Assembly (NCBI RefSeq): GCF_001718695.1
Contig: NZ_CP013420.1
Coordinates: 310,001-374,000 of the forward strand
Length of the DNA: 64,000 nt
Origin: Burkholderia ubonensis
GTDB taxonomy: Bacteria; Pseudomonadota; Gammaproteobacteria; Burkholderiales; Burkholderiaceae
Direction of reading: 5' to 3'
Below are positions 1 to 64,000 of this stretch, in pieces; position 1 is the stretch's first letter; each line of letters opens with the position of its first letter. The notes under the pieces are model-generated. The model saw only the letters and a program-made list of their open reading frames with translations. It was not told the DNA's origin and searched no databases. Position numbers and translations under genes: made by a program.

Positions 1-1257
1 GTGCCGGCGCTCGACGCGTTCGAGCCGCTCTTGAAGGGCACGGGCGAAGGCCGCGAGATCTCGACGACGATGGCGTTCGTGCGGATCCTGAACATCCTGC
101 TGAAGGACAAGGCGCTCGGCAAGCGCGTCGTGCCGATCGTCCCGGACGAGTCGCGCACGTTCGGCATGGAAGGCCTGTTCCGCCAGATCGGCATCTGGAA
201 CCAGCAGGGCCAGAAGTACGTGCCGGAAGATTCCGACCAGCTGATGTTCTACAAGGAATCGGAAACCGGCCAGATCCTGCAGGAAGGCATCAACGAAGCG
301 GGCGGCATGTGCGACTGGATCGCGGCGGCGACGTCGTACTCGACGCACGGCGAGATCATGGTGCCGTTCTACATCTTCTACTCGATGTTCGGCTTCCAGC
401 GGATCGGCGACCTCGCATGGGCCGCGGGCGACATGCGCTCGCGCGGCTTCCTGCTCGGCGGCACCGCGGGCCGCACGACGCTGAACGGCGAAGGCCTGCA
501 GCACGAAGACGGCCACTCGCTGCTGTGGGCGGCGTCGGTGCCGAACTGCGTGAGCTACGACCCGACCTTCGGCTACGAGCTCGCGGTGATCATCCAGGAC
601 GGCCTGCGCCGCATGGTGCAGGACCAGGAAGACGTGTACTACTACATCACGGTGATGAACGAGAACTACGAGCACCCGGCGATTCCGCAGGGCGAGCACG
701 TGGCGGCCGACATCATCAAGGGCATGTACGCGTTCAGGAAGGCCGACGCCGGCAAGAAGGCGCCGCGCGTGCAGCTGCTCGGCGCGGGCACGATCTTCAA
801 CGAAGTGATCGCCGCCGCCGACCTGCTGGAGAAGGACTGGGGCGTCGCCGCCGACCTGTGGAGCGTGCCGAGCTTCACCGAGCTCGCGCGCGAGGGCCAT
901 GAGGTCGAGCGCTGGAACCTGCTGCATCCGACCGACGAGCGCCGCCTGTCGCACGTGCAGAAGTGCCTGAAGGACACGCAGGGCCCGGTCATCGCGTCGA
1001 CCGACTACGTGCGCGCGCTGGTCGACCAGATCCGCGGCCAGATCGATCGCCGCTTCGTCGTGCTGGGCACCGACGGCTACGGCCGCTCGGACACCCGCGC
1101 GAACCTGCGTCACTTCTTCGAAGTCGACCGCTACTGGGTCACGGTCGCGGCGCTCAACGCGCTCGCGGACGAAGGCACGATCGACCGCAAGGTCGTCGCC
1201 GATGCGATCGCGAAGTACAACCTCGATCCGTCGAAGCCCAACCCGATGACCGTTTAA
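1..1257 (+). CDS. aceE: Pyruvate dehydrogenase E1 component, C-terminal part (5' end outside window)
   Basis: This is the last 418 codons of the homodimeric E1 subunit, which decarboxylates pyruvate with thiamine diphosphate and passes the acetyl group to the lipoyl arms of AceF. The family is about 890-900 residues long, so roughly half the gene lies to the left and the GTG at base 1 is only where the window opens. Visible family features are the segment with [11 protein letters not shown] near residue 110, the E-D-G-H-S stretch near 170 and the C-terminal transketolase-like domain with [15 protein letters not shown] near 350. It ends 70 bases before aceF in the same direction, the usual aceEF-lpdA arrangement. 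Identification is firm; the start is unknown. Confidence 0.97.
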
Positions 1258-1327
1258 CGCACACGCGCCGTGTGATGCCGCGCGCCGCTTCCGGGAGGGG
1301 CGCGCGCGGCTCTGGAGACACAAAAAG

Positions 1328-2983
1328 ATGAGTCAAGCGATCGAAGTGAAGGTGCCGGATATCGGCGATTACAAGGATGTGCCCGTCATCGAGGTGCTCG
1401 TGAAGGCGGGCGACACGGTCGAGCCCGAGCAGTCGCTCGTCACGCTCGAATCGGACAAGGCGACGATGGACGTGCCGAGCCCGTCGGCCGGCACGGTCAA
1501 GGAAGTGAAGGTGAAGGTGGGTGATGCGGTGTCGGAAGGCTCGCTGATCATCCTGCTCGAAGGCGGCGCCGCCGCGCAGCCGAACGGCGCGGCCGCGCCC
1601 GCCGCGGCCCCGGCGGCTGCAGCGCCCGCGGCGCCCGCGGCGCCCGCTCCGGCGCCGGCAGCCGCACCGGCCGCAGCCGGCGGCGTGCTCGAAGTGAAGG
1701 TGCCGGACATCGGCGACTACAAGGACGTGCCGGTGATCGAGATCGGCGTGAAGGTCGGCGACACGGTCGAGAAGGAACAGTCGCTCGTCACGCTCGAGTC
1801 CGACAAGGCGACGATGGACGTGCCGAGCCCGGCCGCCGGCGTGGTGAAGGACATCAAGGTGAAGGTCGGCGATGCGGTGTCGGAAGGCACGCTGATCGTG
1901 CTGCTCGAGGCCGCCGGTGCACCGGCGGCCGCAGCGGCGCCGCAGGCGAGCGCGCCGGCGGCAGCCGCCGCTCCGGCCCCGGCCGCCCCGGCGCCCGCGC
2001 CGAAGGCCACGCCGGCACCGGCTGCGGCACCCGCACCGGCCGCAGCGCCGGCCGGCGAATATCGCGCCAGCCACGCGTCGCCGTCGGTGCGCAAGTTCGC
2101 GCGCGAGCTCGGCGTCGACGTGGCGCGCGTGCAGGGCAGCGGTCCGAAGGCCCGCATCACGAAGGAAGACGTCACGAACTTCGTGAAGGGCGTGATGACC
2201 GGCCAGCGCGCGGCGCCGGTCGCAGCGGCCGCGCCGGCAGGCGGCGGCGAGCTGAACCTGCTGCCGTGGCCGAAGGTCGACTTCGCGAAATTCGGCCCGT
2301 TCGAGGCGAAGCCGCTGTCGCGCATCAAGAAGATCTCGGGCGCGAACCTGCATCGCAATTGGGTGATGATCCCGCACGTCACGAACAACGACGAAGCGGA
2401 CATCACCGATCTCGAAGCGCTGCGCGTGCAGCTGAACAAGGAGCACGAGAAGGCGGGCGTGAAGTTCACGATGCTCGCGTTCGTGATCAAGGCGGTCGTC
2501 GCCGCGCTGAAGAAGTTCCCGACCTTCAACGCGAGCCTCGACGGCGACAACCTCGTGTTCAAGCAGTACTACCACATCGGTTTTGCCGCGGACACGCCGA
2601 ACGGCCTCGTCGTGCCGGTGATCCGCGATGCGGACAAGAAGGGCCTCGTCGAGATCGCGAAGGAAATGGCCGAGCTGTCGAAGGCCGCGCGCGAAGGCAA
2701 GCTGAAGCCGGACCAGATGCAGGGCGGCTGCTTCTCGATCTCGTCGCTCGGCGGGATCGGCGGCACCCACTTCACGCCGATCATCAACGCGCCGGAAGTG
2801 GCGATCCTCGGCCTGTCGCGCGGCCAGATGAAGCCGGTGTGGGACGGCAAGCAGTTCGTGCCGCGGCTCACGCTGCCGCTGTCGCTGTCGTACGACCATC
2901 GCGTGATCGACGGCGCGGAAGCCGCGCGGTTCAATGCGTATCTCGGCGCGTTGCTCGCGGATTTCCGTCGCATCATTCTTTGA
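1328..2983 (+). CDS. aceF: Pyruvate dehydrogenase E2, dihydrolipoamide acetyltransferase
   Basis: Core of the pyruvate dehydrogenase complex; it transfers acetyl from lipoyl-lysine to CoA. The 551 residues hold two tandem lipoyl domains (about 1-80 and 118-200, each with the lipoylation motif E-S-D-K-A-T-M-D), two long Ala/Pro hinge regions, a peripheral-subunit-binding domain (about 250-285, [10 protein letters not shown]) and a C-terminal acyltransferase domain whose active-site H-R-V-I-D-G lies near residue 525. The two lipoyl domains are nearly identical in sequence, which makes an internal direct repeat in the DNA. The start follows a GGAG-like site. It lies between aceE and lpdA. Confidence 0.97.
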
Positions 2984-3261
2984 TGAGAAGAGGGGCTCGC
3001 GGGGGCGTGCGTTTTTCGTTTTTGTCGGTGCGCCCCGTACTGTCGTTGAACCTGTTTTGCATGCGGTCTGCTGGCGTCGCCCCTGCGCGGGGCGGCGGTC
3101 ACTTTTCTTCGTCTTGCCAAAGAAAAGTAACCAAAAGAAAGGCGCGTCCTTGGGCGGACCGCAAAGGTGGTCCTGCCCATGCCCCCGTTCTCCAGTCAGG
3201 CCGTAGTTCACTCGCGAGTTTCTCCCTCTCTCTGTCTGCAGTTAACAAGAAGGGGACAGTA
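2984..3261. other. aceF-lpdA spacer without a gene
   Basis: About 280 bases separate aceF from lpdA although the genes are co-directional. I see no credible coding sequence: the reading frame that runs through here joins unrelated aceF-shadow sequence to lpdA. The middle carries the dispersed-repeat hairpin listed separately. The last 15 bases contain a purine-rich ribosome-binding site (AAGGGGACAG) for lpdA. A separate lpdA promoter or an mRNA-processing site here is possible but not proven. Confidence 0.6.
3101..3128. repeat. 9-bp inverted repeat within a probable dispersed Burkholderia intergenic repeat
   Basis: ACTTTTCTT (3101-3109) is matched exactly by AAGAAAAGT (3120-3128) across a 10-base loop and is followed by the purine-rich sequence AACCAAAAGAAAGGCG. 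From memory, this sequence type recurs in many beta- and gamma-proteobacterial intergenic regions. No second copy was noticed in this window. Confidence 0.55.
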
Positions 3262-5049
3262 ATGAGTCTCATCGAAGTCAAGGTTCCGGATATCGGCGAT
3301 TTCAGCGGCGTCGATGTCATCGAAGTCAACATCAAGCCGGGCGACGTGATCGAAAAGGAGCAGACGCTCCTCACGCTCGAATCCGACAAGGCGTCCATGG
3401 AAGTGCCGAGCGACGTCGCCGGCACTGTCAAGGAAATCAAGGTCAAGGCCGGCGACAAGGTCTCGCAAGGCACGGTGATCGCGCTCGTCGAAGCGTCCGC
3501 AGGGGCAGCCGCACCCGCACCGGCAAAAGCACCAGAGCCTGCCAAGCCCGTCGCGGCCGCGGCACCGGCAGCGGCTCCGGCACAGGCCGCAGCCGCCTCG
3601 GCACCCGCGCCGCAAGCCGGCAGCTACGGCGGCTCAGTCGACATCGAGTGCGACATGCTCGTGCTCGGCGCCGGCCCCGGCGGCTACTCGGCCGCGTTCC
3701 GCTCGGCCGATCTCGGCATGAAGACCGTGCTCGTCGAGCGCTATTCGACGCTCGGCGGCGTGTGCCTGAACGTCGGCTGCATTCCGTCGAAAGCGCTGCT
3801 GCATACCGCGCTCGTCATCGACGAAGCGGAAGCGCTCGCGTCGCACGGCATCTCGTTCGGCAAGCCGGAAATCGACCTCGACAAGCTGCGCGACTTCAAG
3901 TCCGGCGTCGTGAAGAAACTGACGACGGGTCTCGCCGGCATGGCGAAGGCGCGCAAGGTCGAGGTCGTGACGGGCGTCGGCGCGTTCGTCGATCCGCATC
4001 ACATGGAAGTGCAGGGCGACGGCGGCAAGAAGGTCGTGAAGTTCAAGCAGGCGATCATCGCAGCCGGCTCGCAGTCGGTGAAGCTGCCGTTCCTGCCGGA
4101 TGATCCGCGCATCGTCGATTCGACCGGCGCGCTCGAGCTGCGCCAGCTGCCGAAGCGGATGCTCGTGATCGGCGGCGGCATCATCGGCCTCGAAATGGCC
4201 ACCGTCTACGCGACGCTCGGCGCCGAGATCGACGTCGTCGAAATGCTCGACAACCTGATGAACGGCGCGGACCGCGACCTCGTCAAGGTCTGGGAAAAGT
4301 ACAACGCGAAGCGCTTCGGCAACGTGATGCTGAAGACCAAGACGGTTGGCGCGGAGGCGAAGGAAGACGGCATCTACGTGAAGTTCGAGGGCGAGAAGGC
4401 GCCGGCCGAGCCGCAGCGCTACGACCTCGTGCTGGTCGCGGTCGGCCGCAGCCCGAACGGCAAGAAGATCGGCGCCGACAAGGCGGGCGTCGCGGTCACG
4501 GATCGCGGCTTCATCGACGTCGACAAGCAGATGCGCACCAACGTGCCGCACATCTTCGCGATCGGCGACGTCGTCGGTCAGCCGATGCTCGCGCACAAGG
4601 CCGTGCACGAAGGCCACGTCGCGGCGGAAGCGGCGCACGGCGAGAAGGCCTACTTCGATGCGCTGCAGATCCCGTCGGTCGCGTACACCGATCCGGAAGT
4701 GGCATGGGCCGGCAAGACGGAAGAGCAGTGCAAGGCCGAAGGCATCAAGTACGGCAAGGCGGTGTTCCCGTGGGCCGCGTCGGGCCGCGCGATCGCGAAC
4801 GGCCGCGACGAAGGCTTCACGAAGCTGATCTTCGACGAGGAAACCCATCGCGTGATCGGCGGCGGCATCGTCGGCCTGAACGCGGGCGACCTGATCAGCG
4901 AAGTGTGCCTGGCCGTCGAAATGGGCGCGGACGCGGAAGACATCGGCAAGACGATCCACCCGCACCCGACGCTCGGCGAATCGATCGGCATGGCGGCCGA
5001 GCTGTACGAAGGCGTCTGCACGGACCTGCCGCCGCAGCGCAAGAAGTAA
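3262..5049 (+). CDS. lpdA: Dihydrolipoyl dehydrogenase (E3) with N-terminal lipoyl domain
   Basis: FAD-dependent enzyme that reoxidises dihydrolipoamide of AceF with NAD+. It has 595 residues, longer than the usual ~475, because an N-terminal lipoyl domain (about 1-80, motif E-S-D-K-A-S-M-E) and an Ala/Pro linker precede the flavoprotein. Visible are the FAD-binding GAGPGGY near 130, the redox-active disulphide in GGVCLNVGCIPSK near 165-175, the NAD-binding GGGIIGLE near 305 and the C-terminal active-site H-P-H-P-T. The ATG at 3262 is chosen because the lipoyl domain starts there behind a purine-rich site; the frame is open much further upstream but the sequence there is not protein-like. Such fusions are known in beta-proteobacterial PDH operons. 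Confidence 0.97.
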   Translation: MSLIEVKVPDIGDFSGVDVIEVNIKPGDVIEKEQTLLTLESDKASMEVPSDVAGTVKEIKVKAGDKVSQGTVIALVEASAGAAAPAPAKAPEPAKPVAAAAPAAAPAQAAAASAPAPQAGSYGGSVDIECDMLVLGAGPGGYSAAFRSADLGMKTVLVERYSTLGGVCLNVGCIPSKALLHTALVIDEAEALASHGISFGKPEIDLDKLRDFKSGVVKKLTTGLAGMAKARKVEVVTGVGAFVDPHHMEVQGDGGKKVVKFKQAIIAAGSQSVKLPFLPDDPRIVDSTGALELRQLPKRMLVIGGGIIGLEMATVYATLGAEIDVVEMLDNLMNGADRDLVKVWEKYNAKRFGNVMLKTKTVGAEAKEDGIYVKFEGEKAPAEPQRYDLVLVAVGRSPNGKKIGADKAGVAVTDRGFIDVDKQMRTNVPHIFAIGDVVGQPMLAHKAVHEGHVAAEAAHGEKAYFDALQIPSVAYTDPEVAWAGKTEEQCKAEGIKYGKAVFPWAASGRAIANGRDEGFTKLIFDEETHRVIGGGIVGLNAGDLISEVCLAVEMGADAEDIGKTIHPHPTLGESIGMAAELYEGVCTDLPPQRKK

Positions 5050-5095
5050 CGCATCGCTGCAATGCCGCCGGCGCCGCCGCGCGCCGGCACAGCAA

Positions 5096-5134
5096 AACGG
5101 CGCTTCCCGCAAATCGGGGAAGCGCCGTTTTTTT
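5096..5134 (+). terminator. Intrinsic terminator after lpdA
   Basis: A 13-bp stem (AACGGCGCTTCCC with GGGAAGCGCCGTT) and a short loop are followed by a run of T, about 45 bases after the lpdA stop. It closes the aceEF-lpdA transcript. Confidence 0.93.
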
Positions 5135-5242
5135 GCGTTTGTTCAGTCGGGGGCGGGGCGACGCTGTCCGGATGATCGCGCAAGGACCGGACGCAGCAGA
5201 GCCGTCAGGACCGTCGAACTCGCGCAGCCGCATCGGTCGCGC

Positions 5243-5273
5243 CCCAAAAAAGAAAAGCCGCGCTGGGCGCGGC
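5243..5273 (-). terminator. Intrinsic terminator after the phasin gene
   Basis: Read on the minus strand, GCCGCGC-CCA-GCGCGGC (bases 5257-5273) runs into TTTTCTTTTTT. It starts 27 bases after the phasin stop codon. Confidence 0.88.
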
Positions 5274-5299
5274 CTTTCCGGAGCGACGGAAGTGCTGGC

Positions 5300-5866
5300 T
5301 TACGCAGCCGGCTTGGTTGCGCGGCGCGATGCAGCGGCGCTGGCAGCCTTCGTTGCAACGGCGGCGGCGGCGTTGAAATTCGTTTCGGCGATCTCGACCG
5401 CTTGCTTCGCAGCCTTCTGCACGGTTTCGTACGTCGTGCTCGCGGCGTTCAGCGCCGACTTCAGCGCGGCGACGGCCGTTTCCGAACCGGCCGGCGCGTT
5501 CTTCGCGACGTTGTCGACGAGTGCCTGGACCTTCTTGTTCTGCTCTTCGTACTGCGCTTCCGCGACCTTCGCGAATTCGGCCTGCGTGGCCGACGCGATT
5601 TCATACACGTGACGGCCGTATGCCAGCACCTTTTCCGCGACCGGCTGCGTGAGGCTCGCCTGCAGCGCGATCAGTTCCTGTGCATCCTTCACCGACAGCA
5701 GGCGCTGCGCGTTTTCCTGCGTCTCGGCGAGCGTCGACTTCACGACTTGCACGTTCAGTTCGATCAGCTTCTCGATGCCTTCGAACGCCGTCGTGGTCAG
5801 ACCGAACAGGCTTTCGAGGTTGGCTTTCTGTGCGGCGGCGATTTGCTCGGGGGTCAGCAAAGACAT
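5300..5866 (-). CDS. phaP: Phasin family protein (PHB granule-associated)
   Basis: A 188-residue amphipathic protein of the phasin family, which coats polyhydroxybutyrate granules. The N-terminus [16 protein letters not shown] and the segment [20 protein letters not shown] are typical of beta-proteobacterial phasins; the rest is Ala-rich helix with a basic C-terminus. The start at 5866 is chosen because AGGAGCTTG precedes it and the N-terminus matches the family; an in-frame extension further upstream lacks such support. It is a single-gene transcript with its own promoter, paired operator-like motifs and terminator (listed separately). It lies next to the PDH operon, which fits acetyl-CoA being the PHB precursor, but co-regulation is inference. 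Confidence 0.93.
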
Positions 5867-5943
5867 GTCAAGCTCCTGAAAGGCGATCGCGACGATCGCA
5901 AGGATAAAGGGCACTACGATGGGGAACCACGGATGCGCGTGCT

Positions 5944-6017
5944 TTGTGCAACGCAGCAATGGAACCTATTTTAGGGCAGAAGGAGCCAATGTCAAGCACT
6001 TTTTGTGCGTTGCACAA
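5944..6017 (-). promoter_or_regulatory. Phasin promoter flanked by an inverted pair of 12-bp operator-like motifs
   Basis: On the minus strand TTGACA (5990-5995), a 16-base spacer and TAAAAT (5968-5973) form a near-consensus sigma-70 promoter about 100 bases before phaP. The 12-mer TGCGTTGCACAA occurs twice without mismatch: forward at 6006-6017 (just upstream of -35) and reversed at 5944-5955 (just downstream of the expected start point). TGC-rich dyads of this kind are where the PHB-sensing repressor PhaR binds phasin promoters in related bacteria. That PhaR binds here is inference. Confidence 0.72.
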
Positions 6018-6520
6018 TCGCGACAATTTATCGACAAAACAACGAGTTATCGTCGCATCAAGGAAACGGTTCCACGCGCTTTCCCACATGGTGCGCACGC
6101 ACCGCGCGCACGCCGGCCGCACCAGGATCGCGCGCAGGTAAACCTGACAGGGGGGTGGAACGTTGTGCTCTTGTTCTTGTCGAAAAGCGCGCCGTTTCGC
6201 GCGGCCGGGACGAAGTGCCTTCGTCATGGCCCGACACGCGCTCAGTTTGGCGCTCCGAGCGCCGGATACGTAGTTTCCCCGCTTTAAAACGCCCTAAAAG
6301 TGACGTTATCTCAATTAACCGAGGGGTAATCGGGATACGAGCACTGTGGGGCTGTGCACCCGTCATGATTTTTTTTGATGGGGGCGGGGGCGTCGATCGA
6401 TCGAAGCTTCAACGACGCTTACAATCCGGTTTAAAGACGATCGGTAAGTGCCTAATATTGCTTATTTTTTCAGCCTTAACTACACTTGCGGAAACCTCCC
6501 GCCGCTTTGTCCAGACCCCA
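6018..6520. other. Phasin-pbpG intergenic region
   Basis: About 500 bases beyond the phasin operator without a convincing gene. Only a weak TACAAT (6420-6425) about 95 bases before pbpG suggests a promoter, and AT-rich sequence directly precedes the pbpG start. No tRNA, sRNA or repeat was recognised. Confidence 0.5.
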
Positions 6521-7651
6521 ATGAAAGCCGAATCGTTTTCACCGCGCAGAATGTTGCAGAGCATGGCGCTCGGCACGGCGGTGTCGGTTGCCGTCGCCTT
6601 GCTGGCGGCCACTGCCACCATGACGCCTGCTGACGCTTTTGCCGCCACTGCGAAGAACCACCAAGCCGCCAAGAAGAAAGCGACTGCTTCGTCCGCGAAG
6701 AAGTCGGTGAAATCGGCGTCCGCCGACGACGCGCCGCGCGCGAAATCGGCACGCAAGCGCGCGACGCTTGCCGCGAACGTGCGCCACCACGGCGCGGTGC
6801 GCCGGGTTGCGTTCCAGCCGCGCCAGCCGTCCGTCGGCCAGGCGTTCGGGCTGCACGACACGCCCGATGCGCTCGCGCTGCGCTCGAGCGTCGCATACGT
6901 CGTCGACCAGAACAGCGGCGAGCCGCTGTTCGACAAGAATTCGCATGCGGTCGTGCCGATCGCGTCGATCACGAAGCTGATGACGGCGATGGTCGTGCTC
7001 GACTCGAAGCTGCCGCTGACCGACCAGATCGAAGTCACCGACGAGGATCGCGACTACGAGAAGGGCACCGGCTCGCGCCTGTCGGTCGGCTCGGTGCTGT
7101 CGCGCGAAGACATGCTGCACATCGCGCTGATGGCGTCCGAGAACCGCGCCGCGGCGTCGATGTCGCGCTACTACCCGGGCGGCCGTCCGGCGTTCGTCGC
7201 CGCGATGAACGCAAAGGCGAAGGCGCTCGGCATGGCCGATACGCACTTCGAGAACTCGACCGGGCTGTCGAGCCAGAACGTGTCGAGCGCGCGCGACCTC
7301 GTGAAGATGGTCAACGCGGCGTACCAGTATCCGCTGATCCGCAAGTTCTCGACCGATCGCAGCTACGAGGTGTATACGGGCAAGCGGAACCTGGCCTACA
7401 ACAGCACGAACGCGCTGATTCGCGGCAACAACTCGTGGGACATCGGCCTGCAGAAGACCGGCTTCATCAACGAAGCCGGCGAGTGCCTCGTGATGCAGGC
7501 GACGATTCACGACCGACCGATGGTGATCGTGCTGCTGGATTCGTTCGGCAAGTATTCGCGCTTCGCCGATGCGGCGCGGCTGCGCAACTGGCTCGACGCC
7601 GGCGGCGGCGAGCGCCTGACGGCGGCCAATGCGTCGAACGGCGGCACCTGA
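6521..7651 (+). CDS. pbpG: D-alanyl-D-alanine endopeptidase (PBP7 family, peptidase S11)
   Basis: A periplasmic serine peptidase of the S11 penicillin-binding group that cleaves peptidoglycan cross-links. The 376 residues start with a hydrophobic signal segment (about 15-40), then a Lys/Ala/Ser-rich linker (about 45-85). The catalytic domain shows all three penicilloyl-serine motifs: S-I-T-K (about 150), S-E-N (about 206) and K-T-G (about 313). The ATG at 6521 is chosen because the signal peptide starts there; the frame continues upstream without protein-like content. It stands alone, closed by a strong terminator. The split between endopeptidase and carboxypeptidase activity is assigned by family only. 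Confidence 0.88.
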   Translation: MKAESFSPRRMLQSMALGTAVSVAVALLAATATMTPADAFAATAKNHQAAKKKATASSAKKSVKSASADDAPRAKSARKRATLAANVRHHGAVRRVAFQPRQPSVGQAFGLHDTPDALALRSSVAYVVDQNSGEPLFDKNSHAVVPIASITKLMTAMVVLDSKLPLTDQIEVTDEDRDYEKGTGSRLSVGSVLSREDMLHIALMASENRAAASMSRYYPGGRPAFVAAMNAKAKALGMADTHFENSTGLSSQNVSSARDLVKMVNAAYQYPLIRKFSTDRSYEVYTGKRNLAYNSTNALIRGNNSWDIGLQKTGFINEAGECLVMQATIHDRPMVIVLLDSFGKYSRFADAARLRNWLDAGGGERLTAANASNGGT

Positions 7652-7666
7652 TGAGCCGCAGCCAGC

Positions 7667-7695
7667 AAAAAGCCCCGCGTCGCGGGGCTTTTTTT
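7667..7695. terminator. Bidirectional intrinsic terminator between pbpG and the IclR gene
   Basis: AGCCCCGCG-T-CGCGGGGCT has an A-run before it and a T-run after it, so it can end transcripts from both converging genes. Confidence 0.93.
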
Positions 7696-7721
7696 CGTCC
7701 GATGAATCGCGCGGCGGCGGT

Positions 7722-8555
7722 TCAGGCTTGCCGCTGCAGGCCGTCCAGTTCCTTCGCGTTTTCCGGCCGGTAGCCGAGCGATTCCGAGATGGTCAGCGCG
7801 GTGCGGCTCAGCTGGCCGAGCCATGCGTCCTGCAGGCGATCGGCCGGCGCCGACAGCGACAGGCCCGCGACAAGCTTGCCCGAGTCGTCGTAGATGCCCG
7901 CCGCGATGCAGCGCACGCCCAGCTCCAGTTCCTCGTTGTCGCGCGCACATGATTGCTGGCGGACGATCGTCAGTTCACGCTCGAGCTTCGCGATGTCGGT
8001 GATGCTGTTCTGCGTGTGGCCGGCGAGCCCGGTGCGCGTCGCATACGCGCGCACCCGCGACGTTTCGTCGGCCGCGAGGAACAGCTTGCCGACCGACGTC
8101 AGGTGCAGCGGCGCGCGCCCGCCGATCGCGCGCACGACCTGCATCCCCGAGCGCTCCGAATAGGCCCGCTCGATGTAGACGATCTCGTCGCCTTGCCGCA
8201 CCGACAGGTTGACCGTCTGCCCGGTGAGGCGGTGCAGCTCGCGCATCGGCATCAGCGCCGCGTCGCGCACCGACAGGCGCGCCTTTACGAGGTTGCCGAG
8301 TTCGAGCAGCCGCATTCCGAGACGGTACGTGCCCGGATCGGAGCGGTCGACCAGGCGGCAGGTCACCATGTCGTTGAGGATACGGTGCGCGGTCGACGGA
8401 TGCAGCTCGGTGCGCTGCGCCAGTTCTTTCAGGCTGACGGGGTCGCTGTGCGCGGCGAGCGCGTCCAGCAGCCGCATCATGCGTTCGATCACCTGGATCG
8501 ACGTTTTGGAATCCGGGGTCGGGTTGGTCATGTCGGGAATCGGTTGCTGCGTCAT
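7722..8555 (-). CDS. IclR family transcriptional regulator
   Basis: A 277-residue regulator. An N-terminal winged helix-turn-helix (about 22-80, with SLKELAQRTELHPSTAHRIL) is followed by the IclR effector-binding domain, with GECI-like features replaced here by E-L-G-V-R-C-I-A-A-G-I near 230. The ATG at 8555 is preceded by a weak GGCGGAAC; an ATG eight codons later (8531) is possible. The gene is divergent from lutA across 156 bases, so it may control lutAB as well as itself, but many IclR proteins regulate aromatic catabolism and the effector cannot be read from sequence. Confidence 0.92.
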   Translation of the reverse strand: MTQQPIPDMTNPTPDSKTSIQVIERMMRLLDALAAHSDPVSLKELAQRTELHPSTAHRILNDMVTCRLVDRSDPGTYRLGMRLLELGNLVKARLSVRDAALMPMRELHRLTGQTVNLSVRQGDEIVYIERAYSERSGMQVVRAIGGRAPLHLTSVGKLFLAADETSRVRAYATRTGLAGHTQNSITDIAKLERELTIVRQQSCARDNEELELGVRCIAAGIYDDSGKLVAGLSLSAPADRLQDAWLGQLSRTALTISESLGYRPENAKELDGLQRQA

Positions 8556-8711
8556 GCGCTGTTCCGCCGATTGTATCTCGTATCGTGAAAAAAGCGAACG
8601 GCGTTCGAGGAAGTCCTCGCATCGGTTCGTGGCGGCCGCGCCGCGCGCGGCGGCGTTGGTCCTGCCGGGCAAACGGCGGATAATGAGAGCCGTTTTCTCG
8701 AAGGAGCGCCT

Positions 8712-9434
8712 ATGCGAGTCGGTTTGTTCGTGACCTGTCTGGTCGATCTGATGCGTCCCGAAATCGGTTTTTCCACGCTCAAGCTGATTCGCGACGCGGG
8801 CTTCGAGGTGATCGTGCCGCCGGCGCAAACCTGCTGCGGCCAGCCGGCCTACAACTCCGGCGACCGCGCGCTCGCGCGCGATCTCGCCGAGAAGACACTG
8901 CGCGAGTTCGAGCAGTTCGACTACGTCGTCGCGCCGTCGGGTTCGTGCGGCGGGATGATCCGCACGCACTACGGCGACCTGTTCCGCGACGATCCCGAAT
9001 TGATGGGGCGCTATTCCCGATTCCAGCAGAAGGCGTACGAACTGACCGACTTCCTCGCGAACGTTGCGAAGGTCACGCTCGAACGCGGCGAATTCGCGGG
9101 GCCGGTCACGTACCATGATTCGTGCTCCGGGCTGCGCGAGCTCGGCGTGAAGGCGCAGCCGCGCGCGCTGCTCGCGCAGCGCGGCGTCGCGGTCACCGAG
9201 ATGAAGGACTGCGAGCACTGCTGCGGCTTCGGCGGCACGTTCGCGGTCAAGTACGGCGACATCTCGGCGGCGATCGCGGACGAGAAATGCGCGAACGTGC
9301 GCGCATCGGGCGCGGGCGCCGTCGTGCTCGGCGATCTCGGCTGCATGCTGAACATCGAAGGGCGGTTGCGCCGCACGGGCGACCGCGACACGCGCGTGCT
9401 GCACATCGCGCAGGTGCTGGCGGGCGACGTCTGA
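8712..9434 (+). CDS. lutA: (Fe-S)-binding protein, LutA/YkgE family
   Basis: A 240-residue protein with two cysteine-rich CCG domains, as in the LutA subunit of the LutABC L-lactate oxidation complex. The cysteine clusters are C-C-G-Q-P near residue 41, C-G-G near 80, and C-E-H-C-C-G-F-G-G near 175. The start lies behind AAGGAGC. lutB follows after 36 bases. The LutABC function is known from Bacillus; the E. coli equivalents are YkgEFG. Here no lutC gene follows. Confidence 0.92.
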   Translation: MRVGLFVTCLVDLMRPEIGFSTLKLIRDAGFEVIVPPAQTCCGQPAYNSGDRALARDLAEKTLREFEQFDYVVAPSGSCGGMIRTHYGDLFRDDPELMGRYSRFQQKAYELTDFLANVAKVTLERGEFAGPVTYHDSCSGLRELGVKAQPRALLAQRGVAVTEMKDCEHCCGFGGTFAVKYGDISAAIADEKCANVRASGAGAVVLGDLGCMLNIEGRLRRTGDRDTRVLHIAQVLAGDV

Positions 9435-9470
9435 CGCCCGGGTCCGCTCACTTTCTCCCCCGATACCGCG

Positions 9471-10883
9471 ATGCAAGTCCAATCGATGCATTTCAAGGCG
9501 CGCGCCGGCCAGAAGCTGGCCGACCAGCGCCTGCAGCAGAACCTGAAGAAGCTGTCGACGAAGTTCGTGTCCGCGCGGGCCGACGCGATGACGCAGATCG
9601 ACTTCCCGGCGACGCGCGCGGCGCTCAAGGCGCGCCGCAATCGCGCGCTCGAGAACCTCGACGCGTGGCTCGAAGCGTTCGAGCGCGAGGCGACGCGCCG
9701 CGGCACGACGGTGCTGTTCGCCGAAACGACGGCCGACGCCGCGCGCCTCGTCGCCGACATCGCGCGCCGTCACGACGTGAAGAAGGTGATCAAGACCAAG
9801 TCGATGGTGTCGGAGGAGATGCGCCTGAACGAGGTGCTCGGCCAGATGGGCGTGCAGTCGATCGAGACGGATCTCGGCGAGTACATCCTGCAGATCAACG
9901 ACAACGAGCCGCCGAGCCACATCATCGCGCCCGTCGTGCACAAGGACAAGGACGAGATCGCCGACCTGTTCGCGCGCACCCATCACCGCGAGCGCCTCAC
10001 CGAGATTCCCGACATGACGCGCGAGGCGCGCGAGGTGCTGCGTCCGCACTTCCTGTCGGCCGACATGGGCGTGACGGGCGGCAACTTCGTGATTGCCGAG
10101 ACGGGCTCGGTCGCGCTCGTCACGAACGAGGGCAACGAGGGGATGTGCACGGTAATGCCGCGCGTGCACGTCGCGGTGACCGGCATCGAGAAGGTGCTGC
10201 CGACGCTCGAGGATCTCGCGACCGCGATGCGCCTGCTGCCGCGCTCGGCGACCGGCCAGAAGACGTCGAACTACTTCTCGCTGCTGACCGGGCCGCGCGG
10301 GCCGGGCGACGAGGACGGTCCGGAGCACATGTACGTGGTGCTCGTCGACGGCGGCCGCACCGGCCTCATCGGCGGCGAATTCCAGGAGATGCTGCGCTGC
10401 ATCCGCTGCGGCGCCTGCATGAACCATTGCCCCGTGTATCAGAAGGTCGGCGGCCACGCCTACGGCTGGGTCTATCCGGGGCCGATGGGGTCGGTGCTGA
10501 CGCCGAGCTACGTCGGCCTCGACCGCGCGCTCGACCTGCCGCAGGCGGCGACGCTGTGCGGCGAGTGCGACAGCGTCTGCCCGGTCGGGATCCCGCTGTC
10601 GCACCTGCTGCGCACGCTGCGCGAGAAGCAGGTCGAGCGCCGCCTGCGGCCGTGGCGCGAACGCGCGGCGCTGGCCGCGTGGGGCTTCGCCGCGCGCCGC
10701 CCGACGCTTTATGCGCTGACGACGAAACTCGCGGTGCGCATCCTCGAGCGGCTCGGCGGCGGGGGCGGCATGCTGCGGCGCCTGCCGATGATGGGCGGCT
10801 GGATGGCGACGCGCGATCTGCCGGCGCCGACCGGGCGCACGTTCCGCGAGCTGTACGCCGCGTCGCGCAGCCATCTCGGCTGA
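9471..10883 (+). CDS. lutB: LutB/LldF family L-lactate oxidation iron-sulfur protein
   Basis: A 470-residue protein with an N-terminal LUD domain (about 70-310, with the conserved GVTGGNFVIAETG segment) and a ferredoxin-like region carrying two 4Fe-4S motifs: C-I-R-C-G-A-C-M-N-H-C-P near residue 310 and C-G-E-C-D-S-V-C-P near 365. It probably transfers electrons from L-lactate to the quinone pool together with LutA and LutC. The ATG at 9471 is used; another at 9486 is in frame. It is the last gene of this short operon. Confidence 0.93.
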   Translation: MQVQSMHFKARAGQKLADQRLQQNLKKLSTKFVSARADAMTQIDFPATRAALKARRNRALENLDAWLEAFEREATRRGTTVLFAETTADAARLVADIARRHDVKKVIKTKSMVSEEMRLNEVLGQMGVQSIETDLGEYILQINDNEPPSHIIAPVVHKDKDEIADLFARTHHRERLTEIPDMTREAREVLRPHFLSADMGVTGGNFVIAETGSVALVTNEGNEGMCTVMPRVHVAVTGIEKVLPTLEDLATAMRLLPRSATGQKTSNYFSLLTGPRGPGDEDGPEHMYVVLVDGGRTGLIGGEFQEMLRCIRCGACMNHCPVYQKVGGHAYGWVYPGPMGSVLTPSYVGLDRALDLPQAATLCGECDSVCPVGIPLSHLLRTLREKQVERRLRPWRERAALAAWGFAARRPTLYALTTKLAVRILERLGGGGGMLRRLPMMGGWMATRDLPAPTGRTFRELYAASRSHLG

Positions 10884-10973
10884 ACGCCGCGCGACTGTTC
10901 ATCCGGCGGCAACACTGAGTTCACTATTTACGTATTTATCCTGATAGATGCGGTCTATAGAATCTGGCCTGTA

Positions 10974-10998
10974 GTCCCCGGGAGAGGGTTCCGGGGAC
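10974..10998 (+). promoter_or_regulatory. 8-bp leader hairpin before the small membrane-protein gene
   Basis: GTCCCCGG (10974-10981) and CCGGGGAC (10991-10998) form a perfect stem with a 9-base loop, ending 22 bases before the start codon and just before an AAGGAGG site. A TATAGAAT-like -10 box lies just upstream, near 10955-10963. With no T-run it is not a terminator; it could be an mRNA-stability or translation-control element. Confidence 0.5.
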
Positions 10999-11020
10999 GT
11001 CAGGTCAAGGAGGTCGCATC

Positions 11021-11248
11021 ATGAAAAAGACAATATCGATGTACTGGCCGTTGGCGATCGTCGTGCCGCTCGCGGCTGCCGCTTATCTGCATGCCGTCGG
11101 CGACGCGCCGTCGCGGGGGCCGCTCGCAGTGCACCAGGCATCCGCCGAGCTGGCGCGTGCCGTGTCGTTCGGGCTGGTCGGCGACGTGGCGAAGCCGTTG
11201 CCCGCCGCAGCCGGCAGCGTCGTGCTCGCCGCACCCAAGGCGCTTTGA
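11021..11248 (+). CDS. Small single-span membrane or exported protein, function unknown
   Basis: 75 residues beginning MKKTISMYWPLAIVVPLAAA, then a hydrophilic-to-Ala-rich tail. The N-terminus reads as an uncleaved signal anchor or a signal peptide. An AAGGAGGTC site at ideal spacing and an upstream -10-like box with a hairpin support a real gene, despite its size. No family recognised. It sits alone between lutB and the phosphatase gene. Confidence 0.7.
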   Translation: MKKTISMYWPLAIVVPLAAAAYLHAVGDAPSRGPLAVHQASAELARAVSFGLVGDVAKPLPAAAGSVVLAAPKAL

Positions 11249-11349
11249 CGCAGGTCGCCGTCGCGTGGCGCGACGGCGCGATTCCGGGCGCCTTTGTATA
11301 ATGGCGTGTTCTTCGTTTACGCGGTCCGCCGCGGCCTTCCGGTAGTGCG

Positions 11350-11832
11350 ATGACCCGCGTTGCGATCTGTTTCGTCTGTCTCGGCAACATCTGCCGTTCC
11401 CCGACCGCCGAGGGCGTGATGCGCCATCAGGTGGAAGCCGCCGGGCTGGCGGGCCGCATCGACGTCGATTCGGCCGGCACCGGCGACTGGCACGTGGGCG
11501 AGCCGCCCGACGCCCGTGCCCAGGCGGCAGCGCGCACGCGCGGCTACGACCTGTCGGCGCTGCGTGCGCGCCAGGTGAGCGCAGCCGATTTCGAGCGCTT
11601 CGACCTGCTGCTGGCGATGGACGAAGCCAATCTCGCGGAATTGCGCCGGCGCTGCCCCGAGCAGCATCGCGACAAGGTGCGGCTGTTGATGGAATTCGCG
11701 CCCGGTGCGGCGGCGTCCGAGGTCGCCGACCCGTATTTCGGCGGCGCGCAAGGCTTCGAGCAAGTGCTCGACCAGTGTGAAGCCGCGTGCCGCGGCTTGC
11801 TGGACACGCTGCGCCCGCGCGTGCCGCGCTGA
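11350..11832 (+). CDS. Low-molecular-weight protein-tyrosine phosphatase
   Basis: 160 residues with the LMW-PTP signature C-L-G-N-I-C-R-S (catalytic Cys10, Arg16 of the CX5R loop) and the general-acid motif D-P-Y-F-G-G near 125. It dephosphorylates tyrosine, in other bacteria often on capsule-synthesis kinases (Wzb type). No capsule genes are nearby; the position just before iscR appears common in this group. A TATAAT box (11297-11302) lies about 48 bases upstream. Confidence 0.92.
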   Translation: MTRVAICFVCLGNICRSPTAEGVMRHQVEAAGLAGRIDVDSAGTGDWHVGEPPDARAQAAARTRGYDLSALRARQVSAADFERFDLLLAMDEANLAELRRRCPEQHRDKVRLLMEFAPGAAASEVADPYFGGAQGFEQVLDQCEAACRGLLDTLRPRVPR

Positions 11833-11883
11833 CTTCGGCTGGTTTTCATTAACCGTTTCGCGAATACCCTGTCGAAGACAGGG

Positions 11884-11935
11884 ATACTTGACTAAAATCG
11901 TCAAATATTTATACTTGACCAAAATCGTCAAGATT
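11884..11935 (+). promoter_or_regulatory. Tandem type-1 IscR sites overlapping the isc promoter
   Basis: Two 25-base elements at 11884-11908 and 11911-11935, each beginning ATACTTGAC and containing AAAATCGTCAA, repeat with a 27-base period. They fit the type-1 IscR motif (ATA..YYGACTRWWWYAGTCRR..TAT). A promoter with TTGACT (11888-11893), a 16-base spacer and TATACT (11910-11915) lies inside them, so holo-IscR would block RNA polymerase directly. The first iscR codon is 20 bases after the second site. Confidence 0.88.
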
Positions 11936-11954
11936 GCAGTCCCCTGACACCACC

Positions 11955-12494
11955 ATGAGACTCACCACCAAAGGCCGTTTCGCCGTCACGGCGATGATTG
12001 ACTTGGCACTGCGCCAGGAGCAGGGCCCGGTGACGCTTGCAGGCATCAGCCAGCGCCAGCGGATTTCGCTCTCGTACCTCGAACAGCTGTTCGGCAAGCT
12101 GCGCAGACACGAAATCGTCGAGTCCGTGCGCGGGCCGGGCGGCGGCTACAACCTCGCGCGCCGCGCACAGGACGTCACCGTCGCCGACATCATCATCGCG
12201 GTCGACGAGCCGCTCGATGCCACGCAGTGCGGCGGCAAGGGCACGTGCGACGGCTCGAAGCAGCCCGATGGCCACTGCATGACGCACGAGCTGTGGGCGA
12301 CGCTCAACCAGAAAATGGTCGAATACCTCGATTCGGTATCGCTGCAGGATCTCGTCGATCAGCAGCGCACGCGCGAGGGCGCGCCCGCGGTGCTGCGCGA
12401 CCGGCGCGCGCCGGAGCCCGTCGCCGCGCCCGCCGAGCCGGTGCGCACGATGCCGCTCGGCCCGAATTCGGTGTTCAACATCGCAAGTTCGTGA
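11955..12494 (+). CDS. iscR: Fe-S cluster-sensing repressor IscR
   Basis: A 179-residue Rrf2-family regulator that represses the isc operon when it carries a [2Fe-2S] cluster. The winged helix occupies about residues 1-65 (MRLTTKGRFAVTAM, then SLSYLEQLFGKLR). Cluster ligands are visible as Cys92, Cys98 and Cys108 with His111. The C-terminal tail, from about 135, is longer and more Pro/Ala/Arg-rich than in E. coli (162 residues). The ATG at 11955 gives the canonical N-terminus. First gene of iscR-iscS-iscU-iscA-hscB-hscA-fdx-iscX, behind tandem IscR sites. Confidence 0.97.
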   Translation: MRLTTKGRFAVTAMIDLALRQEQGPVTLAGISQRQRISLSYLEQLFGKLRRHEIVESVRGPGGGYNLARRAQDVTVADIIIAVDEPLDATQCGGKGTCDGSKQPDGHCMTHELWATLNQKMVEYLDSVSLQDLVDQQRTREGAPAVLRDRRAPEPVAAPAEPVRTMPLGPNSVFNIASS

Positions 12495-12559
12495 GCGAGA
12501 AGCCAGCCCGCTGACACCCTATAACGCATAGTCCCTGCACAGAATACCCGGAGCGACAG

Positions 12560-13783
12560 ATGACCCAAGAGACTCTCCACCTGCCCATCTACATGGATTA
12601 CAGCGCGACGACGCCGGTCGATCCGCGCGTGGTCGACAAGATGGTGCCGTATCTGCGCGAGCAGTTCGGCAACCCGGCGTCGCGCAGCCACGCATACGGC
12701 TGGGACGCGGAGCGCGCAGTCGAAGAGGCGCGCGAGCAGGTGGCCGCACTCGTGAACGCCGATCCGCGCGAGATCATCTGGACGTCCGGCGCGACCGAAT
12801 CGGACAACCTCGCGATCAAGGGCGCCGCGAATTTCTACAAGGGCAAGGGCAAGCACATCGTCACGGTGAAGACCGAGCACAAGGCCGTGCTCGACACCTG
12901 CCGCGAGCTCGAGCGCGACGGCTTCGAAGTCACCTATCTGGACGTGAAGGAAGACGGTCTGGTCGACCTCGACGTGTTCAAGGCCGCGCTGCGCCCGGAC
13001 ACGATCCTCGTGTCGGTGATGCACGTGAACAACGAGATCGGCGTGATCCAGGACATCGAGACGATCGGCGAGATCTGCCGCGAGAAGGGCATCGTCTTCC
13101 ACGTCGACGCCGCGCAGGCGACCGGCAAGGTCGAGATCGACCTCGCGAAGCTGAAGGTCGACCTGATGTCGTTCTCGGCGCACAAGACCTACGGCCCGAA
13201 GGGCATCGGCGCGCTGTACGTGCGCCGCAAGCCGCGCGTGCGCATCGAGGCGCAGATGCACGGCGGCGGCCATGAGCGCGGGATGCGCTCGGGCACGCTG
13301 CCGACGCACCAGATCGTCGGCATGGGCGAGGCGTTCCGCATCGCCCGCGAAGAAATGGCGACCGAGAACGAGCGCGTGCGCATGCTGCGCGACAAGCTGC
13401 TGCGCGGCCTGTCGCAGATCGAGGAAACGTATGTGAACGGTGACATGGAGCACCGTATCCCGCATAACCTGAACATCAGCTTCAACTTCGTCGAAGGCGA
13501 GTCGCTGATCATGGCGATCAAGGACGTCGCGGTGTCGTCCGGCTCCGCGTGCACGTCGGCGTCGCTGGAGCCGTCGTACGTGCTGCGTGCGCTCGGCCGC
13601 AACGACGAGCTCGCGCACAGCTCGATCCGCTTCACGGTCGGCCGCTTCACGACGGAGCAGGAGGTGGACTACGTGGTCAATCTGCTGAACAGCAAGATCG
13701 CGAAGCTGCGCGAACTGTCGCCGCTTTGGGAAATGCACCAGGAAGGCATCGATCTGTCGACGATCGAATGGGCCGCGCACTGA
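12560..13783 (+). CDS. iscS: Cysteine desulfurase IscS
   Basis: PLP-dependent enzyme of 407 residues that takes sulfur from cysteine and hands persulfide to IscU and other acceptors. Visible are the N-terminal [14 protein letters not shown], the PLP lysine in [10 protein letters not shown] near residue 209 and the catalytic Cys331 in S-G-S-A-C-T-S. The length matches the IscS group rather than NifS or SufS. It follows iscR by 65 bases. Confidence 0.97.
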
Positions 13784-13851
13784 ACACTGCATTGAATGCA
13801 CACGCGGGCGGATTGGCGCACGCAGACGTAACGAGTCAAGGAGTCTGAGTC

Positions 13852-14259
13852 ATGTCTTACAGCAACAAGGTTCTGGATCACTACGAAAACCCGCGTAACG
13901 TCGGCTCGTTCGCGAAGGACGACGACGCGGTCGGCACCGGCATGGTGGGCGCGCCGGCCTGCGGCGACGTGATGAAGCTGCAGATTCGCGTCGGCGCGGA
14001 CGGCGTGATCGAAGACGCGAAGTTCAAGACCTACGGTTGCGGTTCGGCGATCGCGTCGAGCTCGCTCGTGACCGAATGGGTGAAGGGCAAGACGCTCGAC
14101 GAGGCGCTTTCGATCAAGAACACGCAGATCGCCGAGGAACTGGCGCTGCCGCCGGTGAAGATTCACTGTTCGATCCTTGCCGAAGACGCGATCAAGGCGG
14201 CCGTGGCCGACTACAAGAAGCGTCACGACGTCAAGGAAGGCGATCAGGCAGCCGCCTGA
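13852..14259 (+). CDS. iscU: Fe-S cluster assembly scaffold IscU
   Basis: A 135-residue scaffold on which [2Fe-2S] clusters are built. The three conserved ligand cysteines are in G-A-P-A-C-G-D (about 37), Y-G-C-G-S-A (about 63) and K-I-H-C-S (about 106). The L-P-P-V-K motif recognised by HscA lies just before the last Cys. An AAGGAGTC site precedes the ATG. Confidence 0.97.
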   Translation: MSYSNKVLDHYENPRNVGSFAKDDDAVGTGMVGAPACGDVMKLQIRVGADGVIEDAKFKTYGCGSAIASSSLVTEWVKGKTLDEALSIKNTQIAEELALPPVKIHCSILAEDAIKAAVADYKKRHDVKEGDQAAA

Positions 14260-14322
14260 GCGGAATCGAGCGACCAGCTGGAACGCCGCGCACCGCGATC
14301 GGCGCGCGGCGGCAAGGACATC

Positions 14323-14646
14323 ATGGCAATTACACTGACCGAAAAAGCAGCGCAGCACGTCCAGAAGTATCTGGTCCGGCGCGGCAAGGGGCTGGGCCTG
14401 CGGCTCGGCGTTCGCACGACCGGGTGCTCGGGCCTCGCGTACAAGCTCGAGTATGTCGATGACCTCGCGCCCGAGGATCAGGTGTTCGAAAGCCATGGCG
14501 TGAAGGTCGTCGTCGATCCGAAGAGCCTTGCGTACATCGACGGCACCGAGCTCGATTTCGCGCGCGAGGGCCTGAACGAAGGGTTCAAGTTCAACAACCC
14601 GAACGTGAAGGACGAGTGCGGCTGCGGCGAATCGTTCCGCGTGTGA
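14323..14646 (+). CDS. iscA: Iron-sulfur cluster assembly protein IscA
   Basis: A 107-residue A-type carrier with the three invariant cysteines: T-T-G-C-S-G-L-A-Y near residue 35 and C-G-C-G-E-S-F at the C-terminus. It acts in [4Fe-4S] maturation or as a cluster carrier. It lies between iscU and hscB in the isc operon. Confidence 0.96.
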
Positions 14647-14741
14647 CGCGGGATGCCGCGCGAAGCGGGCAACAGGCGGCGCGTGCCGCCTTTTTAATGC
14701 GCGGCGAATGCCCGCGCGACGAATCGGAATTGAACGCGACG

Positions 14742-15269
14742 ATGGTCTCGCTGAAAGACAGCCACTTCGACCTGTTTCACCTGCCGGCGCAGTTCGCGCT
14801 CGACGACGCGGCGCTCGACGCCGCTTACCGGACCGTGCAGACGCAGGTGCATCCCGACCGCTTCGCGGCGGCCGGCGACGCGCAAAAGCGCATCGCGATG
14901 CAGTGGGCGACGCGGGCGAACGAGGCATACCGGACGCTGCGCGATCCGCTGAAACGCGCCACCTACCTGCTGTCGCTGCGCGGCGTGGATATCGGCGCGG
15001 AAAACAATACCGCGATGGAACCGGCGTTCCTGATGCAGCAGATGGAGTGGCGCGAAGGCATCGAGGATGCCGCGGCCGCGCGCAACGTCGACGCGCTCGA
15101 TGCGCTGCTCGCCGAGCTGCGTGACGAAAAGCGCGCGCGCCTCGAGCGCCTCGGCACGCTGCTCGACAGCGGCGCCGACCAGGCCGCCGCCGAGGCCGTG
15201 CGCCAGCTGATGTTCATCGAGCGGGTCGCGTCGGAAGTGGGCGCGCAGATCGAGCGTCTCGAAACTTAA
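14742..15269 (+). CDS. hscB: Co-chaperone HscB
   Basis: A 175-residue J-type co-chaperone that brings IscU to HscA and stimulates its ATPase. The N-terminal J domain (about 1-75) has the H-P-D motif in VHPDRF near residue 38; the C-terminal three-helix domain binds IscU. The ATG at 14742 gives the family N-terminus ([15 protein letters not shown]); the frame stays open upstream to 14616 but that sequence is not conserved-looking. Confidence 0.95.
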
Positions 15270-15323
15270 CCGCGTGCCTTGCGGCACGCGCAGCAAACGG
15301 GCCGAGCGCCCGAACGAACCAAG

Positions 15324-17195
15324 ATGGCTTTACTGCAAATTTCCGAACCGGGCATGGCGCCGGCGCCGCACCAGCGGCGACTCGCCGTCGGGATCGATCT
15401 CGGCACGACGAATTCGCTCGTCGCGGCCGTGCGCAACAGCGTGCCCGAAGTGCTGCCGGACGAAGCCGGCCGCGTGCTGCTGCCGTCGGTGGTGCGTTAC
15501 CTCGAGAAGGGCGGCCGCCGCATCGGCCACGACGCGAAGGAACAGGCCGCGACCGACCCGCGCAACACGATCGTGTCGGTCAAGCGCTTCATGGGCCGCG
15601 GCAAGGCCGAAGTCGAGGGCGCGGCGAACGCGCCGTACGAATTCGTCGACGCGCCGGGCATGGTGCAGATTCGCACCGTCGACGGCGTGAAGAGCCCGGT
15701 CGAGGTGTCGGCCGAGATTCTCGCGACGCTGCGCTATCGCGCGGAAGACACGCTCGGCGACGAGCTGGTCGGCGCTGTGATCACGGTGCCCGCGTACTTC
15801 GACGACGCGCAGCGCCAGGCGACCAAGGACGCCGCGCGTCTCGCGGGCCTGAACGTGCTGCGCCTGCTGAACGAGCCGACCGCGGCGGCGATCGCCTACG
15901 GCCTCGATAACGCTGCCGAAGGCCTGTACGCGGTCTACGACCTCGGCGGCGGCACGTTCGACCTGTCGATCCTGAAGCTGACGAAGGGCGTGTTCGAAGT
16001 GCTCGCAGCGGGCGGCGATTCGGCGCTCGGCGGCGACGATTTCGATCATGCGCTGTTCGGCCATGTGCTCGCGCAGGCCGGGATCGATGCGAACACGCTC
16101 GCGCCCGAGGACGTGCGCCTGCTGCTCGACCGCGTGCGGCTGCTCAAGGAAGCGCTGTCCGCGGCGCCGCAGGCGTCGCTCGACGTGACGCTGTCGAGCG
16201 GCGCGCATCTGGTGCAGACGGTTACGCACGATGCGTTCGCCGCGCTCGTCGAGCCGCTCGTGCAGCGCACGCTGACGCCGACCCGCAAGGCGCTGCGCGA
16301 CGCGCAGGTCACGCCGGCCGACATCAAGGGCGTGGTGCTCGTCGGCGGCGCGACGCGCATGCCGGTGATCCGCGACGACGCGGTCGCGAAGCATTTCGGC
16401 CAGCCGCCGCTCGTGAATCTCGATCCGGATCAGGTCGTCGCGCTCGGCGCGGCGATCCAGGCTGACCTGCTCGCCGGCAATCGCGGCGGCGGCGACGACT
16501 GGCTGCTGCTTGACGTGATTCCGCTGTCGCTCGGCGTGGAGACGATGGGCGGCCTCGTCGAGAAGATCATCCCGCGCAATTCGACGATCCCGATCGCGCG
16601 CGCGCAGGAATTCACGACCTTCAAGGACGGCCAGACCGCGATGGCGATCCACGTCGTGCAGGGCGAGCGCGAGCTCGTCGCCGACTGCCGGTCGCTCGCG
16701 CGTTTCGAGCTGCGCGGCATCCCGCCGATGACGGCCGGCGCGGCGCGGATTCGCGTGACCTATCAGGTCGACGCGGACGGCCTGCTGTCGGTGTTCGCGC
16801 GCGAACAGCATTCGGGCGTCGAGGCGTCGGTCGTCGTGAAGCCGTCGTACGGTCTCGCCGACGACGACATCGCGAAGATGCTCGAAGAGAGCTTCAAGAC
16901 CGCCGAGATCGACATGCGGGCACGCGCGTTGCGCGAGGCGCAGGTCGAGGCCGAGCGGATGATCGAGGCGACGGAAGCCGCGCTCGCCGCCGACGGCGAG
17001 CTGCTCGACGCCGCGGAGCGCGCGGAAGTCGATGCGCGCGTGGCGGCGCTGCGCACGGTTGCGCAGGGTGACGATACCGACGCGATCGAAGCGGCGACCA
17101 AGGCGCTGGCCGAAGGCACCGACGAATTCGCCGCGCGCCGGATGGACAAGAGCATCAAGCGCGCGCTGGCGGGCCGCCGGCTCGACGAGATCTGA
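15324..17195 (+). CDS. hscA: Fe-S protein maturation chaperone HscA
   Basis: A 623-residue specialised Hsp70 that drives cluster release from IscU. It shows the Hsp70 phosphate-binding motif G-I-D-L-G-T-T-N-S near residue 27, the D-L-G-G-G-T-F-D signature near 208, the G-G-A-T-R-M-P signature near 345 and a C-terminal substrate-binding domain. The ATG at 15324 is preferred; the frame extends 15 codons upstream without support. It is co-directional with hscB, 54 bases before, and fdx, 87 after. Confidence 0.96.
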
Positions 17196-17282
17196 ACGAA
17201 GGACTTGCACGCCGGCCATCGACGGCCGGCGTTATGATGAATCGTGCGGCGCAAGTTGCCGCACCTGACTGACGGAACGGAC

Positions 17283-17624
17283 ATGCCTCAACTGGTGGTG
17301 CTGCCTCACGTCGAACTGTGCCCGGAAGGCGCGGTGATCGACGCGACGCCCGGCAAGAGTATCTGCGACAACCTGCTCGACAACGGCATCGAGATCGAGC
17401 ACGCATGCGAGAAGTCGTGCGCATGCACGACGTGCCACGTGGTGATCCGCGAGGGCTTCAACGATCTGGAGCCGTCCGAGGAGGACGAGGACGACCTGCT
17501 CGACAAGGCGTGGGGCCTCGAGCCGACGTCGCGTCTGTCGTGCCAGGCGATCGTGCAGGAAGATTCGGACCTGGTGGTCGAGATTCCGAAGTACTCGATC
17601 AACCACGCGAAGGAAAATCACTGA
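17283..17624 (+). CDS. fdx: ISC-system [2Fe-2S] ferredoxin
   Basis: A 113-residue adrenodoxin-type ferredoxin that supplies electrons to IscS/IscU cluster assembly. The cluster ligands are in C-E-K-S-C-A-C-T-T-C (the spacing C-x5-C-x2-C, about residues 42-51) and in R-L-S-C-Q-A near 88. An acidic loop (E-P-S-E-E-D-E-D-D) near 67 is typical of isc ferredoxins. Confidence 0.96.
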   Translation: MPQLVVLPHVELCPEGAVIDATPGKSICDNLLDNGIEIEHACEKSCACTTCHVVIREGFNDLEPSEEDEDDLLDKAWGLEPTSRLSCQAIVQEDSDLVVEIPKYSINHAKENH

Positions 17625-17643
17625 CAGGAACAGGAGGCAGGCG

Positions 17644-17853
17644 ATGAAATGGACCGATTCGCGCGAGATCGCGATCGCGCTGGCGGACAAGCATCCGGAC
17701 ATCGATCCGCAGCGGATCAATTTCGTCGACCTGCGCCAGTGGGTGCTCGAACTCGACGGCTTCGACGATGATCCGAAGCATTCCGGCGAGAAGATCCTCG
17801 AAGCGATCCAGGCGCACTGGATCGACGAATCCGACTTCGACGAAGAAGACTGA
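17644..17853 (+). CDS. iscX: IscX, acidic Fe-S assembly modulator
   Basis: A 69-residue acidic protein of the IscX/YfhJ family, which binds iron and IscS and tunes desulfurase activity. It starts MKWTDSREIAIAL and ends in the acidic WIDESDFDEED. An AGGAGGCAGGCG region precedes the ATG. Last gene of the isc operon, before a strong terminator. Confidence 0.95.
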   Translation: MKWTDSREIAIALADKHPDIDPQRINFVDLRQWVLELDGFDDDPKHSGEKILEAIQAHWIDESDFDEED

Positions 17854-17881
17854 GCGTCGTTAAACCGTCGCCCGCCCATGC

Positions 17882-17914
17882 AAAAAGGCTCGTGAATCCT
17901 CACGAGCCTTTTTT
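17882..17914. terminator. Bidirectional intrinsic terminator after iscX
   Basis: A 14-bp stem (AAAAAGGCTCGTGA with TCACGAGCCTTTTT) and a 4-base loop, with an A-run on one side and a T-run on the other. It ends the isc operon and the converging glycine-zipper gene. Confidence 0.95.
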
Positions 17915-17962
17915 CGTTTCAGCGCGACGGCGCGGGTGACCGTGCCGCGTTACGTGCCGACG

Positions 17963-18691
17963 TTACGCGCCGACCAGCGTACCGTTCTCGATCCGCACGC
18001 GCTGCCCTTGGCCGAACGGCGGCGGGTTGTGGTACGTGAACGTGCGGGTCGTGCCGTTCTGCATCTGCACCTGCACCTGATAGTCGGTTTCGCTGCGGAC
18101 CTGTTTCTCGACCTGGTTGCCCGCGAGGCCGCCGCCAAGTGCGCCGAGCAGCGTCATCGCGGTACGGCCGTTGCCGTGACCGAACTGGTTGCCGAGCAGG
18201 CCGCCCGCCGCCGCGCCGCCCACTGCGCCAATGCCCGTACTCTGGCCCGGCGTGCGCACCTGGTTGATCGCGACGACCGTGCCGCACGTCTGGCAATAGG
18301 CCGGCTGCGCGGGCGCGCCCGACTGCTGCGCATACTGCGGCGGCTGCGGCGCCGGGGCACGGCGGTGGTGCGTGGCCGCCGGGCGCGGAGCCGGCTTCGG
18401 CTCGGCCTGCGCGAGGGCCTTTTGCTGCTCGGCCTTCTGCTGCGCCGCTTCCTGCTCGGCTTGCGCGGCACGCGCGGCGCTGGCCGCCGCCGCCGTATCG
18501 ACGGCCGGCTGCGAGGCAATCAGCGCTGCCTGCGTCTGGCCGTTCTGCGCGTCGCCGCTGGTGGCCTTCGGGAACAGGCCGGTGACGGCCGCCGTCGCCG
18601 CGAGGCTCGCGATGATGACGGCGCCCGCCGCGGTCGCGACGAGCGGGTGGAGGCGTTGCTTTTGCGGCGTGGTTTGATTCTGGTTGTCCAT
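17963..18691 (-). CDS. Glycine-zipper 2TM domain protein, envelope-associated
   Basis: 242 residues. A single N-terminal membrane span (about 17-40) is followed by an Ala/Gln/Glu-rich coiled-coil-like region (about 65-110) and a Pro-rich stretch. The conserved glycine-zipper domain is near 155-190 (IGAVGGAAAGGLLGNQFG and LLGALGGGLAGNQ), then a short beta-rich tail. The domain is the SlyB/OmpA-associated type found in many proteobacterial envelope proteins; the exact role is unknown. The start at 18691 follows GGAGAAGAAT. It is a single gene convergent with iscX. Confidence 0.85.
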   Translation of the reverse strand: MDNQNQTTPQKQRLHPLVATAAGAVIIASLAATAAVTGLFPKATSGDAQNGQTQAALIASQPAVDTAAAASAARAAQAEQEAAQQKAEQQKALAQAEPKPAPRPAATHHRRAPAPQPPQYAQQSGAPAQPAYCQTCGTVVAINQVRTPGQSTGIGAVGGAAAGGLLGNQFGHGNGRTAMTLLGALGGGLAGNQVEKQVRSETDYQVQVQMQNGTTRTFTYHNPPPFGQGQRVRIENGTLVGA

Positions 18692-19027
18692 ATTCTTCTC
18701 CGGTGTCGATTCGGCCGGCAATAGCGCGGCGGCCGGATCCCACGCTCGGGAGCGATCGGACGTGGCGTGCGATGCCGCGTTCCGGTCCCGTGGTCATGCG
18801 TGGTGACGCAACAGGAGTGTCGTCGACGCGCGCTGCGCGCACCGTATCAAGGTGTAACCAATTGAAGCAGCGCGTTGGCGGCCGATCTCGGGAAAACCCG
18901 AGGCAAGCCGTCGCGGCGAGGAAATAAAACGGGGAGGGAGCGAATGCCGGCGAGCGCCGGCAGGCGGGATTTACGCGCGGTTACAAAGCCGTCGCCTGCG
19001 CGCCGCAGGGCGCGCAGGCGAAGCGGA
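18692..19027. other. Spacer between lysS and the glycine-zipper gene
   Basis: 336 bases with no credible gene. It holds a GCCGGC-GAGC-GCCGGC hairpin (18946-18961) and, close to the lysS stop, the 10-bp hairpin listed separately. The promoter of the glycine-zipper gene must lie at the left edge but no clear boxes were seen. Confidence 0.5.
18993..19020 (-). terminator. Hairpin directly after lysS, possible terminator
   Basis: CGCCTGCGCG (18993-19002) pairs with CGCGCAGGCG (19011-19020), 8 bases past the lysS stop. The downstream minus-strand sequence has only a short T-rich stretch, so this is a weaker terminator candidate than the others here. Confidence 0.45.
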
Positions 19028-20554
19028 TCAGTCTTCGCGGCGCAGGTGGGGGAACAGCAGCACGTCGCGGATCGTCGGGCTGTCGGTCAGCAGCATCACG
19101 AGACGGTCGATGCCGATCCCGCAGCCGCCCGTCGGAGGCATCCCGTATTCGAGCGCGCGGATGTAGTCGGCGTCGAAGAACATCGCTTCCTCGTCGCCGG
19201 CGTCCTTCTGCTCGACCTGCTTCCTGAAGCGCGCGGCCTGGTCTTCCGGATCGTTCAGCTCCGAGAAGCCGTTCGCGATTTCGCGGCCGGTCATGAACAG
19301 CTCGAAGCGCTCGGTGATGCCCGGCACCGTGTCCGACGCGCGTGCGAGCGGCGACACCTCGACCGGGTAGTCGATGATGTACGTCGGCTCCCACAGCTGC
19401 GCTTCGGCGGTTTCCTCGAACAGCGCGAGCTGCAGCGCGCCGATGCCGGCGTTCAGGAACGCCGGCTGCGTGACGTCGACGCCGAGGCGCTTCAGTTCGC
19501 TGCGCAGGAACGCGTCGTCCGACAGCTGGCCGTCGGTGTACTGCGGCGCGTACTTCTGGATCGCCTGCGTGATCGTCAGGCGGTGGAACGGCTTCGCGAG
19601 GTCGAGCTCGCGCCCCTGGTACTGGATCGTCGCGGTGCCGAGCGCATCGATCGCCGCCTGGCGGATCAGCTGCTCGGTGAAGTCCATCAGCCAGCGGTAG
19701 TCGGTGTACGCGGCGTAGAACTCCATCATCGTGAATTCCGGGTTGTGGCGCGGCGACACGCCTTCGTTCCGGAAATTGCGGTTGATTTCGAACACGCGCT
19801 CGAAGCCGCCGACGATCAGGCGCTTCAGGTACAGCTCCGGCGCGATGCGCAGGAACATCTGCATGTCGAGCGCGTTGTGGTGCGTGACGAACGGCTTCGC
19901 GGCCGCGCCGCCCGGGATCGGGTGCAGCATCGGCGTCTCGACTTCCATGAAGTCGGCCGTGTCCATGAACTTGCGGATCGATGCGATCGTCTTGGTGCGC
20001 GCGCGGAACGTGTCGCGCGTTTCCGGCGTGACGATCAGGTCGACGTAGCGCTGGCGGTAGCGCATTTCCTGGTCGGCGAGACCATGGAACTTGTCCGGCA
20101 GCGGGCGCAGCGCCTTCGACAGCAGGCGCAGTTCCTTGCACTGGACCGACAACTCGCCCTTGTTGGTGCGGAACAGCACGCCGCGCGCGGCGACGATGTC
20201 GCCGAGGTCCCACTTCTTGAACGCGTCGTAGGTTTCCGCGCCGACGTCGTTCGGCGTCACGAAGAACTGGATCTGGCCCGAACCGTCCTGCACCGTCGCG
20301 AAGCTCGCCTTGCCCATCACGCGCTTGAGCATCATGCGGCCGGCAACCGCCACCTCGACCGGGTTCGCTTCGAGCGCGGCCTTGTCCGAGTCGGCGAACT
20401 TCGCCTGCAGATCGGCCGCGTGATGCGTCGGCTGGAAATCGTTCGGGTAGGCGACGCCTTGCTCGCGCAATGCGCGCAGCTTCTCGCGGCGCTCGGCGAT
20501 GATCTGGTTTTCGTCCGCCGCGACGGCGGGCTGCGTTTGGGTCGGTTCGGTCAT
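19028..20554 (-). CDS. lysS: Lysyl-tRNA synthetase (class II)
   Basis: 508 residues, the normal length for class II LysRS. The N-terminal OB-fold anticodon-binding domain lies at about 60-165, the catalytic core after 190. Recognisable are motif 2 ([15 protein letters not shown], then H-N-P-E-F-T-M-M-E) and motif 3 ([15 protein letters not shown]) near the C-terminus. The start at 20554 gives the standard MTEPTQ N-terminus. prfB lies 83 bases upstream on the same strand, a conserved prfB-lysS pair. Confidence 0.97.
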
Positions 20555-20637
20555 GATGGTCGGAATTCGGGGTGGGTGCGGCAACGCAAACGGGGAGGGC
20601 AAGGGTGGCGCGACCCGGCCGGGCCGTGCCGCGGCGC

Positions 20638-21742
20638 TTACACGCCCTGTTTGAGGCTCGCGCTGATGAAGTCGTCGAGATCGCCGTCGAGCACCGCTTT
20701 CGTGTTGCTCATTTCGACGTTCGTGCGCAGGTCCTTCACGCGGCTCTGGTCGAGCACGTACGAGCGGATCTGGTGGCCCCAGCCCACGTCGGTCTTGCTC
20801 GACTCGAGCTTGTCCTGCTCGGCCTGGCGCTTGCGCATCTCGGCTTCGTACAGGCGCGACTTCAGCATCGCCATCGCTTCGGCGCGGTTGCGGTGCTGCG
20901 AGCGGTCGTTCTGGCACTGCACGACGATGCCGGTCGGCATGTGCGTGATCCGCACCGCCGAGTCGGTCTTGTTGATGTGCTGGCCGCCCGCGCCCGATGC
21001 GCGGTACGTGTCGATGCGCAGGTCGGCCGGGTTGACCTCGACTTCGATCGAGTCGTCGATCTCCGGATACACGAACACCGACGAGAACGACGTGTGGCGG
21101 CCGCCCGACGAGTCGAACGGCGACTTGCGCACGAGGCGGTGGATGCCGGTTTCGGTGCGCAGGAAGCCGTATGCGTATTCGCCCGAGACCTTGACCGTCG
21201 CGTTCTTGATGCCGGCGACGTCGCCGTCGGACTCTTCCAGCACTTCGGCCTTGAAGCCCTTGCGCTCGCAGTAGCGCAGGTACTGGCGCAGCAGCATCGA
21301 CGCCCAGTCGCACGCTTCGGTGCCGCCGGCGCCGGCCTGGATGTCGATGAAGCAGTTGTTCGGGTCGGCCGGGTTCGAGAACATCCGGCGGAACTCGATG
21401 TCGCCGACGCGCGCCTCGAGCTTCGCGGCGTCTTCCTCCGACGCGACGAGGGTGTCTTCGTCGTTTTCCTCGCGGGCCATCTCGAACAGGTCGAGCGCAT
21501 CGCGCAGGTCGCTATCGAGCGCCGTCAGCGTCATGACGACGCCCTCGAGCAGCTTCTTTTCGCGGCCGAGCGCCTGAGCGTTCTTCGAATCGTTCCAGAC
21601 GTTCGGGTCTTCGAGTGCCTTGTTGACTTCGGTCAGACGCGCAGCTTTGGCGTCGTAGTCAAAGATACCCCCGAAGCTCGCCCGCGCGGTTGCGCAGGTC
21701 GAGCAGGGAGCTTTCGATCGCGTTGAGACGTTCCGCTTCCAT
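20638..21742 (-). CDS. prfB: Peptide chain release factor 2, with programmed +1 frameshift
   Basis: RF2 recognises UGA/UAA stop codons. The first 27 codons (21742-21662) end in CTT followed by in-frame TGA (21661-21659). Skipping one base (21661) continues as GAC-TAC-GAC into the main frame, giving 367 residues in all. The shift site CGG-GGG-TAT-CTT-TGA-C, with its internal Shine-Dalgarno-like GGGGG, is the classic autoregulatory prfB site: low RF2 favours the shift. The main part shows S-P-F (tripeptide anticodon, about 205) and the catalytic G-G-Q in [12 protein letters not shown] (about 250). It is upstream of lysS. Confidence 0.97.
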
Positions 21743-21887
21743 GATCGTTTCGCTTTTCGTGCTTCGTAAAAAAGCGGAATTATAGCCGATCGGGGCGGCC
21801 TCCCGGTGACGCCGGCAGGGGGCGCACGCTCGTCCGCGCCCCGCCGGACGAGGCGGCGCGCGGTACGGGGCGCGTTCAGGCGCCCAC

Positions 21888-23585
21888 TCAGGCGCCCGCG
21901 TGCTCGACGATCAGCTGCACGCGCGTGACGCCGTTCCACGTGTCGGCGACGAGGCGGTATGCGATGAGCGCGCTCGCCGGCAGCGGCTCCGTGCGGTTGA
22001 ACCAGATCGCGTTGAAGCGCTGGCGGCCGCGCGCGAGCTGCAGCTTCAGGTGCTTGTCCTTCACGAGGGACTGCGACACGACGTCGAATTCGCCCGAGAA
22101 CAGCGGGGCCGGAAAGCCCTGGCCCCAGACGGCCTCGTCGAGCAGCCCGACGAACTGCGGCGTGAAGTACGCGTCCTCGAGCTCGCCGTCGGTCTCGATC
22201 ACGCGGGCGAGCGCGTCGTCCGACAGCCATTCGCGCGCGACCGCCTCGAACGCGGCCGCGAAGCGCGGCACGTTCGCGGTGTCGAGCGTGACGCCGGCCG
22301 CCATCGCGTGGCCGCCGAACGCGACGAGCAGGTCCGGCTCGCGCTTCGACACCAGGTCGAGCGCGTCGCGCAGGTGGAAGCCGGGGATCGATCGCCCCGA
22401 GCCCTTGACGCGCGCGCCGTGCTCGTCCGCGTGCGCGAACGTGAACGACGGCCGGTGGAATTTTTCCTTCAGGCGTCCGGCGACGATGCCGATCACGCCC
22501 TGGTGCCATTCGGGATTGAAGAGGGTGATCGTGCACGCGTCGGCCGGATCGACGTCGGCGAGATCGGCGAGCGCCTGCTGCTGCATCCCGGCCTCGATTT
22601 CACGGCGCTCGCGGTTCATCGTGTCGAGCTGCTGCGCGAGCTCCCACGCGCGGCCGACGTCGTCGGTGATCAGGCACTCGATGCCGAGCGACATGTCGGA
22701 CAGCCGGCCGGCGGCGTTCAGCCGCGGGCCGAGGCCGAAGCCGAGGTCGAAGCCCGACGCGGTGCGGGCGTCGCGGGCGGCCGCGCGGAACAGCGCGGCG
22801 ACGCCCGGCTGCATCCGGCCGTTGCGGATGCGCTGCAGCCCCTGAGCGACCAGCACGCGGTTGTTGCCGTCGAGCCGCACGACGTCGGCGACGGTGCCGA
22901 GCGCGACGAGGTCGAGCAGGCCGTCGAGGCGCGGCTCGGCCTCCTTGCCGGCGAATGCGCCGCGGCGGCGCAGCTCGGCACGCAGCGCGAGCAGCACGTA
23001 GAACATCACGCCGACGCCGGCGATGTGCTTGCTCGGGAACGCGCAGCCCGGCTGGTTCGGGTTGACGATCGCGCGCGCGGCGGGCAGCGCGTCGCCGGGC
23101 AGGTGGTGGTCCGTGACCAGCACGTCGATCCCGCGCGCGTTCGCGGCTTCGACGCCCGCGACGCTCGCGATGCCGTTGTCGACGGTGATCAGCAGGTCCG
23201 GCTTGCGCGCGGCCGCCAGCTCGACGATCTCGGGCGTGAGGCCGTAGCCGTACTCGAAGCGGTTCGGCACCAGATAGTCGATCTGCGCGCCGAACATCCG
23301 CAGCCCGCGCACCGCGACCGCGCAGGCGGTCGCGCCGTCGCAGTCGTAGTCGGCGACGACGAGCAGGCGCCGCTTGCCGGCGATCGCGTCGGCGAGCAGC
23401 GCGGCCGCGTCGGCGCAGCCTTTCAGTTCGGTGGGCGGGACGAGGCGCGCGAGCGCGGTCTCGATGTCGGACGGGGATTGCACGCCGCGCGCGGCATACA
23501 GGCGCGCGAGCACCGGGTGCAGGCCGTGGCGCGCGAGCGCTTCGGCGTCGGCGGGCGCGACGGGGCGGGTAACGATGCGGGTCAT
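21888..23585 (-). CDS. recJ: Single-stranded-DNA-specific exonuclease RecJ
   Basis: A 565-residue 5'-3' ssDNA exonuclease used in recombination and mismatch repair. It belongs to the DHH phosphoesterase superfamily: D-Y-D-C-D-G near residue 79, a second Asp in V-D-N-G-I near 138 and the D-H-H motif in TDHHLPG near 160. The DHHA1 domain has [10 protein letters not shown] near 400. It is followed 9 bases upstream in the transcript by the RpfE-type gene, so the two probably form one unit. Confidence 0.95.
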
Positions 23586-23594
23586 GAGGTAGCT

Positions 23595-24659
23595 TTATTC
23601 GAACAGGGACGCGAGCGCACGGCGGCGCCAGAACTTGCGCAGGTCGCCGCGCGTCGCGCGCAGGGTCGCCGAGCCGGTGTCGCCGCACAGCGTGACGTCG
23701 ACGCGCGCCAGTTCGCCGCGCTGCAGCGCGGCGAGGGCGGGCGCGAACCAGTCGCGCTCCATCGCGCCGAGCGCGTCGTGCCAGCTCGCCCAGTCCTGTT
23801 CGATGAATGGGGTCGTGAGCGCCGACAGCTCGACGAGCGTCGCGCCGTCGGCGGCGGCGAGCTGGCCGAACGCGGCGGGCGGCGCGCCGGCGTCGGCCCG
23901 GGCCGCGCGCGCGAGGCCGAGCGCCGCGGGCGCGGTGGACAGCACCCGCGCGAACGGCCGGCCGACGGGCTTCAGCGTGCCCTGCGCATGGAACCAGATC
24001 GAATTCACGGCGGGCAGGCCGCGCGACTCGCGCGCCTCGTTGACCGGATGCTGGAACCAGGCCATCTGCACTTCGTTCTGCAGCTTCATCCAGATCCGCG
24101 AGCGTTCGCCTGTGTGCGCCTCGTGCGGCAGCCAGATCTCGATGTTGCGGCCGCTCGCGCGCAGCGGCGCGGCGCCGGCCAGGTGGCGGAACTGTTCGCT
24201 CGACAGGTACCAGCGGTGCGGGCTGGGCGCTTCGAGCCGGACCCCGAGCTCCTCGATCAGCGGGCGCGCGACCGCGAGCAGCGCGGCCGCCTCGCCGTCG
24301 TCCAGCTCGAGCGCGGCCGGATCGACGAGCACGAGATGGTCGTGCGCGATCTCGACGTGCACGGGTTCCACGCAGGCCCAGGCCTGGTCGCCCGGGTCGC
24401 CGCCGTCGGCGAGCAGCATGTAGGGCGCGAGCGGCGCCTCGTCGGCGGCATTGCCCTGGGCCGCGCCGAACTGGCGGGCGAGCCAGCGCTCGTGCGGCAG
24501 CGTGCGCTGGAAGTCCTCGCCGGCCACGCGCTCGACGAGGCTCGCGCGCGACAGCAACTTTTCGAGCGCGGGACTGTCCAGCGTGTGCAGGGACGAGGCC
24601 GCATCGGCCGCCGACGGCAGCGCGAACGGAACGAGAAAATGGAGGCGTCGGTCGTGCAT
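23595..24659 (-). CDS. RpfE-type regulatory/phosphoglycerate-mutase-like protein
   Basis: 354 residues resembling the conserved cytosolic family first named from Xanthomonas RpfE, often mislabelled cofactor-independent phosphoglycerate mutase. Hallmarks seen are MHDRRLHFLVPFALP at the start, P-Y-M-L-L-A-D-G-G-D-P-G-D near 83, W-Y-L-S near 152 and the run Q-N-E-V-Q-M-A-W-F-Q-H-P-V-N near 195. The function is not established. The start could also be four codons earlier at 24671; the family N-terminus suggests 24659. It lies just upstream of recJ and is divergent from lolC. Confidence 0.78.
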   Translation of the reverse strand: MHDRRLHFLVPFALPSAADAASSLHTLDSPALEKLLSRASLVERVAGEDFQRTLPHERWLARQFGAAQGNAADEAPLAPYMLLADGGDPGDQAWACVEPVHVEIAHDHLVLVDPAALELDDGEAAALLAVARPLIEELGVRLEAPSPHRWYLSSEQFRHLAGAAPLRASGRNIEIWLPHEAHTGERSRIWMKLQNEVQMAWFQHPVNEARESRGLPAVNSIWFHAQGTLKPVGRPFARVLSTAPAALGLARAARADAGAPPAAFGQLAAADGATLVELSALTTPFIEQDWASWHDALGAMERDWFAPALAALQRGELARVDVTLCGDTGSATLRATRGDLRKFWRRRALASLFE

Positions 24660-24808
24660 GATGGTGCGCATTGTATGGCAAACTGCGCGCGTGTTCGGGC
24701 GGGCCGACGGCCCGCTCGCGCCCGGCGGCCGGTTTTGCCCCCGCCCGGGCGGGCGGCGACCGGACTCGCGGGCCGCTTCCCATGCCGCAACCAGCAGAAA
24801 GGATTCGC

Positions 24809-26054
24809 TTGAAACTTCCGTACGAATGGCAGATCGGCTGGCGCTACACGCGCGCCGGCAAACGCACGACCGGCAACGGCTTCATTTCCTTCATCGCGCT
24901 CGTGTCGATGCTCGGCATCGCGCTCGGCGTCGCGGCGCTGATCGTCGTGCTGTCGGTGATGAACGGCTTCCAGAAGGAGGTGCGCGACCGGATGCTGTCG
25001 GTGCTCGCGCACGTCGAGGTGTTCTCGCCGACGGGCCAGATGCCCGACTGGCAGCTGACCGCGCAGGAGGCGCGCCGCAACCCGTCGGTGACCGGCGCGG
25101 CGCCGTACGTCGAGGCGCAGGCGCTGCTCACGCGCCAGGACGCGGTGAGCGGCGTGATGCTGCGCGGCATCGAGCCGTCGCTCGAGCCGCAGGTGTCGGC
25201 AATCGGCAAGGACATGAAGGCGGGCCAGCTCACCGCGCTCGTGCCCGGCCAGTTCGGCATCGTGCTCGGCGATGCGCTCGCCGGCAATCTCGGCGTGACG
25301 GTCGGCGACAAGGTCACGCTGGTCGCGCCCGAAGGCACGATCACGCCGGCCGGGATGCTGCCGCGGCTGAAGCAGTTCACGGTCGTCGGCGTGTTCGAGT
25401 CGGGGCACTACGAATACGACAGCACGCTCGCGATGATCGACATCCGCGACGCCGAGGCGCTGTTCCGCCTGAGCGCGCCGACCGGCGTGCGGCTGCGGGT
25501 GAAGGACATGCAGAAGGCGCCGGACGTGGCGGTCGAGCTGTCGCATTCGCTGTCCGGCAGCCTGTACATCCGCGACTGGACCCAGCAGAACAAGACCTGG
25601 TTCTCGGCGGTGAAGATCGAGAAGCGGATGATGTTCATCATCCTGACGCTGATCATCGCGGTGGCGGCGTTCAACCTCGTGTCGTCGCTCGTGATGACGG
25701 TGACCAACAAGCAGGCCGATATCGCGATCCTGCGCACGCTCGGCGCGCAGCCGGGCTCGATCATGAAGATCTTCGTCGTGCAGGGCGTGACGATCGGCTT
25801 CTCCGGCACCGCGCTCGGCATCGCGCTCGGCTGCCTGATCGCGTGGAGCATCCCGTGGCTGATCCCGATGATCGAGCATGCGCTCGGCGTGCAGTTCCTG
25901 CCGTCGTCGGTGTACTTCATCAGCGAGCTGCCGTCCGAGCTCGTCGCGAGCGACGTGATCCGGATCGGCGTGATCGCGTTCGCGCTGTCGGCCGTCGCGA
26001 CGCTCTACCCGAGCTGGCGCGGCGCGAAGGTCAAGCCGGCGGAGGCGCTGCGCT

Positions 26055-26062
<8 letters not shown>
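24809..26062 (+). CDS. lolC: Lipoprotein-releasing ABC transporter permease LolC
   Basis: A 417-residue inner-membrane permease of the LolCDE machine that releases outer-membrane lipoproteins to LolA. It has one N-terminal span (about 23-47), a large periplasmic domain (about 50-265) and three C-terminal spans (about 275-300, 320-345, 380-400), the FtsX-like topology. The TTG at 24809 is chosen because AAAGGA precedes it and the N-terminus ([19 protein letters not shown]) is conserved; an ATG at 24782 would add nine residues. It overlaps lolD by 8 bases. Confidence 0.93.
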
Positions 26063-26817
<755 letters not shown>

Positions 26818-26879
26818 GCGCACGCTCGCGCCGCATGCGCGGCCGGGCGACGCATCGCGACGGAGGAGGGAAGCTAGCC

Positions 26880-27668
26880 ATGTGGATCGATACGCATTGC
26901 CATCTCGATGCCGCCGAATTCGATGCCGACCGCGACGCGGTCGCGCAGGCGGCGCGCGACGCGGGCGTGGCGCGCATCGTGATCCCGAGCGTCGGGCGCG
27001 ACAACTTCGCGACGGTGCGCGAACTCGCGCATCGCACGCCGGGCGCGGTCTATGCGCTCGGCATCCATCCGATGTATACGCCGCATGCGCGCGACGGCGA
27101 TCTCGACCGGCTGCGCATGGAAATCGAAGCGAGTCTCGACGATCCGCGCTTCGTCGCGATCGGCGAGATCGGTCTCGACTACTTCGTGCCCGGGCTCGAC
27201 GAAGACCGGCAGCAGTTCTTCTATCAGGGCCAGCTGAAGCTCGCACGCGAGTTCGACCTGCCGGTGCTCTGCCACGTGCGCAAGTCGCAGGACCGCGTGC
27301 TCGCGGGGCTGCGCCGTTTCGGCGTGCGGCGCGGCATCGCGCACGCGTTCAACGGCAGTTTCCAGCAGGCCGATGCGTATCTCGCGCAGGGCCTGCATCT
27401 CGGCTTCGGCGGCAACGTCACGTTCACGCGCGCGCTGCAGATCCGGCGGCTCGCGACGCAGTTGCCGGTCGATGCGCTCGTCGTCGAAACGGATGCGCCC
27501 GATATCGCGCCCGAGTGGGCGTACCAATCCCGCAACACGCCGGACCAGGTGCCGCGCATCGGCGACGTGCTCGCCGAACTGCGCGGCATCGACCCCCACG
27601 CGCTGTCCCTATCCACAACGGCCAACGCGCTCGCCGCGCTGCCGCGCCTCGCACTTTCGTCCGCATAA
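26880..27668 (+). CDS. tatD: TatD family metal-dependent deoxyribonuclease
   Basis: A 262-residue TIM-barrel hydrolase. Metal ligands are visible in D-T-H-C-H-L-D at the start, G-E-I-G-L-D-Y near 95, P-V-L-C-H-V-R near 130 and E-T-D-A-P-D near 205. Members act as DNases in DNA repair, or as D-aminoacyl-tRNA deacylase-like enzymes in some cases. The ATG at 26880 follows GGAGGAGG. It sits between lolD and comEC. Confidence 0.9.
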
Positions 27669-27727
27669 TCGTCGTCACGTGGTGCGCGCGCCGATGACGG
27701 CGGCGCCGGATGGACGAAGGAGGCGCG

Positions 27728-30274
27728 ATGCGCGTGTGGTGGGTGGCGTTCGCGTTCGGCGTCGCCGTGCTGCAGCGGCAGGCGGCGCTGCCGGGGGCGG
27801 GCGGCTGGGCCGGCGCGGCGATCATGGTGGCCGTATGCGGGGCGGCGTACGTCGGGTCGGCGCGGTGCGCTCGGAGCCGCCCGCTCGTCGCGCTCCGTTG
27901 GGTGCTTTGTGCGTGCATCGCGTCTGCAGTCGGCTTCGGCTATGCGGCCGCCCGCGCCGAATGGCGGCTGCGCGATGGGCTGCCCGTCGAGTGGGAAGGG
28001 CGGGACATCGTCGTCACGGGCGTGATCCGCGGCTTGCCGGCCATCGACGAAACCGGTGCGCGGCTGCTGCTCGCGGTCGAGTCGAACGATGCGGCGCTGG
28101 CCCGCTTCGCGCCGCTGATCCGCTTGTCGTGGCGCAGCTACGGTGAGCCCGCAGCGCGCGGCACGCTGCCCGCGTTGCACGGCGGGCAGCGCTGGCGGCT
28201 CGTCGCGCGCATGAAGCGGCCGCATGGCGAAGCGAATCCCGGCGTGCGCGACAGCGAGGCGGCGTGGCTCGGCGCGGGGATTCGCGCGCTCGGCTACGTC
28301 GTCGCGCCCGAGCGCGCAATCTTGCTCGACGAGCGAGCATCGGGATGGCTTGCGTCGATTGACCGGATGCGCGACACGCTGCGCATGCGCATCGGCGATG
28401 CGCTCGGCGACGACGCGCGCCATCGCGGCATCATTACCGCGCTCGCGGTCGGCGATCAAGCCGCGATCGGCGGCGACGACTGGCGCGTGCTGCGCAATAC
28501 CGGCACCAGCCATCTGGTGGCGATCTCGGGCCTGCACGTCGGCTTCGTCGGCGCGCTCGCGGGCGGGATCGCGTCGCTCGTGTGGCGGCGTCTGCGCTGG
28601 CGCCGGCGCGCCGTTACGCTGGCGGTGCCGGCGCCTTACGCGGCGTCGCTGGCATCGCTCGCGGCCGCCGGCGGCTACGCGGCGCTGGCCGGTTTCAACG
28701 TGCCGGCGCAGCGGTCGTGGTGGATGATCGCAACCGCAGCGGTGGCCTATCTCGCCGGGCGCAGCGCGCCGACATCCGCGGTGCTGTGCGCGGCGCTGGG
28801 CGCCGTGCTGCTGGCCGATCCGTGGGCGGTGCTGTCGGCCGGTTTCTGGCTGTCGTTCGGCGCGGTCGCCGTCATCCTGCTGGCCGTGTCGGGCTGGCGA
28901 GCGACGCCGGAAATCGAACGCGCTGACGACGGCGCTGACGACGGCGCTGACGACGGCGCTGGCGACGGCGCTGGCGACGGCAGCAGCGACGCGACGCAGC
29001 AGCGTGTTGCGCAGGATCGCCGGCGCGTGCTTCACGCATGGTGCAAGCGTGCAGCGCAGCGGCTCGCGGACGCGACCCGCGTGCAATACGCGGTCACGAT
29101 CGGGCTCGCGCCGCTGACGGCCGCATGGTTCGCGCAGATCTCCGTATCGGGGCCGCTCGCGAACGCATTCGCGATTCCGTGGGTCAGCAGCGTCGTCACG
29201 CCGATCGTGCTCGCGGGCATCGCGCTGCCCGCGCCGCTCGACGCGTACGCGTTCCGGCTCGCGCATGCGGCGCTCGGACCGATGATGACGCTGCTCCGCC
29301 ATCTCGCCGACTGGCCGGCCGGCGTGTTCTGGCTGCCGATGCCGGACTGGCCGGTGCTGACGCTCGCCTGCGTGGGCGTCGCCTGGGTGCTGCTGCCGCG
29401 CGGCTGGCCGTTGCGCTGGGCCGCACCGCTCACCTGGCTGCCGCTCGTCGCGCCGGCGCCGGACCGGCCGCCGGAAGGCGGGTTCCGGCTGACCGTGGTC
29501 GACGTCGGGCAGGGCGCAGCGGTGCTGGTCGAGACCGCGCGCCGGACGCTGCTGTTCGATGCGGGGCCCGGGCCCGAGTCGACCCATGCCGGCACGCGGA
29601 TCGTCGTGCCGGCATTGCGCGCACGCGGCATCCGCGTCGTCGATACGCTCGTCCTCAGTCATGGGGACGCCGATCATGCGGGCGGCGCGGCGGCCGTCTA
29701 TGCCGGCACGGAGGTTCGCCAGCTGCTCGCCGGCATCGTGCCGCAACACCGGCTGTGGCGCGACGCGCAGGCGGCCGGCGTCACCGATCGCGTGCCCTGC
29801 GCGGCCGGCCAGCGGTGGACCTGGGACGGCGTCGTGTTCACGATGTTGTGGCCGTCCAGCATCGCATCGGGCCGGTCGAACGCGCAGTCGTGCGTGCTGC
29901 GCGTCGACGCGGGCGGCACGTCGGCGCTGCTGACGGGGGACATCGAGGCGCGCGTCGAGCGCCGGCTCGTCGACCCGGATCGCGCCGCGCTCGCCGCGCA
30001 GATCCTGGTCGTCGCGCATCACGGCAGCCGCACGTCGTCGGTCGAGCCTTTCCTCGATTCGGTCGGGCCGCGCGTCGCGGTATTTCCTGTAGGCTATCGC
30101 AATCGTTTCGGGCATCCGCACCGGACCGTTCTCGCGCGCTTCGCGGCGCGCGGGATCCCGTTGCCGCGCACCGATCGCGACGGCGCCGTGCGGTTCGACG
30201 TCGCGCCGTCGAACGGGGGTTTCACGTTCGAACGGTATCGCGAGGCGCGGCGACGTTACTGGATGGATCGGTGA
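27728..30274 (+). CDS. comEC: DNA internalization protein ComEC/Rec2
   Basis: An 848-residue membrane channel for uptake of single-stranded DNA. The N-terminus has several spans and an OB-like DUF4131 region (about 65-190). The competence domain (about 230-560) has multiple spans and the conserved TSHLVAISGLHVG. The C-terminal metallo-beta-lactamase-like domain (about 590-830) has VDVGQGAAVLVE, L-S-H-G-D-A-D-H-A-G and V-A-H-H-G-S. The start at 27728 follows AAGGAGG. A 12-base tandem repeat encodes an Asp/Gly-rich linker near residues 399-420. It carries all hallmarks of a functional competence gene. Confidence 0.93.
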   Translation: MRVWWVAFAFGVAVLQRQAALPGAGGWAGAAIMVAVCGAAYVGSARCARSRPLVALRWVLCACIASAVGFGYAAARAEWRLRDGLPVEWEGRDIVVTGVIRGLPAIDETGARLLLAVESNDAALARFAPLIRLSWRSYGEPAARGTLPALHGGQRWRLVARMKRPHGEANPGVRDSEAAWLGAGIRALGYVVAPERAILLDERASGWLASIDRMRDTLRMRIGDALGDDARHRGIITALAVGDQAAIGGDDWRVLRNTGTSHLVAISGLHVGFVGALAGGIASLVWRRLRWRRRAVTLAVPAPYAASLASLAAAGGYAALAGFNVPAQRSWWMIATAAVAYLAGRSAPTSAVLCAALGAVLLADPWAVLSAGFWLSFGAVAVILLAVSGWRATPEIERADDGADDGADDGAGDGAGDGSSDATQQRVAQDRRRVLHAWCKRAAQRLADATRVQYAVTIGLAPLTAAWFAQISVSGPLANAFAIPWVSSVVTPIVLAGIALPAPLDAYAFRLAHAALGPMMTLLRHLADWPAGVFWLPMPDWPVLTLACVGVAWVLLPRGWPLRWAAPLTWLPLVAPAPDRPPEGGFRLTVVDVGQGAAVLVETARRTLLFDAGPGPESTHAGTRIVVPALRARGIRVVDTLVLSHGDADHAGGAAAVYAGTEVRQLLAGIVPQHRLWRDAQAAGVTDRVPCAAGQRWTWDGVVFTMLWPSSIASGRSNAQSCVLRVDAGGTSALLTGDIEARVERRLVDPDRAALAAQILVVAHHGSRTSSVEPFLDSVGPRVAVFPVGYRNRFGHPHRTVLARFAARGIPLPRTDRDGAVRFDVAPSNGGFTFERYREARRRYWMDR
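28922..28981 (+). repeat. 12-bp tandem repeat, five units, inside comEC
   Basis: Three copies of GCTGACGACGGC are followed by two of GCTGGCGACGGC, in frame, coding ADDG/AGDG. Unit changes would keep the frame, so the linker length can vary without inactivating ComEC. Confidence 0.9.
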
Positions 30275-30395
30275 GCGCCGCACCGAAGCGTCGAGCAAAA
30301 ACAGGCCGCATCGGGTGCGCCAGCGCCGACGGCGCGGCACGGGGCGCGATAACGATGCGACGCGCGGCGCGTGCCGACACAGGAGACATCTGCAT

Positions 30396-31226
30396 TTGAA
30401 GGACATCATCCATTTTTCGCACGCGAACGGCTTTCCGGCGTCGACGTACCGGACGATCTTCGCCGAACTGGCCGACGACTACGAGCTGCGCTACATCGAG
30501 CGGATCGGGCACGACCGGCGCTACCCGGTCACGCGCGACTGGCCGCACCTCGTCGAGCAGCTGCTCGACGACATCGGCGGCCGCTACGAGCGGCCGGTTT
30601 GGCTCGTCGGCCATTCGCTCGGCGGCTATCTGTCGCTGATGGCCGCGCTGAAGAAGCCGCAGTGGGTGCGCGGCGTGGTGATGCTGGATTCGCCGATCAT
30701 CGCCGGCTGGCGCAGCGGCGCATTGCGCGCCAGCCAGTGGGCGGGGCTCGACGAGCGGCTGTCGCCGGCCGCGGCGACGCGCAACCGGCGCACGCGCTGG
30801 GCGAGCCGCGACGAAGCCTGGCGGCATTTCCGCGAGAAACCGGCGTTCGCGCGCTGGGACGAGCGGATGCTGGCCGACTACATCGACTACGGCATTCCGC
30901 CGGCGGCCGTCGACGGCGAGCGCGCGCTCGCGTTCGACCGGCAGGTCGAATATCTGATCTACCGGACCTTGCCGCATACGCTCGGCCCGCGGCTCGCGCA
31001 CGGCACGCCGGTGCCGCTCGGCTTTCTCGCCGGCACGCACTCGCGCGAGGTGCGCCAGGTCGGGCTCGACGCCACGCGCCGCGCAACTCACGGGCGCATC
31101 GAATGGCTCGAAGGCAGTCACCTGTTCCCGATGGAGCGGCCGCTGGAGACGGCGCGCGCATTGCAGCGGATGCTGAATACGCTGCGCGCGGAAGAAGGGG
31201 CCGCCGTGTCCGCGCACGACGCCTGA
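30396..31226 (+). CDS. Alpha/beta hydrolase
   Basis: 276 residues with an alpha/beta-hydrolase fold: oxyanion-side H-A-N-G-F-P near residue 10, nucleophile elbow G-H-S-L-G-G near 72, and a C-terminal catalytic-His candidate in G-S-H-L-F-P near 245. The substrate is unknown. The TTG at 30396 is chosen because AGGAG lies about ten bases before it and the fold begins right after; no ATG fits. It sits between comEC and pyrG. Confidence 0.8.
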   Translation: MKDIIHFSHANGFPASTYRTIFAELADDYELRYIERIGHDRRYPVTRDWPHLVEQLLDDIGGRYERPVWLVGHSLGGYLSLMAALKKPQWVRGVVMLDSPIIAGWRSGALRASQWAGLDERLSPAAATRNRRTRWASRDEAWRHFREKPAFARWDERMLADYIDYGIPPAAVDGERALAFDRQVEYLIYRTLPHTLGPRLAHGTPVPLGFLAGTHSREVRQVGLDATRRATHGRIEWLEGSHLFPMERPLETARALQRMLNTLRAEEGAAVSAHDA

Positions 31227-31314
31227 AACGCGGCCCGGCCGCCCGCATCCGGCGCGTCAGGCTCGGCTGGCGCGGCACAGCGGGAAAGGGCGCAATCATC
31301 GCGTCAATTGCTGA

Positions 31315-33878
<2,564 letters not shown>

Positions 33879-33951
33879 GAACGTATGAACCGCGGCGGCT
33901 TCGCGCGTCTGTAGCGAAAGCGGCTTTCGCGCACGCGCCGTCGCAGGATGA

Positions 33952-35265
<1,314 letters not shown>

Positions 35266-35347
35266 CGCGCTACTATCGGGCTGGTTGCTTCGACGCCGCT
35301 CTGCGCGTGATGCGTGGAGCGGCGCTTCTTATATCTGCGTCTCCTAC

Positions 35348-35782
35348 ATGCGGCTTGTCACTGTCGTCCTGATTGCCTTGCTGGCGCTTATTCAGTACCC
35401 CCTATGGTGGGGGCATGGCGGCTGGCTGCGTGTGCACGAACTGCGTCAGCAGCTCGACAGCCAGTTGCAGAAGAACGCCGATGAAAAGCTGCGCAATGAG
35501 CGGACCGCGGGCGAAGTGCAGGATCTGCAGGGCGGCACGGCGGCCATCGAGGAGCGCGCGCGCTACGAGATGGGCATGGTGAAGGACGGCGAGGTGTTCG
35601 TGCAGTTCGTGTCGCCGAACGCGCAGGCCGCGCAGGCGGCGCCTGCCGCCAACACGCTGTCGAGCACGTCGACGCGCGGCGAAGTCTCCGCGGCGCCGGT
35701 GCGCGTCGTGCCGAATCCGCAGTCGACGGCCAAGCCGTCGCGGCATCATGGCGGCGAGAAGGGGAAGCAGCCGCATCATTGA
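35348..35782 (+). CDS. ftsB: Cell division protein FtsB
   Basis: 144 residues: an N-terminal membrane span ([20 protein letters not shown]), a periplasmic leucine-zipper-like coiled coil (about 25-60) and the conserved [11 protein letters not shown] segment, all as in FtsB of the FtsBLQ divisome subcomplex. The tail from about residue 90 is longer than in E. coli FtsB (103 residues) and rich in Ala, Pro, Ser and His. The ATG at 35348 puts the span at the start; the frame is open to 35285 but has no ribosome site. Confidence 0.93.
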
Positions 35783-35804
35783 TTGCGGTGATGCGAGCCT
35801 GTTG

Positions 35805-35834
35805 AAAGAGCGCGGTAAATTCCGCGCTTTTTTA
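35805..35834 (+). terminator. Intrinsic terminator after ftsB
   Basis: AGCGCGG-TAAATT-CCGCGCT followed by six T, about 25 bases after the ftsB stop. The A-run to its left allows weak use by the converging lipoprotein gene. Confidence 0.88.
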
Positions 35835-35869
35835 TTTCCTGCCGATCAGCAATCGGGCCGTTGAAGGGC

Positions 35870-36217
35870 TTACCACCACCAGCCCGGATAGCCATAGCTG
35901 AAACCCGTGCCCCAGCCGTGCCCCCACCCGCCGCCGTAGTAACCGCCATAGTACGTGACGGGCGGCGGCGTGTAGTACGACCACGCGCGAATCGCGGCTT
36001 CGGCGGCAATGGCGTCGTTCTGTTCGCGCAGTACCTGCCGGTCGATCTCGTCGTAGCGCTTGCGCTCGGCGGGCGTCAGCGTCACCGGCTGGCCGGACGC
36101 GCGTTGTTCGGGCAGGCGGCTCAGGATCGTGGAGGCCGGCTGCACCGCGCAACCGGCGAGGACGAGCAGGCCGGCTGCGGCGCTCGTCAGCAACAAGGGG
36201 CGAAACAGGCGATTCAT
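35870..36217 (-). CDS. Small lipoprotein, Tyr/Gly/Trp-rich C-terminus
   Basis: 115 residues with a clear lipoprotein signal: MNRLFRPLLLTSAAAGLLVLAGC, where L-A-G-C is the lipobox (Cys near 23). The middle is charged and helical; the end is rich in Tyr, Gly and Trp and finishes WWW. An AGGACATG context supports the start. No family recognised; probably outer-membrane attached, since no Asp follows the Cys. Confidence 0.82.
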   Translation of the reverse strand: MNRLFRPLLLTSAAAGLLVLAGCAVQPASTILSRLPEQRASGQPVTLTPAERKRYDEIDRQVLREQNDAIAAEAAIRAWSYYTPPPVTYYGGYYGGGWGHGWGTGFSYGYPGWWW

Positions 36218-36323
36218 GTCCTTCTCCAGCGGCGCGCCGGCGACCGGCGACGGGACGGCGCGCTCGACGCTCGTGCGTCGTTCATTATGCGCCCGCGCGC
36301 CGGCGGGTGAGCGCTCGCGCGGC

Positions 36324-37278
36324 TCAGTGACGTTGCTCGGCGGCGGGCGTCACGCCGCTCGCGAGTTCGGGCGCGGCAAACAGCTGCGCGACGTCGACGG
36401 GATCGAATTCGTAGCGCTGGTTGCAGAACTCGCAATGGATTTCGACGTGGCCGCGTTCGACGATCACGCTGTCGACTTCTTCCTGGCCGAGCATCTTCAA
36501 CATCGCGCCGACCTTTTCGCGCGAGCACGTGCACTCGAAGCGCGTGCCGGCCGGGTCGAAATGCTGGACGTTCTCCTGCCAGAACAGCCGGCGGAACACG
36601 ACGTCCGGCTCGACCTCGAGCAGTTCCTTGGCGGACAGCGTGCCGCCGAGCGTGCACACGCGCTCCCACGTATCGGCATCGGTCTCTGCGGCGCGCGGCA
36701 CGATGCCGCCGTCGCCCGGCAGCTTCTGCAGCAGCATGCCGACCGCGCGGTCGCGATCGGCGGCGAGCCACAGCCGCGTATCGAGCTGCTCCGAGTGATG
36801 CATGTAATGCTCGAGCACCTGCGCGATCGACTCCAGCGGCCCGTGTTCGCCGTTCAGCGGCACGATGCCCTGGTACGGCTGCTGGCCCGGCTGCTTGTCG
36901 GCCGGGTCGAGCGTGATCACGCAGCGCCCGTGGCCGCTCGCGTTGACGAGCTCCGCGAAGCGGGTGTCGTCCCCGATCGTATGGGCGAGCGACGTCGCCG
37001 GAGAACTTCGCGGTCGCGCGCATCGACAGATCCGAGCTGCACTGCACGACCAGCATCTTCACCGGCCCGTCGCCGAAGATCTGCATGACGAGGGTGCCGT
37101 GAAATTTCAGGTTCGCCGACAGCAGCGCGCACGCGGCCATCATCTCGCCGAGCACCGTGCGCACGGGTGCCGGGTAGTCGCGGCGGGTCAGCACCTCCTG
37201 CCACGTGTTGCGCAGCGAAACGATTTCGCCGCGCACGGGCGCCGCGTTGAACATGAATTTCTGTAACTGGTCGCTCAC
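36324..37278 (-). pseudogene. hslO: Hsp33 redox chaperone, interrupted by an apparent +1 frameshift
   Basis: Holdase activated by oxidation and unfolding. The first frame starts at the GTG at 37278 (AAGGAAGAAG upstream; SDQLQKFMFNAAPVRGEIV) and reads well to SMRATAKFSGDVA. Near 36983-37005 the homologous protein moves to another frame (AHTIGDDTRF, then GRCVITLDPADK) and runs to 36324. The C-terminal zinc-redox centre is intact: C-T-C-S and C-E-F-C near the end. Repaired length is about 317 residues. The disrupted spot is a GTCGC-rich stretch, so either a small repeat-slip deletion or a sequencing error could explain it. Confidence 0.82.
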
Positions 37279-37303
37279 TCTTCTTCCTTGAATTCCGCGC
37301 GGA

Positions 37304-37828
37304 TCAGCCGATCCGCACGAGTTGCTCCTTGAAGTGCGCACGCCGGTCGACGTACGTCTTCGCATTCGCGCTCAGCCGCGCGACGTCTTCGGCCGACAGC
37401 TCGCGCACCACTTTCGCGGGGGCGCCGAGAATCAGCGAGTTGTCCGGAAACGTCTTGCCCTCCGTCACGACCGCGCCGGCGCCGACCAGACAGTTGCGGC
37501 CGATCGCCGCACCATTCAAGACCACCGCCTGAATTCCGATCAGCGAGCCCTCGCCGACCGTGCAGCCGTGCAGCATCGCCTGGTGCCCGATCGTCACGTT
37601 CGCGGCGATCGTCAGCGGATAGCCGGGGTCGGTGTGCAGCACCGCGCCTTCCTGCACGTTGCTGCCCGCGCCGACCGTGATCGGCTCGTTGTCGCCGCGC
37701 AGCGTCGCGCCGAACCACACGCTCGCGTTCTCCTCGAGGACGACCTTGCCGATGATGGCCGCCGTATCGGCGACGAACACGCTTTCGTGGATGGTCGGGG
37801 CCGTGTCGCCCAGCTTGTAGATCGTCAC
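37304..37828 (-). CDS. Gamma-carbonic-anhydrase-like hexapeptide-repeat protein
   Basis: 174 residues forming a left-handed beta-helix of hexapeptide repeats (runs such as [21 protein letters not shown]). The metal-binding histidines are the H-T-D and G-H-x4-H types, as in YrdA/PaaY and gamma-carbonic anhydrases. The GTG at 37828 follows AAAGGAG and gives the usual VTIYKLGD N-terminus. It lies 25 bases upstream of hslO in the same direction, probably one transcript. Confidence 0.88.
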
Positions 37829-38013
37829 ATTGTCTCCTTTGTCGAGCGGACCCGGCGCCTTGGCGCAGAATCCGGTTCCATGCAAAGCGGTATCGTTCGG
37901 CAGGCGTCGGTAAAATGACGGGTTTCACGCCGCGCCTGTCGCAGCAGCACAAGCGCGTATTGTAAACGGTTGCGCGCGGCGATTCCCGACGCGCATTCAA
38001 CGGTGCCCCGGTC

Positions 38014-38877
38014 ATGCACATGGTGCGTTCTTCATCCGTCGATTCCGGCGCGTCGACCTGCGTGCGCCGCGCCGCGCTCGATGCCCTGCGCACGCCCGAG
38101 CCGGCCGCGAAGGCTGCCCGGGTGCGCACGCTGTACGACGCGCTGCTGGCCGGGCGGGCGACGATCGATCCGTCGCTCGCCGTGCCGGAGCCGGCCGGGC
38201 TGCCGGGGCGTCCGGCGCGTCCCGCGCTGGTCGAGCCGCGCCAGCTGGAGCGGCGCAGCATGCGCTCGCCGGAGGGCCGGGCGGTGCTGCTGCACGCGCT
38301 CGCGCATATCGAATTCAACGCCATCAATCTGGCGCTCGATGCGGTGTGGCGCTTTGGCGGCCAGCCCGACGCGTTCTACGCGGACTGGCTGAAGGTCGCC
38401 GCCGAAGAGGCGTATCACTTTTCGTTGCTGGCCGGCCGGCTCGCAGAATTCGGTCATGCGTACGGCGATTTTCCCGCGCACAACGGGCTGTGGGAAATGT
38501 GCGAGCGCACGGCGGGCGACGTGCTTGCCCGCATGGCGCTCGTGCCGCGCACGCTCGAGGCGCGTGGCCTCGACGCGTCGCCGCCGATTCGTGCGCGGCT
38601 CGCGCAGGCGGGCGACCATGCGTCGGCCGCGATCCTCGACGTGATCCTGCGCGACGAAATCGGCCACGTCGCGATCGGCAACCGCTGGTTCCGCCATTTT
38701 TGCGACGAGGCCGGCCGCGACCCGCTGCCGACCTACCGGCAACTGGCCGAACAGTACCAGGCGCCGCGCTTGCGCGGCCCGTTCAATTTCGATGCGCGCC
38801 GCAGCGCCGGTTTCGAGCCCGCCGAGCTGGACGCGCTCGCGGCGCAGGACGAGACCGCGGCGCGGGATGGGGCCTGA
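38014..38877 (+). CDS. Ferritin-like protein, DUF455 family
   Basis: 287 residues of mostly helical, Ala/Arg-rich sequence with the ferritin-like diiron pattern: H-I-E-F-N-A near residue 97, E-E-A-Y-H-F near 130, then D-E-I-G-H-V near 213. These E/H pairs on helices define the DUF455 family, linked to tRNA-modifying (MiaE-like) oxidases by fold; the reaction is unknown. The start may be the ATG at 38014 or the next at 38020; no clear ribosome site. Confidence 0.82.
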   Translation: MHMVRSSSVDSGASTCVRRAALDALRTPEPAAKAARVRTLYDALLAGRATIDPSLAVPEPAGLPGRPARPALVEPRQLERRSMRSPEGRAVLLHALAHIEFNAINLALDAVWRFGGQPDAFYADWLKVAAEEAYHFSLLAGRLAEFGHAYGDFPAHNGLWEMCERTAGDVLARMALVPRTLEARGLDASPPIRARLAQAGDHASAAILDVILRDEIGHVAIGNRWFRHFCDEAGRDPLPTYRQLAEQYQAPRLRGPFNFDARRSAGFEPAELDALAAQDETAARDGA

Positions 38878-39006
38878 TTGACAGGGTCACCCGTCGGGCA
38901 GGGCGGCGATGCCTAGAGGAGTGCCTCGACACGCGTGACGATCGCGGCACGCGCCCGCGCAGCGGCATCGTTATAATCGAACGACCATTCTTTTTTGGCC
39001 GCTGCA

Positions 39007-39897
39007 ATGACTGCCACGAGTTCTGTTTCCGATTTCGTCACGGTTCGCGGCGTCCGGCTGCATGTCCGGCGCTGGGGCCGGCCGGATGCGCCGACGCTGT
39101 TCATGCTGCATGGCTGGATGGACGTCGCGGCGTCGTTCCAGTTCGTCGTCGACGCGCTGGCGGGCGACTGGCAGGTGATCGCGCCGGACGCGCGTGGTTT
39201 CGGGCTGTCCGACTGGCCGGTGGCGCGGCAGGGCGGCGGTCACTACTGGTTCCATGAATACCTCGGCGATCTCGATGCGCTGCTGGACCACTATGCGCCC
39301 GCCGGCCAGGTCAACCTGGTCGGACACAGCATGGGCGCGAACGTCGTGTGCCTGTATGCCGGCGCGCGGCCGGAGCGCGTGCGGCGCGTCGTCGACCTCG
39401 AGGGGTTCGGCCTGGCCCCGGCGCGAGCCGAGCAGGCACCGGGCCGGCTGCGCGGCTGGCTCGACGGCCTGCGCGAGCCGTCGGCGCTGACGTCCTACGC
39501 GTCGCTCGACGAGGTGGCCGCCCGCCTGATCAAGACCAATCCCCGGCTCGAGCCGCGCCGCGCGGCGTTTCTGGCCGCGCACTGGTCGAAGCGGGGCGAC
39601 GACGGGCGCTTCCATCTGCTGGCCGATCCCGCGCACAAGATGGTCGGGCCGCTGCTGTACCGGCTCGACGAGGTGATGGCGACCTGGGCGCAGGTGCGCG
39701 CGAAGGTGCTGCACGTCGAGGCGGTCGATTCGCCGACGCTCGCCTATCTGGCCGGCGGCATCCCGCTGCCGGAGTTCAAGGCGCGCTTCAGGGCGTTCCC
39801 GGACTGGCGCGAAAAGCTCGTCGACGACGCCGGCCACATGGTTCACCACGACCAGCCGGAGCAGATCGCGGCGCTGATCGAGGCGTTCTGCGCGTGA
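39007..39897 (+). CDS. Alpha/beta hydrolase
   Basis: 296 residues with the classic fold: H-G-W-M-D near 37, nucleophile elbow G-H-S-M-G-A near 106, and catalytic His in D-A-G-H-M-V-H near 277. Closest in pattern to the haloalkane dehalogenase/epoxide hydrolase-like esterases; the substrate is unknown. A TATAAT box (38972-38977) lies 30 bases before the ATG at 39007. Confidence 0.85.
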   Translation: MTATSSVSDFVTVRGVRLHVRRWGRPDAPTLFMLHGWMDVAASFQFVVDALAGDWQVIAPDARGFGLSDWPVARQGGGHYWFHEYLGDLDALLDHYAPAGQVNLVGHSMGANVVCLYAGARPERVRRVVDLEGFGLAPARAEQAPGRLRGWLDGLREPSALTSYASLDEVAARLIKTNPRLEPRRAAFLAAHWSKRGDDGRFHLLADPAHKMVGPLLYRLDEVMATWAQVRAKVLHVEAVDSPTLAYLAGGIPLPEFKARFRAFPDWREKLVDDAGHMVHHDQPEQIAALIEAFCA

Positions 39898-39970
39898 GCC
39901 GGCGGCGTCGGCGGCAGGGCAGGCGGCCAGCGGAATTGCCGCATTGCAGTAGAATGAAGCTTCACCTCCG

Positions 39971-40810
39971 ATGCCTACGATGAACGCCGATCTCCACTGC
40001 CATTCGAATGTCTCCGACGGATTGCTGTCGCCTGTCGACGTCGCGCGCCGCGCCCATGCCGGCGGCGTGACCCTCTGGGCGCTCACCGATCACGACGAGG
40101 TGGGCGGCCAGGCGGCGGCGCGCAGCGAAGCGGAGGCGCTCGGCATGCGCTACCTGAGCGGCGTCGAGATTTCCGTGACCTGGGCGTCGCGCACAGTGCA
40201 CGTCGTCGGCCTGAACATCGATCCGGCAAACCCGGCGCTCGTCGACGGCCTGTACCGTACGCGCCACGGCCGTGCGGCTCGCGCGCAGGCGATCGGCGCG
40301 CAGCTCGAGACGCTCGGCATTCCGGGCGCATACGACGGCGCGCTGAACTACGTGTCGAACCCCGACCTGATCTCGCGCACGCATTTCGCGCGCTTCCTCG
40401 TCGAGAACGGGTACGCGGAATCGACGTCGGACGTCTTCGACCGCTTGCTCGGCGACGGCAAGCCCGGCTTCGTGCCGCATCGCTGGGCGAAGCTGTCCGA
40501 TGCCGTGCAGTGGATCCGCGGCGCGGGCGGCGAGGCGGTCGTCGCGCATCCGGGCCGCTATCGCTACACACCGGTCGAGTTCGACGCGTTCTTCGGCGAA
40601 TTCATCGACCTCGGCGGCCGCGCAATCGAGGTCGTGACCGGCAGCCATACGCCGGACCAGTATCGCGAATATGCGGACGTCGCACGCCGCTTCGGCTTCG
40701 AAGTATCGTGCGGCTCGGATTTCCACGCGCCCGGAGAAGGCCGCGTCGAGCTGGGCAGCCTGCCGCCGCTGCCGTCCGACCTGAAGCCGGTCTGGGAACG
40801 CTGGCTCTGA
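39971..40810 (+). CDS. PHP-domain phosphoesterase, 3',5'-nucleoside bisphosphate phosphatase type
   Basis: 279 residues with the PHP metal-site motifs D-L-H-C-H-S-N near residue 7, T-D-H-D near 39, the Glu in G-V-E-I-S near 66 and D-F-H near 253. By length and motifs it matches the YciV/RnaAM group, which removes phosphate from 3',5'-bisphosphates and trims RNA 5' ends. The start is 39971 (or 39980 three codons on). yciO follows after 70 bases. Confidence 0.85.
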   Translation: MPTMNADLHCHSNVSDGLLSPVDVARRAHAGGVTLWALTDHDEVGGQAAARSEAEALGMRYLSGVEISVTWASRTVHVVGLNIDPANPALVDGLYRTRHGRAARAQAIGAQLETLGIPGAYDGALNYVSNPDLISRTHFARFLVENGYAESTSDVFDRLLGDGKPGFVPHRWAKLSDAVQWIRGAGGEAVVAHPGRYRYTPVEFDAFFGEFIDLGGRAIEVVTGSHTPDQYREYADVARRFGFEVSCGSDFHAPGEGRVELGSLPPLPSDLKPVWERWL

Positions 40811-40880
40811 CGTCCCGCGGCGGCGCCGCGCGCGTCGACGCTGCGGCGCGCCCCCGTTCATTCCCTCTTTACCCGTCTCC

Positions 40881-41513
40881 ATGTCCCAGTTCTTCAGGAT
40901 TCATCCGGATAATCCGCAGCCGCGCCTGATCAAGCAGGCAGTGGAGATCGTCAACAAGGGTGGCGTGATCGCGATGCCGACCGACTCCAGCTATGCGCTC
41001 GCGTGCCACCTCGACGACAAGGATGCGGTCGAGCGCGTGCGCCGCATCCGCGGCCTCGACGACAGGCAGCATCTGTCGCTGCTGGTGCGCGACCTGTCGG
41101 AGCTCGCGAACTTCGCGATGGTGGACAACCGGCAATACCGGCTGATCAAGTCGGTGACGCCCGGCCCGTACGTGTTCATCCTGCAGGCGACGAAGGAGGT
41201 GCCGCGGCGGCTGTCGCACCCGTCGCGCAAGACGATCGGGCTGCGGGTGCCGGAGCATGCGATCACGCTTGCGCTGCTCGAATCGCTCGGCCAGCCGCTG
41301 CTCGGCACGACGCTGATCCTGCCGCCCGAGGAGGAGCCGCTCAACGATCCGGAGGACATCCGCGCGCGGCTCGAGAAGCAGGTCGATCTCGTGATCGACG
41401 GCGGCGCGTGCCCGCGCGAGCCGTCGACGGTGATCGACCTGACGGCCGACGAGCCGCAGCTCGTGCGCGCGGGCCGCGGGCCGCTCGAGCCGTTCGGGCT
41501 GACGGCGGCGTGA
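40881..41513 (+). CDS. YciO family, Sua5/TsaC-like protein
   Basis: 210 residues with the YrdC/Sua5 core: V-I-A-M-P-T-D-S-S-Y-A-L near 30, the KxR-like R-K-T-I-G-L-R-V-P near 120 and S-T-V-I-D-L near 180. Related TsaC/Sua5 proteins make threonylcarbamoyl-AMP for tRNA; YciO paralogues have uncertain function. The linkage with the PHP gene is widespread (in enterics yciV-yciO). Confidence 0.88.
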   Translation: MSQFFRIHPDNPQPRLIKQAVEIVNKGGVIAMPTDSSYALACHLDDKDAVERVRRIRGLDDRQHLSLLVRDLSELANFAMVDNRQYRLIKSVTPGPYVFILQATKEVPRRLSHPSRKTIGLRVPEHAITLALLESLGQPLLGTTLILPPEEEPLNDPEDIRARLEKQVDLVIDGGACPREPSTVIDLTADEPQLVRAGRGPLEPFGLTAA

Positions 41514-41572
41514 ACCCGCGCCGTTCCTTCCGTGCCGTGTCCGCGCGATTGCGCTTGTTACAATAACGCGAT

Positions 41573-42235
41573 ATGGACGCTAACCTGATACAGACCATCG
41601 CCGTCTACGCGCTGCCCGTGATCTTCGCGATCACGCTGCACGAGGCCGCGCACGGCTATGCCGCACGCCTTCTGGGCGACAACACCGCCTACATGATGGG
41701 GCGCGTGTCGTTCAATCCGATGCGCCACATCGACCCGATCGGCACGATCGCGATTCCGCTCGTGATGTATTTCCTGACCGGCGGCGCGTTCCTGTTCGGC
41801 TATGCGAAGCCGGTGCCGGTGGCGTTCCGCAACCTGCGCGATCCGCGCTGGGGCAGCCTGTGGGTGTCGCTCGCGGGGCCCGGCTGCAACTTCGTGCAGG
41901 CGCTGCTGTGGGGCGTGCTGACCATCGTGCTCCCCGCCGCCGGCGTCGACGAGCCGTTCTTCACGCGCATGGCCTACGCCGGCGTCAGCGTGAACCTCGT
42001 GCTCGGCGTGCTGAACCTGTTTCCGCTGCCGCCGCTCGACGGCGGCCGCATCCTGGCCGCGCTGCTGCCGCCGAAGCAGTCGATCGCGCTGTCGCGCATC
42101 GAGCCGTACGGCTTCATCATCGTCCTCGTGCTGGTCACGACGGGCGTGCTGACGAATTTCTGGCTGCGTCCGCTCGTGAATATCGGTGCCGGCATCCTGA
42201 GCGCCATCCTGTCTCCTTTCGCCTCGCTTTTCTAA
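41573..42235 (+). CDS. Site-2 protease family membrane metalloprotease
   Basis: 220 residues, five or six membrane spans. The zinc motif H-E-A-A-H sits in the first span (about 20) and the second ligand region N-L-F-P-L-P-P-L-D-G-G in a late span (about 145), the layout of small rhomboid-like M50 proteases lacking a PDZ domain. Substrate unknown. It is just upstream of trpS, 8 bases apart. Confidence 0.88.
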   Translation: MDANLIQTIAVYALPVIFAITLHEAAHGYAARLLGDNTAYMMGRVSFNPMRHIDPIGTIAIPLVMYFLTGGAFLFGYAKPVPVAFRNLRDPRWGSLWVSLAGPGCNFVQALLWGVLTIVLPAAGVDEPFFTRMAYAGVSVNLVLGVLNLFPLPPLDGGRILAALLPPKQSIALSRIEPYGFIIVLVLVTTGVLTNFWLRPLVNIGAGILSAILSPFASLF

Positions 42236-42243
42236 CGACAATC

Positions 42244-43446
42244 ATGTTCCCAGATCGTATTTTCTCCGGCATGCGGCCCACCGGGTCGCTGCACCTCGGT
42301 CACTATCACGGCGTGCTGAAAAACTGGGTGAAGCTGCAGTCCGAGTACCCGTGCTTCTTCTGCGTCGTCGACTGGCATGCGCTGACGACGCACTACGAGA
42401 CGCCCGAGGTGATCGAGAAGAACGTGTGGGACGTGCTGATCGACTGGCTCGCATCCGGCATCGACCCGGCGCAGGCGACGCTGTTCATCCAGAGCAAGGT
42501 GCCCGAGCATGCGGAGCTCGCGCTGCTGCTCGGCATGAGCACGCCGCTCGGCTGGCTCGAGCGCGTGCCGACCTACAAGGAGCAGATCGAGAAGCTGAGG
42601 GACAAGGACCTGTCGACCTACGGCTTCCTCGGCTATCCGGTGCTGATGGCGGCGGACATCCTGCTGTACCGCGGCTCGCTCGTGCCGGTCGGCGAGGACC
42701 AGGTGCCGCACGTCGAGATGACGCGCGAGATCGCGCGCCGCTTCAACTACCTGTACGGCCGCGAGCCGGGCTTCGAGGAGAAGGCGCTCGAGGCCGCGAA
42801 GAAGCTGGGCGGCAAGCGCGCGAAGCTGTATCACGAGCTGCGCAACGCGTATCAGCAGGAGGGCGACGACGAGGCGCTCGAGCAGGCGCGCGCGATGCTG
42901 CAGGAGTCGCAGAGCCTGTCGATGAGCGACCGCGAGCGCCTGTTCGGCTATCTCGAAGGCGCGCGCAAGATCATCCTCGTCGAGCCGCAGGCGCTGCTGA
43001 CCGAGGCGTCCCGCATGCCGGGCCTCGACGGCCAGAAGATGTCGAAGTCGTACGGCAACACGATCGGCCTGCGCGAGGACGCGGAGACGATCACGAAGAA
43101 GGTCCGCACGATGCCGACCGATCCGGCGCGCGTGCGCCGCACCGATCCGGGCGATCCGGACAAGTGCCCGGTGTGGCAGCTGCACCAGGTCTATACGGAC
43201 GAGGCGACCCACGAGTGGGTGCAGAAGGGCTGCCGTTCGGCGGGCATCGGCTGCCTCGACTGCAAGCAGCCGGTGGTCGAAGGCATCCTGCGCGAACAGC
43301 AGCCGATGCTCGAGCGCGCGCAGAAGTACATGGACGACCCGTCGCTGCTGCGCGCGATCGTCGCCGACGGCTGCGACAAGGCGCGCAAGTACGCGACGGA
43401 GACGATGCGCGACGTGCGCGACGCGATGGGCCTGTCGTACACGTGA
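42244..43446 (+). CDS. trpS: Tryptophanyl-tRNA synthetase
   Basis: 400 residues, class I: HIGH motif as H-L-G-H near residue 18 and KMSKS near 263. It is longer than the ~330-residue E. coli enzyme owing to an inserted helical stretch rich in Glu/Ala/Lys near 185-230 and a Cys-containing segment (G-C-L-D-C-K-Q) near 340, both seen in other beta-proteobacteria. The start is directly after the upstream protease stop, and the TGA overlaps the next gene's GTG. Confidence 0.96.
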   Translation: MFPDRIFSGMRPTGSLHLGHYHGVLKNWVKLQSEYPCFFCVVDWHALTTHYETPEVIEKNVWDVLIDWLASGIDPAQATLFIQSKVPEHAELALLLGMSTPLGWLERVPTYKEQIEKLRDKDLSTYGFLGYPVLMAADILLYRGSLVPVGEDQVPHVEMTREIARRFNYLYGREPGFEEKALEAAKKLGGKRAKLYHELRNAYQQEGDDEALEQARAMLQESQSLSMSDRERLFGYLEGARKIILVEPQALLTEASRMPGLDGQKMSKSYGNTIGLREDAETITKKVRTMPTDPARVRRTDPGDPDKCPVWQLHQVYTDEATHEWVQKGCRSAGIGCLDCKQPVVEGILREQQPMLERAQKYMDDPSLLRAIVADGCDKARKYATETMRDVRDAMGLSYT

Positions 43447-44054
43447 GCGACAGGCATGAGCCGGCCGTGTCCGTCGGCGGCGGGCACGGCGTGTCGACCG
43501 AGCCGTCGCGCTGGGTCGCCGGCTGGACGCCGCTGATCGCGGCCGGCGGTGCGGTGCTGGACGTCGCCGCGGGCAGCGGGCGGCATGCGCGCTGGTTTGC
43601 GGCGCGCGGGCATCCGGTCGTCGCGCTCGAACGCGATCCGGCCGCGCTCGCCGCATTGTGCGCGATTCCCGGCGTGGACGCCCGCGACGCCGACCTGGAA
43701 GGCGCACCGTGGCCGCTGCCGGCCGGTGAGCGGTTCGCGGCCGTGGTCGTCACGAATTACTTGCACCGCCCGCTCTGGCCCCATCTGCTCGATGCGCTCG
43801 CGCCGGGCGGCGTGCTCGTCTACGAAACCTTCGCGCGAGGAAACGAAACGGTCGGCAAACCGTCGAACCCCGCGTTCCTGCTTGCGCCGGGCGAACTGCT
43901 CGAGGCAGTGCGCGGCCGCCTGCGGGTGGTGGGGTACGAAGACGGCTTCGTCGCTGCGCCGCGCGCGGCGTTCGTCCAGCGCATCTGCGCGGTGCGCGAG
44001 GGCGGGGCCACGGGGTCGGAGGCGGGTATTCCGCGTTACGAACTGCCCGGCTAA
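43443..44054 (+). CDS. Class I SAM-dependent methyltransferase
   Basis: 203 residues with a Rossmann methyltransferase core: motif [12 protein letters not shown] near residue 37 and G-G-V-L-V-Y-E-T-F near 121. The N-terminal region resembles the TehB/UbiE-like group; the substrate is unknown. A GTG overlapping the trpS stop (GTGA) is taken as the start, implying translational coupling; later GTG codons are also possible. Confidence 0.8.
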
Positions 44055-44100
44055 TCCGCTACAATCTCAACGTTTACCGATTCATATTCAATCGCGTTTC

Positions 44101-45006
<906 letters not shown>

Positions 45007-45116
45007 TGTCGCGGCGGACGGGGCACCGTCCGCCGGTTCATTCCCCGATCAACCCGCACCGGCCGGCTCCGTCCGGCGCCGCTCCTGACGAGCGTTCTAG
45101 CAAGACGAAGGATTTC

Positions 45117-46262
45117 ATGAAACGTTTCGCCTTTTCCTCTCGCGCCATCCAGGTTTCGGTGGTGGCGCTTGCGCTGGGCGCGCTCGCCGGCTGCGATACG
45201 CTGAACGATTATCTGGCCCCCGACAAGGTCAACTACAAGAACACCGGTTCGGCGCCGCCGCTCGCGGTGCCGAGCGACCTGAAGCCGGTGCCGACGAGCC
45301 AGCAGTTCGTCGCGCCGCCGGCCAACGCCGGCCTCGGCACGCTGCCGCCGCGCGCGACGACGGCAGCCGGCACCGCGACGGACGGCGTGCCGACCGCGCA
45401 GGATCCGCTCGGCATGCACGTCGAGCGCGACGGCGACCGCCGCTGGCTCGTCGTCGACGGCCGCACGCCGGAGCAGCTCTGGCCGCTCCTGAAGGATTTC
45501 TGGCAGGACAACGGCTTCTCGCTGAAGACCGACGCGCCGTCGACGGGGATCATGGCCACCGACTGGGCGGAGAACCGCGCGAACATTCCGGACGACTGGT
45601 TCCGCCGCACGATCGGCAGGGTCGTCGATTTCGTGTATTCGTCCGGCACGCGCGACCGCTTCCGCACGCTCGTGAACCGCACGGCGGACGGCAACACCGA
45701 CATCTCGATCACGCACAGCGCGATGGAGGAAATGATGGTCGGCCCGCAGGGCGGCACGTCGTCGCGCTGGGAGGAGCGTCCGCGCAATCCGGTGCTGGAG
45801 GCGGTGTTCCTCGCGAAGCTGATGCAGAAGTTCGGCCTGTCCGAAACGCAGGCGAAGCAACTGCTGACCGACGCGCGGCCGGCGACGGCGCCCGCGCAGG
45901 TCAGCGCCGCGAGCGCCGGCACGGCGACGCTGCAGCTTGCCGAATCGTTCGATCGCGCATGGCTGCGCGTCGGCCTCGCGCTCGATCGCACCAATTTCAC
46001 GGTCGACAACCGCGACCGCGAGAAGGGCATGTACTACGTGCGCTACGCGAACTCGATGGAAGAGCTGAAGCGCGACGGCCTGTTCGGCAAGCTGTTCTAC
46101 GGCGGTCCGTCGGCGGCGAAGCCGGGCAAGGAATTCGTCGTCAACGTGCGTGCGCAGGGCAATGGCGGCACGCAGGTCGCGGTGGTCGACGCGAGCGGCC
46201 AGATCGACAACTCGTCGGACGCCCAGCGGATCATCTCGCTGCTTCATGCGCAATTGAACTAA
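45117..46262 (+). CDS. bamC: Outer membrane assembly lipoprotein BamC (NlpB)
   Basis: 381 residues with a lipoprotein signal (MKRFAFSSRAIQVSV, then L-A-G-C at the lipobox), an unstructured N-terminal segment that contacts BamD, and two helix-grip domains (about 100-215 and 250-370). It belongs to the BamABCDE machine that inserts outer-membrane proteins. The location directly after dapA supports the call. Confidence 0.9.
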   Translation: MKRFAFSSRAIQVSVVALALGALAGCDTLNDYLAPDKVNYKNTGSAPPLAVPSDLKPVPTSQQFVAPPANAGLGTLPPRATTAAGTATDGVPTAQDPLGMHVERDGDRRWLVVDGRTPEQLWPLLKDFWQDNGFSLKTDAPSTGIMATDWAENRANIPDDWFRRTIGRVVDFVYSSGTRDRFRTLVNRTADGNTDISITHSAMEEMMVGPQGGTSSRWEERPRNPVLEAVFLAKLMQKFGLSETQAKQLLTDARPATAPAQVSAASAGTATLQLAESFDRAWLRVGLALDRTNFTVDNRDREKGMYYVRYANSMEELKRDGLFGKLFYGGPSAAKPGKEFVVNVRAQGNGGTQVAVVDASGQIDNSSDAQRIISLLHAQLN

Positions 46263-46266
46263 GCGC

Positions 46267-47043
46267 GTGCGGTTCGCCAGCCTCGGAAGCGGCAGCGAAG
46301 GCAACGCACTGGTGGTCGAAGCCACGAGCGGCGCGACGACCACCCGCGTGCTGCTCGACTGCGGCTTTTCCGCGAAGGAGGTCGAGCGCCGGCTCGGCCG
46401 TCTGCATCTCGGCATCGACGATCTCGATGCGATCCTCATCACCCACGAACATAGCGACCATGTCGGCAGCGCATTGACGCTCGCCCGGCGCGCGTCGCTG
46501 CCGCTTTACATGAGCTGGGGCACCGCGCGCGCGGTCGGCGCGGACGAAGCGGACGTCGAGCTCCACGTCCTGTGGGGCGACGAGACGGCCCGGATACGCG
46601 ATCTGGCGGTCTTGCCGTACACGGTCCCGCACGACGCGCGGGAGCCGCTCCAGTTCGTATTCATGGACGGCTGCCACCGCCTCGGCGTGCTGACCGACGT
46701 GGGCGGGGCCACGCCGCACATCACGGCCGTCCTGAGCGGCTGCGACGCGCTGGTGCTGGAATCGAACCACGATACCGCGATGCTGGCTGCGAGCCGCTAT
46801 CCGCAGTCGCTGAAGGCGCGGATCGGCGGCAGTCACGGGCACCTGAGCAACGACGCGGCGGCGGACATCCTTGCGTCGCTCGAACGCAGCCGCCTGCAGC
46901 ATCTCGTGGCGGCCCACCTGAGCCAGCAGAACAACAGGCCGGAACTGGCCCGCCAGGGGTTTGCGGGCGTGCTGGGCACCGATGGCGACGAGGTGGTCGT
47001 GGCGACGCAGGACGCGGGTTTCGACTGGCTGGCGCTCGACTGA
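46267..47043 (+). CDS. Metallo-beta-lactamase fold hydrolase
   Basis: 258 residues with the zinc motif T-H-E-H-S-D-H near residue 60 and later ligands in S-H-G-H-L-S near 190 and A-A-H-L-S near 220. It resembles the YycJ-type exonuclease-like group. The GTG at 46267 lies 4 bases after the bamC stop, indicating one transcript. Substrate unknown. Confidence 0.85.
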   Translation: MRFASLGSGSEGNALVVEATSGATTTRVLLDCGFSAKEVERRLGRLHLGIDDLDAILITHEHSDHVGSALTLARRASLPLYMSWGTARAVGADEADVELHVLWGDETARIRDLAVLPYTVPHDAREPLQFVFMDGCHRLGVLTDVGGATPHITAVLSGCDALVLESNHDTAMLAASRYPQSLKARIGGSHGHLSNDAAADILASLERSRLQHLVAAHLSQQNNRPELARQGFAGVLGTDGDEVVVATQDAGFDWLALD

Positions 47044-47155
47044 GCGAGTGGGGGATAGCGCAAGGCGGCGGAGCGGGAGAGCAGAAGCGGCGCGCGTCAG
47101 CGCCCGGGCCGAATGGCCTTCGATGCGGTGCGCGATGCGCGCAAACCGCAGGCAT

Positions 47156-47184
47156 AAAAAAACCGGCCCGAGGGCCGGTTTTTT
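47156..47184. terminator. Bidirectional intrinsic terminator
   Basis: AACCGGCCC-GA-GGGCCGGTT, with seven A before and six T after, ends both the dapA-bamC-MBL transcript and the converging Ala-rich lipoprotein gene. Confidence 0.95.
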
Positions 47185-47203
47185 CTTCAGCTGATGCTGA
47201 GGC

Positions 47204-47467
47204 TTACTGGCTTGCGCCCGAAGCCGGAGCAGCCGTCGCTGCCGAAGCAGCCGAGGCCACAGCAGCAGCAGCGTCGCTCGCAGCAGCCGTTGCCGACGAA
47301 GCAGCAGCCGTTGCGTCGCTCGCAGCACCGGCAACTGCCGAAGCAGCCGACGAAGCGGCAGCAGCAGCGTCGCTAGCAGCCGGCGCAGCAGCTTGGTCTG
47401 CGCTCTTGTTGCAAGCAGCCAGTGCAACAGCAGCCAGCAGGGAAGCTACGAGGAGGGATTTCTTCAT
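47204..47467 (-). CDS. Ala-rich small lipoprotein
   Basis: 87 residues. The signal MKKSLLVASLLAAVALAAC puts a lipidated Cys near residue 19. The mature part is almost only Ala, Ser, Asp and Thr in a repeating pattern (ASDAAAA, ASSA, ATAA), probably one long helix. Such Lpp-like small proteins sit in the outer membrane. The start is chosen for the AAAGGAC site. The DNA repeats GCAGC/GTCGCT units, a candidate site for slippage. Confidence 0.85.
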   Translation of the reverse strand: MKKSLLVASLLAAVALAACNKSADQAAAPAASDAAAAASSAASAVAGAASDATAAASSATAAASDAAAAVASAASAATAAPASGASQ

Positions 47468-47699
47468 GATCACGTCCTTTTATGGTTAAAGGGTAAGCAA
47501 CAGCGCGAAACAATACCGGTAATGTGCTCCAACACCGACCTGGGCCGCTGGTGGAGACGCACTTCTAGAGCGTGAATCTTCCCTACGGCTTGGGCGGAAA
47601 TTATATGCACTTTCCTATCGACCGTCGACAAATGCGGGGTCAATACGTTGTCTTTCCCATACAAAATTTGATTCGCATGGGCATACGGGTCAACTCACA

Positions 47700-48923
47700 C
47701 TAATCCCGGCTTCCGACCCGTATCCAGCCCGCACAATACCATTCGTGCAGCAACGCTGTCATGGAGGGATCCCGGGATAGTGTTACAAACCGTTTCGCCT
47801 CCATCCGACGCTGATTGGCCAGCTCGGGCAGCCATTTGGCGGCCTGATCGAGTGGTCCTTCCTCGCCGTTGATGAAGTACGAGCGCGCGTTATACATCAA
47901 TGCGGCGCGTCTGTCGAGACATACGCCGCGCCGCGCGGCCTGCGCGGCGAACGCCGCCTCGGAAAGCGGGCGTGCGGGCGGGTCGAACACGACGTTCGAT
48001 TTGGGTTCGCTCAGGTAGCAGCCGAGGAATTCGGCGACGTCCTGCTCGCGCCACTTGATGCCGTTGACGATCGCCGCGACCCGTTCGACCATCGCCGGCG
48101 GCAGGTGCGCCGGCGTCTCCACGGCCGGCTGCTTCGGATCGCGGTAGAGGTCGTCGCTGCGGGCGCCGCTGCGCAGGCCGCCGCGCTCCGCGAGGTAATA
48201 CAGGAACTGGGCGCCCAGTTCGCCGGCGGACGGGGCCCGGAAGCCGATCGAGCAGGTCATGCATTCGCCTTCGGCGACGCCGTCGTGCGCGATGTGCGGC
48301 GGCAGGTAGAGCATGTCGCCGGGCTCGAGCACCCATTCGTCGCTCGGTTCGAAATGCTCGAGGATCTTGAGCGGCACGCCCGGCTGCAGCGACAGGTCCC
48401 GCTGCGCGCCGATGCGCCAGCGGCGCTTGCCCTCGACCTGCAGCAGGAATACGTCGTACGAATCGAAATGGGGGCCGACGCCGCCGCCGTCGGTCGCATA
48501 CGAGATCATCAGGTCGTCGAGGCGCGCGTCCGGGATGAAGCGGAAGCGGTCGAGCAGCGCGCGCGCGGCGTCGACGTGAAGATCGAGCCCCTGCACCAGC
48601 AGGGTCCAGGCCTTGCGCGTGACGGGCGGCAGCGCGTCGTCGTCGAACGGGCCGTGCGCCAGTTGCCACTTGTTACGAAAGTGCGTGATCAGGCGCGATT
48701 CGGCGTCGTAGTCGCCCGCCAGCTCGAACAGCGTGTCGCGCGAGACGGGGGGCGTCACGCCGGGGATCGCCTGGCGGATCAGCAGCGGTTTCTTCTGCCA
48801 GTAGCGGCGCATGAATTGCGCCGGGGTGAGGCCGCCGAGCAGCGGCGTGGGAAGATCGGGTGGCGGCGCGCCGACCGAGGCGGCTGTGCCGTCCAGCGGT
48901 TCGGCTTGAGACCGTTTGCGCAT
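47700..48923 (-). CDS. roxA: Ribosomal protein uL16 arginine hydroxylase (RoxA/YcfD type)
   Basis: 407 residues with a JmjC/cupin fold. The metal site reads H-F-D (in GPHFDSYDVF, near 158) with a distal His in L-P-P-H-I-A-H-D near 214. A winged C-terminal domain follows. Members hydroxylate an Arg of ribosomal protein uL16 using iron and 2-oxoglutarate. The start at 48923 (MRKRSQAEPL) is preferred over the further upstream codon at 48968, which would cross the divergent slyD promoter. Confidence 0.85.
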   Translation of the reverse strand: MRKRSQAEPLDGTAASVGAPPPDLPTPLLGGLTPAQFMRRYWQKKPLLIRQAIPGVTPPVSRDTLFELAGDYDAESRLITHFRNKWQLAHGPFDDDALPPVTRKAWTLLVQGLDLHVDAARALLDRFRFIPDARLDDLMISYATDGGGVGPHFDSYDVFLLQVEGKRRWRIGAQRDLSLQPGVPLKILEHFEPSDEWVLEPGDMLYLPPHIAHDGVAEGECMTCSIGFRAPSAGELGAQFLYYLAERGGLRSGARSDDLYRDPKQPAVETPAHLPPAMVERVAAIVNGIKWREQDVAEFLGCYLSEPKSNVVFDPPARPLSEAAFAAQAARRGVCLDRRAALMYNARSYFINGEEGPLDQAAKWLPELANQRRMEAKRFVTLSRDPSMTALLHEWYCAGWIRVGSRD

Positions 48924-48955
48924 CGTATAATGAGAGTTGTATTTGGGAGAATTGG

Positions 48956-49498
48956 ATGAAAATCGCAAAAAACACCGTCGTGTCGGTCGCTTACAAGCTG
49001 TCGGATGCGCAAGGCAATCTGATCGAGGAAAGCGACGAGCCGATGGTCTATCTGCACGGCGGCTATGATGGCACGTTCCCCAAGATCGAGGAACAGCTCG
49101 ACGGCCAGGAGCCGGGTTACCAGGCGCAGATCCAGCTGGAGCCGCAGGACGCGTTCGGCGACTACGACCCCGAACTCGTGAAGATCGAGCCGCGCGACCG
49201 TTTTCCCGAGCCGATCGAAGTTGGCATGCAGTTCGAGGGCACGCCTGAGGACGGCGACGAAGAGATCGACTCGCTGATCTACACGGTCACCGACATCGCG
49301 GAAGACAAGGTCGTGCTCGACGGCAACCATCCGCTCGCCGGCATGGCGCTGCGTTTCTCGCTGACCGTGAAGGACGTCCGCGAAGCCACCGAGGACGAAA
49401 TCGAGCATGAGCACGCGCATGGCGCGGAAGGGCTCGAAATCGTCGACGAGGATGAGGACGACGAGGACGGCGAGCCGTCAGGGCGCACGCTGCACTGA
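48956..49498 (+). CDS. slyD: FKBP-type peptidyl-prolyl isomerase, SlyD-like
   Basis: 180 residues: an FKBP domain with Y-L-H-G-G-Y near 30, interrupted by the IF insert (about 70-130, with A-F-G-D-Y-D-P-E-L), then an acidic tail (DEDEDDEDGE). The His-rich metal-binding tail of E. coli SlyD is reduced to E-H-E-H-A-H. It acts in proline isomerisation and folding, perhaps metallochaperoning. A TATAAT (48924-48929 region) lies 30 bases upstream. Its last 21 bases overlap the convergent gene. Confidence 0.92.
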   Translation: MKIAKNTVVSVAYKLSDAQGNLIEESDEPMVYLHGGYDGTFPKIEEQLDGQEPGYQAQIQLEPQDAFGDYDPELVKIEPRDRFPEPIEVGMQFEGTPEDGDEEIDSLIYTVTDIAEDKVVLDGNHPLAGMALRFSLTVKDVREATEDEIEHEHAHGAEGLEIVDEDEDDEDGEPSGRTLH

Positions 49499-50752
49499 GC
49501 TGGCGGGCGCGCCTTGCGTCGGAGCCGTGAAGTAGGGCGCCGGCGCGGGGCCTGATGCGTCATTCGGCGCCCTGCTGTCGCCCGGCAGCGGCGGCGCGAC
49601 CGACGAGGCGTCCGGCAGCGCCGGCAGGGCCGGGATCTCCGGCATCTGCGGGAGCGGGACATCGTCGTGCGGTGCGGCCGGCAAGGCCGGCGGCACCGGC
49701 AGGTTTTTCGGCACGTCCTGCAGGCTGATGTTGAACAGCGTCTGCCGCGCCGGCGACACGCCGACCTTCACCCATTGAATTGCAGGCTGGCGCGGTCCGA
49801 TCGCGACGCGTGTCAGATTGCCTACGAGTTCCCCATTGTCGGTACGCAGCGGACGGTCGATGGCAAAGCCGTTCGCCAGCGGTTCGCCGCTCGCGTGCAT
49901 CACGAGTATCGGGCCGCGGAACGTGGCGGCCGCCTTGACCAGGGAACGCTTCAGTTCGCGGAAACCGTCGCGCACGCGCGGGCGGTTGAAGCGCAGCCAC
50001 GCGAAGCGTTCGGCGCGCTCGTAGCGGTCGAACTTCGGGTCGCCTTCGAAGATCACGACCAGCGCGCGCGCGTCGCGCCGCTTCGCGTATTCGGCCGCAT
50101 GGTCGATCCAGAAGCCGTTCGCGACGATGCGATCCTCGAACTCGCCGTTGCGGCCGCCGGCCGTCAGGAAGTGATTGTTCGGCGCGGGGGCGTTGAGCGC
50201 GACGAACACGATGTCGTCGCGCACCCATCGCGCGTTCTCGCGATACGGCCGGAAACGCGCGACTTCGCTCTCGCGCGTGATCTGCAGCGTGCCCGGATCG
50301 GGCAGCGCCGCACCGGCGAGCAACGTCTGCCGCAGGAAGTCGAGTCGTTCGACCGGATCGTAGCCGCCTCCCGCCGCCGTGTTGCAGGTGACCCAGTCGT
50401 CATGGCCGGGCACGAATACGAGCGGCACGCGCGACGCGTCGAGAATTGCGCCGCGCTGCGTGTACAGCGCGTCACGGCACGCTTCCTTGGCTCCCTTGAG
50501 ATCCCCCGCGTACACGACGAACGCGAGGTTGCGCTCGCGCGCCATCGCCTCGAGCATCCGCTGTGCGGCGACCTCGTCCGCAGGCGACGCGATCACGCCG
50601 GAGACGACCGCGAACGAATAGGGCGCGCCGGCGCGCTTCGCGGGCGCAGCCTGGGCGAGCGCGCCGGAAAGTGCGAGCGCCGCCGCGGCGAGCGCGGCGG
50701 CTGCGTGCGTGAGCCGGCCGGCCACCGCGCGCTTACGCGTGCCCGTCGGCAT
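49478..50752 (-). CDS. Exported protein resembling a metallophosphoesterase, function unknown
   Basis: 424 residues with a signal peptide (about 1-36), a domain of ~300 residues and a Pro/Ala-rich C-terminus. It has phosphoesterase-like pieces (Y-A-G-D-L-K near 85, V-P-G-H-D-D-W near 115) but the typical G-N-H-x and G-H-x-H motifs are not clear, so activity is doubtful. Its start overlaps the mutS 3' end by 20 bases and its end overlaps slyD convergently. Confidence 0.75.
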
Positions 50753-53387
50753 CGTGCGACTGGGCGAGCGCGCGCAGCTCGTACAGCAGGTCGAGCGCTT
50801 CGCGCGGTTTCAGGTCGTCGGGGTCGATGTCACGCAGTTTTTCGAGCGCAGGGTGGGGCGCGCTCGGCGTTGCCGGCGCGTCCGCGCATTCGAGATCGTC
50901 GGCAGCCGGCTGCATGCTGAACAGGTCGAGCTGCGGCGTGTGCTGCGCGGCCGACTGCTGCTCGAGGTAAGCGAGATGCTTGCGCGCCGCACGGATCACC
51001 GGCGCCGGAACGCCTGCAAGCTGCGCGACCTGCAGCCCGTAGCTCTGGTTGGCGGGACCTTCGTTGACCGCGTGCAGGAACACGATGCCGTGACCGTGTT
51101 CGACCGCCGACAGGTGGACGTTGGCCGCATGCGGGAATTCGGCCGGCAGCTGCGTCAGTTCGAAGTAGTGCGTCGCGAACAGCGTGTAGCAGCCGTTGTG
51201 CGCGAGCAGGTGCCGCGCGATCGCCCACGCGAGCGCGAGGCCATCGAACGTCGACGTGCCGCGGCCGATTTCATCCATCAGCACGAGGCTTTGCGGCGTC
51301 GCGTCGTTGAGGATCGCCGCCGCCTCGGTCATCTCGACCATGAACGTCGAGCGGCCGCCGGCGAGATCGTCCGCCGCGCCGATGCGCGTGAAGATCCGGT
51401 CGATCGGGCCGAAGCACGCGGACTTCGCCGGCACGTAGCTGCCGACATAGGCCATCAGTGCGATCAGCGCGGTCTGCCGCATGAACGTCGACTTGCCGCC
51501 CATGTTCGGGCCGGTGATCAGCAGCAGCTTGCGTTCCGTGCCGAGCTTGCAGTCGTTCGCGATGAACTGCTCGACCTGCGCCTCGACGACCGGATGCCGG
51601 CCTTGCTCGATGTCGATGCCGATCTCGTCGGTGAACGTGGGGGCGACCCAGTCGAGCGCGCGGGCGCGCTCGGCGAACGCGGCGAGCAGGTCGAGTTCCG
51701 CGAGTGCGGACGCGACGCGCTGGCATTCGGGGATGAACCGCAGCAGCGCCTGCAGCACCGCGTCGTACAGCGCGCGTTCGCGCGCGAGCGCCCGTTCCTG
51801 CGCGGACAGCGCCTTGTCCTCGAAGGTCTTCAGCTCGGGCGTGATGTAGCGCTCGGCGTTCTTCAGCGTCTGGCGGCGACGGTAGTCGTCCGGCACCTTG
51901 TCGGTCTGCCCGCGCGTGACTTCGATGTAGAAGCCGTGCACCTTGTTGTACTCGACCCGCAGATTCGCGATGCCGGTGCGGGCGCGTTCGCGTGCTTCGA
52001 GGTCGATCAGGAACTGGCCGCAGTTTTCCGAGATGTCGCGCAGCTCGTCGAGCTCCGCATCGTAGCCGCGCGCGATCACGCCGCCGTCGCGCACCATTGC
52101 CGCCGGCTCGGGGGCGATCGCGTTCGTCAGCAGGTCCAGGCATTCGGCGGGCGGCGCCAGCGCGGCATCGAGGCGCGCGAGCGCGTCCGCGTTGCCGGCG
52201 ACCGGGCTGATGCGCTCGCGCAGCGCCGGCAGCGCGGCGAACGTGTCGCGCAGGCTCGACAGGTCGCGCGGCCGCGCGGAGAGCAGCGCGAGGCGGCCGG
52301 TGATCCGTTCGACGTCGGCGATCTGGCGCAGCGCGCTGCGCAGCGCATCGAGGCTCGCGTTCGCGGGCGCGTCGAGCAGCGCGCCGATCGCCTGCTGGCG
52401 CGACTGCGCGGCGACGCACGCGCGCGGCGGATGGTGCAGCCAGTGGCGCAGCAGGCGGCTGCCCATCGTCGTGCAGCAGGTATCGAGCAGCGAATACAGC
52501 GTCGGCGATTCGGTGCCGCGCAGCGTTTCGGTCAGCTCGAGGTTGCGGCGCGTGGACGGATCGAGCCCGATGTATTCGGTTTCGTTCTCGACCTTCAGGC
52601 TGCGCACGTGCCGCAGCTGCTGGCCTTGCGTGGCCGCCGCATACAGGAGCAGCGCGCCCGCGGCGCCGCAGGCGCTCGTCAGCGAGTGCGCGCCGAAGCC
52701 GTCGAGGCTCGCGACGTCGAGCTGGTCGCACAGGCGCTGCGTGCCCGCCGCGATGTCGAAATGCCAGGCCGGCACGCGCTTGAGCGCACCCGCGCCGGCG
52801 GGCATCGCGTCAGCCGATGCGTCGGCCGCGAGAATCTCGGCCGGACGGATGCGTTCCAGCGCGGCGCCGAGCTGGTCGGGCTCGATCTCCGCGAGGCGCA
52901 GCGCGCCGCTCGCGAGGTTGAGCCACGCGAGGCCGATGTTGACCGCGACGCCGCGCTTGTTGTGGCCCGTGCACATCGCGAGCAGGTAGACGTCGGTCTT
53001 GTCGGACAGCAGCGCGGCGTCGGTCAGCGTGCCCGGCGTGACGACGCGCACGACCTTGCGTTCGACGGGGCCCTTCGACGTGGCCGGATCGCCGATCTGT
53101 TCGCAGATCGCGACCGATTCGCCCATCTTGACGAGCTTCGCGAGGTACTGCTCGACCGCGTGGTGCGGCACGCCGGCCATCCGGATCGGATTGCCGCCCG
53201 ATGCGCCGCGCTGCGTCAGGGTCAGGTCGAGCAGGCGCGCGGCTTTTTCCGCATCCTCGAAGAACAGCTCGTAGAAGTCGCCCATCCGGTAGAAGACGAG
53301 CGTGTCGGGGTGGTCGGCCTTGATGCGCAGGTATTGCTGCATCATCGGCGTGACGGTTGCGGGTGCTGCTGCGGGTTGCGTGCTCAT
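50733..53387 (-). CDS. mutS: DNA mismatch repair protein MutS
   Basis: 884 residues. Mismatch-binding [11 protein letters not shown] near 40, core clamp and lever domains, ATPase with Walker [10 protein letters not shown] near 630, Walker [12 protein letters not shown] near 705 and a C-terminal tetramer-type tail. The start at 53387 lies 60-80 bases from a promoter-like stretch; the sequence around it occurs again twice further right as diverged copies. It marks the left edge of the accessory block. Confidence 0.97.
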
Positions 53388-53470
53388 GTGACCGGGGAAA
53401 AGTTGCTTTGGCCGCCCGAGTTTACCAGTGGGCAGGACCCAGCCGCTCGAAGTTCGCCATCCGGCCAGTT
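53325..53470. repeat. Copy 1 (native) of the mutS 5'-end repeat
   Basis: The first ~20 codons of mutS plus about 80 bases upstream. Beyond base 53470 the sequence is unlike the other copies. It is the reference for the two diverged direct copies at 56673-56817 and 57490-57566. Confidence 0.9.
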
Positions 53471-53735
53471 TTGTCGGCGGTGGCGAGAGACCGCTGCGTG
53501 CCAGGAAGAGACACTCGACGGAGAGAGCAAAACTATTGACGATCGCTCATCGCCGATGGCGAGCTCGACAACGTTCTTGGAATCCTGGCAACGGCGTCGC
53601 GTCCCCGAGACATCCCACCATGATGTCGTCAAAGCACGAGGTTGTATGAAATCGACGCGGTGCGTGTACGACTTCCAGGCAGTCGAGGTTGAAGGCGAAG
53701 CTGATGGGCGCGGGCCGCCACGGTGATCGCCAACC
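53471..53735. other. Spacer between mutS region and HxlR gene
   Basis: About 265 bases with lower GC than the core and no convincing coding sequence on either strand. It begins the accessory block at the end of repeat copy 1. It may contain decayed gene remnants. Confidence 0.5.
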
Positions 53736-54104
53736 TCACTGTTGCTCGTCGTAGCGCAACCGATTGTCATGAATCGCCGCACGATGAGCGCTTGCCCATT
53801 CTGCGAGTTGATGGACGGAATCCGCGAGGGATCGTCCGAGCTCGGTCAACGCATAGTCAACCTGCGGAGGCCGCGAGACGCGGACCGAGCGCTCGACCAT
53901 TCCGTCTCGCTCCAGCGTCTTTAAGGTGCGCGTCAACATCTGCTGCGAGATGCCCGACACGATCCGCTTGATTTCATTGAAACGTCGTGGCTGGTCGCAA
54001 AGCGCGACCACGACCTGCATCGTCCACTTTTCACCGATCTGATTGAAGATTTCGCTGACACCGCTGCAGTTACGTGGGTTGTCGGGCGGCGCGGTCATAT
54101 CCAT
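53736..54104 (-). CDS. HxlR family transcriptional regulator
   Basis: 122 residues with the HxlR/DUF24 winged helix: I-G-E-K-W-T-M-Q-V-V-V-A-L near 20-32, R-R-F-N-E-I-K-R-I near 38-46, I-S-Q-Q-M-L-T-R-T-L and L-E-R-D-G-M-V-E-R. A single Cys in the N-terminal N-P-R-N-C-S-G-V (about residue 12) matches the redox-sensing Cys of HypR/QorR/YodB relatives. The ATG at 54104 follows AGGA. It is divergent from the GST gene across 93 bases, suggesting control of that gene. Confidence 0.88.
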   Translation of the reverse strand: MDMTAPPDNPRNCSGVSEIFNQIGEKWTMQVVVALCDQPRRFNEIKRIVSGISQQMLTRTLKTLERDGMVERSVRVSRPPQVDYALTELGRSLADSVHQLAEWASAHRAAIHDNRLRYDEQQ

Positions 54105-54117
54105 ATGACTTGGTCCT

Positions 54118-54133
54118 GAAAATATGCGTTTTC
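54118..54133. promoter_or_regulatory. Small inverted repeat, possible HxlR operator
   Basis: GAAAA (54118-54122) and TTTTC (54129-54133) around a 6-base centre lie in the divergent HxlR-GST spacer. Short arms, so tentative. Confidence 0.3.
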
Positions 54134-54197
54134 GGCGGATGGTCACATGCCAGATACTTTGGTTTCCATTCCGTCCTCCAAGTGTTCCGACAATATC

Positions 54198-54782
54198 ATG
54201 AAGCTTTTCTATCATCCGGGTGCCTGCAGTCTCGCTGTTCATATTGCCTTGATTGAAGCAGGCATGTCCTTCGAACTCGTTAGCATCAACCGCGACAAAC
54301 GTACTGCAGATGGCCGCGATTTGCTCACCCTCAATCCGTACGGATTCATCCCGACGCTCGAGTTGGACGATGGTAACGTGCTGGGCGAAGCGTTGGCCAA
54401 TCTCGTCTATATCGCCGAGAACACCGGACGCTTACTTCCGAAAAGCGGGCTCGATCGCTGGCGTTCAATCGAAGCAGTGTCGTTCATGGCAACTGAACTC
54501 CACGGTGGCTTCAAGCCGCTGTGGAAGCGTGCCCCTGAGGCCGAGCAAACCGCGGCGAAGCAACTCTTGACCAAACGTTTTGCGGAGCTTGCTGCACGGC
54601 TTGGTGACAAGCCGTTTGTCACTGGCGGGCAGATATCTATCGCCGACCCTTATCTGTTCGTCATGTTGAGATGGGCGAGAACGTACGACATCGACGTGCC
54701 GAAGCAATTCGATGCCTATTTTGAGCGCATGCAGGAGCGGCCGTCGATTCAGCAGGCGCTGACCGAGGAAGGGCTGGCCTAA
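54198..54782 (+). CDS. Glutathione S-transferase, bacterial beta-class type
   Basis: 194 residues: thioredoxin-like N-domain (MKLFYHPGACSLAVHIAL, with the Cys10 of beta-class enzymes, and F-I-P-T-L-E near 50) and an all-helical C-domain (ISIADPYLFVMLRWA near 150). It conjugates glutathione to electrophiles or reduces them. GC and codon use are lower than the core. The ATG at 54198 gives the family N-terminus. Divergent from HxlR. Confidence 0.92.
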   Translation: MKLFYHPGACSLAVHIALIEAGMSFELVSINRDKRTADGRDLLTLNPYGFIPTLELDDGNVLGEALANLVYIAENTGRLLPKSGLDRWRSIEAVSFMATELHGGFKPLWKRAPEAEQTAAKQLLTKRFAELAARLGDKPFVTGGQISIADPYLFVMLRWARTYDIDVPKQFDAYFERMQERPSIQQALTEEGLA

Positions 54783-54874
54783 AGCCGCGAAGAGCCAAGA
54801 AGTGAGCCTCAAGACAGCTATCGAGGGCTCCGACGCACGTGGATCGATTCACAAATCAGAATTAATGTGCCAAT

Positions 54875-54964
54875 ATGACCCGCATGGAACTCCGTAACGT
54901 CCCGAACCAATCTTGTCATCATCACGGTCGTCCCCCGATGCGCCGTGGTTCGTTACGTCCATAG
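54875..54964 (+). promoter_or_regulatory. Putative His-rich leader peptide of an attenuator
   Basis: An open frame of 29 codons from ATG 54875 to TAG 54964 contains three consecutive histidine codons (CAT CAT CAC, 54917-54925) and is followed 43 bases later by an intrinsic terminator and then the HisRS-like gene. Stalling at these codons would leave 54938-54950 free to pair with 55004-55016 (11 of 13 positions, two mismatches, one wobble) and block the terminator. No strong ribosome site is seen, and an upstream promoter-like pair (TTCACA, 17 bases, CAATAT at 54871-54876) would overlap the ATG, so the exact start is unsure. Confidence 0.55.
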
Positions 54965-55007
54965 CAGGACATCCGGGATTGCAGTTCCCCTTCCTGTACA
55001 AACGACC

Positions 55008-55037
55008 AAGGCGCCTACGGCGCCTTTTTTATTTTTT
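55008..55037 (+). terminator. Intrinsic terminator/attenuator directly before the HisRS-like gene
   Basis: AAGGCGCC-TAC-GGCGCCTT (55008-55026) followed by TTTTATTTTTT ends 19 bases before the next start codon. A terminator in this position would shut off the gene unless it is regulated. Confidence 0.85.
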
Positions 55038-55055
55038 ACCCCGAGGAGGACTCTC

Positions 55056-55698
55056 ATGACAATGATTCGCGGAACACGCTTCATCGTCGGCAAGGAAGCC
55101 GCGCAAATCCGCGCGCTGGAAAGCCAATTCCGGAGCTATCTTCATTAACGTCGGAGCAGAGGAGGCGATTGTTCCGGCGTTGTGGTCGCAAGATACATTC
55201 ATTCAAAAAGCCGGGGGCAGCGAGATCATCGGCCAGATGTGGGCCTTTCCCGACAAGAAGGGGCGTGCTTGCTGCCTGATTCCCGAGGCAACGGCACTGT
55301 TTCAGGAACGATGCGGCGAGCTACTGGGCCGACAACGGGAGCGGATGTTGTTTTATATCGCTCGATGCTACCGCTATGAACGACCTCAAGCCGGTCGCTA
55401 TCGCGAATTCTCCCAACTAGGATTCGAGTATCTATCCCCCAATCCGGAATCCGCGGTCAAACGCAGCCAGGAGGTAGCGATCGGCTTTTTCGATTCACTC
55501 GGCCTTCGCTATGAAACCGATGATTCGGCCCGCAGAGGCCTCAGCTACTATCTGAACGGTCGGGGCTTCGAAATGCGCTGTACCGAACTCGGCGCACAAC
55601 AGCAAGTGGTTGGTGGCGGCGCCTATCGGGAGGGAGCCGGTTTCGGCATCGGCGCTGAACGACTGTTGTTGGCGATGACCGCTCAGGGGCTTGTGTAG
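55056..55698 (+). pseudogene. Stand-alone histidyl-tRNA-synthetase-like core protein, apparent +1 frameshift
   Basis: ATG 55056 (GAGGAGGA upstream) reads MTMIRGTRFIVGKEAAQIRALESQF-R-S, then meets a stop; one extra base near 55136 puts the rest (I-F-I-N-V-G-A-E-E onward) in another frame to 55698. Repaired: 213 residues resembling the class II HisRS/HisZ catalytic core. Visible are motif 2 C-Y-R-Y-E-R-P-Q-A-G-R-Y-R-E-F near 104-118, a HisA-like R-R-G-L-S-Y-Y near 159-165 and motif 3 G-F-G-I-G-A-E-R near 195-202. The anticodon-binding domain is absent. Function unknown: perhaps a histidine-activating ligase or a HisZ-like sensor. Confidence 0.7.
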
Positions 55699-55913
55699 TG
55701 ACGTCCAATGCCGAGGCGGCTTGCGGCTCGGGACAGTCGCAAGCTCCATATCGCCGGCTAAATGTAAATTTGCAGTGGACTCGCACGGCACATCGACCGG
55801 TCGCTTCGTGACTCATTGAAGGACCGCAATAGGGCGGCTACGGCTGGACGCATCGGGCGGATTCTGCCCAATATCGGACCTTGGATCGACGGGACCGAAT
55901 CGGCGACAATCTA

Positions 55914-56525
55914 ATGAAGCCATGTGAAACATCGACACAGGGGGCGCTGGTGTCCATCAATGGAAGCGAAACGGAAGGCACATTTCCAACGCTAACAACT
56001 TCCCGGCTGTCGTTGCGGGAGGTTTTGCCCAGCGACGCACCGTCGCTGTTCGCTGTGCATGGCGACGCTGAGGGTATGCGCTGGTTCGGTACCGATCCAA
56101 TGACCGATATAGCACAGGCCGACAAGCTGGTTCAGGTATTTGCCGACTGGCGGCGCAGTGGCTCTGGCGTCCGTTGGGCCGTCGAGAGACTTTCGGACGG
56201 GCTTCTACTTGGTACGTGCGGCCTCTTCCGATGGAATAGAAAGTGGCGAAGTTGCGTCGTCGGCTATGAGTTGGCTACGTTTGCGCGTGGCAACGGATAC
56301 ATGCGCGAAGCGCTTTGTGCCGCGATCGATTACGGTTTCGACGTGATGCAGATAAACCGCATCGAAGCCCAGGTTCACCCCCAGAACGCAGCCTCCATAC
56401 AAGTGCTGGAGACGCTGGGCTTCGTCCGTGAAGGCTATCAGCGCCAAGCGGGGTACTGGCGTGATGCCTATCACGATCTCCTGCAGTTTTCGTTGTTACG
56501 TTCTGATTGCGTACGTCGTGGCTAA
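55914..56525 (+). CDS. GNAT family N-acetyltransferase (RimJ/RimL-like)
   Basis: 203 residues. The acetyl-CoA fold is recognisable by L-S-L-R-E-V near 30, G-T-C-G-L-F near 101, the pyrophosphate-binding R-G-N-G-Y-M-R-E-A-L near 125 and N-x-A-S-I-x-V-L-E-T-L-G-F near 158. Such enzymes acetylate N-termini or small molecules, including toxins. Low GC for this chromosome. The ATG at 55914 has no good ribosome site; GTG 55949 is possible. Confidence 0.85.
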   Translation: MKPCETSTQGALVSINGSETEGTFPTLTTSRLSLREVLPSDAPSLFAVHGDAEGMRWFGTDPMTDIAQADKLVQVFADWRRSGSGVRWAVERLSDGLLLGTCGLFRWNRKWRSCVVGYELATFARGNGYMREALCAAIDYGFDVMQINRIEAQVHPQNAASIQVLETLGFVREGYQRQAGYWRDAYHDLLQFSLLRSDCVRRG

Positions 56526-56875
56526 CGTGCTGGTCGAAATCCTCTGCTTCGCCATATGAGCGCTCGCATCCGAGCGAACCGGCTGACCGCTCCGAATCGT
56601 TAATGGCCCGTCCAAAAGAGCGCGGGGCGTGAGTTTCAGCGTAGCTTTGTGTACCAGGCGTCGGCAGATAAGGCGCAGGTACTGCTGCATCATCGGAATG
56701 GCTGTTGCAGGTGCTGCAGCGGGGTGTGCGTTCATGTGACCGGGAAAAGTTGCTTTGGCTGCCTGAGTTTGCCGGTGGGCTGGTTCGGGCCGCTCGAAGT
56801 GCGCCATCCGGCCAGTTGTGGTCACTCGGTGCCAATTTCCGAATCATTAAAATCGGCTGCGGTTACTCGTTCGAT
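56526..56875. other. Intercassette region containing repeat copy 2
   Basis: About 350 bases between the two acetyltransferase genes. The main content is the diverged mutS 5'-end copy listed separately; the remainder shows no gene. Confidence 0.6.
56673..56817. repeat. Copy 2 of the mutS 5'-end repeat (diverged)
   Basis: Roughly 85 percent identical by eye to 53325-53470, same orientation, one single-base gap. On the minus strand it even restarts as [21 protein letters not shown], matching the MutS N-terminus ([21 protein letters not shown]), then diverges. It cannot make MutS. Substitution pattern suggests descent from a different mutS allele, not a fresh duplication. Confidence 0.88.
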
Positions 56876-57460
56876 ATGACGAATTTTCCTATGAAGCCTA
56901 TCCTGATTGACCTCCCCGACGCGATACATAGCGAGCGATTAACCATCCGTGCGCCTCGCCTGGGCGATGGTCGAAAAGTCTTCGAGGCGACGGTCGAATC
57001 GCTTGATGCGTTGAGAGAATTCCCGGCGTCGTTGCCGTGGGCGCTGGAAGACCCGTCGATAGAAGCATCAGAGTTTTTCTGCAGAACAGGGGCCTCTAAT
57101 TACATCGCCCGACGTGATTTTCCATTGCTTTTTTTGCTTCGGGAATCCGACACATTGATCGGCTGCGGAGGACTTCACAAGCCCCGTTGGACAGCGAGGA
57201 CCTTTGAGGTCGGTTGGTGGGGGCGAACTGCTTTTACCGGACAAGGCTTGATCACTGAGGCGGTCAGAACCATACTGGATTTTGCATTCTCGTCATTGGC
57301 GGCACATCGGGTCGAGGCTTTGCCAGATGACCTCAACGAAAAAAGCTGGCGACTATGCGAGCGCGTCGGGATGGATTTCGAAGGTATTCTCCGTCACGAA
57401 CGGATTGCGCCGGATGGCGTGCTTCGAAACTCCCGCATGTATTCGAAAATCTCGTGCTAA
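56876..57460 (+). CDS. GNAT family N-acetyltransferase (RimJ/RimL-like), second
   Basis: 194 residues. E-R-L-T-I-R-A-P-R near 20 and G-x-G-L-I-T-E-A-V near 122 mark the acetyl-CoA fold; N-E-K-S-W-R-L-C-E-R-V-G near 156 is the RimJ-type helix. It differs in sequence from the first GNAT gene. Starts at 56876 or 56891. Low GC; it is the only gene between repeat copies 2 and 3. Confidence 0.85.
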   Translation: MTNFPMKPILIDLPDAIHSERLTIRAPRLGDGRKVFEATVESLDALREFPASLPWALEDPSIEASEFFCRTGASNYIARRDFPLLFLLRESDTLIGCGGLHKPRWTARTFEVGWWGRTAFTGQGLITEAVRTILDFAFSSLAAHRVEALPDDLNEKSWRLCERVGMDFEGILRHERIAPDGVLRNSRMYSKISC

Positions 57461-57489
57461 CAGTGTCGAACTGACTGCGTTCAGATACG

Positions 57490-57566
57490 GCGCAGGTACA
57501 GCTGCATCTTTGGGGGGCCACCAAAGGCTCCGACCGACAAGCACGAAGTTCGCCATTCGGCCAGTT
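57490..57566. repeat. Copy 3 of the mutS 5'-end repeat (shortened)
   Basis: Only the two ends of the repeat are kept: about 19 bases starting GCGCAGGTA (one mismatch to copy 2) and about 23 ending CGGCCAGTT (one mismatch to native); the mutS start codon region between is lost. Same orientation as the other two copies. Confidence 0.7.
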
Positions 57567-57659
57567 GCGCGCATTCAGTGCGGGGCGCTTCCGGTCTGTC
57601 GACATCGCGTCGGATCGCATACGATTCCACGGCGTGAACAACCGAGCAGGAGATCAGCG

Positions 57660-57956
57660 ATGGAAGTCTTTTGGACGTTGAAGAGCATCCCCGAGCTGGC
57701 GAATCTGTCGGCGCGCGACAGGCGCGTCAACTGGCGACGCGCGTATTTCCGTAGCTGGCGCCATTGGCAGACATGGGCAGGTTTGCTCGCGTGCGCCCTA
57801 TGCGCGGCACTTGGGGCCGGGCTCGGCGCAACGGCGGGGCACCCGGTCGCGGGAGCGGCTGTCGGAGGCGCCGTGGGCGGATTCGTCTTCGGGCAAGCTG
57901 TGGTCCGAGTCGCGCGCGCCCATTACAGCAACGTGCTGCTCGGTCTTGACGATTAG
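57660..57956 (+). CDS. Small two-span membrane protein with glycine-rich second half
   Basis: 98 residues, MEVFWTLKSIPELANL at the start, a hydrophobic segment near 45-65 and a second near 70-88 with G-A-A-V-G-G-A-V-G-G-F-V-F-G (glycine-zipper pattern). AGGAGATCAG precedes the ATG. Function unknown. It is the first core-like GC gene right of repeat copy 3. Confidence 0.75.
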   Translation: MEVFWTLKSIPELANLSARDRRVNWRRAYFRSWRHWQTWAGLLACALCAALGAGLGATAGHPVAGAAVGGAVGGFVFGQAVVRVARAHYSNVLLGLDD

Positions 57957-58094
57957 CCGGATGACCGCGGCGGTGGTTCCACTGCGTGAGATCGCCGGCG
58001 ATTACCGCACCGACGCCCGCATGACCGTTCGCTTGCCGCTTGACCGAGTGTCGTGCGTATCGACCGACGATGGCCGACCGTCGAAAGTGCGAGC

Positions 58095-58148
58095 GCGGCG
58101 GTTGACGTAACCGCCGCACGACGCACGCTCACGGAACGCGAACGTTCC
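58095..58148. terminator. Two hairpins in the convergent gap after the FAD gene
   Basis: GCGGCGGTT-GACGT-AACCGCCGC (58095-58117) and GGAACG-CGAA-CGTTCC (58133-58148) lie between two converging genes. No T-run follows either, so they may only stop or protect transcripts. Confidence 0.4.
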
Positions 58149-58230
58149 GCTGGATCATTGGAGCAGGGCCGCGACGGCATGACGATCGACTCGGCGCCGC
58201 AGCCATCGCGCGCCGAGCCTGCCGCCGACG

Positions 58231-59853
58231 TCAGGACGCCTGCTTCGACATCAGGTCGAGCGCCAGCGCCTGCGCGACTTCGATCCCGTCGATGGCCGCC
58301 GAGTAGATGCCGCCCGCATACCCGGCGCCTTCGCCGGCCGGATACAGACCTTCGACGTTCACGCTCTGGTAATCGTCCTTGCGCCGAATGCGGATCGGCG
58401 ACGACGTGCGCGTCTCCACGCCGGTGAGCACCGCATCGTGCATCGCGAAGCCGGCGATCTTTTTGTCGATCTGCGGCAGCGCTTCCCGAATCGCTTCGAT
58501 CACGTAGTCGGGCAGCGCAGTGCTGAGATCGGTCGGCCGCACGCCCGGCTTGTACGACGGCACGACGGAGCCGAGCGACGTCGACGGCCGGCCCGCGATG
58601 AAATCGCCGACCAGCTGGCCCGGTGCGCTGTAATCGCCGCCGCCGAGCTCGAACGCGCGTTCCTCCCATTTGCGCTGGAACGCGATGCCCGCGAGCGGGC
58701 CGCCCGGATAGTCTTCCGGCGTGATGCCGACGACGATCCCCGCGTTCGCGTTGCGCTCGGCGCGCGAATACTGGCTCATGCCGTTGGTGACCACGCGGCC
58801 GGGCTCGGAGGTCGCCGCGACGACCGTGCCGCCCGGGCACATGCAGAAGCTGTACACCGCGCGCCCGTTGCTGCAGTGATGGACCACCTTGTAATCGGCC
58901 GCGCCGAGCTGCTTGTGGCCCGCGAACTTGCCGAACCGGCTGCGGTCGATCAAGCCCTGCGGATGCTCGATCCGGAAGCCGAGCGAGAACGGCTTCGCCT
59001 CGATGAACACGCCGCGATCGTGCAGCATCTGGAACGTGTCGCGCGCGCTGTGGCCGACGGCCAGCACCACGTGATCGCAGCGCAGCGTTTCGCCGTTCGA
59101 CAGCTTCAGCGCACGAACCTTGCCCTGCTCGATGTCGATGTCCTCGACGCGGGTTTCGAAGCGCACTTCGCCGCCGAGCGCATGGATCGTCGCGCGCATC
59201 TTTTCCACCATGCTGACGAGGCGGAACGTGCCGATGTGCGGCCGGCTCAGATACAGGATGTCCTCCGGCGCGCCAGCCTTGACGAACTCGTCGAGCACCT
59301 TGCGGCCGTAGTGATGCGGATCCTTGATCTGGCTGTACAGCTTGCCGTCCGAGAACGTGCCGGCGCCGCCTTCGCCGAACTGCACGTTGGACTCGGGATT
59401 GAGGACGCTCTTGCGCCACAGTCCGAACGTGTCCTTGGTGCGCTCGCGCACGGCCTTGCCGCGCTCGAGGATGATCGGGCGAAAGCCCATCTGCGCGAGG
59501 ATCAGCCCGGCAAAGAGCCCGCACGGCCCCATGCCGATCACGACCGGGCGCAGGAAGTTGCCGTGCTCGGGCGCCTTCGTCACGAAGCGGTACGTCATGT
59601 CGGGCGTGACGCCGCAATGCGGCGTGCCGGCGAGTCGCGGCAGCACGGCCGCTTCGTCCTTGACCTCGACATCGACGATGTAGGTGAGCTTGATGTCGGC
59701 GCGCTTGCGCGCATCGTGCGCACGGCGGAACACCGTGTAGCGCAGAAGCCCGTCTGCCGGCACGCCGAGCTCGTCGAGGCGCGCGCGGATGGCGGCCTCG
59801 AGAGCGCTCTCGGGGTGGTCGAGCGGGAGTTTGATTTCGCTTAGCCGTAACAT
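58231..59853 (-). CDS. NAD(P)/FAD-dependent oxidoreductase, COG2509 type
   Basis: 540 residues. N-terminal ~100 residues are family-specific; the FAD-binding GMGPCGLFAGL is near 107, with V-Q-F-G-E-G-G-A-G-T-F-S-D-G-K-L near 155 and G-E-G-A-G-Y-A-G-G-I near 510. This family of FAD dehydrogenases is widely conserved but its substrate is unknown. The start at 59853 gives MLRLSEIKLPL. Confidence 0.9.
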   Translation of the reverse strand: MLRLSEIKLPLDHPESALEAAIRARLDELGVPADGLLRYTVFRRAHDARKRADIKLTYIVDVEVKDEAAVLPRLAGTPHCGVTPDMTYRFVTKAPEHGNFLRPVVIGMGPCGLFAGLILAQMGFRPIILERGKAVRERTKDTFGLWRKSVLNPESNVQFGEGGAGTFSDGKLYSQIKDPHHYGRKVLDEFVKAGAPEDILYLSRPHIGTFRLVSMVEKMRATIHALGGEVRFETRVEDIDIEQGKVRALKLSNGETLRCDHVVLAVGHSARDTFQMLHDRGVFIEAKPFSLGFRIEHPQGLIDRSRFGKFAGHKQLGAADYKVVHHCSNGRAVYSFCMCPGGTVVAATSEPGRVVTNGMSQYSRAERNANAGIVVGITPEDYPGGPLAGIAFQRKWEERAFELGGGDYSAPGQLVGDFIAGRPSTSLGSVVPSYKPGVRPTDLSTALPDYVIEAIREALPQIDKKIAGFAMHDAVLTGVETRTSSPIRIRRKDDYQSVNVEGLYPAGEGAGYAGGIYSAAIDGIEVAQALALDLMSKQAS

Positions 59854-59965
59854 GAGTATTCGGATACGGTCGCCACGAAGCCGTGGCGGTGTTGAAACAG
59901 GCGAGAGCCGGCGCGCAGGCGAGGCGGTGGCGCGAAAAGCCGCGCCGTGCGGGCGCGGCCCGAGC

Positions 59966-60769
59966 TTACTCCGCGGCCGGCTGCAGGCGGCTGTAGCGGT
60001 TCAGGATCGGGATCATCTGGGCGTAGACCTTCGGGTTCGCCGCGACGATCTCATGACGATGCAGGAAGTCGGCTTCACCCATGTAGTTGCCGACGAGGCC
60101 GCCGGCTTCGGTGATCAGCAGGCTGCCGGCCGCCATGTCCCATACGTTGATGCCCTGCTCGAAGAAGCCGTCGAGGCGGCCGGCGGCGACGTTCGCGAGG
60201 TCGAGCGCCGCGGCGCCCGGGCGGCGCAGGCCCGTGCAGGCCTGCGTCATCTCGGTGAACAGGCGCGCGTACGCGTCGAGGCCGTCCTTCTCGCGGAACG
60301 GGAAGCCGGTGCCGATCAGCGACTCCGACAGGCGGTCGCGGCGGCCGACCCGGATGCGGCGGTCGTTCAGGTACGCGCCGCGGCCGCGCGTGGCGGTGAA
60401 CAGGTCGTTTTTATTGGGGTCGTAGACGACGGCCTGCGTGACGACGCCCTTGTGTGCGAGCGCGATCGACACGCAATAGTACGGGAAGCCGTGGATGAAG
60501 TTGGTCGTGCCGTCGAGCGGATCGATGATCCACTGGAATTCGGATTCGTTGCCGGATTCGCCCGATTCTTCCGCGAGGATCGCGTGATCGGGGTAGGCGG
60601 TCTTCAGCGTCTCGATGATCGCGTCTTCGGCGGCCTTGTCCACTTCGGTGACGAAGTCGTTCTGCTGCTTCTTGCGGATCTCGATCAGGTCGAGATCGAG
60701 GGAGGCGCGATTGATGATCTGTCCGGCGCGGCGCGCAGCCTTGACAGCGATGTTGAGCATGGGATGCAT
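59966..60769 (-). CDS. suhB: Inositol monophosphatase family protein SuhB
   Basis: 267 residues. The metal-binding motifs E-E-S-G-E near 68 and D-P-L-D-G-T-T-N-F near 83, and W-D-M-A-A-G near 214, define the family. In E. coli SuhB acts as inositol-1-phosphatase and as part of the rRNA antitermination complex. The ATG at 60769 is preferred, with a second ATG three codons in. Divergent from trmJ. Confidence 0.94.
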
Positions 60770-61044
60770 GAGCCTGGATCCTGTAGCCGGCGGCAGGTGG
60801 CCGCCACGAAAGTGGAACAACCCGCCCGCAACGGCGCAGGCGCGCGTGGGCGAGGTGAGACGCGAATTGACAAAGAGCGGGCACGACCCGCGCCGCCTGG
60901 GCGGCGCGTAAGGGCATGATTTTACCCGACTTTCGGCCCGTTTAGGCGACGGGAGTGCGGGGAAACCCCACTGGCCGTCCGGACAGGTGGGTTTGGCCCT
61001 GCGTTGGCGATACCATACGGCCATTCTGATTATCGAGTCGTACC
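60770..61044. other. Divergent suhB-trmJ spacer
   Basis: 275 bases without a gene. A 9-bp hairpin (CGCGCCGCC at 60889-60897, GGCGGCGCG at 60900-60908) lies in the presumed suhB leader. Promoters for both sides should be here, but no strong boxes were identified. Confidence 0.45.
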
Positions 61045-61866
61045 GTGTTGGAAACCTTGGAGAACGCCGCGCCGTGCGCATCGGGCGCGGCACAGCCGTC
61101 GGGGCCGCTGCGCGGCGGCTTTACGTCAACCCGCTTCGTGCTCGTCGAGCCGAGCCATCCCGGCAACGTCGGCGCTGCCGCGCGCGCGCTGAAGACGATG
61201 GGCTTCTCGCGGCTCGTGCTGGTCGCGCCGCGCGTGCCGCACGTGCAGAGCGACCCCGAGGCGATCGCGATGGCGAGCGGCGCGGACGACGTGCTCGCGT
61301 CCGCGCATGTCGTGCCGACGCTCGGCGACGCGCTGTCCGGCGTCCACTGGTCGATCGCGCTGACCGCGCGCACGCGCGAGTACGGCCCGCCGCGGCTCGC
61401 GCCGCGCGCGGCCGCCGAGCAGGCCTGCGCGCAGGTCGGCACGGGCGACATTGCGCTCGTGTTCGGCAACGAGCGCACCGGCCTCGCGAACGAGCACGTC
61501 GACCAGTGCAGCGCGCTCGCGCATATTCCGGCGAACCCGGCGTACAGCTCGCTCAACCTCGCGCAGGCGGTGCAGGTGCTGGCCTACGAGCTGCGGATCG
61601 CGTTCCTCGAGCGCGCGAGCGCATCGTTGCCGCAGCCGGAAGCCGGCACGCTCGCGCAGAGCGACGAGATCGAGCGGATGTACGTGCACCTCGAGAACGC
61701 GCTGATCGCGCTCGATTTTCTCGACCCGCGCAATCCGAAGAAATTGATGCCGCGGCTGCGGCGCCTGTTCGCGCGCACCGGGCTGGAGCGGGAGGAGGTG
61801 AACATCCTGCGCGGCATCGCGAAGCACATCCTGCTGAAATCACGCACGCCGGACCGCGACGCCTGA
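61045..61866 (+). CDS. trmJ: tRNA (cytidine/uridine-2'-O-)-methyltransferase TrmJ
   Basis: 273 residues of the SpoU (SPOUT) class. The SAM-binding knot appears as [18 protein letters not shown] near 31-48, [10 protein letters not shown] near 134-143 and [10 protein letters not shown] near 168-177. TrmJ methylates position 32 of tRNAs. The GTG at 61045 is used; TTG at 61048 is an alternative. Confidence 0.9.
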
Positions 61867-62040
61867 CGCGCCGCGGGGCCGCGGCGCGAATACCCGCGCC
61901 GGCGCCGGGGAGAAATGCGCGACGTCGTGCGGGCGTGTGCGACTCGCCCTAAAATCGCCGAACGTCATATACAAAGCAGCCGGCGCGATAAAGCCGGCCA
62001 TTGCCGGCGGTGCGCGCCGGCCCTTTCCCCAGATCAGACC

Positions 62041-62814
62041 ATGTTCACGAGACTGCGCGAAGACGTTGCGACGATTCGCGAGCGGGACCCCGCCGCTCGC
62101 AGTGCCTGGGAAGTGCTGACCTGTTATCCAGGGCTGCATGCGCTGATGCTGCACCGCTTCGCGCACGCGTGCTGGCGCGCGAGGCGCTACTGGCTCGCGC
62201 GTTTCGCGTCGCAGGTCGGCCGGTTCCTGACCGGCATCGAGATCCACCCCGGCGCGACGATCGGCCGGCGCGTGTTCATCGATCACGGGATGGGCGTCGT
62301 GATCGGCGAGACGGCGATCGTCGGCGACGACTGCACGATCTACCAGGGCGTGACGCTGGGCGGCACGTCGCTCACGCGCGGCGCGAAGCGTCACCCGACG
62401 CTCGAGGCCGGGGTGATCGTCGGCGCGGGCGCGAAAGTGCTCGGCGGTTTCACGATCGGCGCGGGCGCGAAGATCGGCTCGAATGCGGTGGTCGTGAAGC
62501 CGGTGCCGGCGGGCGGCACGGCGGTCGGCAACCCGGCGCGCGTCGTGATGCCGGCGCAGCCGAAGCCGCAACCCGAGCGCGCGGCGTTCTGCGCATACGG
62601 CATCACGCCGAATGCGGACGATCCGATGTCGCTCGCGATTCACGGGCTGATCGATCACGCGGCGAAGGAAAGCCGGCGCGTCGACGAAATCGTCGCGGCG
62701 CTCGAGCGGCTCGGCACGCATCTGGAAACGCTGCAGGGCGCCGATGCGGCGCGCCTCGACCTGCGCCGCCTGTCGGCGGTGCTGGAAGGCAAGGCGGTCG
62801 AGCGCGAGTCCTGA
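62041..62814 (+). CDS. cysE: Serine O-acetyltransferase
   Basis: 257 residues; makes O-acetylserine for cysteine synthesis. A short N-terminal helical domain (~60 residues, of the compact EpsC-like type) precedes a left-handed beta-helix with hexapeptide repeats; [11 protein letters not shown] near 64 and [11 protein letters not shown] near 82. The C-terminal part from about 185 is longer than usual. No clear link with the Isc operon far upstream. Confidence 0.93.
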
Positions 62815-62860
62815 GCGGCGGGGTGTTGCCGCGGGGGGCGGCCTGCCGGGCCTGCGGCCG

Positions 62861-63661
62861 TCAGTCGAGCGGCATCGCGCGGATGCCTTCGGCATCGACG
62901 CGCAGATAGCCGCCGCGCGGCATCCCGTGATCGAGATCCCAGTCCGGCAGCACCCAGCGCACGCCGTTGGGTTCGAGATGGCGCGCGGGGCGATGCGTAT
63001 GGCCGTGGATCATGACGCTCGCGCGGCTCTGCCTGAACAGCGCGGCCACGCCTTCGCGCGTGACGTCGTAGATCGGCGAGGCGGGGCGCATCCGGCCGGC
63101 TTCGCTCTTCGCGCGCATGCGTTGCGCGAGCGCGCGGCGCCAGCGGAACGGCCACGCGAGAAACAGCCACTGCGCGAGGCGGTTGCGCGCGAAGCGCCGG
63201 AACACCTGATAGCCGACGTCGGCGGTGCACTGCGCGTCGCCGTGCGCGAGCACGATGCGCTGGCCGAACGCCATGATCAGCGCCGGATCGGGCAGCAGCA
63301 TCGCGCCGGCCGCCTTCATGAAGCGCTTGCCGAGCAGGAAGTCGCGGTTGCCGTGCATCACGTAGAGCGCGATGCCGCGCGCGGAGAGCGTATGCAGCAG
63401 CGCGGCCATGCGCTTGACGAACGGATCGTCGTCGAGCATGTCGTCGCCGATCCAGTATTCGAACAGGTCGCCGAGAATGAAGACCGAGTCGGCGCTGTCC
63501 GCGGTGTATGCCACGAAATGCTCGAACGCTGCGACCGTCTTCGGGATCGCGTCGCTCAGATGCAGATCGGACAGGAACAGAAACGGGCGTGCGGCCTGCG
63601 CGTATTCGCGCTCGCCCGGCACGCCCGCGGAGACGCTTCGCGGCGGAGTCTCCTGCAACAT
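62861..63661 (-). CDS. lpxH: UDP-2,3-diacylglucosamine diphosphatase
   Basis: 266 residues; hydrolyses UDP-2,3-diacylglucosamine to lipid X in lipid A synthesis. The calcineurin-like metal site is complete: S-D-L-H-L near 31, G-D-L-F near 64, G-N-R-D near 104, A-H-G-D near 138 and H-G-H-T-H near 219. Start at 63661. Confidence 0.95.
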   Translation of the reverse strand: MLQETPPRSVSAGVPGEREYAQAARPFLFLSDLHLSDAIPKTVAAFEHFVAYTADSADSVFILGDLFEYWIGDDMLDDDPFVKRMAALLHTLSARGIALYVMHGNRDFLLGKRFMKAAGAMLLPDPALIMAFGQRIVLAHGDAQCTADVGYQVFRRFARNRLAQWLFLAWPFRWRRALAQRMRAKSEAGRMRPASPIYDVTREGVAALFRQSRASVMIHGHTHRPARHLEPNGVRWVLPDWDLDHGMPRGGYLRVDAEGIRAMPLD

Positions 63662-63684
63662 CGAAGTGCCTCCGTATACGCTCG

Positions 63685-64000
63685 TCAGACGACGACGGCC
63701 TTCTCGATCACGACGTCGTCGGTCGGGACGTCCTGATGGAAGCCTGCGTTGCCCGTCTTCACGGCCTTGATCTTGTCGACCACGTCCTGGCCTTCGACGA
63801 CCTTGCCGAACACCGCGTAGCCCCAGCCTTGCGGCGTCGGCGACGAGTGGTTCAGGAAATCGTTGTCGTTCACGTTGATGAAGAACTGGGCGGTCGCCGA
63901 GTGCGGGTCGTTGGTGCGCGCCATCGCGATCGTGTACGTGTCGTTCTTCAGGCCGTTGTTCGCCTCGTTGTCGATCGGCGCGTCCGTCGGCTTCTGCTTC
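63685..64000 (-). CDS. Cyclophilin-type peptidyl-prolyl isomerase, C-terminal part (5' end outside window)
   Basis: About 105 codons are present; the rest lies right of the window. Visible are the cyclophilin pieces [18 protein letters not shown] near the middle and [12 protein letters not shown] later. The short length suggests a PpiB-like cytosolic form. The gap to lpxH is 23 bases, so they may be co-transcribed. Confidence 0.93.

Follow-up and report, generated by a model that had tools for sequence, protein, structure and literature searches.

A histidine codon at a candidate prfB-type +1 frameshift site in genes for minimal HisRS-like proteins of bacteria and jumbo phages

The attenuator of the enteric his operon consists of a leader peptide with consecutive His codons, a terminator, and a competing antiterminator. 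In laboratory work, starvation for an amino acid is also a long-recognized cause of frameshifting at hungry codons. A third point of reference is the +1 frameshift cassette of prfB, whose elements, as outlined in two sources (PMC5009743, PMC3711429), are a Shine-Dalgarno (SD)-like stimulator, a CUU slip codon, and a short frame-0 open reading frame (ORF). A 2016 review (PMC5009743) states that no trans-frame protein with a starvation-specific function is known from hungry-codon frameshifting.

The locus described here lies in a 64,000-nucleotide stretch of the Burkholderia ubonensis genome (contig NZ_CP013420.1, positions 310,001 to 374,000), which is called the window below; the parts of the leader and the gene given with coordinates in it are on the plus strand. 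As in the enteric his attenuator, a leader peptide with consecutive His codons is combined with a terminator and a putative competing antiterminator. Unlike in the enteric system, the gene behind the leader is a stand-alone gene for a protein resembling histidyl-tRNA synthetase (HisRS), or hisC in other Burkholderia. The gene itself resembles prfB in its SD-like stimulator, its CUU codon, the +1 direction, the short frame-0 ORF, and a product that is expected to relieve the stall. However, every one of the 83 loci has a His codon in the A site, whereas prfB has the stop UGA or UAA, and the encoded protein is HisRS-like and not release factor 2. Two further differences from prfB are that 9 of the 16 phage sites have GUU as the slip codon and that a transcription attenuator is located upstream in bacteria.

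Hungry-codon shifting as studied by Gallant and the yeast Ty1 sequence CUU-AGG-C, as covered in PMC5009743, offer another parallel, in that a P-site CUU slips before a slow A-site sense codon. Unlike those cases, the present arrangement is conserved in cellular and phage genes, includes an SD-like stimulator, and has an A-site codon that matches the likely product of the enzyme. We found no description of the frameshift of the HisRS-like gene among open-access papers, most of which were judged by their abstracts, PMC5009743, PMC3711429, and PMC2904730 being considered in more detail. One table row of the GeneTack report (PMC3711429) reads “+1, tRNA synthetase” (figure 215) under phase variation, and an overlap with the HisRS-like family is possible. 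Considering the evidence below, we think it quite probable that a two-layer sensor of charged tRNA-His controls a stand-alone minimal HisRS-like protein.

The attenuator and the split gene in the window

A His attenuator is located upstream of the HisRS-like gene, as an initial annotation made from the DNA letters had described. The leader peptide frame of 29 codons (54875..54964) carries the three adjacent His codons CAT CAT CAC (54917..54925) that would form the first-layer sensor, and its probable true start is the inner ATG at 54884, by analogy with the start in many relatives. Region 2, the 5′ arm of the antiterminator, is a 15-nt segment within the leader frame (54940..54954, codons RRGSL) that can pair either back to the His-codon region or forward to region 3. 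Region 3 (55001..55014) is the 3′ arm of the antiterminator and overlaps the left arm of an intrinsic terminator (55008..55036), which is composed of an 8-bp stem (AAGGCGCC/GGCGCCTT), a TAC loop, and a T-run. The SD sequence of the gene, AGGAGGA (55044..55050), then precedes the ATG at 55056.

The leader frame and the terminator were both found as the annotation had them, and the alternative pairing to the left terminator arm likewise held up. The best duplex between 54940-54954 and 55001-55014 has an energy of -25.0 kcal/mol, which was equaled by 0 of 100 mononucleotide shuffles. Folding of the leader RNA, which the annotation had proposed as a check, gave a z score of -2.26, with 5 of 200 shuffles as good or better. 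We found no sigma-70 promoter match upstream of the leader. An Rfam search of window positions 50000-60000 yielded no His-leader match at E≤5; the matches obtained there were isrK (weak, E of 2.2, over the leader) and ASdes (unrelated), both far below their gathering scores.

The annotation had also placed a HisRS/HisZ-like core without an anticodon-binding domain directly behind the AGGAGGA. This sequence does stand upstream of the gene ATG, but the frame opened by that ATG does not encode the HisRS-like core, which is in the +1 frame. The frame-0 ORF (55056..55148) has 30 codons, encodes a HisRS N-terminal part with an RGT motif, and ends in TTC CGG AGC TAT CTT CAT TAA, with the stop TAA at 55146-55148. 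Within this end are an internal SD-like GGAG (55132..55135) located 4 nt ahead of the slip codon, the slip codon CTT in the P site (55140..55142), and the hungry His codon CAT in the A site (55143..55145), whose first base would be skipped in a +1 shift. The +1-frame ORF (55144..55698, stop TAG at 55696-55698) is open to its end and encodes the HisRS-like class II core. The claim that the core has no anticodon-binding domain was borne out, as the protein ends shortly after motif 3. Judged by its elements, the cassette appears to be of the prfB frameshift type with a His codon replacing the stop. This putative programmed +1 frameshift at a His codon, the more novel layer, had escaped the initial annotation.

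The surroundings of the window gene include a direct repeat (53325-53473 and 56673-56820, 3347-3348 bases apart, 84-86% identity) with a third, partial copy at 57532-57566. The repeated stretch is the start of a gene that we take to be MutS-like, together with its upstream region. Because this border is duplicated, the segment with HxlR, GST, HisRS-like, and GNAT genes looks like an islet inserted beside the MutS-like gene.

Conservation of the split and of the leader in bacteria

Our starting set comprised 70 loci, namely the window and 69 relatives from genome contigs. Three relatives were dropped, two because the contig ends before the junction (L090 and L095) and one because it matches residues 131-181 only (L096), which left 67 loci with a readable junction (the window and 66 of the 69 relatives). 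These come from Burkholderia, Paraburkholderia, Trinickia, Achromobacter, Chromobacterium, Pseudomonas, Andreprevotia, Parachitinimonas, and others. Sites were located by searching for CTTCAY between 20 nt before and 10 nt after the start of the match; only L090 lacked the pattern. The register at CTT-CAY was confirmed by ungapped alignment columns.

The identical split at CUU-CAU/CAC is present in all 67 loci, which span several families. Each has a frame-0 start with an RG[TV] motif and an end of the form FR..LH, or nearly so, followed by the core in the +1 frame. The slip codon is CTT in all 67, and the next codon is CAT in 65 and CAC in 2. The junction of L102 agrees with the shared split, as do 13 further sites, some of which may come from the same strains as counted loci. 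Among 170 database proteins of the clade (drawn from the best 120 of 743 and the best 120 of 1050), none has the N-terminus in frame.

Both frames are under constraint. Summed entropies at codon positions 1, 2, and 3 are 15.3, 10.2, and 34.1 in frame 0 over the 25 codons before the site and 14.1, 8.3, and 54.1 in the +1 frame over the 45 codons after it, and the wobble pattern switches frame at CTT-CAY. These data bear on the reading of the window copy as a decayed gene, in which a frameshift would have disabled a HisRS/HisZ-like protein and the attenuator would be a remnant. Its ATG frame does end after 30 codons, and database entries hold the +1 part only. Furthermore, the core is interrupted farther downstream in L093 and L094 and is in two pieces in G025, so some copies may be decaying. 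The split, however, is not attributable to decay because the same junction is conserved in all readable loci. It is shared by several families as well as 16 phage loci, both frames are constrained, and the core in the window is open to its end. We therefore consider a pseudogene extremely unlikely.

The candidate stimulator is equally regular. The Arg codon at position -3 is CGG in 64 loci and AGG in 3, and CGG is used at the other four Arg positions in 0, 1, 4, and 3 of the 67. With CGG or AGG at this position, GGAG or a similar sequence arises four bases ahead of CTT. SD-like pairing of at least 4 bases is found at 67 of 67 bacterial sites (GGAG or AGGAG at 64, other G-rich stretches at 3), and about 10% of control positions reach the same SD score. 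Within the 64-kb window, the composite GGRG-N4-CTTCAY is found twice (0.25 expected). Among 1.1 million strand-bases from the loci of the relatives there are 66 occurrences, about as many as the gene itself supplies.

The His codon itself is the kept element. The A-site codon is CAT or CAC in all loci (67 bacterial and 16 phage), with CAC in 7 and no non-His codon in any. A change from CAT to CAC is synonymous in frame 0 only, as the +1 residue is altered from I to T; the +1 residue at this point is I or T, and once M (ATG, in L094). In 36 of 67 bacterial loci and, as TGA, in 11 of 16 phage loci, the His codon is immediately followed by a frame-0 stop, as might be seen if an ordinary prfB-like shift were set by the stop codon, with release factor and not His-tRNA being limiting. 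No stop stands there in the other 31 bacterial loci (mostly Pseudomonas, which have CAT CGA and a stop four codons later) or in 5 phage loci, and the figure of only 36 in 67 argues against a stop-codon sensor as a general rule. Moreover, if CUU or GUU is the codon that slips, it is His that occupies the A site, and tRNA-His itself, if moved from CAU to AUU, would have mismatches at two positions. A stop-codon sensor thus seems very unlikely to us.

The His codon might instead be kept for geometry and not for sensing, in a constitutive, Ty1-like +1 shift that proceeds at a fixed rate. A precedent is given in PMC5009743, where Ty1 CUU-AGG-C shifts at about 40% unaided. Against such a shift stand the His codon in the A site of 83 of 83 loci, whether CAT or CAC, its position in a gene for a HisRS-like protein, and, in bacteria, the presence of a His-rich leader as well. 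Nor is tRNA-His known to be rare, which also speaks against this explanation, and we regard it as improbable.

The leader accompanies the split gene throughout. All 67 bacterial loci whose junction is readable have a His-rich leader, with 2-8 His codons that are not always strictly adjacent (the leader of L093 includes N bases). The terminator was detected by script in 64 loci but not in L050, L052, and L082. When the antiterminators of 64 loci were compared with shuffles, 44 were at ≤5 of 100, and 20 failed to beat 95 of 100 simple shuffles. The initial annotation had suggested looking for covariation of the His codons and the alternative pairs. The His codons are kept everywhere, but the pairing arms hardly vary, and covariation accordingly gives little support. 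It had also held that homologs lacking the His codons or the terminator would speak against its reading: no bacterial shifted locus lacks the His codons, whereas the terminator was not detected in the three loci named, and the 11 phage members scanned are shifted in the absence of such a leader (see below).

Within the genus, 28 of 65 genomes contain leader DNA, with 30 places in total. Among 24 fetched leader loci besides that of the window, the HisRS-like gene follows in 7 and the histidine-biosynthesis gene hisC in 17. In these 17 Burkholderia loci (L008, L012-L027), hisC stands behind a His-rich leader with the same terminator, although the script did not find the leader peptide in L027. 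The hisC identity was scored for 2 of the 17, both above the hisC cut-offs; the other 15 share the hisC start motif and have about its length. Because this leader class is common to the HisRS-like gene and hisC, it is tied to histidine supply. An Rfam search of L087 and L008 returned nothing relevant. The proposal of the initial annotation that expression would rise when charged tRNA-His is scarce is well supported by this leader anatomy, in the 67 loci and before hisC. Its further guess, that the protein might protect against an inhibitor of histidine use, finds no direct support in these data.

The distribution of the gene is patchy. Within the genus it was found in 8 of 65 genomes, and within the family in 10 of 299; the figure for the class, 3 of 369, counts the genome of the window and two unshifted cousins. 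We also considered an operon partner as a functional clue and set this approach aside, as the neighbors of the bacterial shifted gene vary between species.

Phage loci and origins of the shift

A scan of viral contigs with the window piece revealed no relative. Searching phage records by tblastn pointed to Sinorhizobium phage Phosso, whose gene is split in the same way (GAGGT TGT CTT CAT) and adjoins the phage's own tRNA-His gene. IMG/VR scans added 15 shifted loci for a phage total of 16, of which L123 and L124 are identical in protein and 12 are on contigs >250 kb; in phages, the RG[TV] motif was used to call the frame. All 16 have a His codon in the A site (CAT in 11, CAC in 5), and the slip codon is GUU in 9 and CUU in 7. 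Re-pairing of GUU in the +1 direction entails a first-position mismatch, which counts against the proposed shift. An SD-like stretch of at least 4 bases is present at 14 of the 16 sites (for example, UGAGGAGGU) and absent in L133 and L158.

No phage His leader, sought as an ATG frame with at least three His codons in the 320 nt upstream, was found in any of the 11 phage loci scanned (L123-L133). A tRNA-His gene is located in the same stretch in 13 of the 16 shifted loci (not in L132, L133, or L140), but because most phage loci hold many tRNA genes, the proximity of one for His counts as mild evidence only. Phage contigs L118 (Phosso), L120, and L122-L167, many of them jumbo, carry minimal HisRS-like genes in shifted or unshifted form, often among tRNA arrays with tRNA-His.

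An unshifted version of the gene is present in 29 phage loci, several of which are near-copies, and unshifted relatives exist in bacteria too. The shift is thus not needed for the fold. Four loci (L145, L146, L154, and L168) received no frame call by the script and are in neither the shifted nor the unshifted count. One shifted phage locus, L141, has its slip several codons earlier (CGGAGG CGA CTT CAT) and is nested inside an unshifted clade in both of the trees that were built. The first, large tree was made without 35 rows, including the window and most bacterial shifted rows. The second has 69 rows, which are a sample of the loci, with weak support in places and long branches flagged. In this 69-row tree the shift state needs five changes, with many forks weak, and the sampled bacterial shifted rows form one side of a branch with an SH-aLRT value of 100. 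Given the different slip position in L141 and the nesting of this locus among unshifted genes, the simplest explanation is that HisRS-like genes acquired the cassette, His codon included, on two or more occasions.

The product and a two-layer mechanism

The product is about 210 aa long and, as read in relatives, has the class II core motifs, namely motif 2, RGLxYY, GGGxY, and motif 3. It differs from HisRS (TIGR00442) in its small size and in having neither the insertion nor the anticodon-binding domain, and it scores far below the hisS cut-off. The hisS model gives 97.8 bits for the window core and 115.2 bits for the joined Pseudomonas protegens product (P0121), neither reaching the cut-off of 286.75. 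The corresponding values for the hisZ model (TIGR00443) are 33.5 and 58.8 bits, which do not reach the cut-off of 271.65. Most likely the product charges tRNA-His, possibly in a special form.

RefSeq annotates one copy (L121:3938-4549) as “ATP phosphoribosyltransferase regulatory subunit”, from a +1-frame TTG start that leaves out the N-terminus. The name, under which databases list the product, would suit a HisZ-like regulator of ATP phosphoribosyltransferase in place of a tRNA-charging enzyme, and HisZ has the same fold. However, for P0121 the hisS score is well above the hisZ score even though neither is over its cut-off, and the residues of motif 2 and RGLxYY, apart from x, are invariant in 14 aligned products. 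In addition, tRNA-His is close to the genes in phages, and Thg1 is close by in one cousin. A HisZ-like role is therefore doubtful in our view, although it retains an appreciable chance of being correct.

The start chosen by RefSeq could also point to two separate polypeptides, with the 30-codon frame being a second leader peptide and the core being made from an internal start or by reinitiation. An ATG, GTG, or TTG is present in the open +1 frame before the site in 33 of 67 loci (ATG in L051 only), but the other 34 have no start-like codon there, and the first such codon common to all after the site is the family's Met, 32 codons in. The frame-0 part, moreover, encodes the N-terminus of HisRS and aligns gap-free: there is no gap across the joint when the joined P. 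protegens product is compared with HisRS 1adj, nor when a product of L029 is compared with unshifted cousins. With the frame-0 part added, the match of P0121 to hisS begins at profile position 3 instead of 32 and scores 115.2 instead of 101.9 bits. Separate polypeptides thus appear highly improbable, and the single, shifted protein is the reading that we retain. These observations further suggest that “ATP phosphoribosyltransferase regulatory subunit” annotations with internal TTG or GTG starts are misread genes.

A different neighborhood was observed in L100 (5044-6883), where an unshifted HisRS-like gene is followed by genes for a P-loop kinase (PF13671) and Thg1 (PF04446). This HisRS-like gene has a His-containing leader frame and a terminator-like stretch upstream, and the set is possibly a tRNA-His repair or charging operon. 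Thg1 was rejected as a general partner after being found in 1 of 9 genomes searched, and so the Thg1-kinase neighborhood holds for one cousin only.

We propose that the attenuator and the frameshift site act in series. In the first layer, a ribosome stalled at the leader His codons would leave region 2 free to pair with region 3, and this pairing would block the terminator such that the gene is transcribed. In the second layer, ribosomes starting from the ATG at 55056 would reach CUU in the P site and CAU in the A site, where they would be held by the internal SD-like pairing. With plentiful His-tRNA, the CAU would be read and frame-0 translation would soon end. If His-tRNA is scarce, the peptidyl-tRNA would re-pair from CUU to UUC in the +1 frame, and the full HisRS-like protein would be made. 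This re-pairing would be at least as good as that of prfB, from CUU to UUU.

The product would then restore His-tRNA, CAU would again be read, and synthesis would stop, which would constitute a self-shutting loop as in prfB. Because the same scarcity would be demanded at both transcription and translation, the result would be a steep, self-limiting switch. We infer from the sequence features that +1 shifting occurs on ribosomes, that it depends on the charge of His-tRNA, and that the product aminoacylates.

On balance, we lean toward the view that this is the first natural regulatory hungry-codon frameshift, in which an enzyme that replenishes His-tRNA would be made at full length only under His-tRNA starvation. 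The cassette would have been gained repeatedly, being stacked on an attenuator in bacteria and standing alone in jumbo phages. If true, it would be the aminoacyl-tRNA counterpart of the prfB autoregulatory loop. The loci collected here provide dozens of conserved and compact candidate cassettes that are directly assayable, and through the HisRS-like family a minimal HisRS becomes connected with the biology of tRNA-His in both bacteria and jumbo phages.
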